This document shows positions 1 through 64,000 of a stretch of 64,000 nt of DNA, piece by piece. The position numbers and the translations under genes were made by a program. Source of the stretch: an uncultured Clostridia bacterium (GTDB lineage Bacteria; Bacillota; Clostridia; Oscillospirales; Ruminococcaceae); NCBI GenBank assembly GCA_947626165.1, contig CANQRG010000005.1, forward strand, positions 62,001 to 126,000. The letters run 5' to 3'. Positions within the stretch are counted from its first letter, which is position 1, and the number at the start of each line of letters is the position of its first letter. The notes below the pieces were generated by a model that was not told the DNA's origin, ran no database searches, and saw only the letters and a list, made by a program, of their open reading frames with translations.

Positions 1-27
1 GTTTAGACAGAAAAAGGTGGTAAAAAT

Positions 28-222
28 ATGCCTGCTAGTAAAGCAAAGATAAGAGCAAATGACAAGTATAATAAAAAGCACTATGATAGTATGATTATAA
101 GAGTTCCAAAAGGTAAAAAGGAAAAGATAGTAGCTCATGCAAATGAGTATGATATATCTTTAAACAAGTTTCTTAATCGTGCAGTTGATGAAACTATGGA
201 GAGAGATAAAAATAATGTATAA
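28..222 (+). CDS. Small Arc-like ribbon-helix-helix protein
   Basis: A 64-residue basic protein. Residues about 15-58 fit a ribbon-helix-helix (Arc/MetJ) fold: a short beta-like stretch (MIIRVPKG) followed by two predicted helices, the pattern of small DNA-binding repressors or antitoxins. The start is ATG with an AAGGTGG ribosome site 10 bases upstream. The gene at 348-533 is a diverged paralogue sharing the KYNKK-Y motif before the beta strand. No toxin-like partner is visible beside it, but the window begins only 27 bases upstream. Its likely role is transcriptional regulation; the target is unknown. Confidence 0.8.
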   Translation: MPASKAKIRANDKYNKKHYDSMIIRVPKGKKEKIVAHANEYDISLNKFLNRAVDETMERDKNNV

Positions 223-262
223 TTGATAATGGAAAATGGATAATGGATAATTAATGTTATAA
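221..262. repeat. AT-rich GATAATGGATAAT repeat, copy A
   Basis: This AT-rich stretch directly after the RHH gene contains tandem GATAATGGA/TAATGGATAAT units. The same words occur at 1079-1100 (inverted), 4588-4612 and 7871-7924. All four copies are intergenic. Copy A begins at the stop codon of the upstream gene. Confidence 0.6.
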
Positions 263-310
263 TAAATCATTTTTCCGCCTCTTTCATTACTTCTTCAAAA
301 TCCACTAAAT
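261..310 (-). pseudogene. Remnant of the small helical gene at 4633-4845
   Basis: This stretch matches two separated pieces of the gene at 4633-4845: its 3' end (from about 4627 to 4649) joined directly to an internal piece (4794-4820). The joint falls on the 7-base word GCCTCTT, which occurs at both edges of the missing part (4643-4649 and 4787-4793) in the intact copy, so a 144-base deletion between short direct repeats explains it. The 5' end with the start codon is also gone, so it should not be expressed. Confidence 0.75.
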
Positions 311-347
311 AATAAAATATAATTGTATTGAAAGGTTGGTAGAACAT

Positions 348-533
348 ATGGGAAAGACATCAACAGCAAGTAAGCACAAGTATAATAAAAAGGCTTATGA
401 AAGGGTCGTTTTAACTGTAAAAAAGGGCGATAAAGAAAAGATCTTTAAAAAAGCATCAGAGCTTGGAAAGAGTGTAAACGCATATATTAAAGACTTAATC
501 AACGCAGATACTAATGGAATGTTAAAGGATTAG
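348..533 (+). CDS. Small Arc-like ribbon-helix-helix protein
   Basis: This 61-residue protein is paralogous to the one at 28-222: KYNKKAYE, then a beta-type stretch (VVLTVKKGDK), then two helices, which suits an Arc-type DNA-binding fold. A TTG at 336 opens the frame, but ATG at 348 is the better start: the AAAGGTTGG site sits in the same place relative to this ATG as AAGGTGG does in the first paralogue. It lies 13 bases upstream of a small XRE regulator, probably in one transcript. It may be a repressor or an orphan antitoxin; no function is shown. Confidence 0.8.
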   Translation: MGKTSTASKHKYNKKAYERVVLTVKKGDKEKIFKKASELGKSVNAYIKDLINADTNGMLKD

Positions 534-546
534 TGGAGGCGGTAAT

Positions 547-768
547 GTGCCAATAAAATATAAAATTAATGTTTTAGCAGAATTAAAAGCTATTGGATAT
601 TCTACATATAGGTTAAGAAAAGAAAAAATTTTCGGAGAGCGGACTATGCAAAAATTCAGAAAAGGAGAGATAGTCAACGCTGAAAATCTTGCGGTTATAT
701 GTAAGCTGTTAAACTGTCAGCCTGGAGATGTTATGGAGTATGTAGATGAAGATGAAACTAACATTTAA
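547..768 (+). CDS. Small XRE-family (Cro/CI-type) regulator
   Basis: A 73-residue single-domain helix-turn-helix protein of the small Cro/CI class (HTH_26 type). The helix-turn-helix covers residues about 14-60, and the tail contains CQPGDVMEYVDEDE, conserved among such regulators. The start is GTG (Val-Pro-Ile) behind a strong GGAGG, spaced 7 bases. It belongs to a set of four paralogues (547, 844, 5002, 5407). Its closest relative is the protein at 5002-5220, which shares the C-terminal 17 residues almost exactly and similar 3' flanking DNA. It probably binds operators like those at 4878-4964; that is inference. Confidence 0.85.
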   Translation: MPIKYKINVLAELKAIGYSTYRLRKEKIFGERTMQKFRKGEIVNAENLAVICKLLNCQPGDVMEYVDEDETNI

Positions 769-843
769 TTATTAAGATACAGAGCTATGTGTTGGGTCTA
801 AATCAGAGTAATCTAAGATATTTGTCAAAGGAAAGTTTACATA

Positions 844-1050
844 ATGCCTATAAGATATAAAATTAATGTTTTAGCAGAATTAAAAGCAAAAGGCTATAAT
901 ACATCACGTTTAAGAAAAGAAAAATTATTGGCAGAAGCAACAATACAACTATTGAGACATAACCAAATTGTGTCTTACAAGAATATTTCAAGACTCTGTA
1001 AATTACTTGAATGTGATATAGGTGATATTTTAGAGTATAGGGAAGATTAA
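844..1050 (+). CDS. Small XRE-family (Cro/CI-type) regulator
   Basis: A 68-residue small helix-turn-helix regulator paralogous to the 547 and 5407 genes (it opens MPIRYKINVLAELKAKGYNT). The 45 bases upstream (from AGAGTAATCTAAGATATTTG to the start) are nearly identical to those before the 5407 gene, ribosome site AAAGGAAAG included. The 76-base gap after the previous XRE gene matches the start and end of the 5221-5406 gap but lacks its middle, so the two XRE pairs descend from one duplicated two-gene block. Target unknown. Confidence 0.85.
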   Translation: MPIRYKINVLAELKAKGYNTSRLRKEKLLAEATIQLLRHNQIVSYKNISRLCKLLECDIGDILEYRED

Positions 1051-1078
1051 ATGTATATAAGGTGGTAAAATTATTTTT

Positions 1079-1100
1079 ATTATCCATTATCCATTAATTG
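1079..1100. repeat. AT-rich ATTATCCATTATCC repeat, copy B
   Basis: A short inverted-orientation copy of the GATAATGGATAAT family (read here as ATTATCCATTATCC). It sits between the second XRE gene and the DUF2953 gene. Just upstream, at 1061-1071, is AGGTGGTAAAA, matching the ribosome site of the RHH gene at 28 but with no gene after it, so this junction looks like a scar of an earlier rearrangement. Confidence 0.55.
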
Positions 1101-1115
1101 AAAGGGGTTGGTAAT

Positions 1116-2027
1116 ATTATAGCTTTGTATATAATTTTAGGAATTATATTAGCGATATATATTATTCTGCGCCTTTCGGTGACGGTATCGTATCATGCAA
1201 ACAGTGTTACCGACGAGATCAAGCTGTCGGCAAAATGGCTGTGGTTCACCATTTACCCAAGACCTGATAAGCCGTCAAAGACAATCAAGATAAAAAGCAA
1301 AAAGAATAAAAAGAAGTCAAAAAAGTCAAAGCAGACGTTTGAGGAAAACCTATCTGAAATTGAAGAAGAGTTTACAGAGCTGACCGAGGACGAGCTGGAC
1401 GAGAAAATAAGTTCTTTGGAAAAGGAGCTTGAGAGGCAAGAGCAAAAAGTAAAGCAGGCAAGTGAAATTCCAAAGACGGATAAAAAAATCAATGCTGAGA
1501 AAGCTAAGAATGAAAAAAACAAGAAAGATAAAAAAGAAAAGTCTGAAAAGGACAAGCCTCAGGAGAGCGGTCTTAAGGCTAAGATAAATAATATTCGCCG
1601 TCGATGGGGAATATATAAAGACTTTATCCCGATGACGTGGAAGTCATTCAGAAAGCTGTTAAAGCAAATTCGTTTTTACGACACAGAGATAGAGATAACC
1701 GCAGGAAAGGACGACGCTTACGACGCTGCAATGAATTACGGCAGACTAAATGCGGTGCTGTTTCACGGGCTTGGGGTAGTAGGAACAATTTTCACTCTAT
1801 ACAAGCCGAAAAGGGCAGAGGTCAAATGCGTTTTCGACAAAAAGGTGTTTGAGTACGAGATTTCGGGCAAAATAAAGGTAAGACCAAGTACCGTTTTGGG
1901 AATAGTAATAGTATTCGGAATTAAATTTTTATATCTATTTTTGAAAAAGCGTCACAAGGCAAAGAAGCAATACAAATTAAAGCGTAAGCTTATGATAAAT
2001 AATAAGGAGTTGTTAGCAAATGAATGA
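1116..2027 (+). CDS. DUF2953 (YtfI-like) membrane protein
   Basis: A protein of about 303 residues. It has an N-terminal membrane helix (IIALYIILGIILAIYIIL), a highly charged Lys/Glu linker of about 100 residues, then a DUF2953-like domain ending in a second hydrophobic stretch and a basic tail. It overlaps gerW by 8 bases, as ytfI precedes ytfJ/gerW in other Firmicutes, so a role in the spore or forespore envelope is likely but unproven. The start is odd: the frame opens with TTG at 1098, yet the ribosome site AAAGGGG (1101-1107) lies inside the frame downstream of it. At proper spacing stand only ATT (1116) and ATA (1119); the next TTG is at 1125. I place the start at ATT 1116. Confidence 0.8.
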   Translation: MIALYIILGIILAIYIILRLSVTVSYHANSVTDEIKLSAKWLWFTIYPRPDKPSKTIKIKSKKNKKKSKKSKQTFEENLSEIEEEFTELTEDELDEKISSLEKELERQEQKVKQASEIPKTDKKINAEKAKNEKNKKDKKEKSEKDKPQESGLKAKINNIRRRWGIYKDFIPMTWKSFRKLLKQIRFYDTEIEITAGKDDAYDAAMNYGRLNAVLFHGLGVVGTIFTLYKPKRAEVKCVFDKKVFEYEISGKIKVRPSTVLGIVIVFGIKFLYLFLKKRHKAKKQYKLKRKLMINNKELLANE

Positions 2028-2394
2028 TAACGGTTTGGAGAGACTTGTTGAAACAGCAATGAAGAAAATTCACGAGCTTGCGGACTGCGAGACTGTTGTC
2101 GGCAAGCCAATAATCGCAGACGGCACGACAATAATTCCTATATCAAAGGTATCTGTAGGGTTTACATCGGGGGGCTCTGATTTACCTACAAAAGGCTCAA
2201 AGGAGATGTTCGGCGGCGGAACGGCAGGAGGAGTATCGTTACAGCCGCTTGCCTTTATAACAATTACAAACGGGGAAGTCAAGCTGTTACAGATGTCGGT
2301 AAATGCAAGCAAAGAAAATGCGCTTATAAATATGATTCCTGATGTTATAGACAAGATAACCGACTTTATCAATAACAGAAAAAGCGACGAATAA
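2020..2394 (+). CDS. gerW: GerW family sporulation protein (YtfJ)
   Basis: A 124-residue protein of the GerW/YtfJ family, a spore protein needed for normal germination in Bacillus. Visible family features are the N-terminal helix, the TTIIPISKVSVGF strand, the glycine-rich GGGTAGG turn and the C-terminal VIDKITDFI helix. The ATG lies behind AAGGAG and overlaps the end of the DUF2953 gene, suggesting translational coupling. The pair gerW then dacF is a conserved Firmicutes neighbourhood. Expression in the sporulating cell is expected from the family, but I see no clear sigma-F promoter here. Confidence 0.93.
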   Translation: MNDNGLERLVETAMKKIHELADCETVVGKPIIADGTTIIPISKVSVGFTSGGSDLPTKGSKEMFGGGTAGGVSLQPLAFITITNGEVKLLQMSVNASKENALINMIPDVIDKITDFINNRKSDE

Positions 2395-2477
2395 TATCAA
2401 ATTTAATAATAATAAGACAAAATGTATTTTTTCTGGTTAAGTGTGCATAATTATCTTAGAAATGAGGTGCACTATTA

Positions 2478-3611
2478 ATGAAAAAAATACTTAGTCTTTT
2501 TACTATATTAGCGGTTACATTCAGTTGTTTTGGGTTTTCTGTTACAGGTGAAGCCGCGTCTACATCTGCAAAGGCGGCAATTTTAATAAACGCTGAAAAC
2601 GGCAAGGTTCTGTACGAACACAATTCAGAAACAAAGCTTCCAATGGCAAGCACTACAAAGATAATGACAACATTGCTGGCTATAGAAAACGGCAAATTGG
2701 ACGAGCAATTTAAGGTAGATGAGAACGCAATAAAGGTCGAGGGCTCGTCTATGGGGCTTAAAAGCGGAGACATTGTCACTATGAGGGCGTTGTGCTATGG
2801 TATGATGCTCCCAAGCGGTAACGATGCGGCAAATGCGACGGCTGTAAGGGTTGCGGGAAGCGTTGAGAAGTTTGTTTCTATGATGAATAAAAGAGCAGAC
2901 AAGCTGGGTCTTAAATCCACTCATTTTGTCACGCCGTCGGGTCTTGACGATTATACCGACGACCATTATTCAACGGCCTCCGATATGGCAAAGCTAACAG
3001 CATATGCTCTTAAAAACAAAATCTTTGCAGAAATTTGCTCAACCAGAAGCGCTAAGCTGAAATACGGAAATCCTCCTTATGAAAGGTGGCTTGCAAACAC
3101 CAATAAACTTATGGCGTCCTGCAAGGGGGTTTTTGGAGTTAAGACAGGCTTTACCGATAAGGCGAGAAGATGTCTTGTGTCTGCTTGCAGACGAAACGGT
3201 ACAACCCTTATTTGCGTTACGCTGAACGACCAGAACGACTGGGCTGACCATTCAAATCTTTACGATTTCGGTTTTTCACAGTATAAAAGCGTATCACTTT
3301 CTCCAAAGGTAAATTCATTTAAAGCGCCGATAGTAGGAGCGCAAAAGGATACGGTTTCCGCAAGCTGTGAGAATGAGATAAAGCTAAGCGTATATAAAGA
3401 TGACGCTGAAAGGATTACACAGCGCGTTGTTTTAAATAAGTTAAACTATGCTCCGATTGCAAAGGGCGAGAAGTTAGGGTATGTGAGATACTATATAGAT
3501 AACATTTTAGTTGGTCAGACAGAAATAAAAGCCAATGAGAGCGTTAAGGCAAAAGCGTCGGAGAGAACGGCGTTCGGCAGGTTTATACAAAGGGTTTGGA
3601 GATTAATATAA
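2478..3611 (+). CDS. dacF: D-alanyl-D-alanine carboxypeptidase (DacF/DacB-like)
   Basis: A 377-residue penicillin-binding protein of the S11 serine peptidase family. It trims the terminal D-Ala from peptidoglycan stem peptides outside the membrane. Residues 1-27 form a signal peptide. The three catalytic motifs are present: STTK (Ser58, Lys61), SGN (113-115) and KTG (222-224). A C-terminal beta-rich PBP5-type domain follows, and the last 25 residues can form an amphipathic anchoring helix. Its place between gerW and rluB matches the dacB/dacF position in sporulating Firmicutes, so it may shape spore cortex. Confidence 0.93.
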   Translation: MKKILSLFTILAVTFSCFGFSVTGEAASTSAKAAILINAENGKVLYEHNSETKLPMASTTKIMTTLLAIENGKLDEQFKVDENAIKVEGSSMGLKSGDIVTMRALCYGMMLPSGNDAANATAVRVAGSVEKFVSMMNKRADKLGLKSTHFVTPSGLDDYTDDHYSTASDMAKLTAYALKNKIFAEICSTRSAKLKYGNPPYERWLANTNKLMASCKGVFGVKTGFTDKARRCLVSACRRNGTTLICVTLNDQNDWADHSNLYDFGFSQYKSVSLSPKVNSFKAPIVGAQKDTVSASCENEIKLSVYKDDAERITQRVVLNKLNYAPIAKGEKLGYVRYYIDNILVGQTEIKANESVKAKASERTAFGRFIQRVWRLI

Positions 3612-3655
3612 TGAGAACAGGATAAACCTGTTCTATACATATGAAAGGTAAATAG

Positions 3656-4375
3656 ATGGAAAAAACAAGGATTCAAAAAATAATTGCTGACGCAGGTTAC
3701 TGCTCACGCAGAAAGGCTGAGGAGCTTATATCACAGGGCAGGGTAAAAGTTAACGGCAGACCCTGCAAGCTTGGCGACAAGGCATTTGCCGGCAAGGATC
3801 TAATTTCAATCGACGGTGAAAAGCTATACACTCCGAGAAAGAGAAAGCTGTACTATATAATGCTCAACAAGCCCAGAGGGTACGTTACCACAATGAGCGA
3901 CGAGTTCGACAGGAAAAATGTTTCAGATTTGATAACAGGCATTCCCGAGCGTGTTTATCCTGTGGGAAGACTGGATAAAAATTCGGAGGGTATGCTTCTG
4001 TTTACAAACGACGGTGCTTTCGCTAACGATATTATGCATCCCTCAAATCACGTTACCAAAACCTATCGTGTTACGGTGCGCCCTGATATAACCGACGAGC
4101 AGTTGGTAAGGCTTTCTGAGGGCGTTGAAATTGACGGTCAGATGACCTTGCCCTGTACTATAAACGTACTTACGAAAGAGCCTGGCAGGGTAGTTTTGCA
4201 AATGGTTATTCGTGAGGGCAGAAATAGACAAATAAGAAAAATGTGCGAGGCTGTTGGTTTGGAGGTCGCAAGGCTTAAAAGAACGGCTATAGGTCCTCTT
4301 AAATTAGGTATGCTAAAGCCGGGCGATTACAGAGAGCTTCAGCCTGATGAGCTTAGAGCTATCAGACAACGGTGA
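3656..4375 (+). CDS. rluB: 23S rRNA pseudouridine synthase (RluB/RsuA family)
   Basis: A 239-residue pseudouridine synthase of the RsuA/RluB/E/F family. Residues 1-60 form an S4 RNA-binding domain (RIQKIIADAGYCSRRKAEELI). The catalytic domain carries GRLDKNSEGMLL with the nucleophilic Asp107, followed by the GRNRQIRKM motif near the C terminus. The position downstream of scpB/gerW/dac genes is typical of Firmicutes RluB, which modifies the peptidyl-transferase region of 23S rRNA. RluB versus RsuA cannot be decided rigorously from sequence alone. Confidence 0.93.
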   Translation: MEKTRIQKIIADAGYCSRRKAEELISQGRVKVNGRPCKLGDKAFAGKDLISIDGEKLYTPRKRKLYYIMLNKPRGYVTTMSDEFDRKNVSDLITGIPERVYPVGRLDKNSEGMLLFTNDGAFANDIMHPSNHVTKTYRVTVRPDITDEQLVRLSEGVEIDGQMTLPCTINVLTKEPGRVVLQMVIREGRNRQIRKMCEAVGLEVARLKRTAIGPLKLGMLKPGDYRELQPDELRAIRQR

Positions 4376-4587
4376 CATTGCACCGACGAACCGCCGGCGG
4401 CTCTGTTGCCTATTAAAAGTTTTATTTAATGTTTTACGTTTCAAAACGGCAGACTTGTACTTTGTGGGAAAGGTTAGTTCTAGCTTCTTGCTTATAACTT
4501 CTATTCTCTAAACGGTGACCCCTGCACGAAGTGCCGCCTTTGGGCAGTTTGATAAATGTTATAGTTTGTGTAACGGCGGGGTTATTA
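4376..4587. other. Gene-free spacer with imperfect direct repeat
   Basis: I find no convincing reading frame here. The block ACGGTGAC...TGCAC at the end of rluB (4369-4386) recurs at 4514-4531 with a GC-rich tail (GTGCCGCCTTTGGGCAG), which stands out from the AT-rich surroundings. A GC-rich self-complementary CCGCCGGCGG lies at 4391-4400 and may serve as a weak rluB terminator, although no U-tract follows. Confidence 0.4.
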
Positions 4588-4625
4588 ATTGATAATTGAT
4601 AATGGATAATTTATAATTATTGCTG
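4588..4625. repeat. AT-rich GATAATGGATAAT repeat, copy C
   Basis: This copy, with ATTGATAATTGATAATGGAT, lies just 3' of the small minus-strand gene at 4633, exactly as copy A lies beside its remnant at 261-310. Repeat and gene end therefore moved together when this block was duplicated. Confidence 0.6.
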
Positions 4626-4632
4626 TAATAAA

Positions 4633-4845
4633 TCATTCTTCCGCCTCTTGCATAAGTTTATTACAATGTTCACTCAATTTTGAGGCTTCGTCTGCTAAAC
4701 ATTCAAACGCTCCTTTGAAAACATCGTTTTCAAAGGAATTGATAAAGCATAATAAGCATACCTGAGCAAGTCCTGATAACATTTCAGCCTCTTTCATTAC
4801 TTCTTCAAAATCCACTAAATGTATAGCTCTAAACTTCTTTTTCAT
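4633..4845 (-). CDS. Small helical protein divergent from XRE regulator
   Basis: A 70-residue protein, almost wholly alpha-helical by composition, acidic, with a Cys-rich central helix (QVCLLCF). I do not recognise the family. The frame is open further upstream, but the ATG at 4845 has an AAGGAAGTG site at good spacing and is preferred. It is transcribed away from the XRE gene at 5002, across a control region with three matching operators; the first lies between the -10 and -35 boxes of this gene's own promoter. A deleted copy survives at 261-310. It could be an antirepressor, a cofactor of the XRE protein or an antitoxin-like partner; this is inference. Confidence 0.7.
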   Translation of the reverse strand: MKKKFRAIHLVDFEEVMKEAEMLSGLAQVCLLCFINSFENDVFKGAFECLADEASKLSEHCNKLMQEAEE

Positions 4846-4873
4846 TGATGTCACTTCCTTTTTATTTATTCTT

Positions 4874-4902
4874 ATTTTATCACAAGATATAGTGATATTC
4901 AA
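4874..4902 (-). promoter_or_regulatory. Promoter of the 4633 gene, overlapped by operator O1
   Basis: Read on the minus strand there is a -35 TTGAAT (4897-4902), a 17-base spacer and a -10 TAAAAT (4874-4879). Operator O1 (4878-4897) fills the spacer, so a bound repressor would block polymerase. Confidence 0.6.
4878..4897. promoter_or_regulatory. Operator O1, TATCAC-N8-GTGATA
   Basis: A perfect 6-base inverted repeat with an 8-base spacer. It is the first of three sites of form TRTCAC-N8-GTGAYA in this intergenic region, centred near 4887.5. Confidence 0.7.
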
Positions 4903-4910
4903 TCGGTAAT

Positions 4911-4930
4911 TGTCACAAATATAAGTGATA
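4911..4930. promoter_or_regulatory. Operator O2, TGTCAC-N8-GTGATA
   Basis: The second site of the same form, with one half-site mismatch. It is centred near 4920.5, 33 bases (about three helical turns) from O1, so proteins on O1 and O2 would sit on the same face of the DNA. Confidence 0.7.
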
Positions 4931-4944
4931 ATTTTTGTGTAATT

Positions 4945-4964
4945 TGTCACTTTAAATAGTGACA
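4945..4964. promoter_or_regulatory. Operator O3, TGTCAC-N8-GTGACA
   Basis: The third site, with perfect 9-base arms when the flanking T/A bases are counted. It is centred near 4954.5, 34 bases from O2. It covers a possible -35 (TTGTCA 4944-4949) for the rightward XRE gene, whose -10 would be AATAAT at 4968-4973, consistent with autorepression. Confidence 0.7.
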
Positions 4965-5001
4965 AAAAATAATTATATTAATCTAAAATGAGGTGAAAAT
5001 T

Positions 5002-5220
5002 GTGCCAATTAAATATGATAAACTTATAAAGCGACTACAAAAAGCAGGAATTACAAGCTATACTATAAAGCGTGATAAAATAATAGGTCAAGCGACTTAC
5101 AAAAAAATTTTTGAGGGTGGAGATATTGATACTAGAACAATAGCAAAGCTATGTAAAGTTTTAAATTGCCAGCCTGGAGATATTATGGAATATGTAGATG
5201 AAGATGATACTAATATTTAA
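5002..5220 (+). CDS. Small XRE-family (Cro/CI-type) regulator
   Basis: A 72-residue HTH_26-type Cro/CI-like regulator. A GTG at 4993 is in frame, but GTG 5002 is preferred: it gives the Val-Pro-Ile-Lys-Tyr opening shared with its paralogues and sits 5 bases after AGGTGA. The helix-turn-helix covers residues about 12-58, and the tail CQPGDIMEYVDEDDTNI nearly equals that of the protein at 547-768. It lies immediately right of three operator dyads and divergent from the gene at 4633, so it is the most likely protein to bind them and to repress its own promoter. Confidence 0.85.
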   Translation: MPIKYDKLIKRLQKAGITSYTIKRDKIIGQATYKKIFEGGDIDTRTIAKLCKVLNCQPGDIMEYVDEDDTNI

Positions 5221-5406
5221 TTATTAAGATACAGCGCTATGTGCTGGGTCTTAATGTTTATACGACTTTTGTTTTGTATATTTATATTTTACACTGATAT
5301 ATGTGCAATATCAATTGACAATATAGACAAAGATTGCTTTAATTTTTGTTTATAATACACTAAAACTAGAGTAATTTAAGATATTTGTGAAAGGAAAGTT
5401 TACATA

Positions 5407-5622
5407 ATGCCTATAAAATACAAGATTGAAATTATTTCCGCTTTAAAAAAAGCGGGCTATAATACAAATACTATACGAAAGGAAAAGCTCCTTTCAGAGG
5501 GTACACTTCAAAGTTTAAGAAACGGGAAATATATTTCTATGGATGCCATATCAAAAATATGTAAGTTATTAAATTGCCAGCCAGGAGATATTATGGAATA
5601 TGTTGACGAAGACGAAAACTAA
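5407..5622 (+). CDS. Small XRE-family (Cro/CI-type) regulator
   Basis: A 71-residue small helix-turn-helix regulator, the second gene of the right-hand XRE pair. Its upstream 45 bases match those of the 844 gene, including the AAAGGAAAG ribosome site. The C-terminal CQPGDIMEYVDEDE is shared with the 547 and 5002 proteins, and its ends read as a mosaic of the paralogues, hinting at recombination between copies. The 186-base gap before it holds no gene. Confidence 0.85.
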   Translation: MPIKYKIEIISALKKAGYNTNTIRKEKLLSEGTLQSLRNGKYISMDAISKICKLLNCQPGDIMEYVDEDEN

Positions 5623-5646
5623 TATTTAATATAAGGAAATAACGCT

Positions 5647-6030
5647 ATGTTAGAGATTTTACAAACAAAAAACAAAGAAAATTACAGAAACAAAATAACA
5701 GAGTTGGGTCTTGACTTTGAAACGACCTTTGTTGTAGATGCTACCGACGAGGGGAGTTCTATCGGGTTTGGCATATACCATTTCGGTATTGACGAGGAGT
5801 ATGAACCTACAGTCGAGGTAGATTTTGTTCAGGATAATTCCGACGTTATGCTGTTTGACGGCATAATACGCTCGATATTATTTCTTGCAATGATGAAAGG
5901 AATAGATAAAGCGAGGTTTAATATTTCACAAACTGACACACTTTCAAAGTTGGGTTTTGTGCAAAATAATTATAATTGTCTTAACTCTATTACTAAATTT
6001 ATGTCTAAATGTAAAAGTTGCGAAAACTGA
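5647..6030 (+). CDS. Hypothetical protein, possibly GNAT-like
   Basis: A 127-residue acidic protein. Its second half (DGIIRSILFLAMMKGIDKARF...LSKLGFVQ) resembles the C-terminal part of GNAT acetyltransferases, where a helix follows the acetyl-CoA loop and a strand ends in LGF. The usual Q/R-x-x-G-x-G/A loop is not obvious, so acetyltransferase activity is uncertain. It follows the last XRE gene by 24 bases and may share its transcript. The carboxyltransferase promoter begins just after its stop. Confidence 0.6.
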   Translation: MLEILQTKNKENYRNKITELGLDFETTFVVDATDEGSSIGFGIYHFGIDEEYEPTVEVDFVQDNSDVMLFDGIIRSILFLAMMKGIDKARFNISQTDTLSKLGFVQNNYNCLNSITKFMSKCKSCEN

Positions 6031-6041
6031 CAGTTATATTC

Positions 6042-6070
6042 TTGTCAAATAAGAGAATTTGTAGTACAAT
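6042..6070 (+). promoter_or_regulatory. Promoter of the carboxyltransferase operon
   Basis: TTGTCA (6042-6047), a 17-base spacer and TACAAT (6065-6070), followed by a start codon at 6138. The -10 is embedded in the perfect palindrome ACAATA-G-TATTGT (6066-6078), a possible repressor site. Confidence 0.6.
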
Positions 6071-6137
6071 AGTATTGTGAAAATTTTACCTTTTGGCTTT
6101 AATACTTAATACTTAATTTAAGAATGGAGGAAAATCA

Positions 6138-7487
6138 ATGGCTAAGGATTCTATCTCACTTTCTGCAAGAGATAGGCTGGCACGTTTGTTTGACGGCGGT
6201 GAATTTACCGAGCTTGACGCATATGCGAAGGTATCGGATAACTTGTCTGGAGTAATAACGGCATACGGTTATGCAGACTCTAACCCGGTTTATGCATTTG
6301 CTCAGGACATATCTGTCAACGACGGTGCTTTAACAAGGGTTCAGGCTGAAAAGATTTCTAAAATATACGATATGGCGGCAAAGACAGGGATTCCTGTTGT
6401 GGGTATTTACGATTCTTTTGGTGCAGATTTGAACGACGGTATTTCAGCAATGACGTCTTATGGTGATTTGATACTTAAAGCGTCAAATCTTTCCGGAGTT
6501 GTACCGCAGATTTCAGTTATCGCAGGGACCTGCGCAGGAGCAAGTGCAATTTTGGCAGTGTCGGCAGATTTTGTGGTGATGTCTAAGAAAGCCGAAATGT
6601 TTATAACTCCTAACACAAAGGTTAAGGACTTAGCCCAGAATGCGGCTGAAAACGGAACGGCTTCACTTCTTGCAGAGAACGACGAGGATGCGATAGAAAA
6701 GGCAAAGGAGATTTTGCTAAAGCTGCCTCAGAACAATTTATCTCCAGTTCCGATGTTTGAATTTAACGAGCCTGATGGAGCTTACTCTGATAACGCAGAG
6801 GGTATTGTAAAAGCTGTCTGTGATTTAGAAAGCGTAATTGAGTTATCAAGTGATTTCGGTAAGGTAAGTTATACTGCTTTGGCTTCTATGGGCGGAGCGA
6901 CGGTAGGCATTTGTGCGACCAATAAGACAAACGACAAGCTAACTTCCTCTGACTGTACAAAGATTGCAAGATTTGTCAGAACCTGCGACGCTTTTGCAAT
7001 TCCGATAATCACGTTTGTAGACACAGAAGGCTTTGACAATAGCGAGTGCGCAAACAAATCGGGAGCTGTTTTGCAGATGGCGAAGCTAGCGTCCGCATAT
7101 GCTGAGGCTACGACGATAAAGATTTCGGTTATAACAGGCAAGGCTTACGGACCGAGCTTTATAACGCTGGCGGGCAAGGGCTCAAACGCAGATTTGGTTT
7201 TTGCTGTAGAAAATGCGGTTATCTCGGCATTAGAGCCTTTAGCAGCAGTTGAATTTTTAAGTCACGATAAGCTAAAGGGAACAGACGATTTAGCTAAGTC
7301 GAGAGAGGCTTTGGTTGATGAATACATTAAAAAGGAAGCGTCTGCTCAAGTTGCCGCTGAAAAGATGTGCGTAGATGGGTTTATTACCTCAGGTGAGATA
7401 AGGCAGACTCTTATCAATGCTATAGAAATTATGGCAGGCAAGAGAGTTTCAAGGCTTCCTAAGAAGCACAGCAACAGCCCGTTTTAA
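6138..7487 (+). CDS. Biotin-dependent acyl-CoA carboxyltransferase subunit (MmdA/12S-like)
   Basis: A 449-residue two-domain crotonase-fold carboxyltransferase. The N-terminal half carries the SLSARDRLARLFDGGEF opening and an oxyanion-type CAGASAI segment; the C-terminal half has the second acyl-CoA/biotin site (GKAYGPSFITLAGKGSNADLVFA). Such subunits move a carboxyl group between an acyl-CoA such as methylmalonyl-, propionyl- or acetyl-CoA and biotin. It is shorter than typical propionyl-CoA carboxylase beta or 12S subunits (about 500 residues). It starts an operon with a biotin carrier and a pyruvate/oxaloacetate carboxyltransferase. The exact substrate cannot be read from sequence. Confidence 0.88.
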   Translation: MAKDSISLSARDRLARLFDGGEFTELDAYAKVSDNLSGVITAYGYADSNPVYAFAQDISVNDGALTRVQAEKISKIYDMAAKTGIPVVGIYDSFGADLNDGISAMTSYGDLILKASNLSGVVPQISVIAGTCAGASAILAVSADFVVMSKKAEMFITPNTKVKDLAQNAAENGTASLLAENDEDAIEKAKEILLKLPQNNLSPVPMFEFNEPDGAYSDNAEGIVKAVCDLESVIELSSDFGKVSYTALASMGGATVGICATNKTNDKLTSSDCTKIARFVRTCDAFAIPIITFVDTEGFDNSECANKSGAVLQMAKLASAYAEATTIKISVITGKAYGPSFITLAGKGSNADLVFAVENAVISALEPLAAVEFLSHDKLKGTDDLAKSREALVDEYIKKEASAQVAAEKMCVDGFITSGEIRQTLINAIEIMAGKRVSRLPKKHSNSPF

Positions 7488-7515
7488 ATAAATTAAATTG
7501 ATAGGTGGTTTTTAT

Positions 7516-7869
7516 ATGAAAAGGTATAACATAACTGTAAACGGAAAGATATACGACGTAGCCGTTGAGGAGGCAGGCAGTGATTCTGCCATGGCTTCAT
7601 CAGCACCTGTTCAGACAGCGTCTTCTGCACCTGCTCCTACTGCTCCTATTGCAGACGGAACAAAGGTTTCTGCGCCTATGCCGGGAACTATACTTGACAT
7701 TAAGGTTTCGGTTGGAGACACGGTTTCGGAGGGTGCGCCTTTGTTTGTTCTTGAGGCAATGAAGATGGAAAACGACGTCAATGCTCCTTGTTCCGGAAAG
7801 GTAGTCAGCGTTAATACAACTAAGGGTTCAACTGTTGAGACAGGAACGGTGCTTGCAGTAATAAATTAA
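7516..7869 (+). CDS. Biotin carboxyl carrier protein
   Basis: A 117-residue biotinyl carrier. Residues 1-20 form a beta segment typical of oxaloacetate/methylmalonyl-CoA decarboxylase carriers. An Ala/Pro-rich swinging linker (21-47) and a biotinyl domain with the EAMKMEND motif follow; Lys83 is the biotinylation site. A TTG at 7498 would lengthen it, but ATG 7516 has AGGTGG at ideal spacing. It sits 28 bases after the acyl-CoA carboxyltransferase gene and must carry CO2 between that enzyme and the one encoded at 7997. It corresponds to the 1.3S subunit of transcarboxylase or the gamma/delta carrier of decarboxylases. Confidence 0.93.
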   Translation: MKRYNITVNGKIYDVAVEEAGSDSAMASSAPVQTASSAPAPTAPIADGTKVSAPMPGTILDIKVSVGDTVSEGAPLFVLEAMKMENDVNAPCSGKVVSVNTTKGSTVETGTVLAVIN

Positions 7870-7870
7870 T

Positions 7871-7930
7871 AATTGACAGTTGATAATGGATAATTAATTG
7901 TCAATTTTCCATTATCAATTATCCATTTAA
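7871..7930. repeat. Palindromic AT-rich repeat, copy D
   Basis: The fullest copy of the GATAATGGATAAT family. TTGATAATGGA (7880-7890) pairs with TCCATTATCAA (7908-7918), and AATTGACA (7871-7878) matches TGTCAATT (7899-7906), so the element can fold into a hairpin. It lies between the carrier and the OadA-like gene inside the operon and might affect mRNA stability or subunit ratio. Confidence 0.65.
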
Positions 7931-7996
7931 AATTGTTCTTTATTAATTAAATCTTAATTACTATTTTCAATTCTACTTTTGAAGGAGTATTATTAT

Positions 7997-9394
7997 ATGG
8001 CTAAGGTTAATATTACAGAAACAGTTTTAAGAGACGCTCATCAGTCGCTTATTGCAACAAGAATGTCTATCGACGAGATGCTGCCTATTTTATCGACAAT
8101 GGATAAGATAGGTTTTCATTCGTGCGAGGTTTGGGGCGGAGCAACCTTTGATTCTTGTCTTAGATTTCTTCATGAAGACCCTTGGGAAAGACTTAGAACA
8201 ATTAGAAGGGAAATGCCAAATACAAAGCTTCAAATGCTTTTCAGAGGGCAGAATATGCTCGGCTACCGTCATTACGCCGATGATGTACTTGAGTATTTTG
8301 TTCAGAAGACTGTTGCAAATGGTATTGATATCATAAGAATTTTCGACGCTCTTAACGATATAAGAAACCTCGAAACTGCGGTGAAAGCCGCTAAAAAAGA
8401 GGGCGCTCACGCACAGATCGCTATTTCTTACACGTTGGGAGACGTTTTCACAGACGAATACTATGTTGATTACGCAAAGAGAATTGAGGCGATAGGCGCT
8501 GATTCAATTTGCATAAAGGATATGGCGGCACTGCTCACACCTTATGCTACCGAAAAGCTAGTCAAGGCAATAAAATCTGCGGTTAAGATTCCGCTTCAGC
8601 TACACACTCACTATACATCAGGATTGGCTTCAATGTGCCTGTTAAAGGGTGTTGAGGCAGGTGTTGACGCTATTGACACTGCTATGTCGCCGCTTGCTTT
8701 GGGTACTTCTCATGCGCCTACTGAGTCAATGGTTGCGGCATTGCAGGGTACAGAATACGACACAGGTCTTGACCTTGTTAAGCTCAACGAAGTAAGAGAT
8801 TACTTTATGACGCTTCGTCAGAAGTATCTTGACAGCGGTCTGCTTGACCCTAAAATGCTTGCTACAGATGCTAATGCACTCATATATCAGGTTCCTGGCG
8901 GAATGCTTTCCAATCTGCTTTCGCAGTTAAAGCAGGCAGGCAAGGAGGATCAGCTCAACGACGTTTTAAAGGAAGTACCAAGAGTTAGAAAGGATTCGGG
9001 TTATCCGCCGCTTGTTACGCCGACTTCTCAAATTGTGGGAACGCAGGCAGTGTTTAACGTAATTATGGGCGAGAGATACAAGACTGTAACTAAGGAGTTT
9101 AAGGGACTAGTCAAGGGAGAATACGGCAAGACGCCTGTTGAGATTTCTCCTGAGTTCCAGAAAAAGATTTTGGGAGATGAAAAGCCTATAACTTGCCGTC
9201 CTGCCGACTTGATAGAACCGGAGCTTGATAAGCTGAGACAGGAATGTTCTGAGTGGATAGAGCAAGACGAGGACGTTTTGAGCTATGCGCAGTTCCCGAA
9301 GGTTGCGCCGAAGTTCTTTGAGGAGAGACGAGATAAAAAACTGGGTATTGATATGGCTCATTCTAATACAGAAACAAAGGTACATCCCGTCTAG
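7997..9394 (+). CDS. Pyruvate/oxaloacetate carboxyltransferase (OadA / PycB / 5S-like)
   Basis: A 465-residue TIM-barrel carboxyltransferase that exchanges a carboxyl group between oxaloacetate/pyruvate and biotin. Conserved features are TVLRDAHQS (Asp13 metal ligand), the GATFDSCLRFL and RGQN segments, Lys174 in the IKDMA motif (the carbamylated Lys in relatives), metal ligands HTH (203-205), and the C-terminal conserved PYC/OADA domain. No biotinyl domain is fused; the separate carrier at 7516 supplies it. ATG 7997 is chosen over an earlier in-frame codon because GAAGGAG lies 9 bases before it. No OadB/MmdB sodium-pump gene is nearby. Confidence 0.92.
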   Translation: MAKVNITETVLRDAHQSLIATRMSIDEMLPILSTMDKIGFHSCEVWGGATFDSCLRFLHEDPWERLRTIRREMPNTKLQMLFRGQNMLGYRHYADDVLEYFVQKTVANGIDIIRIFDALNDIRNLETAVKAAKKEGAHAQIAISYTLGDVFTDEYYVDYAKRIEAIGADSICIKDMAALLTPYATEKLVKAIKSAVKIPLQLHTHYTSGLASMCLLKGVEAGVDAIDTAMSPLALGTSHAPTESMVAALQGTEYDTGLDLVKLNEVRDYFMTLRQKYLDSGLLDPKMLATDANALIYQVPGGMLSNLLSQLKQAGKEDQLNDVLKEVPRVRKDSGYPPLVTPTSQIVGTQAVFNVIMGERYKTVTKEFKGLVKGEYGKTPVEISPEFQKKILGDEKPITCRPADLIEPELDKLRQECSEWIEQDEDVLSYAQFPKVAPKFFEERRDKKLGIDMAHSNTETKVHPV

Positions 9395-9423
9395 AGGTAA
9401 AAAATATAAATATAAAGAAACAG

Positions 9424-9462
9424 GAAATCGTTCGGTTTATCTGAGCGATTTCTTTATTTTTA
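9424..9462 (+). terminator. Terminator of the carboxyltransferase operon
   Basis: GAAATCGTTC (9424-9433) pairs with GAGCGATTTC (9443-9452) with one G-U pair, followed by a T-rich tract. Confidence 0.8.
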
Positions 9463-9550
9463 ATAGCGTTGCCTATTGTTTTGTATTTCTAACCTCTTGC
9501 CTCTAACCTCTAATAGGTCATATAGCGTCGTTCTGTTTCAGTCTCTCTGT

Positions 9551-9579
9551 TTGCATAATAATTAAAAGTGTGATATTAT
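9551..9579 (+). promoter_or_regulatory. Promoter before the transglutaminase-like gene
   Basis: TTGCAT (9551-9556), a 17-base spacer and TATTAT (9574-9579), 38 bases before the start codon. Confidence 0.55.
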
Positions 9580-9617
9580 TAAATTATCATTTATCTAATT
9601 AATAGGGGTTAAATAAT

Positions 9618-10499
9618 ATGAATATAAGATTTGCATTATCATCTATAACCACATTAATAATTTCTCTAACGATTTTAACTTCTGTAATGACCTCTTTCGC
9701 TTCGGATTGTTCTTCTGCTTCAACTGTTTCAATGCCGCCGTTGAAACCTTCTGCAGAGATGAAACTTACAGAAATTGCACCGAGATCACAGAAGGTTCAA
9801 AAAGGAAAGTGGACGGAGAAAAAGAAGAAAATACGTTATTTACGGGCTAACGGAAAAATGGCTAAGGGCTTTACTGAAATAGACGGTAAATGTTATTATT
9901 TTGATAAGAATAGAGTACAGCGTACCGGTTGGCAGAAAATCAAAGGCGATTATTATTTTTTCAATATCAAGAATGGTAAAAATGGTTATATGGTTAAAAA
10001 TAAAAAAGTGGATGGTATTTTACTGAAAAAGAATGGAAAAGCAAAATTGACCCGTGACAGCCGCAGCAAGCTGAATGTTCTGATTAAGGCGAACAAAATC
10101 GTTGAGAAGATCACAAAACCTCTAATGAAAAAGTCGCAAAAATTAAAGTCTTGTTTTAAATATACGATAACAAAATTTGAGTATCGGGGTTCTCCAAAAT
10201 TTTATAAGACAAAAAATTGGGACAGAGATTATGCACTTGATATGTTTGATGACGGACATGGGAGCTGCTATGCATATGGCGCCGCATTTGCATATCTAGC
10301 GAACGCGGTAGGGTATGAAAATGTCTGCGCCGTATCCAGCGGCGGACATGGATGGGCAGAGGTAAACGGAAAAATATACGATCCTTCATGGGAAATTACA
10401 GATAAAAAGCATAATTATTATGCAATGGCTCCTGACCTTAGCGGAGTAGGTGGCAGACCCAATTACCAGAAATATCGTACTTATGTGATAAAAGTATAA
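9618..10499 (+). CDS. Secreted transglutaminase-like protein with cell-wall-binding repeats
   Basis: A 293-residue exported protein. Residues 1-30 form a signal peptide. Residues about 60-145 contain degenerate choline/glucan-binding (CW_binding_1) repeats: KGFTEIDGKCYYFD, RTGWQKIKGDYYFF and VDGILLKKNGKA. The C-terminal half is a transglutaminase-like cysteine peptidase domain with a plausible Cys-His-Asp triad: Cys in GHGSCYAYG, His in GGHGWAEV and Asp in YDPSW. It probably acts at the cell surface, cross-linking or cleaving amides in proteins or peptidoglycan peptides. It has its own promoter and sits 24 bases before ispF. Confidence 0.85.
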   Translation: MNIRFALSSITTLIISLTILTSVMTSFASDCSSASTVSMPPLKPSAEMKLTEIAPRSQKVQKGKWTEKKKKIRYLRANGKMAKGFTEIDGKCYYFDKNRVQRTGWQKIKGDYYFFNIKNGKNGYMVKNKKVDGILLKKNGKAKLTRDSRSKLNVLIKANKIVEKITKPLMKKSQKLKSCFKYTITKFEYRGSPKFYKTKNWDRDYALDMFDDGHGSCYAYGAAFAYLANAVGYENVCAVSSGGHGWAEVNGKIYDPSWEITDKKHNYYAMAPDLSGVGGRPNYQKYRTYVIKV

Positions 10500-10523
10500 C
10501 CAAATTTCAAAAAGGTGATTTTT

Positions 10524-11003
10524 ATGAGAATAGGTCATGGATATGATGTTCATAAACTTGCAGAGGGCAGAAGGCTTATTTTAGGTGGAGTTGAGATACC
10601 GTTTGAAAAAGGCTTACTCGGACACAGCGACGCAGATGTTTTAATTCACGCTGTTATGGATTCATTACTCGGAGCGTGCGTTCTTGGAGATATTGGAAAG
10701 CTGTTTCCTGATAATGATGAAAATTACAAGGGGGCAGACAGTATAAAGCTTTTAAAAGAGGTTTATAGTTTAATAAATAGCAGGGGATATACTGTTTTGA
10801 ATATTGATTCAACTATTTGCTGTCAGGCGCCGAAACTAGCGCCTTATATAAATAAGATGAGAGCAAATATCGCTAAGGCATTACAATGTGATATTGACTG
10901 CATTTCCGTAAAGGCAACTACCGAGGAAGGTCTTGGGTTTACAGGGGCAGGAGAGGGGATTTCTGCAACTGCGGTTTGCCTGTTAAAAAGCGATCAAAGA
11001 TAA
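10524..11003 (+). CDS. ispF: 2-C-methyl-D-erythritol 2,4-cyclodiphosphate synthase
   Basis: A 159-residue IspF of the non-mevalonate isoprenoid pathway, which cyclises CDP-ME-2-phosphate to MEcPP with loss of CMP. The zinc ligands are present: Asp8 and His10 in GHGYDVH, and His42 in IHAVMD. The LGHSDADVL and [11 protein letters not shown] motifs are also conserved. ATG 10524 with AAAGGTGA upstream is preferred over a GTG three codons earlier that overlaps the ribosome site. It is separate from ispD here, while dxs and ispA lie elsewhere in the window (42339, 41346). Confidence 0.97.
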
Positions 11004-11006
11004 ATT

Positions 11007-11038
11007 AAGGCGGTAAGATAAGTTCTTACCGCCTTTTT
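11007..11038 (+). terminator. Terminator after ispF
   Basis: AAGGCGGTAAG (11007-11017) and CTTACCGCCTT (11025-11035) form a strong stem followed by Ts. It may also stop leftward transcripts of the convergent small gene. Confidence 0.9.
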
Positions 11039-11058
11039 AGATAATTGCCGTTTTCTTT

Positions 11059-11241
11059 CTAATCTTTTTTGTTGTTATTGTTAGATAAATTAGCAACTAG
11101 TAAAGTTAGATTGGATACAAGAAGTGCTGCAAATGCTAAATATTGATCGTCGTCGCTGAAAAATTGATAAATAAGCCCAGCTAGGCTGACCAATACTGTT
11201 AATAAAGAAAGACAAACAGGCACAGTAAATATTTTTTTCAA
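11059..11241 (-). CDS. Small two-helix membrane protein
   Basis: A 60-residue protein with two predicted membrane segments (about residues 7-28 and 34-53) joined by a short acidic turn (SDDDQ), and an Asn/Lys tail. It starts with TTG behind a near-perfect GGAGGTG. It lies 34 bases after dapB on the same strand, so it is probably the last gene of the lysine operon transcript. No family recognised; the strong ribosome site argues it is real. Confidence 0.7.
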   Translation of the reverse strand: MKKIFTVPVCLSLLTVLVSLAGLIYQFFSDDDQYLAFAALLVSNLTLLVANLSNNNNKKD

Positions 11242-11275
11242 AGTTTACACCTCCGTTCTTTTAAATTAAAACGTC

Positions 11276-12034
11276 TTATTCGTTAGCAATCATTTTACTC
11301 ATATCATAAAGTCCTGCTGACTTATCACTGATAAAAATAGCTGCGTTTACAGCGCCTACTGCAAAAACCTCTTTTGAGTGTGCCTCATGTTTAAGGGAGA
11401 TTACTTCGTCACGCCCTGCGAAAATTATTTCGTGCTCGCCTACTATCGTTCCGCCCCTGATTGCGTGCATACCTATTTCAGTTTTAGAACGCTTTTTTCT
11501 TACCGAATGACGGTCATAAGTCAACGAGTAGTTGTTGCCCAGTTCCTCGTTAATTGCGTCTGCAAGCATAAGAGCCGTTCCCGACGGAGCGTCGATTTTC
11601 TGGTTGTGATGCTTTTCTACGATTTCAATGTCAAATTGTCCGCCTAAAATCTGTGTAGCTTTTCTTGCAAGCTGTGCCAAAAGATTTATGCCAAGTGACA
11701 TATTGAAAGTGAAAAACACAGGTATCTGTGAGGATGCTTTTTTTATTTTTGCAATTTGATCGTCTGTATATCCTGTTGTTGCAATAACAAGAGGAGTTCC
11801 GTTTGTCTGGCAGTAATCCAAAAGATCGTCTAAAACGCTGGGGTGAGAAAAATCAATAATAACACCTGGCTTTGCTTTCAAATCAGACACCTTTGGTACA
11901 ATCGGGAAATCAGCATATGTATCTGTAATTTTATCAATTCCTGCGACAATTTTGCAGTTGTCTCTTGAAGAGACAACATCGCAGATAACCTTTCCCATTT
12001 TTCCGTTTGCACCGCATACAGCAATATCAGTCAT
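11276..12034 (-). CDS. dapB: 4-hydroxy-tetrahydrodipicolinate reductase
   Basis: A 252-residue DapB that reduces the DapA product with NAD(P)H in lysine/diaminopimelate synthesis. The N-terminal Rossmann motif is VCGANGKMG (about 6-14). The catalytic EKHHNQKIDAPSGTAL segment holds the active-site His pair and Lys. ATG 12034, after AAAGGAC, is chosen over an in-frame start six codons upstream. It is third in the asd-dapA-dapB operon under lysine riboswitch control. Diaminopimelate feeds cell wall, and dipicolinate for spores derives from the DapA step. Confidence 0.97.
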   Translation of the reverse strand: MTDIAVCGANGKMGKVICDVVSSRDNCKIVAGIDKITDTYADFPIVPKVSDLKAKPGVIIDFSHPSVLDDLLDYCQTNGTPLVIATTGYTDDQIAKIKKASSQIPVFFTFNMSLGINLLAQLARKATQILGGQFDIEIVEKHHNQKIDAPSGTALMLADAINEELGNNYSLTYDRHSVRKKRSKTEIGMHAIRGGTIVGEHEIIFAGRDEVISLKHEAHSKEVFAVGAVNAAIFISDKSAGLYDMSKMIANE

Positions 12035-12093
12035 AAATATTAGTCCTTTCAAAAAAGGGCAGACCGATTGCCGCCCTTTATATTTTAACTATC

Positions 12094-12984
12094 TTATTTT
12101 ACAAGTCCTATTTTTTGCATTTGAGACTTAAGCTTATCAATTTTAGCCTGTGGCATTTTGCAGAGAGGAAGTCTGCATTCGCCGACTTCAAAGCCCATAA
12201 TGTTAAGAGCTTCTTTTACCGGAATAGGATTTACGTCCATAAATAATCCGTTTGTAAATTCCAAAAGCTTTAGGGCAAGCTGGGAAGCTTCTTCGTACTT
12301 GTTTTCAAAGCAAAGTTCACATATGTCGTGAGTTTCCTTTGGCATACAGTTTGACAAAACAGATATTACGCCTTTTCCTCCAAGAGAGAGAATAGGAATT
12401 ATCTGATCGTCGTTTCCGCTGTAAACGTCCAATTCGTCACCGCAAGCGGCACGAATTTGGGCAACTCTTGAAATGTCTCCGCTTGCCTCTTTGATAGCGG
12501 CTATGTTTTGGTGCTTTGAAAGCTCAACGCAGGTTGAAACGGCTATGTTTGTTCCTGTTCTTGACGGAACATTATACGCAATAATCGGAATATTTACAGC
12601 GTCTGCAATAGCATAGTAATGCTTTATCAATCCCTCCTGCGAACATTTATTGTAATAAGGAGTAACCACAAGCAGTGCATCTGCGCCTTGTTTTTCAGCG
12701 TGTTTTGAGAGAGCAACTGCATACTTAGTATCATTAGAGCCGGTTCCTGCAATAACAGGAATTCTTCCGTCTGCTTTTTTTATTGCATAAGTGATACAAT
12801 CCTGATGTTCTTCGTCCGTCATAGTAGCGCTTTCACCTGTAGTTCCGCAGATGATAATAGCGTCAGTGTGATTTGCAATATTAAATTCAATAAGCTCACC
12901 TAGCTTATCAAAATTAATAGAGCCGTCCTCGTTCATAGGTGTGATAATGGCAACGCCCGCACCCTTGAAAATTGTCTTTTTCAT
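12094..12984 (-). CDS. dapA: 4-hydroxy-tetrahydrodipicolinate synthase
   Basis: A 296-residue DapA, a (beta/alpha)8 aldolase that condenses aspartate semialdehyde with pyruvate. The Schiff-base Lys165 is in IAAIKEASGD, the catalytic Tyr137 in AYNVPSRTG, and the GTTGES motif (47-52) is intact. The start has AAAGGAG at good spacing. It is the middle gene of the operon, 59 bases before dapB and 39 after asd. The length is normal for the family. Confidence 0.97.
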   Translation of the reverse strand: MKKTIFKGAGVAIITPMNEDGSINFDKLGELIEFNIANHTDAIIICGTTGESATMTDEEHQDCITYAIKKADGRIPVIAGTGSNDTKYAVALSKHAEKQGADALLVVTPYYNKCSQEGLIKHYYAIADAVNIPIIAYNVPSRTGTNIAVSTCVELSKHQNIAAIKEASGDISRVAQIRAACGDELDVYSGNDDQIIPILSLGGKGVISVLSNCMPKETHDICELCFENKYEEASQLALKLLEFTNGLFMDVNPIPVKEALNIMGFEVGECRLPLCKMPQAKIDKLKSQMQKIGLVK

Positions 12985-13023
12985 AGCTTGATTACTCCTT
13001 TCACGAGTAAAATATTAAATAAA

Positions 13024-14103
13024 TTAATCAAAAAATCCTTTTGCAGCAAGTAACTCCGCTAAAAGAACTCCGCCTCCTGCGGCGCCTCTTAATGTGTTGT
13101 GTGACAGACATACAAATTTATAGTCAAACAGTTTATCTTCTCTCAGTCTTCCGAGAGTGACTGCCATTCCGCCCTCTAAATCTCTGTCTAATTTAGGCTG
13201 AGGTCTGTTATCTTCCTCAAAGTAGTTTAAAAACTGCTTTGGTGCAGAGGGTAAGTCAAGCTCTTGAGGAACGCCGCTGAACTCCTTCCAAGCCTTTAGA
13301 ATTTCATCCTTTGTTGGCTTTTTGTCAAATGATACGAACACCGCTGCGGTGTGACCGTCCTGAACAGGTACTCTTAAGCATTGTGTAGTGATACAAGGGG
13401 TTTTAGCGTCAACGATTCTGTCACCCTCTATTTTTCCCCATACCTTTAAAGGCTCGATTTCAGACTTTTCCTCCTCGCCGTCGATATAAGGTATTACATT
13501 ATCTACAATATCAGGGAAAGTCTCGAAGGTCTTTCCTGCACCGCTTATAGCTTGATATGTGCAGGCAAGAACATTCTTAACGCCGTATTTCATAAGCGGG
13601 TGCAGAGCAGGTACATAGCTTTGAATAGAACAGTTTGACTTAACTGCAATAAATCCGCGCTTTGTACCGAGCCTTTTTCTCTGAGCGTTTATTATTTCAA
13701 TGTGCTCTGGGTTTATCTCAGGAACTACCATCGGAACGTCAGGAGTATGTCTGTTTGCCGAGTTGTTTGAAACTACCGGACATTCAGCTTTTGCATAGGC
13801 TTCTTCTAATGCTCTTATTTCGTCCTTTTTCATATCTACGGCACAGAAAACGAAGTCAACCATACTTGCGATTTTTTCTATGTCTGCTGTTGCGTCGAGA
13901 ATAATCATATCCTGCATTTTCTTTGGCATTTGTGTTGGCATTGCCCATCTTTTACCTACAGCGTCTTTGTAGCTTTTGCCAGCCGATCGAGGTGAAGCGG
14001 CAAGACATTCAACCTCAAACCAAGGGTGATTCTCAAGCAAGGTTGCAAATCTTTGTCCTACCATACCTGTTGCACCGATAATTCCCACTTTAAACTTTTT
14101 CAT
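13024..14103 (-). CDS. asd: Aspartate-semialdehyde dehydrogenase (archaeal/fungal type)
   Basis: A 359-residue Asd that makes aspartate semialdehyde, the precursor of lysine, diaminopimelate, threonine and methionine. The N-terminal NADP motif is GATGMVGQRFA, and the catalytic Cys158 lies in VKSNCSIQS. The subclass motifs (NNSANRHTPDVPMVVPE and NPEH) are those of the archaeal/fungal-type enzyme, found in many Clostridia. ATG 14103 behind GGAGG is preferred to an earlier in-frame codon inside the leader. First gene of the operon, controlled by the L-box upstream. Confidence 0.95.
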   Translation of the reverse strand: MKKFKVGIIGATGMVGQRFATLLENHPWFEVECLAASPRSAGKSYKDAVGKRWAMPTQMPKKMQDMIILDATADIEKIASMVDFVFCAVDMKKDEIRALEEAYAKAECPVVSNNSANRHTPDVPMVVPEINPEHIEIINAQRKRLGTKRGFIAVKSNCSIQSYVPALHPLMKYGVKNVLACTYQAISGAGKTFETFPDIVDNVIPYIDGEEEKSEIEPLKVWGKIEGDRIVDAKTPCITTQCLRVPVQDGHTAAVFVSFDKKPTKDEILKAWKEFSGVPQELDLPSAPKQFLNYFEEDNRPQPKLDRDLEGGMAVTLGRLREDKLFDYKFVCLSHNTLRGAAGGGVLLAELLAAKGFFD

Positions 14104-14221
14104 AAAAATCCTCCATAAATAAATCTTGTTCAATGTAGTTAATATATTGTCATTATATATAACGTATATAGAATATTTCAAAAATTATTTGTAAATTTTC
14201 AAGCAACTTCATACAAATATT

Positions 14222-14243
14222 AAAAAAACTGGTTGAAAACCAG
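14222..14243 (-). terminator. Lysine-riboswitch expression-platform terminator
   Basis: On the minus strand CTGGTT-TTC-AACCAG is followed by seven Ts. It lies between the lysine aptamer and asd, so lysine binding should favour early termination. Confidence 0.88.
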
Positions 14244-14295
14244 CTCATCATACAATATAATAGAAATGTTGACATATATGTAATAAAAAATATAT

Positions 14296-14470
14296 GCCGA
14301 TAGCACTCCATCATACTTTATGATGACAATTACAAGCCTTTTAAGCGTGCAATCAGAAATAAGCTTTCCCAACACTTAATTCTTCGGCAACATCACCTTT
14401 CACATTTCCGGCTGGGAAACCAATAATACAATGGAAATGCTAATAATTTCAGCCGCACCTCTATCGTTTC
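14296..14470 (-). ncRNA. Lysine riboswitch (L-box)
   Basis: Read on the minus strand, this leader contains the conserved L-box blocks: GATAGAGGTGC at the 5' side of P1, GTGAAAGGTGA then TTGCCGAAG in the middle, and GGAGTGCTATC closing P1. Together with a consensus promoter upstream, a terminator downstream, and asd-dapA-dapB as the regulated genes, this is a lysine aptamer with transcriptional control. Its length, about 175 nucleotides, is normal. Confidence 0.95.
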
Positions 14471-14477
14471 TACAATT

Positions 14478-14506
14478 ATAATACCAAAAATAAGTCTGTG
14501 TGTCAA
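14478..14506 (-). promoter_or_regulatory. Promoter of the lysine operon
   Basis: On the minus strand TTGACA (14501-14506), a 17-base spacer and TATTAT (14478-14483), just upstream of the L-box. Confidence 0.85.
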
Positions 14507-14592
14507 CACCGAAGAAGAAAAAAGCAGAAAATTTTTTGTTCTGAATTATTCTTATTGTTCGTTTGAACAGAGGAAAGGAATATGTAACATAT

Positions 14593-15645
14593 ATGATAGA
14601 TATAAATGATATGAAAAAGTCCGATTTTTATTATGAGCTTCCAAGCGAGCTTATTGCGCAGACACCACTTGAGCCGAGAAACTCCTCACGGCTTTTGAAA
14701 ATGGACAGAGTTACAGGGAAATGTGAGCATAGTCATTTCTATAATCTATGCGATTATCTTAAAAAGGGTGACTTGCTTGTTCTTAATGATTCAAGGGTGC
14801 TTCCTGCCAGAATATACGGAGTGAAAGCAGACAACAATACGCCGATTGAGTTTTTGCTCTTAGAGCAAAAAGAGAATATGGTCTGGGAGATTTTGTGCAG
14901 ACCGGGTAAAAAGGCAAAAGTCGGTACTAAGTTTCATTTTGAGCACGGCGGTTCAAGTCTTGACGCTGAGATAATAGATGTTCTTGACGACGGAAACAGA
15001 ATAGCAAGATTCACGTGCGATAAGAACTTTTTTGAGGCGTTAGATGAAATCGGACAGATGCCGCTTCCGCCATATATAACTGAAAAGCTAAAGGATAAAG
15101 AGCGTTACCAGACGGTATATTCAAACGAGCTTGGCTCTGCCGCCGCTCCGACAGCAGGACTTCACTTTACAAAGGAACAGCTTAGCGAGCTTGAAAGTAA
15201 GGGTATAAAGCTTGCGTATGTAACTTTGCACGTCGGTTTGGGTACATTCCGTCCTGTAAAGGAAGACAAGGTTTTAGACCATAAAATGCACAGCGAGTAT
15301 TATGAAGTTCCAAAAGAAACTGCAAAGCTGATAAGTGAAACAAGAAAATCAGGAGGTCGAATTATAGCAGTAGGCACGACTTCATGCAGAACGCTTGAGA
15401 GCGTTGCGTCTGAAAACAGCGGAGAGGTTATCCCTTGCAGCGGAAAGACAGATATTTTTATCTATCCGGGATATAAGTTCAAGGTGCTTGACGGACTTAT
15501 AACAAACTTTCACCTTCCTGAGAGCACGCTTATAATGCTGGTATCAGCCTTTGCAGGATATGAAAACACAATGAATGCTTATAAGATAGCTGTTGAAGAA
15601 AAATACCGATTTTTCAGCTTTGGGGATAGTATGGTGATATTGTAA
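14593..15645 (+). CDS. queA: S-adenosylmethionine:tRNA ribosyltransferase-isomerase
   Basis: A 350-residue QueA that transfers and isomerises the ribosyl part of SAM onto preQ1 in tRNA, making epoxyqueuosine. Family blocks seen are the SDFYYELP opening, [18 protein letters not shown], the TAGLHFT block, and [11 protein letters not shown]. The start is not certain: TTG 14563 has no ribosome site; ATG 14593 follows GGAAAGGA by 13 bases; ATG 14611 is also possible. It is followed, with TAATG overlap, by a HAD gene and later by tgt, which supplies the previous step of queuosine synthesis. Confidence 0.95.
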
Positions 15646-16292
15646 TGAAAGATTTTATGGGAAAAGGCACTGCGTTCAGAGACATTAAGTGGATTTTCTT
15701 TGATATTGGCTCAACGCTTATTGATGAAAGTGAATGCTATAAACTAAGATACCGTGAAGCTGTTGCAGGTACATCGATCAGTCTCGATGATTTTGAGAAA
15801 AAGGTCATCGAATTTTCTAAGCAAAATCTGAAAGGCGACCATGAGGCTGTCAAGTACTATGGTATAGAGTTGCCGCCGTGGCATAAAGAGGCGGAAAAGC
15901 CATACGGTAACACGGAATCCGTCTTAAAGCAGTTGACCGTCAAAGGATACCATCTTGGTGTTATCGCAAATCAAAGTCCGGGAACGAAAGATCGCCTTTC
16001 AAGTTGGGGGCTTTTAAAGTATTTTGACGTCGTTTTAGCCTCTGCGGAAGAAGGTATTTCAAAATCGGATAGTGAGATATTTATTCGTGCGCTAACTGCG
16101 GCAAAGTGTTTTCCTGTCAATGTCGTTATGATTGGTGACAGATTGGACAACGACATCGTACCTGCAAAAAAAGTTGGTATGAAAACGGTATGGATTAAAC
16201 AAGGTCTTGGTGGATTGGCAAGTGCTATTCATAAAAATGAGCAGGCAGATTTCGAAATAGAGGATCTTTCGGAGCTATTGAATATATTTTAA
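15645..16292 (+). CDS. HAD-superfamily hydrolase with DxG motif I
   Basis: A 215-residue HAD-like protein. Motif I reads FFDIGSTL: Asp20 is the nucleophile, but the usual second Asp (general acid/base) is Gly22. Motif III/IV appears as MIGDRLDNDIVPAKKVGM. The missing acid suggests slow or altered phosphatase chemistry, or a non-hydrolytic role. The ATG overlaps the queA stop (TAATG), so translation is coupled. It may act on a small phosphorylated metabolite; the substrate is unknown. Confidence 0.85.
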   Translation: MKDFMGKGTAFRDIKWIFFDIGSTLIDESECYKLRYREAVAGTSISLDDFEKKVIEFSKQNLKGDHEAVKYYGIELPPWHKEAEKPYGNTESVLKQLTVKGYHLGVIANQSPGTKDRLSSWGLLKYFDVVLASAEEGISKSDSEIFIRALTAAKCFPVNVVMIGDRLDNDIVPAKKVGMKTVWIKQGLGGLASAIHKNEQADFEIEDLSELLNIF

Positions 16293-16362
16293 GAAATTGG
16301 GATTCTGTCAGAGGGAATTCGTAATTGCTGAAGTTTTAAATGTTTAAAAGGAGATAAAACTT

Positions 16363-16725
16363 ATGGACATTAATATGTTTTTAAAAGGAATAATTGACGG
16401 TGATGAAAAGACAATAGTTGTATGTGATTTAACTCACACTATAATTTATATGAATCCTGCCGCAGTTAAGAATTATGAAAAGCGGGGCGGGGCAGAGCTT
16501 ATCGGAAAGTCAGTTCTTGATTGCCATAACAGTCACTCGCAGGAGATAATAAAAAATAATGTCAGCAGAATGCAGAAGGATAAGTCGGTAAACAAGATTT
16601 TCGAGTTTCATAAAACCCGTAACGGTGCTAATGATGATGTTTACTGCGTAGCAATAAGAGACGAAAGCGGTAATCTTATCGGATACTATGAAAAGTTTGA
16701 GGATAAGAATTTACACAATGCTTAA
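16363..16725 (+). CDS. Stand-alone PAS-domain protein
   Basis: A 120-residue single PAS domain: IVVCDLTHTIIYMNPAAV at the start, the helix YEKRGGAELIGKSVLDCHNSHS, and ending AIRDESGNLIGYYEKF. No output domain is attached. PAS domains of this type can bind haem, flavin or small metabolites, or act as protein-protein sensors. A Cys-His-Asn-Ser-His cluster in the central helix could ligate haem or metal, which is speculation. It lies between the HAD gene and tgt on the same strand. Confidence 0.85.
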   Translation: MDINMFLKGIIDGDEKTIVVCDLTHTIIYMNPAAVKNYEKRGGAELIGKSVLDCHNSHSQEIIKNNVSRMQKDKSVNKIFEFHKTRNGANDDVYCVAIRDESGNLIGYYEKFEDKNLHNA

Positions 16726-17901
<1,176 letters not shown>

Positions 17902-17902
17902 T

Positions 17903-18478
17903 ATGGGTTTGATAGAGCTATTATTAATAGCTGTAGGACTTTCTATGGACGCATTTGCAGTGTCTGTGACAAATGGACTTTGCTATAAAAATGTTAAATT
18001 CGGCTGGACGCTTGCAATGGGACTTTGCTTTGGTCTGTTTCAGGGAGCAATGCCGACAATCGGCTATTTTCTCGGAAGTACCTTTGCTGATTATATTACA
18101 GCATATGATCATTATATTGCATTGATTTTACTTTGCTTTATCGGAGGTAAAATGCTTATAGACGGAATTAAAAGCAAAGATGAGGGTATAGAAGCAACAG
18201 GTGCGTCGATAGGCTTGGGTATTCTATTGGTTCAAGGGGTCGCAACCAGTATTGACGCATTGGCTGTTGGAGTTTCTTTTGCAATGCTGCCCAATGTAAA
18301 TATTGTTACGGCGGCGGGCTTTATAGCTCTAGTCACGTTTTCACTTTCAATTATTGCGGTTTTTGTGGGTAAAAAATTCGGAAGCCTTCTTAATAATAAG
18401 GCTCAGATCATCGGCGGACTTATTCTTATTGCAATAGGAATTAAAATTTTTATTGAGCACACTTTTTTGGGCGGTTAA
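17903..18478 (+). CDS. mntP: Manganese efflux pump MntP
   Basis: A 191-residue MntP (DUF204), a manganese exporter with six predicted membrane helices arranged as two repeats. Each repeat has an Asp-containing motif: SMDAFAVSV at the start and SIDALAVGVSF in the middle. ATG 17903 directly follows the tgt stop (TAGT-ATG) with GGAGG ten bases upstream, so it is translationally linked to tgt. I see no manganese riboswitch before it. Confidence 0.94.
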   Translation: MGLIELLLIAVGLSMDAFAVSVTNGLCYKNVKFGWTLAMGLCFGLFQGAMPTIGYFLGSTFADYITAYDHYIALILLCFIGGKMLIDGIKSKDEGIEATGASIGLGILLVQGVATSIDALAVGVSFAMLPNVNIVTAAGFIALVTFSLSIIAVFVGKKFGSLLNNKAQIIGGLILIAIGIKIFIEHTFLGG

Positions 18479-18547
18479 GTTAAAAGTTAGTAAATAACAC
18501 AGTGAGTTAATATTTTTTTAACAAATTACCGCTATAATTATTCTATT

Positions 18548-19204
18548 ATGATAAAGTATATTATTTTCGATTTAGACGGCACTTTAGTAAATTCAATCTA
18601 TGATCTTGCAGATTCAGTCAATTATGTGTTAAAACAAAACGGATATGCTGAGCATCCGCTTGACAGCTTTTATTATTTTGTCGGAAACGGAACATTAAAA
18701 CTTATTGAACGTGCATTGCCGGAGGATAAGCGGACGGCGAATGAAATTGAACGTGTACATTCACAGTTTGCAGAGCGTTACTCTAAAAATTATCTAAACA
18801 AAACTATACCTTATAACGGTATAAATGAGTTACTTGACGAGTTGGATAAAAGAGGAGTAAAATATTCAGTTGCATCAAATAAAACAGATGTTTTTACACG
18901 AGAGATTATCAATGGTCTGTTTCCGAATAATCAATTTGACGTTATAATAGGTAAAAAGGAAGGAAATCCGACAAAACCTGATCCTAAAATAATATATGAT
19001 ATACTGGAGGGAAAGAATTTTACTCCAAATGAAATTTTATTTGTCGGTGACTCAAGTGTGGATATTCAAACAGGACATAATGCAAATCTTAAAGCAGTCG
19101 GTTGCTTATGGGGATTCAGAGATGAAAGGGAACTAAAAGAAGCAGGCGCTGATTTTATAATTTCAAAACCTACTGAGCTTCTTAAAATAATAGATAATAA
19201 ATAA
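18548..19204 (+). CDS. HAD-family phosphatase, phosphoglycolate phosphatase-like
   Basis: A 218-residue HAD hydrolase of the Gph/PpaX class. Motif I is FDLDGTLVNS with Asp8 and Asp10, motif II is VASNK, motif III is the Lys in KKEGNPTKPDP, and motif IV is FVGDSSVDIQ. An alpha-helical cap domain spans residues 15-80. All catalytic residues are present, unlike the HAD at 15645. It may dephosphorylate 2-phosphoglycolate or a sugar phosphate; the substrate cannot be fixed from sequence. Confidence 0.88.
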   Translation: MIKYIIFDLDGTLVNSIYDLADSVNYVLKQNGYAEHPLDSFYYFVGNGTLKLIERALPEDKRTANEIERVHSQFAERYSKNYLNKTIPYNGINELLDELDKRGVKYSVASNKTDVFTREIINGLFPNNQFDVIIGKKEGNPTKPDPKIIYDILEGKNFTPNEILFVGDSSVDIQTGHNANLKAVGCLWGFRDERELKEAGADFIISKPTELLKIIDNK

Positions 19205-19231
19205 TTTATAAGGCGGAAAGGGCGAGAATTT

Positions 19232-19798
19232 ATGACTTATAACATCAAAGAAGTTGCTGAACGGCTAAAGGGACTTCGTGAGGCGTGCGACTTGTCAATG
19301 CAGTCTTTTTGTGAAAAGACAGGTATTTCTGTTGAGGACTATAAAAAGATCGAGTCAGGGGAAAAGGACTTTTCAGTGACATTTCTATATAAGTGTTCTG
19401 AATTGTTTGACGTTGATTTAGTTGAGCTCTTAACAGGAGCCGCTCCTCGTTTGAGCAACTATTCTATAGTACGCAAGGGAGAGGGGCTTCCAATAGAGAG
19501 AAGAGAGCGTTTCGCATATCAGCATCTTGCATACAGGTTCAAGGATAAAAAGATTGAGCCGCTTATGGTTCAGGCTCCATATGACGAAAATGAGCAGGAC
19601 AAGCCGATAAGACTGTCTGTTCATGAAGGTCAGGAATGGGATTTTATCATTAAAGGAAATCTGAAATTTGTAATAGGTGAGCATACTGAGATACTAAACG
19701 AGGGCGACTCGTTATTCTATAATTCAAATCAGCCTCACGGTATGATCGCAACAGGCGGCAGCGACTGTGAATTTTTAGCTGTACTAATTAAAGAGTAA
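19232..19798 (+). CDS. XRE-family transcriptional regulator with cupin domain
   Basis: A 188-residue regulator. The N-terminal helix-turn-helix covers residues 6-64, and the C-terminal cupin domain 108-186 contains SVHEGQEWDFIIKG and the LNEGDSLFYNSNQPHGM strand pair. Cupins in such proteins sense small ligands. It is 40 bases upstream of an acyl-CoA synthetase, a pairing common in Firmicutes, so it very likely controls that gene in response to an acyl or carboxylate ligand. Ligand unknown. Confidence 0.9.
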   Translation: MTYNIKEVAERLKGLREACDLSMQSFCEKTGISVEDYKKIESGEKDFSVTFLYKCSELFDVDLVELLTGAAPRLSNYSIVRKGEGLPIERRERFAYQHLAYRFKDKKIEPLMVQAPYDENEQDKPIRLSVHEGQEWDFIIKGNLKFVIGEHTEILNEGDSLFYNSNQPHGMIATGGSDCEFLAVLIKE

Positions 19799-19838
19799 AA
19801 GATTTGAGCGGAGATTTAACTGAAAGGGAAATAGAAAT

Positions 19839-21509
19839 ATGAGTGTTAATTTGAGTAATTTTTATAAAAGGTTTGTTATAGAGGAGTTTGATGAAAAGAC
19901 TGGAGTTGTTTCAAAGTTTGAAGCAAACCCAGAGCCGAACTACAATTTTTCATATGATGTAATTGATGAAATTGCAAGACTTGACCCTGAGCGTGTTTGT
20001 CTTTACTGGGTACACGAGGAGGGCGAGGAGAGAAAGTTTACTTATAAAGATGTCTCTGAACTTAGCAATCAGTTTGCAAATATGTTTTTGGCACGCGGTA
20101 TTAAAAAAGGCGATAAGGTAATGCTTGTTCTAAAAAGGCATTATGAGTTTTGGCTTGCGGCTTATGCGCTTATGAAAATAGGAGCTATCTTTATCCCTGC
20201 GACCTGTCAGCTAAAAGAAAAAGACTATGTTTATCGTTTTGAGGCAGCAAGTGTAGAATTCATATGTACAACGGTTGATGATAATGTACCTGAGACGGTT
20301 GAAGCTGCAATGAAAAAGTATGACGGGATCAAGGAAAAATTCATTGCAAGAGGGCATAGAGACGGCTGGATAAACCTTATGGAAGAAGCAGCTAAGTATC
20401 CTAAAACCCTTGACAGAATAGAAAACAGTGTAGAGGACCCTATGCTTTTGTATTTCTCATCGGGAACAACGGGATATCCCAAGATGGTTTTACATAATCA
20501 CTATTACACAATTGGTCACATAATTACCGCTAAACACTGGCATAATATTTCTGACGGTACTCTGCATCTTACGATTTCAGAGAGCGGCTGGGGAAAATGC
20601 GCTTGGGGCAAGATGTTCGGTCAGCTTACCTGCGGTGCAACTGAATTTATTTACGATTTTGACAGGTTCCACCCCGACCAGATGCTAAAGGTTATTCAGG
20701 ACTATAAGATAACGTCTTTCTGTGCGCCGCCTACTATGTACCGCTTCTTCATAAAAGAGGGTATTGAAAACTATGACCTTTCAAATCTCAAATATGCTGC
20801 AACCGCCGGAGAGGCTTTAAATGCTGAAGTTTTCAACAAGTTTTATGAGTATACTGGCTTAAAAATTATGGAGGGCTTCGGTCAAACAGAAACTGTTGTT
20901 TGCGCTGCAACAATGGTAGGTATGGAACCAAAGCCGGGTTCAATGGGCAAGCCTACTCCTATTTATAATATGGACATTGTAGACGAGAATGGAAACTCAT
21001 GTCCTGTAGGCGAAACGGGCGAAATGGTAATCAGAACAAACGGCAGAAAACAGAAGTGCCTTTTCGTTGAATATTACAGGAACGAAGAGGCTACAAACGA
21101 GGCTTGGCACGACAATATCTATCACACAGGCGACACAGCATGGAAAGACGAGGACGGCTATTACTGGTATGTTGGAAGAACCGACGACGTTATAAAGGCG
21201 TCCGGCTACAGAATAGGACCGTTTGAGATAGAGTCTGTGCTTATGGAGCATCCGAGCGTTTTAGAATGTGCTGTTACAGCGGCTAAAGACCCGATAAGAG
21301 GTAATGTTGTTAAGGCTACTATCGTGCTTGCAAAGGGTTACACCGGCAGCGATGAGCTTGCAAAAGAGCTGCAAACTTATGTTAAGAACGCAACTGCTCC
21401 TTACAAATATCCGAGAATAGTTGAGTTTGTTGACGAGCTTCCGAAAACCATAAGCGGAAAAATCAGAAGAGTGCAGATCCGTGAGGAGGACGCTAAGAAG
21501 AATAAATAA
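19839..21509 (+). CDS. AMP-forming acyl-CoA synthetase
   Basis: A 556-residue ANL-superfamily ligase that activates a carboxylic acid as acyl-AMP and then acyl-CoA. Visible are the P-loop YFSSGTTGYPKM (about 203-214), the A5 motif GFGQTET, the hinge YHTGDTAWKDEDGYYWYVGR, and the catalytic-lysine motif PKTISGKIRR near residue 540. It is most like medium-chain or acetyl/propionyl-type synthetases; chain length cannot be set. It forms a two-gene unit with the cupin regulator and ends at a hairpin. Confidence 0.92.
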   Translation: MSVNLSNFYKRFVIEEFDEKTGVVSKFEANPEPNYNFSYDVIDEIARLDPERVCLYWVHEEGEERKFTYKDVSELSNQFANMFLARGIKKGDKVMLVLKRHYEFWLAAYALMKIGAIFIPATCQLKEKDYVYRFEAASVEFICTTVDDNVPETVEAAMKKYDGIKEKFIARGHRDGWINLMEEAAKYPKTLDRIENSVEDPMLLYFSSGTTGYPKMVLHNHYYTIGHIITAKHWHNISDGTLHLTISESGWGKCAWGKMFGQLTCGATEFIYDFDRFHPDQMLKVIQDYKITSFCAPPTMYRFFIKEGIENYDLSNLKYAATAGEALNAEVFNKFYEYTGLKIMEGFGQTETVVCAATMVGMEPKPGSMGKPTPIYNMDIVDENGNSCPVGETGEMVIRTNGRKQKCLFVEYYRNEEATNEAWHDNIYHTGDTAWKDEDGYYWYVGRTDDVIKASGYRIGPFEIESVLMEHPSVLECAVTAAKDPIRGNVVKATIVLAKGYTGSDELAKELQTYVKNATAPYKYPRIVEFVDELPKTISGKIRRVQIREEDAKKNK

Positions 21510-21516
21510 AATAAAA

Positions 21517-21550
21517 GAGAACAGACAAATATATTGCTCTGTTCTCTTAA
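21517..21550 (+). terminator. Hairpin after the acyl-CoA synthetase gene
   Basis: GAGAACAGA (21517-21525) and TCTGTTCTC (21538-21546) form a 9-bp stem, but the following T-run is short, so it may be a weak terminator. Confidence 0.65.
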
Positions 21551-21568
21551 TATTTATATGGTGATAAA

Positions 21569-22147
21569 ATGCTGTTATATAAATTTCCGAAAAAGCTGTC
21601 TGCCTCTGAACAAATTGAACAGGCAGGAGAGCGCATAAAGGTCAATAAAAAAATAAGAAAGATTAGAATTCAGAATGTAATCCTGCTTGCTGTGATTTGC
21701 ATTTTGCTGTGGCGAGTGCCTATAATTTGGCTTAAAATTTTGACTTCTCTTATACTTTTGCTTTGTATTGTATTTAACAGTCTGATACTAATGGTAGTTA
21801 AACGTCAGGAGGACAGCGGTGCTTATACAAAAATTTATGACGACCATATTGAACACAAGCAGGCAAGTCTTTTCAATCTGAAAAAGACAAACTATAAAGA
21901 AGTTACCGTTTTTTATAGCGATATTCTATCATCATCTCAGGACGCTTTTGGAAATTTGCAGATTAAGCTGAAAAACGGCGAGATCATTTCTCTGTATTTC
22001 TGTGATACAGACGCTAAACTTTATCTGATAAACAATTTGTATAAAGAGATAAAATATCCGAAGAAGGAATACAGAGATTTGAGTGCTGATGAAATTGTTG
22101 ATGAAGATGATCCTGATTATAATTGGAATAATTGGAAAGACTTTTAA
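21569..22147 (+). CDS. Membrane protein with two helices and a cytoplasmic domain
   Basis: A 192-residue protein. A charged N terminus precedes two hydrophobic segments (about 37-52 and 55-77). A beta-rich domain then follows (YTKIYDDHIEHKQAS...YKEVTVFYSDILSS...GNLQIKLKNGEIISLYF), which resembles bacterial PH-like or YcxB-like folds, and the tail is acidic with Asp/Glu and Trp. Family assignment is tentative. It is convergent with the anti-sigma gene, 25 bases apart. Confidence 0.7.
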   Translation: MLLYKFPKKLSASEQIEQAGERIKVNKKIRKIRIQNVILLAVICILLWRVPIIWLKILTSLILLLCIVFNSLILMVVKRQEDSGAYTKIYDDHIEHKQASLFNLKKTNYKEVTVFYSDILSSSQDAFGNLQIKLKNGEIISLYFCDTDAKLYLINNLYKEIKYPKKEYRDLSADEIVDEDDPDYNWNNWKDF

Positions 22148-22172
22148 CGGTATATTGACTAATAGAGTTTAA

Positions 22173-23033
22173 TTAATTCTTAGAAACGCTATTATCAGAA
22201 ATAAGTTTTCCGTCTAAATCCCACATCTTGCGTGAACCATCGCCGTATTCAATTGATACTTGTTTTTTGTCATGGTCAAACGTCAATTTGCAAGATTCAT
22301 TATTGTTATTAAATTCATATGATGTTTGATTTTCTCCAAATGAAAATATAGATTCTTCGTTATCATCATCTTCTTTTCCGAAGGTTATAGGATAATAAAC
22401 AAATTCTTTTATATAATCTGGTATTTTATCATCGCCGTTTTCCTGCTCAGACCATATTTCCTTGCCGTTTAAAGTAAGTTTGTCGACATTTTTATAGCAG
22501 TTATCAGTTATCCAATTCATTTCATGTATTTTGCTTTTTTCTTCTTTAGATTCGAAAAAGGATTTAAAGTCAATAACAGGAGTTTTTATACTTATATCAA
22601 GTTCTTTTCCGTTTTCGTTCAAAACCTCTTTTGCCGAATAAGGAACAAGCTTTTGATTATAGAATACAAAAAAAACACCTTCACATTTGTAGACTCTGGT
22701 TGCATATACCTTATCTTCTGATAACTTTTTTAAAGGAACCTGAGTAAGTACATCAAATGAACTTATCAGTACCGCAACACATAAAACTGCAATAATTATA
22801 CCTTTAATAAGTCCTTTGTGTTTAATGCTTTTTAAAAGTGCTTTGACCCCTTTTTTCTCACTGCTGAGATTTTCTGAAAGTTCTGTGCAGAGGCTGTCAT
22901 ATTCCCTTGAACAATCTTCACAGTTTTCAAGATGCTCCTCGACTGCTATTGCAGTAGTATCGCTTACAACCTTATCGTGATAAAGCGGAAGTAAGTCTTT
23001 CACAATGTCGCAATTAATATTATTTTCATTCAT
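22173..23033 (-). CDS. Transmembrane anti-sigma factor with zinc-finger domain
   Basis: A 286-residue anti-sigma factor. The N terminus is a ZAS-type zinc-binding domain with His34, Cys38 and Cys41 in HLENCEDC plus an early Cys8. A membrane helix lies at about 74-96, and a roughly 190-residue extracytoplasmic part probably senses the signal. It overlaps the sigma gene by 4 bases (ATGA), so the pair is translationally coupled and it should hold the sigma factor inactive. The external domain has no family I recognise. Confidence 0.88.
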   Translation of the reverse strand: MNENNINCDIVKDLLPLYHDKVVSDTTAIAVEEHLENCEDCSREYDSLCTELSENLSSEKKGVKALLKSIKHKGLIKGIIIAVLCVAVLISSFDVLTQVPLKKLSEDKVYATRVYKCEGVFFVFYNQKLVPYSAKEVLNENGKELDISIKTPVIDFKSFFESKEEKSKIHEMNWITDNCYKNVDKLTLNGKEIWSEQENGDDKIPDYIKEFVYYPITFGKEDDDNEESIFSFGENQTSYEFNNNNESCKLTFDHDKKQVSIEYGDGSRKMWDLDGKLISDNSVSKN

Positions 23034-23551
23034 AATAATCCGTCCTTTCTGAGTTTTTCTGTAATAATTTTTTTAGCACGGTGATATGTAACGCGTGCCC
23101 AGCTTTCGGTTTTTTGAAAAATTTCCGCAATGCTTTTAAATGAGAGCTGACCGAAAACCCTCAGTGAGAAAACCTCCTTGTAAGGCTCACTCAGCGTGTG
23201 AAGTACCATATGTATACGCATTGCGGTATCGGCATCGGCAATGCTTTCTTCAATGGAAAAGGAGTTTTCGCTTAAATGACTATCATCAAATTCGCACAGT
23301 CTGCCTTGCTTTTTTAAATAATCAAGCCATATATTTTTGGCGATTGCGCAAAGCCAGGTACTTTCTTTAGAATTTCCTGAAAACTTTTCTTTTGATTTCA
23401 AAGCCTTTAGAAATGTTTCCTGAGTAATATCCTGTGCCAGATTTTCGTCTTTGCAAAGAGAAAGCGTGTATCTGTATACAAGCGTATAATTTGTCTCAAG
23501 CAGACCCTGTTGCAATGATTTATTCTTTCTTTTATTCTTGATAATAGTCAC
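23030..23551 (-). CDS. ECF-type RNA polymerase sigma factor
   Basis: A 173-residue group IV sigma factor. Region 2 includes YRYTLSLCKDENLAQDITQETFLKAL (-10 recognition). Region 4 near the C terminus has the helix-turn-helix EVFSLRVFGQLSFKSIAEIF (-35 recognition). It pairs with the anti-sigma factor at 22173. The start is unclear: the only regular start codon is GTG 23551, which overlaps the strong AGGAGG; at proper spacing stand ATT (23545) and ATC (23542). No -35/-10 pair typical of autoregulation is clearly visible upstream. Confidence 0.88.
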   Translation of the reverse strand: MTIIKNKRKNKSLQQGLLETNYTLVYRYTLSLCKDENLAQDITQETFLKALKSKEKFSGNSKESTWLCAIAKNIWLDYLKKQGRLCEFDDSHLSENSFSIEESIADADTAMRIHMVLHTLSEPYKEVFSLRVFGQLSFKSIAEIFQKTESWARVTYHRAKKIITEKLRKDGLL

Positions 23552-23711
23552 CTCCTAAGCTATGCAGTATACAAAAGATCTTTTGCTGTATATTAGACGA
23601 ATAAAAATAAAAAATGTTACAAAATTTTTTGCTTTTTTATTTTATCATATAAATATCGAGAGTTAAAGCCTTTTGCTAAATGCAAAATTTGAAAATTTTT
23701 TTGCTTATTGC

Positions 23712-23740
23712 TTGACAAAGGAAATTTGTTGTGATATATT
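23712..23740 (+). promoter_or_regulatory. Promoter of pheST
   Basis: TTGACA (23712-23717), a 17-base spacer and TATATT (23735-23740), about 20 bases before the T-box leader. The stretch 23552-23711 between the divergent sigma gene and this promoter is AT-rich and holds nothing else I can support. Confidence 0.85.
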
Positions 23741-23759
23741 ATTTTTAAACATTATGACT

Positions 23760-23990
23760 GAGAGAGTAGGTTTGCAGATTAGCTTTCAGAGAGGGGAATA
23801 TATGCTGAAAATTCCCTAAGTTAGATCAGACTGAAGTTCACTCACGAGTGGTCCTGCCGAAGTTTTCTGTTTAAATTGTAAGCGGGAACGGATTTTGAAA
23901 CCGTTAAAATTCAAGGGAGTGTTGGCTCTTTGACCTTTAGGTGGTATAGCAAGATACAGTCTTGTCCTGATAGGATAAGGCTTTTTATTT
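23760..23990 (+). ncRNA. T-box leader, phenylalanine specifier
   Basis: A leader of about 230 bases before pheS. Stem I carries an AGAGAG-type block and ends near 23870. TTC at 23837-23839, followed by A, is positioned as the specifier codon (Phe). The T-box sequence GGTGGTATAGC at 23940-23950 matches the conserved motif that pairs with the uncharged tRNA acceptor end. A terminator hairpin follows. Uncharged tRNA-Phe should therefore switch on pheST. Confidence 0.9.
23958..23990 (+). terminator. T-box terminator
   Basis: AGTCTTGTCCT (23958-23968) and AGGATAAGGCT (23972-23982) make an 11-bp stem with G-U pairs, followed by TTTTATTT. The alternative antiterminator would use the T-box sequence just upstream. 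Confidence 0.88.
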
Positions 23991-24008
23991 TATTAAGGAG
24001 GATTATAA

Positions 24009-25028
24009 ATGAAAGACGCGCTTTTAAAAATCAAATCGCTTGCAAAAGATGAGCTTTCAAAGGTAAACGATACTAAGACTCTTGAGGAGTTAAGAGTAAA
24101 ATTTTTAGGGAAAAAAGGAGAGCTTACGTCAATTTTAAAGCAAATGGGTAAGCTGTCTCCAGAGGAGCGTCCTGTTATCGGACAGCTTGCAAATCAAGTC
24201 AGAGCCGAGATCGAAGAATCTATAACAAACCGTGTTAAGGAAATAAAGGCTTTGATGCTTGAGAAAAAGCTAAAAGATGAGGAGCTTGACGTAACCTTGC
24301 CGGGCACTAAGGCAATTATTGGAAAGCTTCACCCACTCAATATCGTATTAAATGAGATTGAAGAGATTTTTATGGGTATGGGCTTTGATATTGCAGACGG
24401 TCCAGAAGTTGAGTATGATTACTATAATTTTGAGGCTCTTAATCTTCCTCCCGATCACCCTGCAAGAGATACTCAGGATACGTTTTATATTACTGATAAT
24501 ATTCTGCTTAGAACGCAGACATCTTCTGTTCAGGTACACGTTATGGAGGAGAAAAAGCCTCCTATAAGAATAATTTCTCCGGGCAGAGTTTATCGCTCAG
24601 ACGCAGTTGACGCAACACACTCACCGCTATTCCATCAGATTGAGGGATTGGTGGTTGACAAAGGTATCACAATGTCTGATCTTGTAGGAACTTTGGAGCT
24701 TCTTATGAAACGCCTTTACGGTGACGACTGTAAGATAAGACTTCGTCCGCATCATTTCCCGTTTACAGAGCCTAGCGCCGAAGTTGACGTAATGTGCTTT
24801 AACTGCGGAGGAAAGGGCTGTTCAATGTGCAAGGACGAGGGGTATATCGAGCTTTTGGGCGCAGGAATGGTTCACCCGAAGGTTCTGGCAAACTGCGGAA
24901 TTGATCCTGAGGTTTATTCCGGCTTTGCATTCGGACTTGGTCTTGAGAGAATAGTTATGAGAAGATACGGAATAAACGATATGAGACTGTTGTTTGAGAA
25001 CGATTTGCGTTTCTTGAATCAGTTTTAA
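24009..25028 (+). CDS. pheS: Phenylalanyl-tRNA synthetase alpha subunit
   Basis: A 339-residue PheS. The N-terminal coiled coil (about 1-85) binds tRNA-Phe, and the class II catalytic core carries motif 2 ([24 protein letters not shown]) and motif 3 ([13 protein letters not shown]). A Cys-rich loop ([12 protein letters not shown]) before motif 3 is common in bacterial PheS. It starts 18 bases after the T-box terminator behind AAGGAGG and is followed 25 bases later by pheT, its obligate partner. Confidence 0.97.
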
Positions 25029-25053
25029 AGCGTGAGGGGAGGAACATTATAAT

Positions 25054-27468
25054 ATGGATTTATCAATGAAATGGCTGAATGATTTTGTAGACGTCAGCGA
25101 TAAGAGTATAAAGGATTTTTGCTATGATATGACAATGTCAGGCTCAAAGGTAGAGGGCTACACACCGGAGGACAAGGACATTACAAATGTAGTAGTAGGA
25201 AAGGTTTTATCGGTTGTTCCGCACGAAGATTCTGACCACCTTGTTGTATGTCAGGTCGACGTGGGAACAGAACAGCTTCAGATAGTAACGGGAGCTCAAA
25301 ATGTAAATGCCGGAGACTATGTGCCTGTAGCTTTGAACAATTCAACAGTTTTGCATGACGGTAAGCCTGTCAAGATAAAAAACGGAAAGCTAAGAGGGGT
25401 TGAGAGCAACGGAATGTTATGCTCGCTTGACGAGTTAGGTCTGACAACTCATGATTTTCCATATGCAATAGAGGACGGAATTTTCATTCTGGGTGACGAT
25501 TGTGATAAAACTCTGGGTAAAGATATAAAAGAAGCAATAGGCTTTAATGACACAACGGTTGAGTTTGAGATAACCTCTAACAGACCTGACTGCCTGTCGG
25601 TTTTAGGTTTGGCAAGAGAGGCTGCCGCTACCTATGGAATAAAAAGAACGCTAAAAGAGCCCTCTTACAAAGGCATAGACGGAAATATTGAAGATGAGCT
25701 TTCAGTTGAGATAAAAAATCCAAAGTTGTGTTCAAGATATATTGCAGGAATTGTTAAGAATGTTAAAATCGAGCCGTCGCCTAGGTGGATGAGAGAAAGA
25801 CTTCGCGCAAGCGGGGTACGTCCAATCAACAACTTCGTCGACATTACAAACTATGTAATGCTTGAGTACGGTCAGCCTATGCACGCATTTGATTTAAGGT
25901 ATGTAAGCGGAAGCAGCATTATAATTCGCAATGCAAAGCAGGGAGAGAAAATTGTAACTCTCGACGGTGAGGAGAGAACGCTCAGCGAGGAAATGCTCGT
26001 AATTGCCGATAAGGATAAGCCTGTTGCGGTTGCCGGAGTTATGGGCGGTGAATACAGCGGTATTATGGATGATACAACTACAGTTGTTTTTGAGTCGGCT
26101 TGCTTTGATGGTGCAAGCGTAAGGAGAACAGCTAAAAAGCTGGGTATGAGAAGCGATGCGTCATCAAGATTTGAAAAGGGACTCAGCCCGCAGAATTGCT
26201 ATCCTGCTATAATGAGAGCCTTTGAACTGGTCGAGCAGCTTGGAGCAGGAGAAGTTTACAATACGATTATTGATAGAGACTGCTCTGAAGTACGTGAAAA
26301 TCCTGTTGAGTTTGACCCAAAATGGATAAACAGCTTTTTGGGAACAAATATACCTGAAAGTGATATGATCGAATATCTCAAAAGGCTTGATTTTGAGATC
26401 AAAGACGGAAAATGTTATGCACCATTTGTTAGAATAGATATTGAATGTAAAGCAGATGTTGCAGAAGAGGTTGCGAGAATTTATGGATATAATAATATTC
26501 CGTCTACAATAATAAAGGGTGTTGCAGAGGCGAGGAGAACTCCCGAGCAGAGATTCATCAAGAATGTTCAGTCATCAATGGTTTCACTGGGTCTTAACGA
26601 GATAGAGACTTACTCATTTATTTCACCGAAATATTTTGATAAAATCTCTCTTGATAAAAACAGCAGTCTGCGTGACGCAGTTACTATAACGAATCCTCTC
26701 GGTGAGGACACGTCTGTTATGAGAACGACAATAATACCTTCAATGTGCGAAACTCTGGCAAGAAACTATAATTACAGAAATATGAAGGCTTCATTGTTTG
26801 AGCTTGGCAATGAGTATATCAAAACTGAGGACGGAAAGCTGCCAAACGAACCTGTACGTCTTTGTATAGGTATGTATGACGCGGACGGAAGTGTAGATTT
26901 CTATACATTAAAGGGAATTGTTGAGGAACTCTTAAATACTTTGTCGATAACCGATTATGATGTTGAGCTTGGCAGTGCTGACTGTGTATTTGATGAATAT
27001 ACAGCTTTTCATCCGGGAAGAGTTGCTGTTATTAAAATGAACAATGTAGAATTTGGAATTTTAGGCGAGTTGCACCCTGCTGTTCAGGAGAATTATGATA
27101 TAGGAACAAGAACCTATATTGCCAAGTTAAATATTCCTGAAATGATGTCTTTAGCAGATGCTGAAAAGACTTATAAACCGCTTCCTAAATTTCCTGCAAC
27201 AACAAGAGATCTATCGCTTGTATGCGATGATAAAACACCTGTTGCTTTATTGGAAAAGGCTATTAAATCTGCTGTAGGCAAAACGCTTGAAAAGATTACC
27301 TTGTTTGACGTTTATAAGGGAGAGCAGATTGAAAAGGGAAAGAAGTCGGTGTCTTATTCAATTTCTATGCGTTCGCATGAAGGAACTCTTACAGATGAAC
27401 AGGCTGACGCAGCAATAAAAAGAATTTTAAAGGCGCTTAAAGAACTTGGCGCTGAACTGAGAGCATGA
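25054..27468 (+). CDS. pheT: Phenylalanyl-tRNA synthetase beta subunit
   Basis: An 804-residue PheT. Domains in order are the N-terminal segment, an EMAP-like tRNA-binding domain (about 45-150, DHLVVCQVDVG), B3/B4 (editing of Tyr-tRNA-Phe), B5, the catalytic-like core, and the C-terminal ferredoxin-fold anticodon-binding domain (about 710-804, KFPATTRDLSLV). The length is normal. It shares the T-box-controlled transcript with pheS. Confidence 0.97.
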   Translation: MDLSMKWLNDFVDVSDKSIKDFCYDMTMSGSKVEGYTPEDKDITNVVVGKVLSVVPHEDSDHLVVCQVDVGTEQLQIVTGAQNVNAGDYVPVALNNSTVLHDGKPVKIKNGKLRGVESNGMLCSLDELGLTTHDFPYAIEDGIFILGDDCDKTLGKDIKEAIGFNDTTVEFEITSNRPDCLSVLGLAREAAATYGIKRTLKEPSYKGIDGNIEDELSVEIKNPKLCSRYIAGIVKNVKIEPSPRWMRERLRASGVRPINNFVDITNYVMLEYGQPMHAFDLRYVSGSSIIIRNAKQGEKIVTLDGEERTLSEEMLVIADKDKPVAVAGVMGGEYSGIMDDTTTVVFESACFDGASVRRTAKKLGMRSDASSRFEKGLSPQNCYPAIMRAFELVEQLGAGEVYNTIIDRDCSEVRENPVEFDPKWINSFLGTNIPESDMIEYLKRLDFEIKDGKCYAPFVRIDIECKADVAEEVARIYGYNNIPSTIIKGVAEARRTPEQRFIKNVQSSMVSLGLNEIETYSFISPKYFDKISLDKNSSLRDAVTITNPLGEDTSVMRTTIIPSMCETLARNYNYRNMKASLFELGNEYIKTEDGKLPNEPVRLCIGMYDADGSVDFYTLKGIVEELLNTLSITDYDVELGSADCVFDEYTAFHPGRVAVIKMNNVEFGILGELHPAVQENYDIGTRTYIAKLNIPEMMSLADAEKTYKPLPKFPATTRDLSLVCDDKTPVALLEKAIKSAVGKTLEKITLFDVYKGEQIEKGKKSVSYSISMRSHEGTLTDEQADAAIKRILKALKELGAELRA

Positions 27469-27589
27469 TAATTCAAATTAATTATTACAATTTTTTCTAT
27501 AAATTATTGATAAACGCCGAATATTCGACTGACTTTTATATATAATAAAAATAAAAAACTATTTATTTTGCTATTTTTTTCAAAAGCAC

Positions 27590-27618
27590 TTGTTATTTTG
27601 AAAATTTTAGGTTATAAT
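27590..27618 (+). promoter_or_regulatory. Promoter of ireB
   Basis: TTGTTA (27590-27595), a 17-base spacer and TATAAT (27613-27618). The 113-base leader that follows holds no feature I can name. Confidence 0.7.
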
Positions 27619-27730
27619 AATAAGCAGCAAATGCTTTTGTGCCAAAAGGAGTATTGGTTTTATTTCAATGGTAATTTGTTACGCCTTTTGGTGTGCCGTG
27701 TAAGAATGTTTATAAAGGAGGATAAAGCTT

Positions 27731-27976
27731 ATGTACGACCAAACAATGACTTTTTCTGTAAAAGAAGACAAGGAAACCGAGCTAAAAAAGAATCTTACAA
27801 CTATTTACCAGGCGTTAAAGGAAAAGGGTTACAATCCAATCAACCAAATAGTAGGTTATATTCTTTCTGAGGATCCGACCTACATAACTACCTACAACAA
27901 TGCACGAAGCTTGATCCGTCATATTGATAGAGATGAATTACTTCAGGCATTAGTCAGGTCTTATTTAGGTGATTAG
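27731..27976 (+). CDS. ireB: IreB family regulatory phosphoprotein
   Basis: An 81-residue IreB (DUF965, UPF0297). In Enterococcus, IreB is a substrate of the Ser/Thr kinase IreK and limits cephalosporin resistance. The family signature is clear: [11 protein letters not shown] at the start, the [19 protein letters not shown] block and the C-terminal [16 protein letters not shown]. Thr residues near the N terminus match the known phosphorylation region. It is usually next to ruvX, which is absent here; it has its own promoter and terminator. Confidence 0.95.
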
Positions 27977-27984
27977 AAATTTTT

Positions 27985-28011
27985 AAAGACGGCTTTTGAG
28001 CCGTCTTTTTT
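27985..28011 (+). terminator. Terminator after ireB
   Basis: AAAGACGGCT (27985-27994), loop TTTG, AGCCGTCTTT (27999-28008), then Ts. Confidence 0.93.
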
Positions 28012-28084
28012 GTGCATTTTTCAATTAATTAACAGCATTGTATTTTTGATTTTGGTTATCCTATCATTAGAAAGGATGATCATA

Positions 28085-29029
28085 ATGAAATACATTTTAA
28101 GTATTGTTTTGTCTTTGGCTTTTATTTTATCTGGATGTGCGAATGATATACAGCCCAATACAAAAGATTTTGATGAAAGCACTACCGATTCTTCTACAAC
28201 TAGCGAAAGGCAAACAGAAAATCGAACCGAAACAAATTCTACTACAGAGGTTCCAACATCGGGTTCTGCAAGATCAAGCTCAGCCAGCGCAGAGCCTCTT
28301 ATGGCGAACACATCGGTAGATTTATCAACGCTTGACAATACGCTTATCGGATATGGTCAGGGAGTAATTGTTGATAAAGAAAACAGACCCCAGGGGGCAT
28401 TAGATTTTAATGAAAAATATTCTAAGTACAACGCTATGGCAATGGCAAAGACAAACAATAGTAAAAAGAAAAATAAAAAGACAATATATCTTACCTTTGA
28501 CCAGGGATACGAAAACGGATACACGGAAAAGATTCTTAACATTTTAAAGAAGAAGAAGGTAAAAGCGACTTTCTTTATATTGCAGGACTACGCCGAGAGA
28601 AGTCCTGAGCTGGTAAAAAGAATGATAAAAGAGGGTCACACTGTAGGAAATCATTCAGTTTCTCATCCGTCAATGCCTAAGATATCAATAGAAGAAGCGA
28701 GACAGGAAATTATGGGTCTTCACAATTATGTAAAAGAGAAATTCGGTTATGAAATGACAGAATTCAGACCGCCCAGAGGAGAGTTTTCAGAAAGAATATT
28801 ACAGCTTGCAAACGAATGCGGTTATAAAACCGTTATGTGGAGCTTTGCATATGAAGACTGGAATGTTGACGATCAGCCGAACGTATCTGAGGCTCTTAAA
28901 AAGGTGACTAACGCAAAGCATGACGGAGCAATATATCTTTTGCACTCAGTTTCAGAGACAAATACGAAAATTTTAGGTGATGTTATAGATAATTTGAAAA
29001 AGGACGGATATACTTTTAAATCTTTTTAA
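28085..29029 (+). CDS. pdaA: Lipoprotein polysaccharide deacetylase (PdaA-like)
   Basis: A 314-residue NodB-type deacetylase. The lipobox LSGC at Cys18 predicts a lipoprotein. A Ser/Thr-rich linker runs to about residue 85. The catalytic domain has TFDQGYENGYT near residue 137 (the second metal Asp of TFDDG is replaced by Gln, as by Asn in PdaA), the GNHSVSHPSM metal-His motif near 187-196 and the RPPRGEFS block. PdaA makes muramic delta-lactam in the spore cortex, which germination enzymes recognise. ATG 28085, behind AAAGGATG, is chosen over an earlier frame opening. Confidence 0.9.
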   Translation: MKYILSIVLSLAFILSGCANDIQPNTKDFDESTTDSSTTSERQTENRTETNSTTEVPTSGSARSSSASAEPLMANTSVDLSTLDNTLIGYGQGVIVDKENRPQGALDFNEKYSKYNAMAMAKTNNSKKKNKKTIYLTFDQGYENGYTEKILNILKKKKVKATFFILQDYAERSPELVKRMIKEGHTVGNHSVSHPSMPKISIEEARQEIMGLHNYVKEKFGYEMTEFRPPRGEFSERILQLANECGYKTVMWSFAYEDWNVDDQPNVSEALKKVTNAKHDGAIYLLHSVSETNTKILGDVIDNLKKDGYTFKSF

Positions 29030-29057
29030 ACATCATCAATGAAATAAATTTTATTAC

Positions 29058-29087
29058 CGCCTTTAGCAGTTTGCTAGAGGCGTTTTT
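29058..29087 (+). terminator. Terminator after pdaA
   Basis: CGCCTTTAGC (29058-29067) pairs with GCTAGAGGCG (29073-29082) with one G-U pair, then five Ts. Confidence 0.88.
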
Positions 29088-29188
29088 CGTATTTTGAACT
29101 CATAGTATTTTAGGTTTTCAATTTTCAACAATCATATTTGTCCTTGTTTTTAATATACTTTAATTAAGTATAAAAAGGAGGACAAACA

Positions 29189-30466
29189 TTGAATAAAAAA
29201 ATAAAGATTAAAATTTTACCTCTTATTTTGATTTTGCCGTTGTTTTTGTGCTCATGCAATAAGAACATTCGTATGGATACATTCGAGGTAAGAAATGAGG
29301 GAGTAGCGCTTAATGATGAAATTAAAAGACAAATATGCGGCGGAAATGATAATTATAAGACAAATTCTAAAGAGATAGAAAGCCAATACCACCCTTTGAA
29401 CTATGATGAGCAAAAGGCAATTTGGTTTTCTTATATTGACCTTGCTGAATTTATCTCCGGTAAGTCGAAATCTGAGTTCAAGACTTCAATCAGCACAGCA
29501 CTTGATAATGTAAGCAAAGCGGGCTTTAACACGGTTTACATTCATGTCAGAGCGTTTGAAGATGCATTTTACAAGTCGGAATTATTCCCTAAAACATCGT
29601 ATCTGGGAACACATACATACGACCCTTTGAAGATAATAATTTCAAAAGCACATAAGTTAAATCTGTCAGTACACGCATGGATAAATCCCTTCAGATGCTC
29701 AAATGTTGAAACAATTGAATCGATTGACGAAAAATACACAATTAAAAAGTGGTATAATGATACGGAAAAGAACGGTACATACATCAAAAGTGTAGAGGAC
29801 GACGAGCATATGTGGCTGAACCCTGCATATGAAGACGTAAGACAGCTTGTAGCAGACGGTGCAGTCGAAATCGTTAAAAATTATAACATTGACGGAATAC
29901 ATTTTGACGACTATTTTTATCCAACCACTGATAAAAGTTTTGATAAATCAGCATTTGAGGCATCAGGTGAAAAAAATCTTTCAGAATGGCGTATTGCAAA
30001 CATAAACAAAATGGTTAAACTTGTTTATGAGTCTATAAAACAGATAAATAAAGAAGTTAAGTTTGGCATATCTCCTCAGGGTAATATTGAGAACGATTAT
30101 CAGCTTCAGTTTGCAGATGTTAAGACTTGGTGCAGTAAAGACGGGTATGTTGATTACATCGCCCCTCAAGTATACTATGGATATTCAAGCACAAGTCCTT
30201 ATTTGGAAACTATAAAAAGATGGGATAAACTCAAAACAAATAAGAATGTAAAATTAGTAATAGGTCTTGCTGAATACAAGGTGATATCTGAAGACGAATA
30301 TATAAATAATGTTGGAATTATTGCAGAGCAGATAAAAGACGCAAAGGAGTTGCAAAATTACAGCGGAGTTGCAGTATATAATTATAAAAATTTGTTTTCT
30401 GCGGAAGATAAGTTTTCTGAGAGAGTAGAGTCAGAGTATACCTTTATAACAGAAGAATTGTCCTAA
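29189..30466 (+). CDS. Lipoprotein with glycoside-hydrolase-like GHL10 (DUF187) domain
   Basis: A 425-residue exported lipoprotein (lipobox LCSC, Cys23). Residues about 75-410 form a GHL10/DUF187 TIM-barrel domain: AIWFSYIDLAEFI, AGFNTVYIHVRAF, the HAWINPFR motif, NPAYEDVRQLV and DGIHFDDYFYP with acidic residues typical of glycoside hydrolases. It is predicted to act on surface or environmental polysaccharide, possibly peptidoglycan-related. The start is TTG behind AAAGGAGG. It follows the deacetylase gene but after a terminator. Confidence 0.9.
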   Translation: MNKKIKIKILPLILILPLFLCSCNKNIRMDTFEVRNEGVALNDEIKRQICGGNDNYKTNSKEIESQYHPLNYDEQKAIWFSYIDLAEFISGKSKSEFKTSISTALDNVSKAGFNTVYIHVRAFEDAFYKSELFPKTSYLGTHTYDPLKIIISKAHKLNLSVHAWINPFRCSNVETIESIDEKYTIKKWYNDTEKNGTYIKSVEDDEHMWLNPAYEDVRQLVADGAVEIVKNYNIDGIHFDDYFYPTTDKSFDKSAFEASGEKNLSEWRIANINKMVKLVYESIKQINKEVKFGISPQGNIENDYQLQFADVKTWCSKDGYVDYIAPQVYYGYSSTSPYLETIKRWDKLKTNKNVKLVIGLAEYKVISEDEYINNVGIIAEQIKDAKELQNYSGVAVYNYKNLFSAEDKFSERVESEYTFITEELS

Positions 30467-30513
30467 TAAAAGAAATTAACTGGTATTTCACTGTTAAAAA
30501 TTCATAAAAAGGC

Positions 30514-30542
30514 TTGTCTTTATATGAAAATGCTGATATAAT
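30514..30542 (+). promoter_or_regulatory. Promoter of yajC
   Basis: TTGTCT (30514-30519), a 17-base spacer and TATAAT (30537-30542). Confidence 0.75.
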
Positions 30543-30574
30543 AAAAAGGTAATTTTTATTAGGAGGATAAATTG

Positions 30575-30901
30575 ATGAACATTTTAGTTAATACTTTGGC
30601 AGGTTCTAATGCCAATTCAGCAATGTCTTTGGTAAGCCTTGTACCGCTTATTTTGATCATTGTTGTATTTTACTTCCTGCTTATAAGACCTCAGAGAAAA
30701 AAGGATAAACAGGATGCTATTATGAGAAAAAATCTTCAGGTAGGAGACGAGGTAGTTACTGCCGGAGGAGTTGTCGGAATTGTATTCTCAATCAAAGATG
30801 ATACTGTTGTTGTTGAAACAGGCGGTGACAGAAGTAAAATTCGTGTTAAGAAATGGGCTATTGCTCAGAATTTAACTGTTCACGAGGATCAATCTAAATA
30901 G
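30575..30901 (+). CDS. yajC: Preprotein translocase subunit YajC
   Basis: A 108-residue YajC, an accessory subunit of the SecDF-YajC translocase complex. One membrane helix (about 20-37) is followed by the family motif LLIRPQRKKDK and the domain QVGDEVVTAGGVVGIV. TTG at 30572 directly precedes the ATG and could also serve. In many Clostridia yajC precedes the TIGR04086 and SCIFF genes, as here. Confidence 0.95.
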   Translation: MNILVNTLAGSNANSAMSLVSLVPLILIIVVFYFLLIRPQRKKDKQDAIMRKNLQVGDEVVTAGGVVGIVFSIKDDTVVVETGGDRSKIRVKKWAIAQNLTVHEDQSK

Positions 30902-31003
30902 TAATATTTGTATTAAATCCTGAATAAAGTTTATTATGATAGCTGTTTTTATAGGCTTTCATTATTTGGCTTTGCCTCTTATTAAACTTTAGGAGGGATT
31001 TTT

Positions 31004-31417
31004 TTGCTGACTGGCACCAGAAGACGCTCTTCATCATCGTCTTTTAAGAAGGATATATTTTTTGTGTTCTTAACTATACTGGCAGGCTTTTTGATAACAA
31101 TGCTTGTTCTTTTGTTCTTTTCGTTTATTCTTACTAAAATCGACGCCCCTGATAAGGTGATCAAGCTGCTGTCAACAGTTGCGCTGGGTGTAGGAACTTA
31201 CTTCGGCGGATATATTTGTTCAAAACGAAAGCACAATAAGGGAATTTACAGAGGTGCGCTGTGCGGTTTTATAATGTTTTGCACTATTGTAATTATGGGC
31301 TCAATTTTTGCGAATACTGTTTTGTCGTTCAGCGTTACTTCAAAGTTTGTTCTAACGCTTGTGTGCGGAGCAATCGGCGGAATAGTCGGTGCAAATTCAA
31401 AATTCAAAAGATATTGA
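31004..31417 (+). CDS. TIGR04086 family membrane protein
   Basis: A 137-residue membrane protein with four predicted helices (about 18-43, 55-71, 83-104 and 114-131), a Ser/Arg-rich N terminus, and Gly-rich segments in helices 2 and 4. It belongs to the TIGR04086 family, known mainly from Clostridia and found beside the SCIFF locus. It starts with TTG after AGGAGGG. Function unknown; its constant position suggests a link to SCIFF export or processing, unproven. Confidence 0.88.
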   Translation: MLTGTRRRSSSSSFKKDIFFVFLTILAGFLITMLVLLFFSFILTKIDAPDKVIKLLSTVALGVGTYFGGYICSKRKHNKGIYRGALCGFIMFCTIVIMGSIFANTVLSFSVTSKFVLTLVCGAIGGIVGANSKFKRY

Positions 31418-31442
31418 CATAGTTTTCAAATTGTGATATACT
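31414..31442 (+). promoter_or_regulatory. Promoter of the SCIFF operon
   Basis: TTGACA (31414-31419), a 17-base spacer and TATACT (31437-31442). The -35 overlaps the stop codon of the TIGR04086 gene. Confidence 0.85.
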
Positions 31443-31470
31443 AATAAAAACTTAATTTGGAGGACGCAAA

Positions 31471-31614
31471 ATGAAACATATTAAAACAATCAATAAAGCA
31501 AATTTAAAAAATACTGCCGCTAAAGGCGGATGCGGTAACTGTCAGGCTTCATGCCAGTCTGCTTGCAAGACATCTTGCACAGTTGCAAATCAAAAGTGTG
31601 AAAAGGACGCATAG
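31471..31614 (+). CDS. scfA: SCIFF ranthipeptide precursor
   Basis: A 47-residue peptide of the SCIFF family (six cysteines in forty-five residues). Translation gives an N-terminal leader MKHIKTINKANLKN and a core with Cys at 21, 24, 28, 32, 36 and 43. The family is nearly universal in Clostridia and is modified by a radical SAM enzyme that makes Cys thioether links to non-alpha carbons. It has its own consensus promoter and GGAGG, and a hairpin separates it from the maturase gene, so the peptide should be made in excess. Confidence 0.96.
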   Translation: MKHIKTINKANLKNTAAKGGCGNCQASCQSACKTSCTVANQKCEKDA

Positions 31615-31646
31615 TATTTAATTATCTGATTAATTAGGATAGATTG

Positions 31647-31676
31647 AAGGGACATAGGCTGTCCCTTTAATTTTTG
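31647..31676 (+). terminator. Attenuator hairpin between scfA and scfB
   Basis: AAGGGACA (31647-31654), loop TAGGC, TGTCCCTT (31660-31667), then a T-rich run. Partial read-through would set the peptide-to-enzyme ratio. Confidence 0.85.
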
Positions 31677-31695
31677 TGAGTTAACAGAGAGGAGG

Positions 31696-31713
31696 ACGCT
31701 CCTTAGTGAGCGT
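31696..31713 (+). promoter_or_regulatory. Hairpin between ribosome site and start of scfB
   Basis: ACGCTC-CTTAGT-GAGCGT sits exactly between GGAGG (31691-31695) and ATG 31721. If folded, only seven bases (AAATTTT) separate the ribosome site from the ATG. The rival GTG 31706 is in the loop and stem. Confidence 0.6.
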
Positions 31714-31720
31714 AAATTTT

Positions 31721-33094
31721 ATGATACATTGTTTCAGACTAAAGGGCTTTAATATTGTTTTGGACGTTCATACCGGTGGCGTTCACATTGTTGATGATAT
31801 TACATATGAAATGCTTGAAAATATTTCACTGCCGCTTGATGATGATTGTAAAAAAGAAGTTATAGAAAAGCTAAAGTGTAAATATACAACTGATGAATTA
31901 GAAGAATGTTTTGACGAGATCGTTGAGTTATATAACGATGGCATACTGTTCAGCGAGGACGATTATGAGAAATTTGCCGACTATGCTGTTGCATCGCCTG
32001 TAAAGGCTATGTGTGTGCATATTGCCCACGACTGCAATTTAAGGTGTAAGTATTGTTTTGCTTCTACCGGAGATTTCGGCGAGGGTAGAAAACTTATGGA
32101 CTTGGATACCGGAAAAGCGGCGATAGACTTTCTTTTAGAAAAATCAGGAGACAGAAAAAATCTCGAGCTTGACTTTTTCGGCGGAGAACCGCTTATGAAT
32201 TTCGATGTGGTCAAGGAAATTGTAAAGTATGCCAGAAGCAAGGAAAAAGAGTTTGGCAAAACATTCAGATTTACCATAACTACAAACGGTTTACTGCTTA
32301 GCGATGATAAAATCGACTTTATAAATAAGGAAATGTCAAATGTTGTTTTATCAATAGACGGAAGAAAAGAAGTAAACGATAGAATGAGAGTGCGTGTTGA
32401 CGGAAGCGGAAGCTATGACAGCATTATTGATAAATATAAGGCTTTGGTGTCAAAGCGTGATAAAAGCAAAGATTACTACGTAAGAGGAACATACACAAAA
32501 TATAATCTCGATTTTTCAAATGATGTTATTCACCTTTATGAGTGCGGTTTTGATCAGGTATCTGTTGAACCTGTTATGGGCAATGAGAAAGAATCGTATG
32601 CAATTACTGAGGACGACATGGATAAAATATACGAGGAATATGATATTCTTGTTGACAAACTATCTGAGATAAAAGAGAAGGGCGGTTTTTGCAATTTCTT
32701 TCACTTTATGCTCGATTTGAATCAGGGGCCGTGTGCAATTAAGCGTCTCAGAGGGTGCGGAAGCGGAAATGAGTATGTTGCTGTTACTCCTGATGGCGAC
32801 ATATATCCATGTCATCAGTTTGTCGGTATTGAAAAGTTCAAGATGGGTAATCTGCATGAAAAAACCTTTAATATGGACATAAAAAATATGTTTGCAAAAA
32901 CCCATATTTACGCAAAAGACGACTGTAAGGTTTGCTGGGCTAAATTTTATTGCAGCGGCGGCTGTAATGCAAACAACTATATTTATGAGGGAGATATTTT
33001 AAAGGCTCATAAGCTTTCCTGTAAAATCCAAAGAAAGCGTCTTGAATGTGCTATATTAATGAATATAAAGAAAGAGCTAGAAAAGCAGTTATAG
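31721..33094 (+). CDS. scfB: SCIFF radical SAM maturase
   Basis: A roughly 457-residue radical SAM-SPASM enzyme that builds thioether bonds in the SCIFF peptide. An N-terminal peptide-recognition (RRE-like) segment of about 90 residues precedes the CxxxCxxC cluster motif (DCNLRCKYC). The C-terminal SPASM region has GCGSGNEYVAVTPDGDIYPC and CKVCWAKFYCSGGC for auxiliary Fe-S clusters. I place the start at ATG 31721, matching the usual MIH opening of the family, 25 bases from GGAGG with a hairpin between; GTG 31706 is the alternative. Confidence 0.94.
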   Translation: MIHCFRLKGFNIVLDVHTGGVHIVDDITYEMLENISLPLDDDCKKEVIEKLKCKYTTDELEECFDEIVELYNDGILFSEDDYEKFADYAVASPVKAMCVHIAHDCNLRCKYCFASTGDFGEGRKLMDLDTGKAAIDFLLEKSGDRKNLELDFFGGEPLMNFDVVKEIVKYARSKEKEFGKTFRFTITTNGLLLSDDKIDFINKEMSNVVLSIDGRKEVNDRMRVRVDGSGSYDSIIDKYKALVSKRDKSKDYYVRGTYTKYNLDFSNDVIHLYECGFDQVSVEPVMGNEKESYAITEDDMDKIYEEYDILVDKLSEIKEKGGFCNFFHFMLDLNQGPCAIKRLRGCGSGNEYVAVTPDGDIYPCHQFVGIEKFKMGNLHEKTFNMDIKNMFAKTHIYAKDDCKVCWAKFYCSGGCNANNYIYEGDILKAHKLSCKIQRKRLECAILMNIKKELEKQL

Positions 33095-33118
33095 AAATAT
33101 ACAGTTAATAAATATTAT

Positions 33119-33157
33119 AGACAGATATTGAGAAATCTTTATCTGTCTTATTTTTTT
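33119..33157 (+). terminator. Terminator after scfB
   Basis: AGACAGATA (33119-33127) and TATCTGTCT (33140-33148), followed by TATTTTTTT. Confidence 0.88.
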
Positions 33158-33220
33158 GTAATAAAACAACAGCTTGTTTCATAGGATTAAATACAAGCAC
33201 TTATAAAGGGAATGATTAAT

Positions 33221-34156
33221 ATGCAGGGACAAAAAAGCAAGCTGGACAAGGCTTTAAGGCTTCTGACGCCGAGTTTAGCACAACCCTTTTACAATATGTT
33301 CGATAAAAGAAAATCAGATATAAATGAAATACGTTTAAGAAACAAAAGGTATCTGACGGTTGTTGTAAAGGGTAATGAGTATTACATAACTCCAAGCGGA
33401 GGCTTTTCAGCGGATTGTGAGAATGCGGTTAAGGTCGCACAAGAGGAAATTGACTACACATATAAAACAGCGCTAAGAAATACGATTTACAGTTTCAAAA
33501 GAGAGATTTCATTAGGCTATATAATAACCGAAGGCGGAAACAGAGTAGGATTTTGCGGAACCGCAGTTTTAGATGATTTAGGTAAAAACGACACTCTTAA
33601 AAATATTTCGGGTATAAGTATAAGAATATCCAGAGAGATATTTGGTATTGCAGATGAATTGATAAACAAACTGGGATTTCAAAAATCAGGTTTAAAAAAT
33701 GTTCTGATATTAGGTCCTCCGTCAAGTGGTAAAACGACATTGCTCAGGGATTTGTGCAGGCAGATCGGTATGAAAAAAAGAATATCCCTGATTGATGAAA
33801 AAAATGAAATTTCAGCTACATTTAACGCTTCACCGCAGAATAATGTAGGTAATTTTACCGATGTTTTTGATTCGTATACAAAGTATTACGGCATTTTATC
33901 CGCTGTGAAAATAATGTCTCCGCAATTAATAGTTTGCGACGAGATTGGCACAAAAGAAGATACAGAAGCCCTTGACTATGCGATAAATTCAGGGGTCAAT
34001 ATAATAGCTACTATGCACTCAAATAATATTGACGACGCTTTTAAAAAGCCGCATATGAAAGAATTGTTTTCAAGAAATGCTTTTGATTATATAGTTCTGC
34101 TTGGAACAGGGGACAGCTTGGGAAAAATAATAAGTTTAAGAAAAATTGAGACTTAA
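33221..34156 (+). CDS. spoIIIAA: Stage III sporulation protein AA (ATPase)
   Basis: A 311-residue SpoIIIAA, the cytoplasmic secretion-type ATPase of the SpoIIIA-SpoIIQ channel between mother cell and forespore. Walker A is GPPSSGKTTLL near residue 164, and Walker B is LIVCDEIG. ATG 33221 has AAAGGG ten bases upstream; ATG 33212 would sit one base from it and is less likely. It opens an eight-gene operon with the standard order AA to AH. In Bacillus the operon is sigma-E driven; a clear sigma-E promoter is not evident here. Confidence 0.96.
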   Translation: MQGQKSKLDKALRLLTPSLAQPFYNMFDKRKSDINEIRLRNKRYLTVVVKGNEYYITPSGGFSADCENAVKVAQEEIDYTYKTALRNTIYSFKREISLGYIITEGGNRVGFCGTAVLDDLGKNDTLKNISGISIRISREIFGIADELINKLGFQKSGLKNVLILGPPSSGKTTLLRDLCRQIGMKKRISLIDEKNEISATFNASPQNNVGNFTDVFDSYTKYYGILSAVKIMSPQLIVCDEIGTKEDTEALDYAINSGVNIIATMHSNNIDDAFKKPHMKELFSRNAFDYIVLLGTGDSLGKIISLRKIET

Positions 34157-34189
34157 TATATAAGATTGCTCCTGATTGAGGGTGATATT

Positions 34190-34678
34190 ATGAAGTTTAC
34201 AGGAATAATACTCGTGTTTTTATCATCAGTATTTATTGGTTTTCATTTGTCTAACAGATTGAAAAAGCGAATACATATTTTAGATGATATATATGAGTTG
34301 ATTGTTAGCATTAAAATCATGATAGAAGCACAGTGTTTAACAATAGAGGAGCTTTTTTCTTCACTAGCAGATCAAAAAAGGTTTGATGATTTCTTTATAT
34401 CCAAAGATGCTTTTTTGTGTACTGATTGCAAAAGGCAAATTGAAACAGAGTGTAAAAAGAGTAATTTTCTTAAAGATGAAGACAAGCAATTATTTATTAA
34501 TTTTATAAATGAGCTGGGAAGTACCTACCTTGACGGACAAATTTCAATTATAAACGGGTATTTAAAACAGTTTGAAGAGAAAATTTCAAGGCTCAAATCA
34601 GAACAGGGCGTCAAATGCAGAATGTATAATTCATTCGGTGTTTTAATAGGCGCTTTTCTTTCAATAATTTTGTCATAG
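34190..34678 (+). CDS. spoIIIAB: Stage III sporulation protein AB
   Basis: A 162-residue SpoIIIAB, a GspF-like membrane protein of the SpoIIIA machine. It has an N-terminal helix (FTGIILVFLSSVFIGFHLS), a long helical cytoplasmic part with RLKKRIHILDDIYELIVSIKIMI, and a C-terminal hydrophobic end. ATG 34190 after GAGGGTGAT is preferred over an earlier frame opening. Confidence 0.93.
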   Translation: MKFTGIILVFLSSVFIGFHLSNRLKKRIHILDDIYELIVSIKIMIEAQCLTIEELFSSLADQKRFDDFFISKDAFLCTDCKRQIETECKKSNFLKDEDKQLFINFINELGSTYLDGQISIINGYLKQFEEKISRLKSEQGVKCRMYNSFGVLIGAFLSIILS

Positions 34679-34712
34679 TATTTAATCTAACAGAAAGTAA
34701 ACAGGAGAAGTT

Positions 34713-34907
34713 ATGGAAATAGATTTGGTATTTAGGATAGCGGCAGTAGGAATAATTGTTGCGGTGTTGAATCAGCTTTTAAAGCGAGCGGAACGTGACG
34801 AACAGGCAATGATGGTAACTATTGCAGGACTTATCATAGTGCTTGTTATTATAGTAAATCAGATAGCCTCATTATTCGATACTATAAAAGATGTTTTTGA
34901 TTTGTAG
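34713..34907 (+). CDS. spoIIIAC: Stage III sporulation protein AC
   Basis: A 64-residue SpoIIIAC with two membrane helices: VFRIAAVGIIVAVLNQLLK and MMVTIAGLIIVLVIIVNQI. The charged turn between them, KRAERDEQA, is typical of the family. AGGAG lies before the ATG. It is a small integral component of the feeding-tube complex, probably partner to SpoIIIAD. Confidence 0.95.
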   Translation: MEIDLVFRIAAVGIIVAVLNQLLKRAERDEQAMMVTIAGLIIVLVIIVNQIASLFDTIKDVFDL

Positions 34908-34936
34908 ATAAGTCAAAATGCAGACGGGGAAAACAA

Positions 34937-35323
34937 ATGAATGTTATTTCAGTAGTTGCACTTAGCATAATGGCAGCGGTAATATGCAAGATGCTTGAAA
35001 GAGATAATAAAGAAATATCAATGCTTATCGGGATATTAGTTGCCGGATATATTCTTTTAATGGTTGTTATAAGCTTTTCTGACATAGCCGATACAATTGA
35101 TACTCTGTTTTCAAAAGCTAGTATAAGCGAAGAGTACATAGAAATTCTTTTCAAGGCGGTAGGAATAGGCTATATAACACAGCTTGGCTGCGATTGCTGC
35201 AGAGATTCGGGCGAGAACGCAATGTGTACGGGAGTTGAGCTTTTCGGAAAGGTTACGATTCTTCTTATATCGCTGCCAATTTATTCAGCAGTTATTTCTT
35301 TAATTGAAGAATTACTAAATTGA
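34937..35323 (+). CDS. spoIIIAD: Stage III sporulation protein AD
   Basis: A 128-residue integral membrane protein with four hydrophobic segments. The first half resembles SpoIIIAC (MNVISVVALSIMAAVICKMLERDNKEISM), suggesting the two arose by duplication. The conserved YITQLGCDCCRDSGENA motif lies in the second half. Position and length fit SpoIIIAD. Confidence 0.95.
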   Translation: MNVISVVALSIMAAVICKMLERDNKEISMLIGILVAGYILLMVVISFSDIADTIDTLFSKASISEEYIEILFKAVGIGYITQLGCDCCRDSGENAMCTGVELFGKVTILLISLPIYSAVISLIEELLN

Positions 35324-35329
35324 GGAACT

Positions 35330-36472
35330 ATGAAAAAAATAATTATTTTTACTGTATCTGTTCTGATGTTTTGCTTTAGCGGAATCTATACATATGCGCA
35401 AAGCGATACAAATGAAGCGGAGCAGGCACAAAAGGAAATTACTCAGGAAATCGAAAGAGGCATAAAATCGGACACGCCTTATGAAGCAGATGATTTTATA
35501 AACGATAAAGACATTTCAATAGATGACCCTGAATCGGCTTCAAAAATCGGTGTTGGAGACTGGCTGGATTATCTGCTTGATCTTATTAAGGATTTTTTAT
35601 CAAGTCCTTTGAAACTTCTCGGCGCATTACTTCTGGTAATTGTCTTTACCTCTGTTGCAACGGGAATTTTATCAGATAGTTCAGATATTCTGAATATAAT
35701 CAGTATAGTAAGCGTACTTTCCTGCACAGCTATTTTATTCAAGACAATAAGTGAGTGTGTAGACTCTGTAAGCCATACTATTTCAAATCTGTCTGTATTT
35801 ATAATGTCATATGTCCCTATTTTCTCAAGTGTTGTTGCAACCTGCGGAAATGCCTCCAGCGGAGTTTCTTATTATGTTTTGGTTCTCTTTTTATGCGAAA
35901 TAATAACGGCTTTGATAGACTATATACTCGTCCCTTTTGTAAGTTTCAGCTTAGCGTCGTCGATCGTGGAATCAATAAATCCTAATCTTTCTGTAAACGG
36001 CTTTTCCAGAGGGTTATTAAGCGCTGCTAAGTGGATATTGGGTCTTGCCACAACAATTTTTATTGGCGTAACGTCGATTCAAAGCATTATAGGAACATCA
36101 GTCGACACTGTTGGAGTAAAGGCTGCAAAGTTTGCGGCCTCCAGTATGATACCTGTTGTTGGCGGCGCGATGTCAGATGCGTATTCCACTTTAATGGGAA
36201 GTTTAACGCTTATTAAAAACAGCGTTGGCGTTATAGGTATTATAATTATACTGGCAGCAGCGCTGAAACCGGTTGTTATGGTGGTATGTCTTAAAGTTTC
36301 AGTTTGGATTTCAGCAGTTATAGCCGCCTTTTTTGAGCAGAACAGAATAGGTTCTTTATTAAGAGGAATAAACAATGTTTTGTCTATTTTGCTTGGAGTT
36401 GTAGCTTGCTTTACACTTATTTTTATAATAGCAACTGCAGTAGTAATGCTTCTTAGCTTTAATATGGTGTAA
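35330..36472 (+). CDS. spoIIIAE: Stage III sporulation protein AE
   Basis: A 380-residue polytopic membrane protein. It has a signal peptide (1-24), a short acidic extracytoplasmic region, and about seven to eight membrane helices. The typical GVTSIQS and GGAMSDAYSTLMGSLTLIKNSVG segments are present. SpoIIIAE is an essential membrane component of the SpoIIIA channel. It follows spoIIIAD by 6 bases. Confidence 0.95.
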   Translation: MKKIIIFTVSVLMFCFSGIYTYAQSDTNEAEQAQKEITQEIERGIKSDTPYEADDFINDKDISIDDPESASKIGVGDWLDYLLDLIKDFLSSPLKLLGALLLVIVFTSVATGILSDSSDILNIISIVSVLSCTAILFKTISECVDSVSHTISNLSVFIMSYVPIFSSVVATCGNASSGVSYYVLVLFLCEIITALIDYILVPFVSFSLASSIVESINPNLSVNGFSRGLLSAAKWILGLATTIFIGVTSIQSIIGTSVDTVGVKAAKFAASSMIPVVGGAMSDAYSTLMGSLTLIKNSVGVIGIIIILAAALKPVVMVVCLKVSVWISAVIAAFFEQNRIGSLLRGINNVLSILLGVVACFTLIFIIATAVVMLLSFNMV

Positions 36473-36503
36473 GATACCAAAATTTCAAGGATGTGGTGAT
36501 AAA

Positions 36504-36992
36504 ATGGAACTTATAAGAAGCGTTACAGCGGCATTTTGCTTTGTAGGTCTGGCGGCAACAATATTTGATTATATTTCTCCAAGCGAGAGTTTGAGACTGA
36601 ATATCAAACAAATTTTAGCGCTCATACTTATTATTTCAATGCTTACTCCGTTCTTAGGTTCAGATCTTGAATTGAGGCTTCCAAAGCTGAATGAGATAAC
36701 AGATTTAAAGGAGTATAATGAACTCAATGAAAGTGTAAATAAATCATACGAAAAAGTTTTAAAAAAAACGCTTGAAAACAGGGTTTTGGAAAAGCTTCAG
36801 ACTGTAGACGAAAACATAAAAAAAGTTGTCATACAAGCTGATGTGCATGAATATAATTCATTAGAAGTTGAAAAAACAGAAATTTATATTAAAGCAAAAG
36901 ATATATCAGAGGAGAAAAAGAAAAAAATTGAAGAAGAACTGAAAAATAATATTGGAGAATCAAAAGCGGAATTCTATGAATATAAAGAATAA
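36504..36992 (+). CDS. spoIIIAF: Stage III sporulation protein AF
   Basis: A 162-residue SpoIIIAF. Two N-terminal membrane helices (about 4-22 and 33-51) are followed by a ring-building-motif type domain in the intermembrane space (about 85-160: VIQADVHEYNSLEVEKTEIYIKA). The family forms part of a secretion-system-like ring. The end overlaps spoIIIAG. Confidence 0.92.
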   Translation: MELIRSVTAAFCFVGLAATIFDYISPSESLRLNIKQILALILIISMLTPFLGSDLELRLPKLNEITDLKEYNELNESVNKSYEKVLKKTLENRVLEKLQTVDENIKKVVIQADVHEYNSLEVEKTEIYIKAKDISEEKKKKIEEELKNNIGESKAEFYEYKE

Positions 36993-37542
36993 ATTGTCAT
37001 TAAAAAGAATACTCGAAGGTATTCAAAATAAAACAGGGCTTTCGAGTAAGGTATTAATTATAGTTATTATCGGTGTTTTGGGACTTATAATGATAGCGGC
37101 ATCAGAATTAATTCCTAAAGGCAAAGCAGACAAAAGCAGAGATATATCAAATTCTCCTGTTGATACTTCTTATTCGAGCAGCTTTAAAAAGGAAACAGAA
37201 AGGGAGCTTAAAGAAATCATCAGTAAAATTGACGGGGTAGGCGAGGTATCGCTTATGCTTACATTAGACGGAACGACGGAGTATGTATATGCCGAAGATG
37301 TTGACACTGAAACCGATGAAAACAGCGACAGCAAGAGCGATAAATATAAAAACGAAGTAATAATCGTAGATTCCGACGGCGGGGAGAAAGCGCTTGTTAA
37401 AAAGATAATTGAGCCTAAGGTTAAGGGAGTTGTTATCGTATGCTCAGGCGGAGGGAATATTGAGGTCAAAGAACGTGTTATTAAGGCTGTATCATCAGCT
37501 TTAAATATATCAACAAACAACATATGTGTTGAAAAAGGTTAA
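36976..37542 (+). CDS. spoIIIAG: Stage III sporulation protein AG
   Basis: A 188-residue SpoIIIAG. One membrane helix lies at about 24-45 (VLIIVIIGVLGLIMIAASEL). The intermembrane domain (about 70-188) has the ring-building fold, interrupted by an acidic insertion (ETDENSDSKSDK). In Bacillus it forms a large 30-mer ring. A TTG at 36952 opens the frame, but ATG 36976, overlapping the end of spoIIIAF, fits the family better; its ribosome site is weak, suggesting coupling. Confidence 0.92.
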   Translation: MNIKNKLSLKRILEGIQNKTGLSSKVLIIVIIGVLGLIMIAASELIPKGKADKSRDISNSPVDTSYSSSFKKETERELKEIISKIDGVGEVSLMLTLDGTTEYVYAEDVDTETDENSDSKSDKYKNEVIIVDSDGGEKALVKKIIEPKVKGVVIVCSGGGNIEVKERVIKAVSSALNISTNNICVEKG

Positions 37543-37558
37543 ATGTGGAGGAGATATT

Positions 37559-38098
37559 ATGAAAATTCCAAATTTTATTGTGGGAAAGAAACAAATTATT
37601 TTAGCCAGCTTAACTTTGTTCCTTGGACTGGCTATCTATGTCAACTATGCAATGAACACAAACGGCGATGAAATCAAAACGACCAAAGTCGTAAACACAA
37701 AATCATCAAATTACGGCGTTGCTGATTTTGTTAATGAAACAACCGATGAAAACGATTACTTTGCACAAGCACGTCTTGACAGAATGACTTCACGGGACGA
37801 GGCTGCTCAGACGCTTGAAACGATTATGAGCGGCGGAGACTCAACTGATGAGGAGAAGGAGGTTGCCTCTGAGAAAGCGGTATCAATATCACAGCTTATT
37901 GAATCTGAGAGCAAAATAGAAAACCTTATCAAGGCGGCAGGCTATGAGGATTGCGTTGTGTATCTTGACGGAACAAGCGCTAATATAGTTGTAAAATCAG
38001 ACGGTCTGAAAACTGCTCAGGCAGCCCAGATAAAAGATATTTTACTCGGTGAAGTGGACGTTGCTAACGAAAATATTAAAATTTTTGATGTAAAATAG
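37559..38098 (+). CDS. spoIIIAH: Stage III sporulation protein AH
   Basis: A 179-residue SpoIIIAH that in Bacillus binds forespore SpoIIQ across the intermembrane space. A membrane helix lies at about 12-30, and the YscJ-like ring-building domain covers about 70-179 (ARLDRMTSRDEAAQTLETIM, ESESKIENLIKAAGYEDCVV). ATG 37559 is 8 bases after GGAGGAG. It ends the operon; a new promoter follows directly. Confidence 0.94.
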   Translation: MKIPNFIVGKKQIILASLTLFLGLAIYVNYAMNTNGDEIKTTKVVNTKSSNYGVADFVNETTDENDYFAQARLDRMTSRDEAAQTLETIMSGGDSTDEEKEVASEKAVSISQLIESESKIENLIKAAGYEDCVVYLDGTSANIVVKSDGLKTAQAAQIKDILLGEVDVANENIKIFDVK

Positions 38099-38127
38099 TT
38101 GTGTTAAGCTCTTTTTAATGGTATAAT
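38099..38127 (+). promoter_or_regulatory. Promoter of the asp23-nusB operon
   Basis: TTGTGT (38099-38104), a 17-base spacer and TATAAT (38122-38127). The -10 is one arm of the inverted repeat GGTATAAT (38120-38127) / ATTATACC (38141-38148). Confidence 0.7.
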
Positions 38128-38167
38128 AAACTGGAGTAGGATTATACCATATCAGGGGGAGTAAACC

Positions 38168-38518
38168 ATGATGTTTAAGAATGACAAAATTGAGGGTCAG
38201 CTTAAAGTCAGCAAGGATGTTATTTTTACTATTACCAAAAATGCAGTGCTTGATATTGACGGCGTATGCTCTATCGCTAACGCTAAGAAAAATATGTTAA
38301 AAAACTTATTTTTGTCTGACACTAATTATGAATCAATAGATATAGATTTTGACAATGACACGGTTGTGATCTCAGTTTACCTATTTGTAAATCCAGGAGT
38401 TAAAGTCAAGTCCGTTGCCGAACAGGTTCAGAGCAAGGTCAAGAACGAGGTTCAGTCAATGACTGGCATAACAGTATCAAAGGTCAACGTGACAATTTCA
38501 GATGTAAAATATAATTAA
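38168..38518 (+). CDS. Asp23/Gls24 family envelope stress protein
   Basis: A 116-residue Asp23/Gls24 protein (YqhY-like), with GQLKVSKDVIFTITKNAVLDIDGVCSI at the start and the VKSVAEQVQSKVKNEVQSMTGI block at the end. YqhY in Bacillus sits upstream of nusB and affects acetyl-CoA carboxylase activity. The position directly before nusB supports orthology. The start is a double ATG behind GGGGGAG. Confidence 0.93.
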   Translation: MMFKNDKIEGQLKVSKDVIFTITKNAVLDIDGVCSIANAKKNMLKNLFLSDTNYESIDIDFDNDTVVISVYLFVNPGVKVKSVAEQVQSKVKNEVQSMTGITVSKVNVTISDVKYN

Positions 38519-38580
38519 TTCACTTGCCTCATTATCTTAAAGGATATTGGGGCTGATGTGGTTAAAAGGGAAGTGTTTAA

Positions 38581-38997
38581 GTGAGTCTGTCGAGAAGGCG
38601 TATAAGAGAATCTGCGTTTATAATTATTTTTGAAAGATCCTTTGGTAATTATGAGTTGGACGAGCTGTTTGAAATTGCAAAGGAATCTGAAATTATACCA
38701 ATTAATGATGAGGTTGTAAAAATTGTTAAAGGTGTATATGAGCATATTGATGAGCTTGATGATATAATTTCACAGTTTAGCCAAAAGAGAAGCCTAGAAC
38801 GTATTCCAAAGGTCAACTTGTCACTGCTGAGACTGGCGATTTATGAGGCAAAGTATTCTGAGAATGTTCCCGTCAACGTCGCTATTTCTGAGGCTGTTGC
38901 AATAGCTGAAAAGTATGCGTTTGAGTCTGACGCTAAATTCATAAACGGCGCTTTGGGTTCATTTTCAAGAAGCAAGGACGAAATGTTAAATGCTTAG
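38581..38997 (+). CDS. nusB: Transcription antitermination factor NusB
   Basis: A 138-residue all-helical NusB that pairs with NusE (S10) in rRNA antitermination. Visible are the basic N terminus (SLSRRRIRESAFIIIFE), the RIPKVNLSLLRLAIYE core helix and the VAISEAVAIAEKYAFESDAKFINGALG C-terminal block. The start is GTG after AGGGAAG. It overlaps the next gene by 8 bases. Confidence 0.95.
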   Translation: MSLSRRRIRESAFIIIFERSFGNYELDELFEIAKESEIIPINDEVVKIVKGVYEHIDELDDIISQFSQKRSLERIPKVNLSLLRLAIYEAKYSENVPVNVAISEAVAIAEKYAFESDAKFINGALGSFSRSKDEMLNA

Positions 38998-39946
38998 TGT
39001 GTTAGGCATTGATACAAGCAATTATACAACGTCCGCTTCATTGATCGATATTGAAAAAATGAATGTTTATCAATCTAAAATGATGCTTCCCGTAAAAAGC
39101 GGAGAGATCGGTATAAGACAGTCAGATGCAGTATTTCATCATACAAAACAGCTTCCTGTTGTTATATCAGACCTTATGAAAAAATCAAAAATAGTCGGTT
39201 CACAGATTAAAGCTGTAGGTGTTTCTAAAAGCCCTAGAATGATTGAGGGTTCATATATGCCGTGCTTTTTGGTAGGAGAGGGTTTTGCAAGCTCCTTTTC
39301 AAGTCTTTGCGGTGTTGATTTGTATAAAACTTCACATCAGATAGGACATATTCTTGCGGCGTTGTTTTCAGCAGGAAAACTGGATCATATAAAGAAAAAA
39401 GAAGCATTTATAGCTTTTCATATAAGCGGAGGAACTACTGATTGCTTGCTGTGCGAGCCTTTGGACGACGATGTTTTATGCGTTACGGAAATAGGAACAT
39501 CACTGGATTTAAAAGCAGGACAGGCTATTGACCGAATAGGAGTTAAGCTGGGGTTTGATTTTCCTTGTGGTCAGGAGCTTGAAAAGCTAGCACTAAAAAG
39601 TAAAATGAATTATAAAACAAAGCCTGCTCTTAAAGGTAATAACTGCTGTCTTTCAGGATTGCAGAATATATGTAAAAAAATGCTTTCTGACGGCGCATTG
39701 AATTGTGATATAGCAAAATTTTGCTTAACTTACATAAGCGATACGTTAATTGCTATGTCAAATCGAGCGAGAGAAACTTATAAAAATTATCCTATAATGT
39801 TTGCAGGAGGAGTTATGTCTGATAAGATTATAAAGGATAAAATATCAGAAAGGTTAAGTAACGTATATTTTGCAGAGCCTGAGTTTTCCTGCGATAACGC
39901 AGTAGGAACTGCTTTGTTCGCGGCGATAAAAAAGGAATTGATTTAA
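38990..39946 (+). CDS. Kae1/TsaD-like protein, peptidase M22 family
   Basis: A 318-residue ASKHA-fold protein related to TsaD (tRNA t6A synthesis). The N-terminal VLGIDTSNYTTSASL phosphate loop, the HQIGH metal-binding motif near residue 124 and a C-terminal MFAGGVMSD block are present. It is shorter and more diverged than true TsaD and lies between nusB and xseA, a place where Clostridia often carry this second Kae1-like gene. It may bind ATP and metal; whether it modifies tRNA is unknown. Confidence 0.85.
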   Translation: MLSVLGIDTSNYTTSASLIDIEKMNVYQSKMMLPVKSGEIGIRQSDAVFHHTKQLPVVISDLMKKSKIVGSQIKAVGVSKSPRMIEGSYMPCFLVGEGFASSFSSLCGVDLYKTSHQIGHILAALFSAGKLDHIKKKEAFIAFHISGGTTDCLLCEPLDDDVLCVTEIGTSLDLKAGQAIDRIGVKLGFDFPCGQELEKLALKSKMNYKTKPALKGNNCCLSGLQNICKKMLSDGALNCDIAKFCLTYISDTLIAMSNRARETYKNYPIMFAGGVMSDKIIKDKISERLSNVYFAEPEFSCDNAVGTALFAAIKKELI

Positions 39947-41142
39947 TGAGTGTTATATTAACGGTTTCCCAAATAAACAGATATCTTGCCAGTAAAATTC
40001 GGGGCGATATTAAGCTTAAAAGCATTGCTGTTAAGGGGGAAATTTCTAATCTGAATACTAACTATTCTTCGGGGCATTATTATTTTACGTTAAAAGACGA
40101 GAACAGCGCGCTAAAGGCAATTATGTTTGCAAGCGCAACTAGAAATTTGAAAATTGAGCTGAAAAATGGTCTTAATGTTATGGCTCTTGGGAATATAGAC
40201 TGCTACGAGCGTGACGGAATATATCAGATAGTTGTTACCGACATTCAGCCTATAGGCGTCGGCACTGTTAAAGAATCGCTTGATAAACTAAAACTAAGGT
40301 TAAAGGATAAGGGGTATTTTAAATCTGAATATAAAAAGGAGATTCCCTTTGCACCTAAAACTATTGGTGTTGTTACTTCGATAACAGGCGCGGCTTTGCA
40401 GGATATACTGAATATTTTAAAAAGGCGTTATCCCATTTGCAGAGTTTTTGTTTTTCCTACATTAGTGCAGGGAAATGAGGCAAAGGACAGCATAGCTGAC
40501 GCACTTATGCTGGCGGATTCTATGGATCTTGATACGCTTATACTTGCAAGGGGAGGCGGCTCGGCGGAGGATTTGTCTGTTTTCAATGAAGAAAAGGTAG
40601 CTGACGCAATATTTAATGTTAAAACGCCTATTATTTCTGCTGTAGGGCATGAAACTGACATCACTATAGCTGATTTGGTCGCCGATCTGCGTGCTCCTAC
40701 ACCGTCTGCGGCAGCAGAACTGGCATCGCCTGAGATATCTGCTTTCTATTCTATGATTGAAAGTTTGAAGCAGAGAATGAGAGAAACAATGGAAAAAAAG
40801 ATATCTGACGCTGATATTTCACTGAAATCAACTTCAAACAAATTTTTTTCAGTATCGCCTGAAAAACGGCTTGAGGTTGGAGATATTAAGATAAAAAATG
40901 CCGAGCAGAGACTTAGAACTTCTATTCAGAATATATTGAATCAATACAGTGGCAGACTTAATTCATCGGCGTCACTTTTGGATTCTTACAGCCCGCTGAA
41001 GGTATTGAGCAGAGGTTATTCTCTTACACTGAAAGGCAAAAGGGTTATCACAAAGGCTGATGATGTATCAGTAGGGGATATGGTTGAAATAAAGTTTTCA
41101 GATTCATCAGTGAACGCAGAAATAAAAAATATAAATCAATAG
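39946..41142 (+). CDS. xseA: Exodeoxyribonuclease VII large subunit
   Basis: A 398-residue XseA. An N-terminal OB fold (about 1-100, KGEISNLNTNYSSGHYYFTLKD) precedes the catalytic domain with GVVTSITGAALQDIL, LARGGGSAEDL and GHETDITIADLVADLRAPTPSAAAE, then a coiled coil. It degrades single-stranded DNA with XseB, encoded 12 bases downstream. The ATG overlaps the previous stop (TAATG). Confidence 0.96.
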   Translation: MSVILTVSQINRYLASKIRGDIKLKSIAVKGEISNLNTNYSSGHYYFTLKDENSALKAIMFASATRNLKIELKNGLNVMALGNIDCYERDGIYQIVVTDIQPIGVGTVKESLDKLKLRLKDKGYFKSEYKKEIPFAPKTIGVVTSITGAALQDILNILKRRYPICRVFVFPTLVQGNEAKDSIADALMLADSMDLDTLILARGGGSAEDLSVFNEEKVADAIFNVKTPIISAVGHETDITIADLVADLRAPTPSAAAELASPEISAFYSMIESLKQRMRETMEKKISDADISLKSTSNKFFSVSPEKRLEVGDIKIKNAEQRLRTSIQNILNQYSGRLNSSASLLDSYSPLKVLSRGYSLTLKGKRVITKADDVSVGDMVEIKFSDSSVNAEIKNINQ

Positions 41143-41154
41143 GAGTTGATTTAA

Positions 41155-41343
41155 ATGACGTTTGAAGATACATTGGACAAGCTTAACAAAATCGTTTCTG
41201 AGCTTGAATCGGGCAATTTAACTTTGGAGGAGTCGCTTGAAAAATTCAAAGAAGGCATTACTCTTTCGGGCGAGTGTAAGAAAAAACTTGAAGAAGCAAA
41301 ACTTGTTGTAGAGACAGTTGATAAAAACTATACAGAGGAATAA
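41155..41343 (+). CDS. xseB: Exodeoxyribonuclease VII small subunit
   Basis: A 62-residue XseB, a helical hairpin that binds XseA in several copies. The family pattern TFEDTLDKLNKIVSELESGNLTLEESL is clear. It lies between xseA and ispA, the normal Firmicutes order. Confidence 0.96.
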   Translation: MTFEDTLDKLNKIVSELESGNLTLEESLEKFKEGITLSGECKKKLEEAKLVVETVDKNYTEE

Positions 41344-41345
41344 AT

Positions 41346-42242
41346 ATGCAGGAAATTTATAAAAAGCAAATTGCGGATTATCAAGAGAAAATAAAAAATA
41401 CGCTTCATAGCTTTACGAAGGAAAAGGAATTTTACAAAAAAGAAGTTATGCAGGCAATGGAGTATTCGCTTTTAAGTTCTGGCAAAAGAATAAGACCTAT
41501 TCTGGCAATAGAATTTTGCAAAATGTGCGGCGGCGATTATAGGAATTACTATTATATTGTTTGCTGTATAGAGCTTATACATTGCTTTTCTCTTATACAT
41601 GACGATCTGCCCTGTATGGACGATGACGATTACCGCAGAGGTATGCCGTCGTGCCATAAAAAATTCGGTGAAGCTGAAGCTTTACTAGCAGGAGACGCTT
41701 TGAATACACTTCCGTTTGAGATAATCACAAACGCCTGTAAGACGGGTAAAATTACGGCTGAAACTGCTGTTAAGCTGATTGGTGAAATTTCAAATGCTGC
41801 CGGAATAAACGGTATGATAGGCGGACAGGCATTTGATATGTACTCTGTTAAGATGAAGCATTTTAATGCTCAAAATCTCAATCTTTTGCAAGAGCTTAAA
41901 ACCTGCCGGCTTTTAGAGGCGTCTTGCGTTATAGGGTGTATCTTAGCAGACGCTGACGATAAAACTACCGAGTATGCAAGAGAGTTTGGCAAAAGACTTG
42001 GATATGCTTTTCAGATAGTGGACGATATATTAGATGTTGAGGGCAGCTTTGATACGCTTGGAAAGCCAATAGGCAGCGACGAAGAAAAAGGAAAGATAAC
42101 TTATGTTACCATGATAGGTATTGATCAGGCAAAGGAAGCAGCCAGACATCAAACTTTGGAAGCGTTGAACCTTTTAGAAAAGTTTGATAATAACGAGCTT
42201 CTTTCAGACTTAACTATGGATCTTCTTAACAGAAAGAAATAA
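41346..42242 (+). CDS. ispA: Polyprenyl (farnesyl/geranyl) diphosphate synthase
   Basis: A 298-residue trans-prenyltransferase of the IspA type that condenses isopentenyl diphosphate units. The first Asp-rich motif is HDDLPCMDDDDYRRG, the second is QIVDDILDVEG, with SGKRIRP near residue 41. A small residue before the first Asp-rich motif would decide product length; farnesyl is likely from context. It is followed by dxs, so two MEP-pathway steps are neighbours. Confidence 0.94.
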   Translation: MQEIYKKQIADYQEKIKNTLHSFTKEKEFYKKEVMQAMEYSLLSSGKRIRPILAIEFCKMCGGDYRNYYYIVCCIELIHCFSLIHDDLPCMDDDDYRRGMPSCHKKFGEAEALLAGDALNTLPFEIITNACKTGKITAETAVKLIGEISNAAGINGMIGGQAFDMYSVKMKHFNAQNLNLLQELKTCRLLEASCVIGCILADADDKTTEYAREFGKRLGYAFQIVDDILDVEGSFDTLGKPIGSDEEKGKITYVTMIGIDQAKEAARHQTLEALNLLEKFDNNELLSDLTMDLLNRKK

Positions 42243-42338
42243 AATAAATATAAAACTAAAATTATTAAGTCTATAGTTTTTGAGTATGGTGTGAAGGTTT
42301 AACATCATGCAAATTAATGTAGAAAATGGAGATAAAAA

Positions 42339-44183
42339 ATGACACAGGAATATGAGGAAGAATTTAATAAACTTAACCTTCCTGATGATCTTAAAAAATT
42401 CAGCTATGATGAGTGCAGGATACTGTGTAAGGAAATTCGTGATACGCTTATTAAAACGGTATCACAAAACGGGGGACATTTATCCTCTAATTTGGGAACA
42501 GTAGAGCTTTCTTTAGCACTTCACAGAGTTTTTTCATCGCCTAAGGATAAGATAGTCTGGGATGTAGGTCATCAATCGTATACGCATAAGATCCTAACCG
42601 GCAGGCTTAAAGATTTTAAAACTTTAAGAAAAGAAGATGGCTTGTCCGGCTTTTGCAAGCCCAGTGAATCTGACCATGATGCCTTTGTAAGCGGACACAG
42701 TTCAAATTCTGTTTCCGCAGCTTTGGGCATAGCGACCGCAATGAAATTAAACGGTGATGATCATCATACAATTGCTGTAATAGGAGACGGCGCTGCAACA
42801 GGGGGACTTTCATTCGAGGGGTTTAATAATGCAGGTAAAAGCAATACAAATCTTATTGTTGTGTTGAATTACAATGAAATGTCTATTTCTAAGAATGTAG
42901 GCGCTATTGCTAAGTATCTGTCAAATTTCAGAACTAAAGAATCTTATAAGCGTACAAAAACCATTGTAGAAAGAGCGCTTGACAGCATACCTGTTATAGG
43001 TCAGCCGATAAAGAAAACTCTGAAATTTTCAAAGGATACTATAAAAAACTCTATTTTCAGAACAACTCTTTTTGAAGATTTGGGATTTGAATTTGTCGGT
43101 CCTGTGGACGGTCATAATCTTAAAGAGCTTGAAAACGCTTTAAAAAAAGCAAAAGATATAAATAGACCTGTCGTTGTTCAGGTGAATACAATAAAGGGCA
43201 AAGGCTATGCGCCTGCCGAAGATAACCCGGGAGAATATCACGGGATAGGCTCTTTTGAACTAAAAACAGGAAACCCTGACGTTTCAAAATGTGACAGCTT
43301 TTCAACTGTGTTCGGGTGTGAATTGTCTCGTTTGGCTGACAGAGATAACAACATCTGTGCAATAACGGCGGCTATGAAGTATGGAACAGGTCTTGATAAG
43401 TTTGCTAAAGCTCATAAGGACAGATTTTTTGATGTAGGGATAGCTGAGGGTCACGCATTAACTTTTGCCGGCGGTCTTGCTTCTATGGGTAAAACTCCGG
43501 TATTTGCAGTTTATTCTACATTCCTTCAAAGGGGCTATGACCAGATAATACACGATTTGGCGATATCTAATGCCCATATTGTAATAGGAGTTGACAGGGC
43601 AGGAGTTGTAGGAGAAGACGGAGTTACCCACCAGGGAATTTTCGACGTTTCCTTTTTATCAACTATACCTAATGTTACAATTTATTCTCCCAGCAATTAT
43701 GAGGAATTAAAAGAGTGTTTATCAAAGGGTGTATATAGAGATAATGGAATAGTTGCTATTCGGTATCCTCGTGGAAATGAGAAAAATTGCAGTTTAAAAA
43801 AAGATTACATATCAACCGATTACGAGCTTTATGAAAACGGCTCGAATGTTCTTGTAATAACCTACGGAAGGGTGTTTAATGAGGTCTCATATGCCTTTGA
43901 TAAGCTGAAAAATGTGGGTAAGAATATTGATGTATTAAAGCTAATTAATTTAAGTTCTGTTGATAAAGAAACGATTAAAAAAATAAAGTCTTATAAAAAG
44001 GTCTACTTTTTTGAAGAAGGTTATTATAACGGTTCTGTTGCTCAAAGGCTAAAAAATGAGATAAATAATTTAGACTGCACTGCAATATATGATTTCGTAC
44101 CACAGGCTTCCGTTGAAGCAACACTTGAGAAGTTAGGCTTGTCAGGGAATGAGATTTATAAAAAGTTAATTTCGGAGATTTAA
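42339..44183 (+). CDS. dxs: 1-deoxy-D-xylulose-5-phosphate synthase
   Basis: A 614-residue thiamine diphosphate-dependent Dxs, the first enzyme of the non-mevalonate pathway. The GGHLSSNLG and VWDVGHQSYTHKILTGR blocks, the thiamine motif GDGAATGGLSFEGFNNAG, and the second-domain Glu region DVGIAEGHALTFAGGLA are all present. It lies 3 bases before tlyA. The 96-base gap before it holds no obvious element. Confidence 0.97.
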   Translation: MTQEYEEEFNKLNLPDDLKKFSYDECRILCKEIRDTLIKTVSQNGGHLSSNLGTVELSLALHRVFSSPKDKIVWDVGHQSYTHKILTGRLKDFKTLRKEDGLSGFCKPSESDHDAFVSGHSSNSVSAALGIATAMKLNGDDHHTIAVIGDGAATGGLSFEGFNNAGKSNTNLIVVLNYNEMSISKNVGAIAKYLSNFRTKESYKRTKTIVERALDSIPVIGQPIKKTLKFSKDTIKNSIFRTTLFEDLGFEFVGPVDGHNLKELENALKKAKDINRPVVVQVNTIKGKGYAPAEDNPGEYHGIGSFELKTGNPDVSKCDSFSTVFGCELSRLADRDNNICAITAAMKYGTGLDKFAKAHKDRFFDVGIAEGHALTFAGGLASMGKTPVFAVYSTFLQRGYDQIIHDLAISNAHIVIGVDRAGVVGEDGVTHQGIFDVSFLSTIPNVTIYSPSNYEELKECLSKGVYRDNGIVAIRYPRGNEKNCSLKKDYISTDYELYENGSNVLVITYGRVFNEVSYAFDKLKNVGKNIDVLKLINLSSVDKETIKKIKSYKKVYFFEEGYYNGSVAQRLKNEINNLDCTAIYDFVPQASVEATLEKLGLSGNEIYKKLISEI

Positions 44184-44186
44184 CAA

Positions 44187-44984
44187 ATGGGAGAAAGACT
44201 CGATATAGAATTAGTTAGCAGAGGTCTTGCCGAGACACGTTCAAAGGCACAAAACATGATAAAAAACTCTGCTGTCAGCGTGAACAGTCTGATAGTTACA
44301 AAACCTGCTTTTTTAGTTGATAAATCGGACGAAATTAAAATAGTCGGTGAAACTCTAAAATATGTCGGTAAGGGCGGACTAAAGCTTGAAAAAGCAATTT
44401 CTGAATTTAAGATAGATTTAAAAGGTAAAACTTGCGTTGACTTTGGTGCTTCAACAGGAGGCTTTACCGATTGTATGCTTCAAAACGGCGCGGAATATGT
44501 TTATGCAGTTGATGTAGGGAAAAATCAATTGGATAAAAGCTTAATTGATGATCCCAGAATTGAAAACATAGAGAATACGAACATTAAAGATGTTACAAAA
44601 TCAATGTTTGAGAAGAATATAGAATTTTGTACTGTTGATTTGTCTTTTATATCACTGTCTTTTGCTATCCCGGTTGTCTATGATGTTCTAACTTATAATG
44701 GGGAGGCTGTTATGCTTATAAAGCCTCAGTTTGAAGCTGGTAAGAAAAGCCTTTCCAAAAAGGGAATAGTCAATGACAAAAAAGTTCATATAAAGGTTCT
44801 TGAAAATATTATGACGTTAATTGAAAATTCAGGATTTAGTATAATAAACCTAGCTCATTCTCCTATAAAAGGTGGAAGCGGTAATATCGAGTATCTGATT
44901 TATGTTAAAAAAAGCAAAGAAAACTTATCATTTTCAAATGATATTAAAATTATAGTTGAAGATGCATTTAAACTATCAAAGTAA
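44187..44984 (+). CDS. tlyA: TlyA family rRNA 2'-O-methyltransferase
   Basis: A 265-residue TlyA. It has an N-terminal S4 domain (about 3-62, ERLDIELVSRGLAETRSKAQNMI) and an FtsJ-type methyltransferase domain with the SAM motif VDFGASTGGFTDCML. In mycobacteria TlyA methylates 16S and 23S rRNA and confers capreomycin sensitivity. The order dxs-tlyA-nadK-argR-recN matches Bacillus. Confidence 0.94.
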   Translation: MGERLDIELVSRGLAETRSKAQNMIKNSAVSVNSLIVTKPAFLVDKSDEIKIVGETLKYVGKGGLKLEKAISEFKIDLKGKTCVDFGASTGGFTDCMLQNGAEYVYAVDVGKNQLDKSLIDDPRIENIENTNIKDVTKSMFEKNIEFCTVDLSFISLSFAIPVVYDVLTYNGEAVMLIKPQFEAGKKSLSKKGIVNDKKVHIKVLENIMTLIENSGFSIINLAHSPIKGGSGNIEYLIYVKKSKENLSFSNDIKIIVEDAFKLSK

Positions 44985-45002
44985 TCAAAGGAGGGAAATC
45001 TG

Positions 45003-45890
45003 TTGAATATTTATATCTTACCTAATTTGAAAAAGGATAACAGCGAACTTTATGTAAGAAACGCAGTAAGTATACTGAGAAGAAATAAAGCAGAACTTTC
45101 AATGCCTAAAAAATATCAGGCAGATTTTTCTGACCTTGATTTTATTGATTTTTCAAACGAGGACGAACTGGTTTCAAAGTGCGATATAATATTAGCTGTC
45201 GGCGGAGACGGTACGATATTAAAAGCGTCTGCCGCCGCATCTAAATATGATAAACCTATACTTGGTTTAAACTGCGGAAGGCTTGGATTTATGTGTACTC
45301 TTGAACATAATGAACTTGAATTGCTGAATAATCTTTGCAATGGTGATTATGAATTTCAAAGACGTATTATGTTGGACGGAGAGATTTTTAAGCCTAATGG
45401 AGAAAATAAAACCTTTACCGCACTGAATGACATTGTAGTATCAAAGCCTCAGCATAGCAAGATTTCAGATTTTGAAGTTTCTAAATCTGGCAAGGTGGTT
45501 TCGTCGATAAGAGCAGACGGCTTGATTTTTTCCACTCCTACCGGAGCAACTGCATATTCGCTCTCTGCAGGCGGACCTATTATTGAACCTGATATGGAGT
45601 GTATTGAATTTACACCTATATGCCCTCACTCGCTGCTTTCAAGAACTATGATTTTTTCTAAGAGTTCAAAGCTGTCTGTCAAGTTTTTCACAAACTCTAA
45701 TGAACGCTTCGGCTTATCAGTTGACGGCGTTACAAAGGAAGATATATCTTCAAAGGATGTTCTGACAATTTCGGCATCTGATAAATATATCAAGCTTATA
45801 GATATTAAGGGCGGAAGCTTTTTCGACTCTGTTAATTCAAAGCTTATGAGACCCTTAAAGGCAATTATGGAGGACAGCGAAAATGTCTAA
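45003..45890 (+). CDS. nadK: NAD kinase
   Basis: A 295-residue NAD kinase that makes NADP. The ATP/NAD-binding GGDGTILKAS motif lies near residue 70, and the C-terminal domain carries the RADGLIFSTPTGATAYSLSAGGPI block. The start is TTG behind a strong AGGAGGG. It overlaps argR by 8 bases. Confidence 0.96.
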   Translation: MNIYILPNLKKDNSELYVRNAVSILRRNKAELSMPKKYQADFSDLDFIDFSNEDELVSKCDIILAVGGDGTILKASAAASKYDKPILGLNCGRLGFMCTLEHNELELLNNLCNGDYEFQRRIMLDGEIFKPNGENKTFTALNDIVVSKPQHSKISDFEVSKSGKVVSSIRADGLIFSTPTGATAYSLSAGGPIIEPDMECIEFTPICPHSLLSRTMIFSKSSKLSVKFFTNSNERFGLSVDGVTKEDISSKDVLTISASDKYIKLIDIKGGSFFDSVNSKLMRPLKAIMEDSENV

Positions 45891-46344
45891 AGAAAAAAGG
45901 CAGAAAGAGATTTTAAATATTATTACAGGCAGTGATGTCTCCACACAGCAGGAGCTTCAAAGCAAGCTTAGAGACAAGGGCTTTAATGCAACTCAGGCTA
46001 CAATCTCTCGTGATATTAAGGAGCTTTCAATAATTAAGACTGTTTCTTCAAGCGGTATTTATAAGTACGATATCCCAAGTAATATAAGAGACAAAGGTAA
46101 AAGCCCTCAAGAGCTTTTGAGAAACATATTTAAAGAGGCGGTTATATCTGTAAATTTCGCTATAAATATTGTTGTGATAAAGTGTCATGCAGGAATGGCA
46201 CAGGCTGTTTGTGCTAAACTTGATAACACATACTTTGAATCTATAGTCGGCACAATAGCCGGCGACGATACAGTATTTGCAGTTCTTAAAAGCGAGGCGT
46301 TAGCTATTGAATTTGTTGGTATGCTAAACAAGCTTCTTGTGTAA
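45883..46344 (+). CDS. argR: Arginine repressor ArgR
   Basis: A 153-residue ArgR/AhrC. The N-terminal winged helix (STQQELQSKLRDKGFNATQATISRDIKEL) binds ARG boxes. The C-terminal domain (about 85-150) with GTIAGDDTVFA binds arginine and forms hexamers. As in Bacillus it lies upstream of recN. Confidence 0.96.
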   Translation: MSKEKRQKEILNIITGSDVSTQQELQSKLRDKGFNATQATISRDIKELSIIKTVSSSGIYKYDIPSNIRDKGKSPQELLRNIFKEAVISVNFAINIVVIKCHAGMAQAVCAKLDNTYFESIVGTIAGDDTVFAVLKSEALAIEFVGMLNKLLV

Positions 46345-46388
46345 ATTTGAAGTTATTTCTATCCTACAGAAAGGAAGACGTAATATAA

Positions 46389-48047
46389 ATGCTAACGGAG
46401 TTATATATTGAAAATCTTGCCGTTATTGAAAAGTCGGTAATCAACTTCGGCGATAAGCTGAATGTGTTTACAGGCGAAACGGGAGCAGGAAAATCAATTT
46501 TAATAAATGGAATAAATGCAATTCTCGGTCAGCGTGTTACAAAGGATATTGTTCGCACAGGAACAAAAAAAGCAGTTATTTCTGCAGTGTTTAACAATGT
46601 GCCTAGCGAGGTTTTGAGAATTCTTTTAGACAGCGGCATAGACAGCGAGGGCGAGCTTATTATTTCCAGGGAAATCTCAGCCGACGGCGGCAGTGTTGCC
46701 CGCATAAACTCTCGTCCTGTTAATCTCTCTGTTTTAAGAGAAATAGGGGATATTCTTGTAAATATTCACGGCCAGCATGACAGCCAGATTCTGTTATCCC
46801 CTCAGAAACACATTGAAATACTTGACGCATATGGCAATCTTGAATCAGAACTTAATGATTATCAGAAATCATTTAGAGAACTTCAGGCGGTCGCAAAGCA
46901 GATCAAGCAGGTTTCTTTAAGCCAGCAAAATAAAATTGAAAGAATACAAAAACTTAAAGGTATTGTTGATGAAATCTCATCACTTGATTTAAAAGAAAAT
47001 GAAGACGAAGAAATAGAGTCTGAATTTGAACTGTCAAACAACGCCGTTGAGGTAAGACAGGCTGTAACAGGGGTTGTAAATCTTATTGAAGATGACGATG
47101 GTATCAGCTCGGAGCTTTTCAGTGCAGCCGATGCTTTAGAGAATTATTCGGACGTTTTTTCAGACTTAGAGCCTTTAATAGAGCGAATTAAATCTGCTAA
47201 GATTGAAATTGACGATATTTCAAGTGAACTGAATCATCTAACGTCAATGCTTGAAGTCGACCCTGAAAGATTTGCATATGTTTCAGCTAGAAACGACAGC
47301 ATAATAAGAATAAAGAAAAAGTATGGTCCAAATCTTTCAGATGTTCTTAACAGGCTTGATGAGTCGGTAAAAGAGCTTGAAGCATTAACAGGTAATGAAA
47401 ATAATATAGAGACTTTGAAAGCTAAAAGGGAAGAGCTGTTGGAGGAAACTTCAAAAAAGGCAATAAGATTGTCAAACAGCCGTGAGATGGCAGGCAAGAG
47501 GTTTATAAAAGAGGTAACCTCACAGCTTGAGTTTTTAAATATGCCTAATGTTAAGCTGGAAATTTCCAATCAAAAAGGAAAACTGACTATTCACGGAATG
47601 GATAATATAGAGTTTTTAATTTCAGCAAATTTGGGCGAGGAGCCAAAGCCTATTGCAAAAATAGCGTCCGGAGGAGAGTTATCGCGTATAATGCTAGCTT
47701 TAAAAAGCGTAATTGCTGAAAAGGATAACACTCCAACAATGATCTTTGATGAAATAGACACAGGCGTCAGCGGTCGTGCGGCGCAAAAGATAGGTATTAA
47801 ACTGCGTGAAATTTCAAGAAACAGACAGGTCATTTGCGTAACTCATTTAGCTCAAATAGCTGTTTCAGGTGATACTCATATGCTAATTGAAAAGAAAACG
47901 GAAAACGGAAAAACCAAAACAACAGTATGTGAATTGACATCACTTGAAGAAAGAAAAAGCGAGATCGCAAGGATCATAAGCGGAGATGATAGTTCAGAAA
48001 TAACTTTAGCAAGCGCTGAGGAAATGCTAAAGAATGTTAATCATTAA
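46389..48047 (+). CDS. recN: DNA repair protein RecN
   Basis: A 552-residue SMC-like RecN. It has Walker A GETGAGKSILINGI near residue 30, a central coiled coil (about 150-360), the signature IASGGELSRIMLALK, and Walker B IFDEIDTGVSGRAA. It acts at double-strand breaks. It is the last gene of the long nusB operon and ends before a terminator. Confidence 0.96.
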   Translation: MLTELYIENLAVIEKSVINFGDKLNVFTGETGAGKSILINGINAILGQRVTKDIVRTGTKKAVISAVFNNVPSEVLRILLDSGIDSEGELIISREISADGGSVARINSRPVNLSVLREIGDILVNIHGQHDSQILLSPQKHIEILDAYGNLESELNDYQKSFRELQAVAKQIKQVSLSQQNKIERIQKLKGIVDEISSLDLKENEDEEIESEFELSNNAVEVRQAVTGVVNLIEDDDGISSELFSAADALENYSDVFSDLEPLIERIKSAKIEIDDISSELNHLTSMLEVDPERFAYVSARNDSIIRIKKKYGPNLSDVLNRLDESVKELEALTGNENNIETLKAKREELLEETSKKAIRLSNSREMAGKRFIKEVTSQLEFLNMPNVKLEISNQKGKLTIHGMDNIEFLISANLGEEPKPIAKIASGGELSRIMLALKSVIAEKDNTPTMIFDEIDTGVSGRAAQKIGIKLREISRNRQVICVTHLAQIAVSGDTHMLIEKKTENGKTKTTVCELTSLEERKSEIARIISGDDSSEITLASAEEMLKNVNH

Positions 48048-48057
48048 GTTTATATAT

Positions 48058-48090
48058 AAAACGGTTAGCTTAATGCTTGCCGTTTTTTTC
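48058..48090 (+). terminator. Terminator after recN
   Basis: AAACGG (48058-48063) with AGC continues the stem to GCT and CCGTTT (48080-48085), then Ts. Confidence 0.85.
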
Positions 48091-48095
48091 TGTAT

Positions 48096-48124
48096 TTGAC
48101 TTTTTACTTCTAAAATGGTATAAT
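48096..48124 (+). promoter_or_regulatory. Promoter of thyX
   Basis: TTGACT (48096-48101), a 17-base spacer and TATAAT (48119-48124), right after the recN terminator. Confidence 0.85.
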
Positions 48125-48155
48125 TAATTAACTTTATACAAGGATTGATAGTATT

Positions 48156-48923
48156 ATGAAAGTTACTTTACTAGCGCACACTCCTGAGCCTGAAAAAACA
48201 ATTGCGGCTGCCGCAAAATTGTGCTATGCAAGCTCTGATATTGATACGCTCCTTGACGGTTTGACTGAGGAGAAGACTGTGAATTTTTTGAATTTGCTTT
48301 CCAATCTAGGACATCAAAGCCCTGTTGAACACGTTACATTTACTTTTGGTATCGAGGGAGTTTCACGCGCGCTGTTAGCTCAGATCACCAGACACAGGAT
48401 AGCTTCATTCTCAGTGCAGAGTCAGAGATACGTTGAGGAGAAAAACTATGAGTTTGTAACTCCGCCTGAAATTTCGGCTGTTCCGGAGGCGCTAGAGGAG
48501 TTCAACAAGCAAATGGATTCAGCTATTACGAGTTATAACAAGCTTGCGGATATTCTTAAAGAGAAGCACTTTAATACTTTTATAGAAGAAGGCTTTGATG
48601 AAAAGGAAGCCGTAAAAAAGGCTCAGAAAAAGGCAATAGAAGACGCTCGGTTTGTTCTTCCAAATGCCTGCGATACTAAAATGATTATGACTATGAACGC
48701 AAGAAGTCTTTTAAATTTCTTTAAACTTAGATGCTGTTCAAGAGCACAATGGGAAATTAAAGCTCTTGCCGACGAAATGCTAAGACTGTGCTGCAAGGTC
48801 GCACCTACCATTTTTAAAAATGCAGGTCCCGAATGTGTAAGAGGGAAGTGTGCCGAGGGTAAGATGACCTGCGGCAAATTGAAAGAGGTTCAAAAATATT
48901 ATAAGGAGCTTAAAAATGAATAA
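48156..48923 (+). CDS. thyX: FAD-dependent thymidylate synthase
   Basis: A 255-residue ThyX, which makes dTMP from dUMP using FADH2 and methylene-tetrahydrofolate. The signature RHRIASFSVQSQRY (about residues 78-91) matches RHRxxSxxxxSxRY. It replaces ThyA in organisms with low dihydrofolate reductase. The next gene, overlapping by 8 bases, encodes thymidylate kinase, so two successive dTTP steps are translationally coupled. Confidence 0.97.
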   Translation: MKVTLLAHTPEPEKTIAAAAKLCYASSDIDTLLDGLTEEKTVNFLNLLSNLGHQSPVEHVTFTFGIEGVSRALLAQITRHRIASFSVQSQRYVEEKNYEFVTPPEISAVPEALEEFNKQMDSAITSYNKLADILKEKHFNTFIEEGFDEKEAVKKAQKKAIEDARFVLPNACDTKMIMTMNARSLLNFFKLRCCSRAQWEIKALADEMLRLCCKVAPTIFKNAGPECVRGKCAEGKMTCGKLKEVQKYYKELKNE

Positions 48924-49581
48924 GAAGCTCATTGTTATAGAGGGATTAGACGGAAGCGGAAAATCAACTCAGTTTAAAATAATTGATAAAATTCTTAATG
49001 ACAATAATATTCCTCATAAATCAATCAGCTTTCCCGATTATGAGAAGCCCTCATCAGCACTGGTCAAGATGTATCTTAGTGGCGAGTTTTCAAAAAACGC
49101 AAAGGATATAAACGCTTATGCGGCGTCCAGCTTTTACGCTGTTGACAGATATGCTAGCTTTAAGCTGTACTGGGAGGACGCTTATAACAACGGAGATTTG
49201 ATATTAGCAAGCAGATATGTAACGTCTAATGCTATATATCAAATGGTTAAATGTAATAAAAGCGAATGGGACGAATATCTTGACTGGCTTTCAGAATATG
49301 AATATGAAAAGCTGGGGCTGCCCAGACCTGATCTGGTTATTTTTCTTGATATGCCGATTGAGATTTCGCAAAGGCTTATGACCGAAAGATATAACGGTGA
49401 CGAGGGTAAAAAGGATATTCACGAATTAGACGTTGAGTTTCTGAAGTCATGCCGTGAAGCCGCTCTTTATACTGCGAATAAGCAAGGCTGGAGCATAATA
49501 AATTGCTCAAACGGTGCAGTTCCGCTGAGTATTGATGAAATTACAAATAAAATAATGAATGAAATAAAAAAACTTAAATAA
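48916..49581 (+). CDS. tmk: Thymidylate kinase
   Basis: A 221-residue dTMP kinase. The P-loop EGLDGSGKST covers residues 9-18, the DRY motif (AVDRYASF) and the SRYVTSNAIYQM block are present, and the lid carries Arg residues (TERYNGDEGKKD). It is slightly longer and more diverged than standard Tmk. Coupling to thyX supports the substrate. Confidence 0.93.
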   Translation: MNKKLIVIEGLDGSGKSTQFKIIDKILNDNNIPHKSISFPDYEKPSSALVKMYLSGEFSKNAKDINAYAASSFYAVDRYASFKLYWEDAYNNGDLILASRYVTSNAIYQMVKCNKSEWDEYLDWLSEYEYEKLGLPRPDLVIFLDMPIEISQRLMTERYNGDEGKKDIHELDVEFLKSCREAALYTANKQGWSIINCSNGAVPLSIDEITNKIMNEIKKLK

Positions 49582-49602
49582 TATATTGAAAAGAAGGATA
49601 CA

Positions 49603-50493
49603 ATGTTTGACTTTAGAGAAATTGAATTAAGTGACAAGTCATGGATTGATGAGCTTTTAGCAAAGTCTGATTTTATGGGCTGTGAATATTCCTTTGCTAA
49701 TAATGTGGCATGGCGAAGGCTCAGCGATTCGGTTATTTCAAGATACAAGGATTTTTATTTGATTTCATCTCAGGATAACGATAATATTTATCTTACATAT
49801 CCGGCAGGCGAGGGGAATATTACAGAGCTTCTTCACGTGTTTAGCAAATATTGCTGTAATTTAGGAAAGCGCTTTGTTTTATCATCTGTAACACGTGATA
49901 ATTTAGAATACATAAAAGGGAATTTTGATGGAAAAATAGAAAGTATTAAATCGAATGCCGACTATTATGATTATATATATAATGCTGAGGATTTGATAAA
50001 TTTAAGAGGAAAAAAGTATCATTCAAAGAGAAATCATATCAGCAATTTTAAAAAGCAACCTTGGGAATATAAAGAGCTTACCCATGATTTGTTTGACGAC
50101 TGCATTGAATTTGTAACTGAGAGCTATAATAAAAAGTCCGAGACAGATTATTCCGCCGTTGTTGAGCAGTTTGCCATAAACACTTTTTTCACTAATTTTG
50201 AGTATTTGAACTTAAAAGGCGGAGTTCTTTTTCAAAATGATAAAATTGTCGGGGTCACGATAGGTGAGAGGCTCAATTCTAACACTTTAGTTGTTCATAT
50301 AGAAAAGGCACTAAGTGATGTAAACGGCGCATATCCTACCTTGTGCAATGAATTTGCAAAAGCAAATGCGTCAGATTTAAAATATATAAACAGGGAAGAG
50401 GATCTAGGTTTAGAAGGACTTAGAAAATCCAAACGCTCCTATCACCCATGCTTTCAGCTAGAAAAACATTCTGTGATATTTAAAAAAGATTAA
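49603..50493 (+). CDS. DUF2156 (LPG_synthase_C-like) acyltransferase-fold protein
   Basis: A 296-residue protein made of two GNAT-like halves, as in DUF2156 and the C-terminal domain of phosphatidylglycerol lysyltransferase. The LRGKKYHSKRNHISNFKK block and the C-terminal GLRKSKRSYHPCFQLEK are typical. No membrane segments, so it is a soluble aminoacyl- or acyl-transferase candidate; substrate unknown. Confidence 0.88.
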   Translation: MFDFREIELSDKSWIDELLAKSDFMGCEYSFANNVAWRRLSDSVISRYKDFYLISSQDNDNIYLTYPAGEGNITELLHVFSKYCCNLGKRFVLSSVTRDNLEYIKGNFDGKIESIKSNADYYDYIYNAEDLINLRGKKYHSKRNHISNFKKQPWEYKELTHDLFDDCIEFVTESYNKKSETDYSAVVEQFAINTFFTNFEYLNLKGGVLFQNDKIVGVTIGERLNSNTLVVHIEKALSDVNGAYPTLCNEFAKANASDLKYINREEDLGLEGLRKSKRSYHPCFQLEKHSVIFKKD

Positions 50494-50528
50494 TTTTACT
50501 AATTCAATACGGAAAGGAAAACACAATT

Positions 50529-51071
50529 ATGGTATATGTATTCTTAGCAAACGGTTTTGAGGAAGTTGAAGCTCTTGCGCCGGTTGATATTTTAAGACGT
50601 GCTGATGTAGACGTTAAAACAGTAGGAGTTGGTTCTGAAATAATCCGAGGAGCGCACGGCATACCTGTGATTACTGATTTGGACGCCAATGAAATAGAGC
50701 TTAATGAAAATATAGAAATGATTGTTCTGCCGGGCGGAATGCCGGGAACTGTAAACCTCGAGAAAAATGAAAATGTTCAAAAGGCTATAGACTATTGTAT
50801 AGATAACAACAAATATATTTCTGCGATATGCGCAGCTCCATCAATTCTCGGACACAAGGGTATTTTAGACGGTAAGACTGCAACTTGCTTCCCAGGGTTT
50901 GAAAAGGAGTTGGGTATGGCTAATTATTCGCATGAGCTTGTGGTAAACGACGGGAAAATAACTACAGCCAGGGGAGCAGGCGCAGCAATAAAGTTCGGAC
51001 TAAAGCTGGTTGAGCTTTTGGTATCAAAAGAAAAGTCAGAGGCGCTCGAGGCATCACTTCAATGCATATAG
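50529..51071 (+). CDS. DJ-1/PfpI family protein
   Basis: A 180-residue DJ-1-type protein: the Glu motif FEEVEALAPVDILRRA near residue 10, and the nucleophile-elbow Cys in ISAICAAPSILGHKGIL near residue 100. Such proteins act as deglycases or chaperones (YajL-like); the activity is debated. It overlaps the next gene by 10 bases. Confidence 0.92.
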   Translation: MVYVFLANGFEEVEALAPVDILRRADVDVKTVGVGSEIIRGAHGIPVITDLDANEIELNENIEMIVLPGGMPGTVNLEKNENVQKAIDYCIDNNKYISAICAAPSILGHKGILDGKTATCFPGFEKELGMANYSHELVVNDGKITTARGAGAAIKFGLKLVELLVSKEKSEALEASLQCI

Positions 51072-51652
51072 ATATAAAAATACAAAAAGATATTCTTAGA
51101 AAGGATATTTTACAAAGACGCAACAAGTTGAACAAATCAGAAATAGAATTGAAAAGCCAGTTGATTTTAAATAGACTTATTGACTTGGATAAACTGAAAA
51201 ACTCTAAAAAAATTTGTGTTTATGTATCTAAAGATTCTGAGGTTGGAACCTTTTCTTTGATAAATCGACTTATAAATATGGACAAGTCTTTGTATGCTCC
51301 TAAGTGCGACATAAAAAGCAATTATATGGCATTTTATAAAATCAACTCTCTGTCTGATTTAAGTATTGGTGCATTTTCTGTTTTAGAACCCAGTGATAAA
51401 ACTGATAAATATGTATGCTCAAACAAAAGTGATATATGTATCGTTCCCGCGCTGTGTTTTGACAAACAGGGATTTAGATTGGGTTATGGAAAAGGGTATT
51501 ATGACAGATTTTTAAAAGATTTCAATGGCATAAAAACCGGTATTTGTTATGATGAATTTGTCGTTGAAGCACTTCCGAAATTTGATACAGATATAGCCGT
51601 TGATTTGATTATAACTGATGTTGAAAAATATTTGTGTAAAGGTGGAAAGTAA
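51062..51652 (+). CDS. 5-formyltetrahydrofolate cyclo-ligase
   Basis: A 196-residue 5-FTHF cyclo-ligase (MTHFS, YgfA/YqgN). It has an N-terminal basic helix (KDILRRKDILQRRNKL-like) and the C-terminal signature CFDKQGFRLGYGKGYYDRFL with the ATP-binding Gly-Tyr-Gly-Lys-Gly-Tyr-Tyr-Asp motif. It recycles 5-formyl-THF to methenyl-THF, which fits a folate-dependent metabolism including ThyX. Confidence 0.94.
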   Translation: MHIDIKIQKDILRKDILQRRNKLNKSEIELKSQLILNRLIDLDKLKNSKKICVYVSKDSEVGTFSLINRLINMDKSLYAPKCDIKSNYMAFYKINSLSDLSIGAFSVLEPSDKTDKYVCSNKSDICIVPALCFDKQGFRLGYGKGYYDRFLKDFNGIKTGICYDEFVVEALPKFDTDIAVDLIITDVEKYLCKGGK

Positions 51653-51654
51653 AA

Positions 51655-53298
51655 ATGGATGAAAACGAAAAGAAACTTAATAACACCGATAAAAATGACG
51701 ATTTGGACTTTGATTCTAAGTTGAGTGAATTTTTAAACGAAAGTTTTAAAGCGTCAAAAGAGCTTGATTCTATAGTTGGAGAAGATAAAAGTGAAAATGT
51801 TGTTGCTTCGGCAGATGTAACCTTGACAAATCTTGAAACAAGAAAGCCTTTAGAAAGTTTAAATTCGCTTAATGATAAAAAGGTACATAAAGAAGAGTCT
51901 GAGGCTTTGAAAAATGTATCTTCCATTTCTAAAGAAAGTATCATTCCCTCAAATGGAGAGGATTTATCGCTCGACATCAATGAAAGTCTCAATGCAAAAA
52001 ATAAAATAAAAGAAGCTGAGGACGAATTTAAGAATGAAGTAACGTCAAAAATTCCTAAGCAGTCTAACGATATAAATGATGATTTTAAACTTGATACAAA
52101 CAGTCAGAAAGAAAAATTCAATTTGAATATTGACTATTCTAAAAGTGATATTTCCCATCCTAAAAGCTCTCATAAAGTTTCGGATAATAACTCAAAAAAA
52201 CAGAATAAAAAGAAAAAAGTTGAAGTTAATTACTCGATTTTCACAGGACTTATTGTTACTGTTGTTGTTTTGTTAGTTTCTGTTTCGCTTGCTTTTTTTG
52301 GAATTTCATTAGGCCTTGAATATTTAGGCATCAACAAAAGTGATGAAGTAATTAAACTGAATATTAAAGAAGGCTCGAACACAGATGATATAGCACAGCA
52401 GCTTATTGACGAAGATATTATAGAAAATAAATTCTTATTCAAGTTAATAGTTAATTTAAAAAACGCAGGCTCGTTGATGAAGCCGGGAGATATTGAACTT
52501 AAACCAAGCTGGTCATATGCTGATAAAATAGATGCATTAGTTGAACAAAGAGAATCCTTTGAAACGGTTTCTGTTGTCTTTCCTGAAGGAACTACTTTGC
52601 TTGATGCTGCAAAATTGTTGGAAACCAAAGGTGTTATCTCAGATTACCAGGAGCTTATCTATACATTCAACAGTGAAAAGTTCGGTTATGATTTTGAAAG
52701 CCTTATTGACAATAAGGGCAAGAAATTCTATGCTATGGAGGGTTATTTCTATCCCGACACATATAATTTCTATCTAGATGATTCTTCATTTAATATTGTT
52801 AAGACAGTAAGAGAGCATTTTAATTCTAAATTTACTGAGGATATGAAAAATACTATGCGTGAAAACGGTATGACTATGGACGAGGTCATTACGCTTGCGT
52901 CTATTGTTCAGGCTGAGTCGGGTTCGGTAAAAGATATGCCTAAGGTAGCATCAGTTTTCCTCAATAGATTAAAAGACCCTGCAAATTTCCCGAGACTTGA
53001 ATCTGACGCAACAGAAACCTATTATAAAGATGTTATAAAGGTAGAGGCTGAAAGCTCAAAAACATTTACAGATAGTGAAATTAAAGAGTTTAAGGATTAC
53101 TATGATACCTATGTTGCAAACGGGCTTCCGGCAGGACCTGTCTGCAATCCGGGTCTTGAAGCGATAAACGCAGTATTATATCCGGAAAAAACAGATTATC
53201 TGTATTTCTGCTCAAACCTGAAAAACAAAAAGACTTACTTTGCAAAAACGCTGTCTACTCATAAAAAGAATCTTAAAAAGGCTGGTTTAGACGACTAA
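51655..53298 (+). CDS. mltG: Endolytic transglycosylase MltG with long acidic N terminus
   Basis: A 547-residue MltG (YceG), which cuts nascent glycan strands at the membrane and sets their length. Residues 1-180 are an unusual low-complexity Asp/Glu/Lys/Ser-rich cytoplasmic region. The membrane helix lies at about 195-222, then a LysM-like subdomain, and the catalytic domain has the essential Glu near residue 420 in IVQAESG. E. coli MltG has only a few residues before the helix, so the extension is notable; Gram-positive relatives often carry one. Confidence 0.93.
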   Translation: MDENEKKLNNTDKNDDLDFDSKLSEFLNESFKASKELDSIVGEDKSENVVASADVTLTNLETRKPLESLNSLNDKKVHKEESEALKNVSSISKESIIPSNGEDLSLDINESLNAKNKIKEAEDEFKNEVTSKIPKQSNDINDDFKLDTNSQKEKFNLNIDYSKSDISHPKSSHKVSDNNSKKQNKKKKVEVNYSIFTGLIVTVVVLLVSVSLAFFGISLGLEYLGINKSDEVIKLNIKEGSNTDDIAQQLIDEDIIENKFLFKLIVNLKNAGSLMKPGDIELKPSWSYADKIDALVEQRESFETVSVVFPEGTTLLDAAKLLETKGVISDYQELIYTFNSEKFGYDFESLIDNKGKKFYAMEGYFYPDTYNFYLDDSSFNIVKTVREHFNSKFTEDMKNTMRENGMTMDEVITLASIVQAESGSVKDMPKVASVFLNRLKDPANFPRLESDATETYYKDVIKVEAESSKTFTDSEIKEFKDYYDTYVANGLPAGPVCNPGLEAINAVLYPEKTDYLYFCSNLKNKKTYFAKTLSTHKKNLKKAGLDD

Positions 53299-53322
53299 TA
53301 TCAAAGAATCTATGGAGGCACA

Positions 53323-54555
53323 ATGGATTTAAGCAATTTAGAGGTTTTATCTCCGGCAGGTGATATGGAAAGACTTGAAGCCGCGCTTGATTACGGCGCT
53401 GACGCCGTTTATCTCGGCGGCAAGTCGTTTGGAATGAGAGCAGGACCTTCAAACTTTGACAATACTGAGCTCAAAACTGCTGTAGAAATGGCTCATAAAC
53501 GAGGCGTTCTGGTGTATCTTACCTGCAATACATTACCTCACAATGATGAAATTCCACACTTTAAAGAGTTTCTAGATAATGCGATCGATGCCAAAGTCGA
53601 CGCTGTAATAGTAAATGATATAGGGCTTCTGTCATTGGTAAAAAAGTACGCACCAAATATGGAAATTCACATTTCCACACAGGCAGGAATTGTGAACTAT
53701 GTTACTGCAAACGAGTTTTATAATATGGGAGCAAAGCGAGTTGTTCTGGCAAGAGAGCTTTCACTTGATGAAATAGCTGAAATAAGAGCAAAAACTCCAA
53801 AGGAACTGGATATAGAGTGTTTTGTACATGGGGCAATGTGTGTTAGCTTTTCGGGCAGATGTCTTTTGTCAAGCTATTTAGTCAATCGTGATGCGAACAG
53901 GGGAGAATGCGCACAGCCTTGCAGGTGGGGCTACCACCTTATGGAGGAAAAGCGAAACGGTCAGTATTTTCCTGTATTTGAAGATGAAAAGGGAACATAT
54001 ATTCTAAATGCGAAAGATATGTGTATGATAGAGCATTTAGACAAGCTTGCAAAGGCAGGAATTAAGAGCTTTAAAATTGAAGGCAGAGCTAAATCTGCAT
54101 ATTATGTTTCGGTAGTGACGAACGCTTATAGAATGGCTGTTGATTTTTTAAGAAACAATCCTGATGACTACGATAAATTGCCTTCTTGGATAAAAGAAGA
54201 AGTTTACAAAGTAAGCCATAGAGCCTACTGCACAGGCTTCTTTTTCGGTCATCCAAATGAGCAGTTAGACACTCAGTATTACGAAACCAGCGGATATATC
54301 AGAGAATATGATGTTGTTGCGATGGTTGATGAATGCAAAGATGGAAGAATTTATGCAACACAGCGAAATAAATTCAATAGGGGAGACGAGCTTGAAATTT
54401 TGGCACCCGGTAAAGAGCCTGTTAAAATTACCGCCGATAAACTATATAACGATAAAAATGAAGAGATAGACACAGCAAATCACGCAATGATGAAGATGTC
54501 ACTGGAATGTGATAAAGTTTTTGAAAAAAATTCAATTATTAGAATGAAAAAATAA
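53323..54555 (+). CDS. Peptidase U32 family protein
   Basis: A 410-residue U32 protein. The N-terminal barrel begins NLEVLSPAGDMERLEAALDYGADAVYLGG, and the U32 signature with conserved Cys is ECFVHGAMCVSFSGRCLLSSYL...GECAQPCRW. Four conserved Cys suggest an Fe-S cluster, as in the tRNA hydroxylase TrhP and UbiU/V. A position after mltG recalls the yrrL-yrrN-yrrO order in Bacillus. Most likely a tRNA-U34 hydroxylation enzyme, not a protease. Confidence 0.92.
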   Translation: MDLSNLEVLSPAGDMERLEAALDYGADAVYLGGKSFGMRAGPSNFDNTELKTAVEMAHKRGVLVYLTCNTLPHNDEIPHFKEFLDNAIDAKVDAVIVNDIGLLSLVKKYAPNMEIHISTQAGIVNYVTANEFYNMGAKRVVLARELSLDEIAEIRAKTPKELDIECFVHGAMCVSFSGRCLLSSYLVNRDANRGECAQPCRWGYHLMEEKRNGQYFPVFEDEKGTYILNAKDMCMIEHLDKLAKAGIKSFKIEGRAKSAYYVSVVTNAYRMAVDFLRNNPDDYDKLPSWIKEEVYKVSHRAYCTGFFFGHPNEQLDTQYYETSGYIREYDVVAMVDECKDGRIYATQRNKFNRGDELEILAPGKEPVKITADKLYNDKNEEIDTANHAMMKMSLECDKVFEKNSIIRMKK

Positions 54556-54592
54556 AAAAGCCTCTTGTGAGATAAAGTCACAAGAGGTTAAA
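54556..54592. terminator. Bidirectional terminator between U32 gene and recombinase gene
   Basis: CCTCTTGTGA (54561-54570) pairs with TCACAAGAGG (54578-54587), with A-rich 5' and T-rich 3' flanks, so it can end both convergent transcripts. Confidence 0.9.
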
Positions 54593-54595
54593 TTT

Positions 54596-55591
54596 TTATT
54601 CGTTATTTTTCTGTCTTTTTGGTGCTTTATTATTTGCAAGCGGTGAGGCATCGGCAGCTTTTTTTAAATTCTCACTGGAAAGATGAGTGTAAATTTCAGT
54701 AGTGGCGATACTTTTATGTCCTAAGACTTCTTTAAGAATAAGCGGATCAACTCCGCCGTGCTGGTACATCAATGTTGCCGCTGTGTGTCTCAGCTTGTGA
54801 GTTGTGATCCCAAGATTGTTTAACCCTGCACGCTTAAGCATTTCTTCAACTATCTGCTGTACTCTGCGCTTGTCAATTCGTTTTTTAGCCTGCGAAAGAA
54901 ACATTGCTTCAGGCTCTCTGGAATTGGTAGGACGCACAGACAAATAGCTGTTTAGAGCGTCAATGCAGGCGTCATTAAGATATACTATACGCTCTTTACT
55001 ACCTTTTCCAAATAATCTCAACGTTCTATTTTCTTTACTGTAATCGTTAAGATTAAGCCCAACAAGCTCGCTCAAACGCATTCCGCAGTTTAAAAACAAA
55101 GTTATCATACAGAAGTCACGTTCTTTATTTTTTGAATCAATATTTTTTAATAACTGCAAAGATTCATCTAATGATAAATATTTTGGAAGTTTATTTTTGA
55201 TTTTCGGAAGTTCCAGATCATCTAATGGATTCTTATCTAAAAGTTTAGCCTTAGTATGTAAATAAAGAAAAAACTGTTTAAGCGCTGAAGTTTTCCTTGC
55301 ACGGGTTGCTGTGTCATTTTCTCTGACGTCCTTTAAATAATTCAAATATTCATAAGCATCATACAAAGTAACATTTTCAATATACTTGAATGGAACGTCA
55401 GCAATAGTAATCTTAGAAAAATCATCATCACTTGAAACATCTTTATGTTTAATTTTTAAATACCGCAGAAATGTTCTAATATCAATATAGTATGCTTCTT
55501 CAGTTCTTTCAGCACGGTTGCGGATCAATTTAAGATTCATTAAGTAATCCTTTAGATATTCAGGACAATCCGCTGAATATTCGGGTTTCAT
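54596..55591 (-). CDS. Tyrosine recombinase (XerC/D-like)
   Basis: A 331-residue tyrosine recombinase. The SAM-like DNA-binding N domain covers about 15-115. The catalytic set is complete: Arg172 (CGMRLSE), Lys196 (LFGKGSKER), His265 and Arg268 (THKLRHT), His292 (LGHKS) and Tyr301 (TEIYTH). The length is slightly above XerC/XerD. Not next to an integrative element; it has a consensus promoter and a 32-bp palindrome upstream. It may be the chromosome-dimer resolvase or a sporulation-type recombinase. Confidence 0.92.
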   Translation of the reverse strand: MKPEYSADCPEYLKDYLMNLKLIRNRAERTEEAYYIDIRTFLRYLKIKHKDVSSDDDFSKITIADVPFKYIENVTLYDAYEYLNYLKDVRENDTATRARKTSALKQFFLYLHTKAKLLDKNPLDDLELPKIKNKLPKYLSLDESLQLLKNIDSKNKERDFCMITLFLNCGMRLSELVGLNLNDYSKENRTLRLFGKGSKERIVYLNDACIDALNSYLSVRPTNSREPEAMFLSQAKKRIDKRRVQQIVEEMLKRAGLNNLGITTHKLRHTAATLMYQHGGVDPLILKEVLGHKSIATTEIYTHLSSENLKKAADASPLANNKAPKRQKNNE

Positions 55592-55620
55592 ATAAACAAC
55601 TCCTTTGTTTATTCTGCCCT

Positions 55621-55652
55621 AAGTTTCACTAAATTTTTATTTAGTGAAACTT
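55621..55652. repeat. Perfect 32-bp palindrome before the recombinase gene
   Basis: AAGTTTCACTAAAT (55621-55634), loop TTTT, ATTTAGTGAAACTT (55639-55652): 14-bp perfect arms. It lies at the predicted transcription start of the recombinase gene, about 10 bases after its -10 box. It could be an operator, a 5' mRNA hairpin or a recombinase-binding site. Confidence 0.85.
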
Positions 55653-55661
55653 TTTATATTG

Positions 55662-55690
55662 ATTATACACCATTCCCTTGCATATGTCAA
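55662..55690 (-). promoter_or_regulatory. Consensus promoter of the recombinase gene
   Basis: On the minus strand an exact TTGACA (55685-55690), a 17-base spacer and an exact TATAAT (55662-55667). Such a perfect match predicts strong transcription unless repressed. Confidence 0.9.
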
Positions 55691-55701
55691 CACCTAAAAA
55701 T

Positions 55702-55732
55702 AAAAAAACAGCCTATAATTTTATAAGCTGTT
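55702..55732 (-). terminator. Terminator of the mutS2 transcript
   Basis: On the minus strand AACAGCTTATAA pairs with TTATAGGCTGTT, then seven Ts. Its first arm includes the mutS2 stop codon. Confidence 0.85.
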
Positions 55733-58124
55733 ATTTCAGTTCCACAACAGTAACTCCGTCTTCACCCTCGCCGTAAACACCTCTGCGTGAGGACTTCACT
55801 TGCTTGTTATGTCTTAAATGCTCTCTAACTGCACTTTTCAAAGCTCCTGTTCCTTTGCCGTGAATTATTGTTATAACTCCTATATGTGACATAATCGCAT
55901 TGTCAATAAATCTGTCAACTTCGTAAATTCCTTCATCCACTGTGTACCCTCTAATGTCCAATTCCATTGAAGCGCTTCTCTCTGCAACCGATTGCACATT
56001 CTTTGTAGAAACTTTACTGGTAATCTTTTTATTGTTAAGCGTAATACTTTCTTCATCCAGCCTTAGTTTTGAAATGTGGATTTTAGTTTTCATAATTCCT
56101 GCCTGAATATAGCAAAATCCATTGCTGTCAGGAAGCGAAACTACAATTCCCTTTCCGTTAGTTTCTGTTATAATTACACTGTCACCCTTTTTAAGCGGTC
56201 TTGGAAGTTTATACTCTTTATTTTCATCTTTGTTGACAGGATTTGCAGTATTGTAAAGTTTGCTTATGGTATTTTTTGTATGTTGTTTTGCTTTTATTGC
56301 ATTTTTTTCAAAATCTTCCTTATTTTTCTGCTTTCTCAGCGCATCTAGCTCGTCAATTAGGGCGTCAGATTGCCTTGTGACCCTAGAAACTATTGCGTTT
56401 GCCTCGCGAGTCGCTCTGTCGAGGATCTTTTGCTTATTTTCATCAAGCTTTTTACGTTCTTCCTCAAGCCTTGCTTTTAAAACAGCGACTTCCCTTTTCA
56501 ATTTTTCAGCTTCTGCTCTGTTTCTTTCATATTTTTGACGTTCAATTTCCAGCTTTTCTAAAATGTTCTCAAACTGCATATTTTCATCATTTATAAGTTT
56601 TTTAGAGCTTTCGATTATCTCCTTGTCCATACCCAGTTTAAGTGCGATTTCAAACGCATTTGATTTTCCTGGCGTGCCGAAAATAAGCTTATATGTTGGC
56701 TGAAGCGTTTTTGTATCAAACTCGCACGATGCATTGACTATTCCGTCCGTTTCCAGAGCATACATTTTAAGTTCCTGATAATGGGTCGTGGTTACGATCT
56801 CAGCGCCGTTTTCTTTAAGTCTGTTAATTATAGAAACTGCCAACGCAGCGCCTTCAACAGGATCGGTACCCGAGCCAAGCTCATCAAGCAAAACAAGGGA
56901 TTTTGTATTAGCAACTTTTAGAATATCAATTACATTATTCATATGGGACGAAAAGGTGGAAAGGCTCTGTTCTATAGACTGACTGTCACCTATATCGACT
57001 AGAATTTTTTCAAATATTGATACAACGCTTCCATCTGCAACAGGTATCAAAAGACCGCACATCGACATAAGAGTAAGCAATCCCACAGTTTTTAATATAA
57101 CAGTTTTACCGCCCGTGTTAGGACCAGTTATTACAACTGCCCTGTTTTCACCGCCGACGTTAAAGTCTATAGGTACCACCTTGTTTTTATCAATAAGCGG
57201 GTGTCTTGCCTTTTTTAAAATAATTTCTCCGCTATCGGTAATATTTGGGGCTATTGCATTCATCTTTGCACCTAGATTTGCCTTTGAAAAGTATAAATCA
57301 AGCTGCTTTATTGCTTTGAGATTTGAGTAAAGCTGCTCTTTAAATTCTGCGCAGAGAGATGAAAGCTCCAAAATAATTCGGTTGATTTCATCTCTTTCCT
57401 CGCCAATAAGCATCTGAATGTCGTTATTTGCCTCAACAACACTTATAGGCTCAACAAAGATAGTTGAGCCGCTTCCTGAGGTAGCGTGAATAAGACCAGG
57501 TACATCACTTTTGTTTTCAGTTTTAACAGGAATAACAAACCGACCGTCACGAACAGTTATAATAGCCTCCTGAAGGTACTTCTGAGTGGATTTAGAGCGT
57601 ATCATTTTCTCTAGATTCTCACGAATTTTTATACTTGATTGATTTATTTTTTTTCTTATTCTTAAAAGCTCAGGACTTGCGTCGTCAGTAAGCTCTTCTT
57701 CATTTAAAATTGATGATTGAAGTCTTTTCTCTAAATATTCATTTGAGAAAATGCCGTCAAACAAGTAGTCTAAAGACGTTTCTTCGTCCGCAAATTGTTT
57801 CCTGTACGCTATAAGCTCATGGGACTGAATCAGCACATCTTTAATTTTTAGAAGCTCTTTAAGCGGCAATGAAGCGCCTGAATCTGCCAGCTTTACACTG
57901 TCTGTTACATCAAATATGTTGTGAAAAATCGGTGTTCCAAATCTTACTGAAAGATTAAATGCAGTGTCAGTCTTGTTAAGCTCTTTTTTTACTACTATTA
58001 TATCATTGCACGGTCTTATGTTGAATGCCAGATTTTTAGACATACTGCTGGAGCATTCATTTGCTAAAAGCTCTAATATTTTATGTAGCTCTAAAGTTAT
58101 AAAATCTTTGTTTAAATCTTTCAA
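55731..58124 (-). CDS. mutS2: Endonuclease MutS2 with Smr domain
   Basis: A 797-residue MutS2, which limits recombination and rescues collided ribosomes in Bacillus. It has no MutS mismatch-recognition domain. The core ATPase has Walker A TGPNTGGKTVILKTVG and Walker B LVLLDELGSGTDPVEGAA. A long coiled coil (about 510-620) precedes the C-terminal Smr nuclease domain with LDIRGYTVDEG and IIHGKGTGALK. Length is normal. Same strand as recO upstream, 26 bases apart. Confidence 0.96.
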   Translation of the reverse strand: MKDLNKDFITLELHKILELLANECSSSMSKNLAFNIRPCNDIIVVKKELNKTDTAFNLSVRFGTPIFHNIFDVTDSVKLADSGASLPLKELLKIKDVLIQSHELIAYRKQFADEETSLDYLFDGIFSNEYLEKRLQSSILNEEELTDDASPELLRIRKKINQSSIKIRENLEKMIRSKSTQKYLQEAIITVRDGRFVIPVKTENKSDVPGLIHATSGSGSTIFVEPISVVEANNDIQMLIGEERDEINRIILELSSLCAEFKEQLYSNLKAIKQLDLYFSKANLGAKMNAIAPNITDSGEIILKKARHPLIDKNKVVPIDFNVGGENRAVVITGPNTGGKTVILKTVGLLTLMSMCGLLIPVADGSVVSIFEKILVDIGDSQSIEQSLSTFSSHMNNVIDILKVANTKSLVLLDELGSGTDPVEGAALAVSIINRLKENGAEIVTTTHYQELKMYALETDGIVNASCEFDTKTLQPTYKLIFGTPGKSNAFEIALKLGMDKEIIESSKKLINDENMQFENILEKLEIERQKYERNRAEAEKLKREVAVLKARLEEERKKLDENKQKILDRATREANAIVSRVTRQSDALIDELDALRKQKNKEDFEKNAIKAKQHTKNTISKLYNTANPVNKDENKEYKLPRPLKKGDSVIITETNGKGIVVSLPDSNGFCYIQAGIMKTKIHISKLRLDEESITLNNKKITSKVSTKNVQSVAERSASMELDIRGYTVDEGIYEVDRFIDNAIMSHIGVITIIHGKGTGALKSAVREHLRHNKQVKSSRRGVYGEGEDGVTVVELK

Positions 58125-58150
58125 TGGTTTTCTCCTTAAATGTCAGAGTA

Positions 58151-58906
58151 TTAAGAAATACTTTCAAAATATTCAAGCGTTTTGAATTTTCTGTTTATAT
58201 GAGTTAAAACATATCTGTTTGTGATTTTATTAAGCTCTGCCACAAGTCTCTCCGAAACTTTTATACTAAACAAAATATTTAGTTCAGAAAGTGAAATATG
58301 CCGCAATGCTGAAAGCGTACTTTGATTTACAGCAATTATGTAGTACCCATCTGTACCTGTGAAGCAATCGTCGCAATAAAGCTTGCCGTTTTGAATATCA
58401 AAGTGCATTTTAGAATGAGAATAGGCATTACATACAGAACATCCGATAAGATTGGGTATAAGTCCTATCTCTGATAACAGTCTGAATTCAAAGATAGATT
58501 TAAGTAACATTATATTATGAGTATTTTTTTCAAGATAATAAAGAGTATTAAGAAAAAGCTTTAGAATGATTTCATATGCTTTGTCGGAATCATATGACAG
58601 TACGGTATACTTTAAAAGCTCGGAGAAATAAGATGCTAGTGCCAACTTTTTCACATCAAGCCTGAGGTCATAAAAAGTGTTTTCAATTTCCGAACTGTTT
58701 AAATAATATCGTTCTCCCCTTTTTCTTACGCAAAATTTTGAATAAGAAAATAATGCCGTTGAAGATGCATTTTTTGATGTTAATTTGCGTCCGCCTTTTA
58801 CAGTGATCTCAATAATCCCGTAATCTTTGGTTAAAACATCAATAAATTTGTCATTTTCACCGTAGGCTCTCTCCCCTATTACTACTCCCATTGTTGTCAG
58901 CAGCAT
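58151..58906 (-). CDS. recO: DNA repair protein RecO
   Basis: A 251-residue RecO. The N-terminal OB fold (GVVIGERAYGENDKFIDVLTKDYG) is followed by a helical domain with a zinc ribbon: Cys pairs in GCSVC and YCDDC. ATG 58906 has AAGGAG at 8 bases and gives the family opening MLLTTMGVV; a GTG six codons upstream overlaps that site. RecO loads RecA with RecR. Its 5' end overlaps yqzL by 50 bases in another frame. Confidence 0.95.
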   Translation of the reverse strand: MLLTTMGVVIGERAYGENDKFIDVLTKDYGIIEITVKGGRKLTSKNASSTALFSYSKFCVRKRGERYYLNSSEIENTFYDLRLDVKKLALASYFSELLKYTVLSYDSDKAYEIILKLFLNTLYYLEKNTHNIMLLKSIFEFRLLSEIGLIPNLIGCSVCNAYSHSKMHFDIQNGKLYCDDCFTGTDGYYIIAVNQSTLSALRHISLSELNILFSIKVSERLVAELNKITNRYVLTHINRKFKTLEYFESIS

Positions 58907-59003
58907 TAGTTTTTTCTCCTTCACGACTTGCCTTTGCCTTATTATAATTCAAATAGTCTGAAATTTTTCCTGTTTTACAAAATGTATCCCAAAGCTTGTC
59001 CAT
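58857..59003 (-). CDS. yqzL: YqzL family small protein
   Basis: A 48-residue protein read on the minus strand. It opens MDKLWDTFCKTGKISDYLNY, matching the W-x2-F-x2-TG-x-I-x2-YL-x-Y pattern of YqzL (DUF4250/pfam14006-type) proteins, which sit between era and recO in Firmicutes. A GGATGGTG-like site precedes the ATG by a few bases. Its last 16 codons overlap the recO start, so translation of the two is probably coupled. Function unknown. Confidence 0.85.
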   Translation of the reverse strand: MDKLWDTFCKTGKISDYLNYNKAKASREGEKTNAADNNGSSNRGESLR

Positions 59004-59083
59004 AATAACACCATCCAAATTTCTGTTTATACTATTATGGTTATCAACTTTGAGATGATTATGAGAGGTAATTCATTCTAATG

Positions 59084-59989
59084 TTATTTATTGGTTAAGC
59101 CAAAATTTCTTATTATTCCCTCTCTGTTTCTCCAGCCCTCTTTTACCTTTACCCAGCATTGCAAATTAACTTTAATTTGAAAAAAACTCTCAAGCTCAAC
59201 CCTTGCGTCTTTTCCTATTCTTTGAAGCATTGAGCCTTTTTTACCTATTATAATTCCCTTGTGAGATTCCTTTTCACAATATATTACCGCATTTATATCT
59301 AAAACAACTTCATTGTTTTTGTTATCACGCTCAGAAACATCTTCAACAGCAACTGCAATACCATGCGGTATCTCGTCACTTAAATTAAGCAACGCCTTTT
59401 CCCGTATTATTTCAGAAATTAATACCTTTTCCGGCTGATCTGTCAAAGCGTCGTCGGGAAAATAGTGAGGCTCCTCCTGAGCATTTTTATCAATAGCTTT
59501 GAAAATCAAATCAATTCCGTCGTTTTCTTTAACGCTGATAGGAATTATCTCCTCAAAATCATAAAGCTTTGAATATTTGTCAAGTATTTCAATGAGCGCA
59601 CTTTTATTGTCTAATAAATCAATTTTATTTACTGCCAGGATAACCTTTTTTCCTGTGCTTTTAAAGCTGTTTATAAGCTTGATTTCATTATCACCTATTG
59701 GCTTTGTGCAGTCTACAACAAGAATAGCTGTTTCAACGTCCTTTACAGCCTCGTTTATGTTATCCACCATATGCTCTGATAGTTTTGTTTTAGCTTTATG
59801 CATTCCTGGTGTATCAATAAAAATATATTGAGTTTCCCCTTTTGTCACAATACCGGTTATCTTTGTTCTCGTAGTCTGAGGCTTGTTGCTTACAGCGGCG
59901 ATCTTTTCTCCTACCATTTTGTTCAAAAGCGAGGATTTTCCTACATTTGCCCTTCCAACTATTGATACAAAGGCTGTTTTACTTCCCAT
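59084..59989 (-). CDS. era: GTPase Era
   Basis: A 301-residue Era, an essential GTPase that binds 16S rRNA and helps 30S assembly. G1 GRANVGKSSLLN, G2 TTRT, G3 DTPGMH and G4 NKID are present. The C-terminal KH domain (about 200-295) carries the CEKESHKGIIIGKKGSMLQRIG RNA-binding loop. It follows dgkA with no gap, as in other Firmicutes, though cdd is absent from the cluster. Confidence 0.97.
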   Translation of the reverse strand: MGSKTAFVSIVGRANVGKSSLLNKMVGEKIAAVSNKPQTTRTKITGIVTKGETQYIFIDTPGMHKAKTKLSEHMVDNINEAVKDVETAILVVDCTKPIGDNEIKLINSFKSTGKKVILAVNKIDLLDNKSALIEILDKYSKLYDFEEIIPISVKENDGIDLIFKAIDKNAQEEPHYFPDDALTDQPEKVLISEIIREKALLNLSDEIPHGIAVAVEDVSERDNKNNEVVLDINAVIYCEKESHKGIIIGKKGSMLQRIGKDARVELESFFQIKVNLQCWVKVKEGWRNREGIIRNFGLTNK

Positions 59990-60475
59990 TTATTGCTTCT
60001 CCTTATTACCACTTTTGCGTCTGTTTTTTTCAGGCTTAAATATAAATAATATACTTAGAACAATCGAAAGTAAAAGTATAATAAATCTTATTAATCCATA
60101 CCTGAAATAATTAAATATATCATAGAATACGTCTGTATCAGCAAAAAGCAGAACTCCAACCGCTGCGGCACAAAATGCAGAAAATAAAACCGCCCCTGCT
60201 GCAGCATCTTTAGACATTTTTGCCTTTTGGTTGCGGGATTTTGACGCCATATCTACAGCATTTTCTATAGCTGTGTTAAATAATTCAGACACAATAACCA
60301 TTGAAATTACAATAAACAAAATTGCATATTCTATTTTAGAAAAATCATAAAATCTTGATAACCACAGTACATAAATTGCAGCTATAAAATGAAAACGCAT
60401 ATTGCGCTCGTTCATAATGGCTGAAATTATACCGCAAAAGGCATACTTAAAGCTATTTAAAAAATTTTTTATCAT
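59990..60475 (-). CDS. dgkA: Diacylglycerol/undecaprenol kinase with extra helix
   Basis: A 161-residue DgkA-type membrane kinase; in Gram-positives it phosphorylates undecaprenol. The signature VSELFNTAIENAVD with catalytic Glu residues is intact. After the usual three helices there is an extra hydrophobic segment (about 123-149, YGLIRFIILLLSIVLSILFIF) and a basic tail, about 35 residues beyond the typical length. Adjacent to ybeY and era. Confidence 0.92.
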   Translation of the reverse strand: MIKNFLNSFKYAFCGIISAIMNERNMRFHFIAAIYVLWLSRFYDFSKIEYAILFIVISMVIVSELFNTAIENAVDMASKSRNQKAKMSKDAAAGAVLFSAFCAAAVGVLLFADTDVFYDIFNYFRYGLIRFIILLLSIVLSILFIFKPEKNRRKSGNKEKQ

Positions 60476-60973
60476 TTATCCTGTTATATAAGAGCTTTGT
60501 CTTGAGATTCCGAGATCATCTAATATTTGCTCCTCAATTTCGCGCATATTTCTTGCTTCTACTCCGCCCTGTTCGTGATTATATCCCATAAGATGCAGCA
60601 TTGAGTGTACTGTAAGAAAGCCTATTTCACGCTCAAGAGAGTGACCGTACATTTTAGCTTGTTTTAAAGCCGTCTGAATTGATATAACAATATCGCCAAG
60701 CATACAAGCTCCTGTTTCGTTATTATAATCGTACTCGCCGTTTTCTCCCAAAGGAAAGGATAAAACATCCGTAGGTCTATCAACATTTCTGTATTCATAA
60801 TTCAGTCTGTGTATCTCATCATCGCTTACAAATGAAACGCTCACCTCTGCATCATCTGTGAATTTTTCGTGATCCAAAACGGCATTACAGCTTCTTCTGA
60901 TAAGAAGTCTTATTCCAACAGGTATTTTAATGTCATTTTGCTTGTTTACTATTAATACCTTTGTTTTTCCCAT
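60476..60973 (-). CDS. ybeY: Endoribonuclease YbeY
   Basis: A 165-residue YbeY, a metal-dependent rRNA-maturation nuclease. The zinc motif HSMLHLMGYNHEQ matches HxxxHxxGxxH, with Asn in place of the common Asp. The DVLSFPLGE block upstream is also conserved. ATG 60973 after AAAGGA is chosen over an earlier in-frame codon. It overlaps the end of phoH by 41 bases. Confidence 0.95.
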   Translation of the reverse strand: MGKTKVLIVNKQNDIKIPVGIRLLIRRSCNAVLDHEKFTDDAEVSVSFVSDDEIHRLNYEYRNVDRPTDVLSFPLGENGEYDYNNETGACMLGDIVISIQTALKQAKMYGHSLEREIGFLTVHSMLHLMGYNHEQGGVEARNMREIEEQILDDLGISRQSSYITG

Positions 60974-61943
60974 TGTTTTTATATCCTTTCTTCTCATTAT
61001 TAAACTTTTCATATGCCTTTATAATATCCTGAACAAGCCTGTGTCTTACAACGTCGCTTTCATTGAAATTGTTTATAAATATATCATCAACATTTTTCAA
61101 AACTTTTGTTGCTTGAATCAGTCCCGACCTACCAGATTCAGGCAGGTCAATTTGAGTGATATCTCCTGTAATAACTATTTTGCTGTTAAAGCCAAGACGC
61201 GTCAGAAACATCTTCATTTGCTCAGGAGTTGTATTCTGCGCCTCATCAAGAATAATAAAAGCGTCGTCTAAAGTGCGTCCTCTCATATAAGCAAGCGGAG
61301 CAACTTCTATACACCCTCGTTCCTGCTGTTTTGCAAAAGTGTCGGGACCCAGCATTTCAAAAAGAGCGTCGTATAAAGGTCTTAAATAAGGGTCGACCTT
61401 GTCCTGCAAGTCGCCCGGAAGAAACCCTAGCTTCTCCCCTGCTTCAACAGCCGGTCTTGTGAGGATTATTTTATTGACTTCGTGATTTCTAAAAGCCTTA
61501 ACTGCCATTGCGACCGCAAGGTATGTTTTTCCTGTCCCGGCAGGACCTACTCCGATAACGATTGTATTGTCCCTGATAGCGTCAACATACTTCTTTTGTC
61601 CCAGTGTTTTCGGCTTGACAATTTTACCGCTAGTTGTAACGCATATTCCGTCGTCGTTAAGTTTTGTAAGCTCTTTTTGAGCGCCCTCCTTAACAAGTGA
61701 AAAAACATATCTTATACTTTGCTCGTTAATCTGATCTCCCTTATTCGCAAGTAAAATCAAAGACTCAATAGCCTGTTCTGCTTTCTTAACATTTTCCTCG
61801 TCGCCTGTGATTTTAATATCTGTACCACGGCTTAAAATCACGACGTTGTACTGCTTTTGTATAAGATTTACATTCTCATCAAAGCTTCCGAAAATATTTA
61901 AAATAGAATCCATTGACTCAACATTTACAATTCTTTCAACCAT
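60933..61943 (-). CDS. phoH: PhoH family ATPase
   Basis: A 336-residue PhoH. An N-terminal KH-like region (about 1-75, GTDIKITGDEENVKKAEQAI) is followed by a P-loop domain with Walker A GPAGTGKT (133-140) and Walker B FIILDEAQNTTPEQMK. PhoH proteins are RNA-linked ATPases or helicases; the role with YbeY in RNA metabolism is inferred from constant linkage. Confidence 0.95.
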   Translation of the reverse strand: MVERIVNVESMDSILNIFGSFDENVNLIQKQYNVVILSRGTDIKITGDEENVKKAEQAIESLILLANKGDQINEQSIRYVFSLVKEGAQKELTKLNDDGICVTTSGKIVKPKTLGQKKYVDAIRDNTIVIGVGPAGTGKTYLAVAMAVKAFRNHEVNKIILTRPAVEAGEKLGFLPGDLQDKVDPYLRPLYDALFEMLGPDTFAKQQERGCIEVAPLAYMRGRTLDDAFIILDEAQNTTPEQMKMFLTRLGFNSKIVITGDITQIDLPESGRSGLIQATKVLKNVDDIFINNFNESDVVRHRLVQDIIKAYEKFNNEKKGYKNNGKNKGINSKQAK

Positions 61944-62073
61944 TAATTCACCCTGCCGACATATTTTATAATTCCTAAGCGGTATATAGTGGCTTCACCG
62001 CCTGATTTTTTGCGTTTTAGCAATGTTTAAAATTATTATACCATAATTTTTAAAAAAAATAAAGCAAATTTAT

Positions 62074-63273
62074 TTATTTTGTCAATAATTCCTTTTCAAC
62101 AGCTATATTGCCGTTCAGCTTATAGTTTACTGTCATCTTTACGCTCTTCTTCCCTACTTTTACTTTAATTTTTTTGTTTAATATCCTTTTGTCTTTTAAA
62201 AAGTTTCTTTCATATAGTTTTATTTTTCTTCTTAGCTTGGCCTTTGCTTGTTTCTTTGTAAGTTTTACCTTTTCAAAATAGTATTTATCGTATGTTTTTT
62301 TTGAAATTCCTATAGGTAGCTTAAAACCGAGAAAAGAAAACTGCGACTTATAATTCTTCATAATATAATTTCCCTTGACTTTTGAGCCGGGACTTATAGG
62401 AATTTCTAAATCAAAAATTGTTAAATACTTTCTGGTTTTGTCATTGTCTGATATAATCTCTTGTTCATCTATATATCTTTGCTCAAAGGTAACGCTCTCA
62501 TCGTAATCAGCATATATTTCACCCTTACAGTGGAAAAGCATAAGTTTGGCTTTATCCTTTTTACTTTCGTCTACCGACTCCGCTCTGTATTTTCCTGCAA
62601 CCAGTACATCGCCCTTTCTAACTTTATTTCCTACAACCTTCATAAGTTTTCCTATGTAGACATTAACGTCAGTTATAACACCGCTTTTGCCGGCAATTAA
62701 GTTTGTAACGGGTCTTAATCTGTCCATCTCCGGCTCTTTTGTCTTTTCAAGAACATCAACAACCAGCGTTGCGCCTTGATTTCTTATAGTTATCCAGGCG
62801 AAATTATTAGAATTTAGCATCATGTAGCTTTCAGCTTTTGAAAAATCAATATTTGGTATAAACCTGCCTACCTTTATATTCTGCTGTTTAAGCAATGCAG
62901 TAATTTCTGAATTTAGCTCGTCATTTCCCCCGCTTATTTGAATTCTCAGCACAGTATTTGAAAGTATAAATATAAAAAATAACGATGTTAAAATTCCAGC
63001 TAATATCCCGTATCTGAATCTGTATCTAAAAAGTTTTGGTAGTATTCCCTTAGATTTTACAGAAACCAATTCATAATTTTGACTTTCACATATTTCTATT
63101 ATCTGCTTGTGCCTAAAAAAAGAAACTGTTATATTTATTTCCCCGCTTTTGGACGTTATCTTTTTTATGGGAATATCACGCTTTGACAGTTCATTTATTA
63201 ATTTGGTGGTATTATCACTTTTTATTTTTATATCGGTTATACCCGTTAAAAAGTTAAGCGCCACTATATTCAC
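62074..63273 (-). CDS. yqfD: Sporulation protein YqfD
   Basis: A 399-residue YqfD. The N-terminal cytoplasmic part is about 85 residues, followed by one membrane helix (about 88-108, GILAGILTSLFFIFILSNTVL). The large extracytoplasmic domain includes the NFAWITIRNQGATLVVDVLE segment and ends in a Lys-rich region. In Bacillus yqfD is sigma-E dependent and needed for efficient sporulation at stage IV. Paired with yqfC upstream by 9 bases. Confidence 0.94.
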   Translation of the reverse strand: MNIVALNFLTGITDIKIKSDNTTKLINELSKRDIPIKKITSKSGEINITVSFFRHKQIIEICESQNYELVSVKSKGILPKLFRYRFRYGILAGILTSLFFIFILSNTVLRIQISGGNDELNSEITALLKQQNIKVGRFIPNIDFSKAESYMMLNSNNFAWITIRNQGATLVVDVLEKTKEPEMDRLRPVTNLIAGKSGVITDVNVYIGKLMKVVGNKVRKGDVLVAGKYRAESVDESKKDKAKLMLFHCKGEIYADYDESVTFEQRYIDEQEIISDNDKTRKYLTIFDLEIPISPGSKVKGNYIMKNYKSQFSFLGFKLPIGISKKTYDKYYFEKVKLTKKQAKAKLRRKIKLYERNFLKDKRILNKKIKVKVGKKSVKMTVNYKLNGNIAVEKELLTK

Positions 63274-63282
63274 TCCTAATAA

Positions 63283-63555
63283 TCATTTGACTGTTTTATT
63301 CTTTTTATCATCAATTTCTATTCTGTCAATATTACCTGTAATTTCAGCATACCCTGACGAATATGTTGTAAGTATCAGTTTATTTCCCCAAAGGCTTATC
63401 CTGCTGTCGCAGGTCTTAATTATAATCAATGACTCGTTACACTCTAAGATTTTTTTGAAACTTTCTATTACTACTTTTTTTGTTCCGTAGATATTAATAT
63501 TAGACGCAATGCCTGTAAACTCGCCTAATGATTTATTATTTATATAATTTTTCAT
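63283..63555 (-). CDS. yqfC: Sporulation protein YqfC
   Basis: A 90-residue YabP/YqfC family protein, with the ECNESLIIIKTCDSRISLWGNKL block and the C-terminal GNIDRIEID typical of this spore-associated group. Start ATG behind GGAGGGAAC. Transcribed leftward with yqfD, phoH and ybeY. Confidence 0.93.
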   Translation of the reverse strand: MKNYINNKSLGEFTGIASNINIYGTKKVVIESFKKILECNESLIIIKTCDSRISLWGNKLILTTYSSGYAEITGNIDRIEIDDKKNKTVK

Positions 63556-63606
63556 TAGTTCCCTCCGTTCTGTTGGGAGTTGTACAAAAGTATAAACTAA
63601 TTAATT

Positions 63607-63635
63607 ATATTATTATTTTGAACAACATATACATT
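63607..63635 (+). promoter_or_regulatory. Possible sigma-E-type promoter of the ylbJ-like gene
   Basis: ATATT (63607-63611) and TATACATT (63628-63635) resemble the -35 and -10 of sigma-E promoters, but the 16-base gap is slightly long. A candidate only. Confidence 0.3.
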
Positions 63636-63680
63636 TATAAGCCCAAAATTGCTCCACTCCAATATATAAGGAGAAAACTT

Positions 63681-64000
63681 ATGTTAAAAATAAAAAGTTT
63701 TGTGATATATATTCTTATTTTAACTTTCGGTATTTTATTAATTTTAAAATCAAGCGAGGTATCACAGGAAATTGTAACTGCTGTAAACAGATGTCTTTTT
63801 GTGATTATCCCATCGCTTTTTTCATTTATGGTTTTTTCAGATTTAGTTTTAAAATCGGAGTGCTATAAAATTATCAGCAAGCCGTTTGCCCTCATATCAA
63901 AATACATATTTAAAATGGACAGCGACCTTTTTTTCGTTTTTATTCTGGGCAATATATGCGGATATCCGATTGGATTTAAGCTTCTTAACAATTTATACAG
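63681..64000 (+). CDS. YlbJ-like sporulation membrane protein (5' part)
   Basis: The first 106 codons of a membrane protein running off the window. Translation gives an N-terminal helix (IYILILTFGILLIL), then VTAVNRCLFVIIPSLFSFMVFSDLVLKS and a second hydrophobic stretch with ILGNICGYPIGFKLLNNL. This matches the nucleoside-recognition-type proteins YlbJ/SpoIVV, which transport dipicolinate toward the spore in Bacillus. AAGGAG precedes the ATG. Divergent from yqfC. Confidence 0.85.
   Translation, partial: MLKIKSFVIYILILTFGILLILKSSEVSQEIVTAVNRCLFVIIPSLFSFMVFSDLVLKSECYKIISKPFALISKYIFKMDSDLFFVFILGNICGYPIGFKLLNNLY

Follow-up and report, generated by a model that had tools for sequence, protein, structure and literature searches.

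The region between two divergent small genes, at 4633 to 4845 and 5002 to 5220 of the window (the whole 64,000-nucleotide stretch of DNA that was analysed), is likely the control switch of a two-gene cassette, in which a regulator of the HTH_26 family would repress both itself and the gene it faces, and whose operators would belong to a set of exchangeable locks that extends across the genus. The gene it faces encodes a 70-aa protein; EFF is the working name that we give here to this left-hand gene and its family. A preliminary description of the DNA had proposed a lambda-like divergent switch; the main interest of the region lies beyond that comparison, in the genus-wide set of locks. If our reading is right, this set is a natural library of insulated repressor–operator pairs within a single promoter frame, one that arose through the exchange of modules and can be read directly from sequence, as well as a test bed for the divergence of regulator specificity and for the replacement of one DNA-binding fold by an unrelated one at one promoter. 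It raises the question of why a gut bacterium with a 1.8 Mb genome maintains some twelve small genes of one kind and gives each a lock of its own.

Three proposed operators in a divergent intergenic region

The features of the region, with the evidence for each in brackets, are the following:

4633..4845, minus strand: EFF, 70-aa acidic protein (genus distribution, structure model, dN/dS of 0.14)
4874..4879, minus strand: –10 box TAAAAT of the leftward (EFF) promoter (consensus scan; frame recurs in other units)
4878..4897: operator O1, TATCAC-N8-GTGATA, TATCACAAGATATAGTGATA, in the –35/–10 spacer of the leftward promoter (exact match; core conserved at 6/6 class-A loci)
4897..4902, minus strand: –35 box TTGAAT of the leftward promoter (consensus scan; frame recurs in other units)
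4903..4922, minus strand: conserved stretch upstream of the leftward –35 box (cross-unit consensus TTTGTGNATTTTGCCTA)
4911..4930: operator O2, TGTCAC-N8-GTGATA, TGTCACAAATATAAGTGATA, upstream of the leftward –35 box (exact match; core conserved at 6/6 class-A loci)
4944..4973, plus strand: possible rightward promoter TTGTCA-18-AATAAT, overlapped by O3 (consensus scan only)
4945..4964: operator O3, TGTCAC-N8-GTGACA, TGTCACTTTAAATAGTGACA, over the possible rightward –35 box (exact match; core conserved at 6/6 class-A loci)
5002..5220, plus strand: class-A HTH_26 (PF13443) regulator, 72 aa, GTG start (E=7e-12, 45.8 bits against a cut-off of 22)

Much of what the preliminary description had reported about this layout was borne out. 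O1, O2 and O3 match TRTCAC-N8-GTGAYA with zero mismatches and start 33 and 34 bases apart; the leftward promoter TTGAAT-17-TAAAAT, with 9/12 consensus matches, is present and spans O1; and the gene on the right encodes a Cro/CI-type regulator, its HTH_26 domain scoring well above the Pfam cut-off. By analogy with other HTH_26 genes, this gene most likely starts at the GTG at 5002, which places O1 105 bp from the regulator start and 33 bp from the EFF start. The rightward –35 box that had been suspected under O3 fared less well: TTGTCA-18-AATAAT is found there, but a scan of 4560–5420 returned nine promoter-like sites where 5.4 are expected by chance, making the case for this possible promoter weak and not clearly above chance.

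The exact motif does not occur beyond O1–O3 in the window or in the whole genome to which it belongs (G000; 1,836,353 bases, 16 contigs), and with one mismatch allowed, 12 further matches in G000 compare with nine for the reversed control. As the motif was derived from O1–O3 themselves, the uniqueness of these copies is a post hoc observation; the independent evidence for the motif is its conservation at the other five class-A loci. A wider class-A regulon in G000, which we had considered as a candidate, was not seen: with no exact operator copy beyond the regulator's own locus, no regulon is visible.

We define class A as the HTH_26 regulators with the recognition-helix sequence GQATYKK, represented by six loci in six genomes. 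The preliminary description had named conservation of the dyads beside orthologous HTH_26 genes as its own check, and three dyads were indeed present at 6/6 of these loci, 16/18 sites being exact and the remaining two each differing at one outer base. The starts are spaced 33/34 bases apart, or 33/33 in one locus. Across 15 genomes of the genus, we counted 20 exact matches—16 at class-A loci and four strays spread over 3/15 genomes—against one for the reversed control. Within the sites, the TCAC/GTGA cores were invariant (0/24 columns variable, versus 15/64 of the other intergenic columns; Fisher p=0.009), while over all 60 operator columns, eight of them variable, the difference from the other intergenic columns was not significant (p=0.17). 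In genomes G005 and G012 the class-A regulator with its three sites adjoins, as judged by eye, a mere relic of an EFF start, and in G004 it adjoins an EFF of a different subfamily. When upstream regions were aligned by regulator class, genes that have a promoter of their own were pooled with genes that lack one, so the alignment tells us most about class A.

From this arrangement we infer binding, repression and autoregulation by the class-A regulator. The HTH_26 protein encoded at 5002–5220 would bind each of the three dyads in dimeric form. Between the –35 and –10 boxes, at O1, it would block RNA polymerase and so shut off the EFF promoter, and at O3, with O2 between, it would limit its own transcription. 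The outcome would be a self-limiting repressor with one private target. Extended to the other units, comparison of sequences supports this regulatory logic well, and each regulator most likely represses EFF and itself.

Operator spacers follow regulators and move among sites

We mapped 72 stretches and used the 68 first-in-line units with enough flank, leaving out the second member of each tandem EFF pair, copies truncated at the end of a contig, a disrupted copy and a fused copy (G000:C1). All 68 first-in-line EFF genes are divergent to a regulator, which is of HTH_26 type in 19 units, of ribbon-helix-helix (RHH) type in 48 and of HTH_3 type in one. HTH_26 shares with HTH_3 the helix-turn-helix fold of Cro/CI type, so the regulators amount to two folds. 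Two EFF genes seemingly without a regulator face an HTH_3 gene, one of them disrupted near its start and uncounted. The RHH regulators are related to the phage family phrog_13890. The census of EFF is incomplete: a further unit in G005, found through its class-F operator, stands outside the unit counts. The five genus genomes without EFF are likewise uncounted.

When the promoters were compared (55 units, 51 of them distinct), a stretch upstream of the –35 box, TTTGTGNATTTTGCC, proved common to the units, with 0.74 bits per position versus 0.30 further upstream, whereas the promoter spacer was as variable as the background (0.33 versus 0.30 bits per position). The promoter boxes themselves scored 1.09 and 1.27 bits per position, a conservation that is partly built in since units were aligned by their matches to those boxes. 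Over all 68 units, the mean dyad score of the spacer was 5.9 versus 3.9 in shuffles, with the dyad beating 95% of its own shuffles in just 29/68 units and class-D dyads being poor. As read from these alignments, the units thus have a common promoter frame and a variable, often dyad-bearing spacer.

The identity of this spacer follows the regulator, not EFF. Our pairwise comparison covered 62/68 units and 1,891 pairs, after dropping units with an unclear promoter call, a spacer of 16 or no HTH_26 or RHH partner. Mean spacer identity over all pairs was 42.0%. It rose to 86.6% where the adjacent regulators were at least 90% identical (50 pairs) and stood at 88.5% when such regulators faced EFF proteins less than 60% identical (26 pairs); where EFF proteins were at least 85% identical and the regulators less than 70% identical or of another type, it was 41.8% (143 pairs). 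Mantel correlations between regulator and operator were 0.56 for the 19 HTH units and 0.42 for the 43 RHH units (p=0.001 each), versus 0.09 (p=0.118) and –0.03 (p=0.74), respectively, between EFF and operator. HTH_26 recognition-helix classes pair with distinct spacers, and the operator patterns of two further classes were found only at loci of their own class: in 15 genomes, 6/6 matches to the class-F pattern lay at class-F loci and 4/4 matches to the class-D pattern at class-D loci. One class-F match, in G005, led us to a previously missed unit, where a regulator of class F stands opposite a divergent EFF that belongs to another subfamily. Among the RHH regulators, identical strand sequences face different spacers (six for RLEMQVPKG, two for RIEMRVPIG), so that a spacer cannot always be matched clearly to the RHH gene beside it. 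Operator and regulator are swapped as one module, independently of EFF, and in this way the EFF copies can be regulated separately from one another.

Close to the class-A switch, the window contains further regulators and the genes that border its chromosomal site:

28..222, plus strand: RHH-type regulator of the neighbouring unit (E=4.9e-15 to phrog_13890, 3.8e-5 to the Arc-like phrog_582)
348..533, plus strand: second RHH-type regulator, belonging to that same unit (E=2.5e-16 to phrog_13890; longer frame 336–530)
547..768, plus strand: class-D HTH_26 regulator (PF13443)
844..1050, plus strand: class-F HTH_26 regulator (PF13443)
3656..4375, plus strand: pseudouridine synthase-type gene, left border (in 15/15 genus genomes)
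5407..5622, plus strand: class-G HTH_26 regulator, without an EFF of its own (Pfam; locus map)
5647..6030, plus strand: 127-aa gene, right border (directly after the rluB-type gene in five genomes without the cassette)
6138..7487, plus strand: carboxyltransferase-type gene, right border (in 14/15 genus genomes)

All four HTH_26 genes of the window exceed the Pfam cut-off. The class-D and class-F operator patterns are absent from the whole of G000, although the regulators at 547–768 and 844–1050 have been kept: by this pattern search, keys without locks.

The left border gene, which we take to be of rluB type, and the right border gene, presumably a carboxyltransferase, lie near each other in 14/15 genus genomes. 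Eight genomes carry a counted unit between them, with six distinct spacers; as two of these are class-A variants, the site has held five locks. By eye, G002 retains just an RHH remnant there. Five more distant members of the genus, with rluB-type proteins 80–82% identical, have no cassette at this site, and no EFF was found in them by search. More generally, flanking genes sort 66 units into nine syntenic sites and three singletons, one of the nine (site 1) probably merging two neighbouring sites because two genomes hold two units there. Contents are exchanged among these roughly nine sites: we found 28 pairs of identical locks at different sites in different genomes, and none within one genome (65 units). 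Permuting genome labels within sites gave a mean of 3.19 lock repeats (p=0.024), and permuting all labels over 62 units a mean of 4.9 (p=0.0035), p-values that are indicative only since some genomes are incomplete, five spacers were read by hand and related genomes were treated as independent.

An interspersed and partly AT-rich repeat lies directly downstream of EFF, at 4376–4640. With the low-complexity filter off, similar stretches occur in 53/71 of the remaining mapped segments, many of them where EFF ends at its 3′ side, and the repeat might offer homology for cassette exchange.

Taken as a whole, these units may form a system of slots, in which about nine fixed sites would hold interchangeable cassettes, each made up of a payload, the constant frame, a private operator and its matching regulator; regulator–operator modules of the two unrelated folds would recombine with variants of the payload, and no lock would be kept twice per genome; we hold this tentatively, as a real possibility rather than a probability. 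If true, the bacterium would own a repertoire in which each copy of a single effector has its own trigger. Such copies would parallel incompatibility or immunity groups, yet be held together as a set in a single chromosome.

As to function, our best guess for EFF is an effector that is costly and that answers to many separate triggers. EFF would then act in defence or stress, each lock being lifted by a different signal, for instance a phage antirepressor; this is a functional layer on top of the exchangeable-lock switch, not an alternative to it. Near-identical EFF proteins of one genome do stand under unlike locks (in 21 pairs, spacer identity averages 40.5% and reaches at most 62%), no lock is repeated within a genome among the units compared, and the RHH regulators resemble phrog_13890, the phage family. 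Against this, PADLOC yielded no convincing defence family match for EFF, and a selfish cassette that spreads with incompatibility, or the loss of duplicates that recombine, could give the same pattern. We therefore regard the many-trigger layer as possible, but remain somewhat sceptical of it.

The EFF family and competing readings of the switch

EFF is an acidic and apparently two-helix family, met in no more than a single genus of uncultured Clostridia from the gut. The AlphaFold model predicts helices at residues 2–36 and 40–69 that would form a two-helix hairpin, with moderate confidence (mean pLDDT 79.1, pTM 0.62; the underlying alignment was shallow, with 16 close sequences). The mean pI of 75 distinct EFF proteins is 4.8 (range 4.2–7.7), and the subfamily of the window is under purifying selection (dN/dS 0.14 over 104 pairs). 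Domain searches recognised no DNA-binding domain. Searches of Pfam, PHROGs, PADLOC and NCBIfam gave nothing convincing (best E 0.008–0.05, each in 1/16 members), a recognisable toxin or defence family included, and the best match among PDB sequences had E=0.071. A phage or plasmid origin was rejected, the window's protein being without a match in phage records, plasmid records and viral contigs.

EFF genes were found in 10/150 related genomes (its own included), all of one genus and with two to 13 matches per genome; a profile search then gave 14 members in the window's own genome. Genomes with EFF hold two to 14 copies, many of them nearly identical, at conserved chromosomal sites. In 393 other genomes of the order the profile found no convincing member, the one partial hit being marginal (E=5.4e-4, 33 residues), and of 25 loci with related regulators in other genera, the 20 at which the ORF rule recovered the regulator contained no EFF-like gene. 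A pattern scan of contigs from 84,980 species returned 20 EFF loci, all from uncultured Clostridia in samples called Lapin, a name from which we take the source to be rabbit gut. A word search of the open-access literature, which leaves most subscription journals outside and in which an unnamed family is hard to find, returned no paper on the EFF family or on the arrangement.

Four EFF copies have the same shortened end, three of them being open 22-codon frames and the fourth further damaged:

L074 (G011:C9): one shortened copy
L202 (G005:C4): two shortened copies
L177 (G012:C22): one shortened copy

Their sequences look like the product of a deletion between two similar stretches within the gene, which may have been one old event that spread or several events. 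Some of these relics still adjoin a regulator. Broken copies fit an EFF that is costly when unregulated, without demonstrating a cost.

The persistence of regulators beside EFF relics, together with the pairing of a small acidic protein and a small DNA-binding protein in 68/68 first-in-line units, would also suit a divergent type II toxin–antitoxin system, in which the regulator is an antitoxin that additionally binds and neutralises the EFF protein. RHH and XRE folds, to which the EFF-facing regulators belong, are common among antitoxins. We nevertheless consider this unlikely: in all 68 units the genes are divergent and form no operon, no convincing toxin family match emerged from the four collections searched, and regulators of two unrelated folds serve the same EFF family, which makes direct regulator–EFF contact less likely and suggests that the regulators act on DNA alone.

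More improbable still is the lambda-like bistable switch, in which two opposing regulators would compete for the three operators, committing the cell to either of two states. What stood of this proposal is the presence of three phased operators between divergent genes, as in lambda, and a Cro/CI-type fold on one side; what did not is the pair of opposing DNA-binding regulators, as a recognisable DNA-binding protein is encoded on one side only and EFF is modelled as a helical hairpin that, moreover, faces RHH regulators more often than HTH_26 regulators (48 versus 19 units). The likeness of the half-sites to lambda operators, also raised at the outset, turned out to be superficial, the inner spacing being 8 here versus 5 in lambda. 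While the lambda switch sits in a prophage, the neighbours here are chromosomal genes of housekeeping type that are kept in the genus, and EFF is without relatives in phage records and viral contigs, in agreement with the earlier placement of the locus outside any visible prophage.

Least probable of all is that the operator–regulator correlation reflects physical linkage alone, without functional matching: linkage does contribute, as operator and regulator are neighbours, and some sites hold the same unit in several genomes, but the start of EFF lies closer to O1 than that of the regulator does, so that simple linkage predicts the opposite of what is observed (an EFF–operator correlation is absent), the average dyad score of spacers is above that of shuffles, and class-A cores do not vary whereas their flanks do.

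Likeness to known regulatory systems

The exchangeable locks that we propose resemble several known systems in part. Lambdoid phages carry immunity modules with co-varying repressor and operators. In Cluster A mycobacteriophages, repressor and operator specificity diverge together (PMC6550527). The likeness lies in repressor and operator specificities that vary together to give insulated (heteroimmune) versions of a circuit; the EFF units differ in that many versions reside in one chromosome, that two unrelated regulator folds are used, so that even the fold is exchanged, and that the controlled gene encodes a 70-aa protein, with no phage genes seen.

In the control of restriction–modification by C proteins, which are helix-turn-helix regulators, operator specificity sets incompatibility (PMC3874152). 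The two systems share a small HTH autoregulator (a proposed one here), a potentially costly effector and operator-defined compatibility groups; unlike C-protein systems, EFF units are divergent and the first regulator is an RHH protein in 48/68. No restriction or methylase gene was seen by eye among the ORFs of window positions 1–12000. Omega/PaaR-type repressors of three-component toxin–antitoxin loci act on transcription (PMC3874152). Like the EFF regulators in the role proposed here, these are small transcriptional repressors, there separate from toxin and antitoxin; unlike in those loci, no antitoxin–toxin pair was found here, and EFF is divergent and matches no known toxin convincingly.

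The regulators also share the HTH_26 domain family with VanU-type regulators. Their match to the VanU equivalog model (NCBIfam NF000090) is weak, at 20.3 bits against a cut-off of 150, and among solved structures the top-scoring relative of the HTH_26 set is PDB 3tyr (E=7.8e-9), the VanUg protein. Unlike in the case of VanU, no resistance gene was seen among the neighbours.

Tandem arrays of four to five similar RHH genes oppose EFF at L066, L067, L183 and L192. At L072, a single frame (1345–1728) combines an HTH_26 domain (49.2 bits) with an RHH-like stretch, matched by our own profile only and by no Pfam family, and is possibly a two-domain regulator. The 3′ ends of HTH_26 genes (encoding CQPGDIMEYV; for example 5160–5220 and 5570–5622 in the window) have similar DNA even in classes that differ in their 5′ parts, and this shared end may mark a recombination border.
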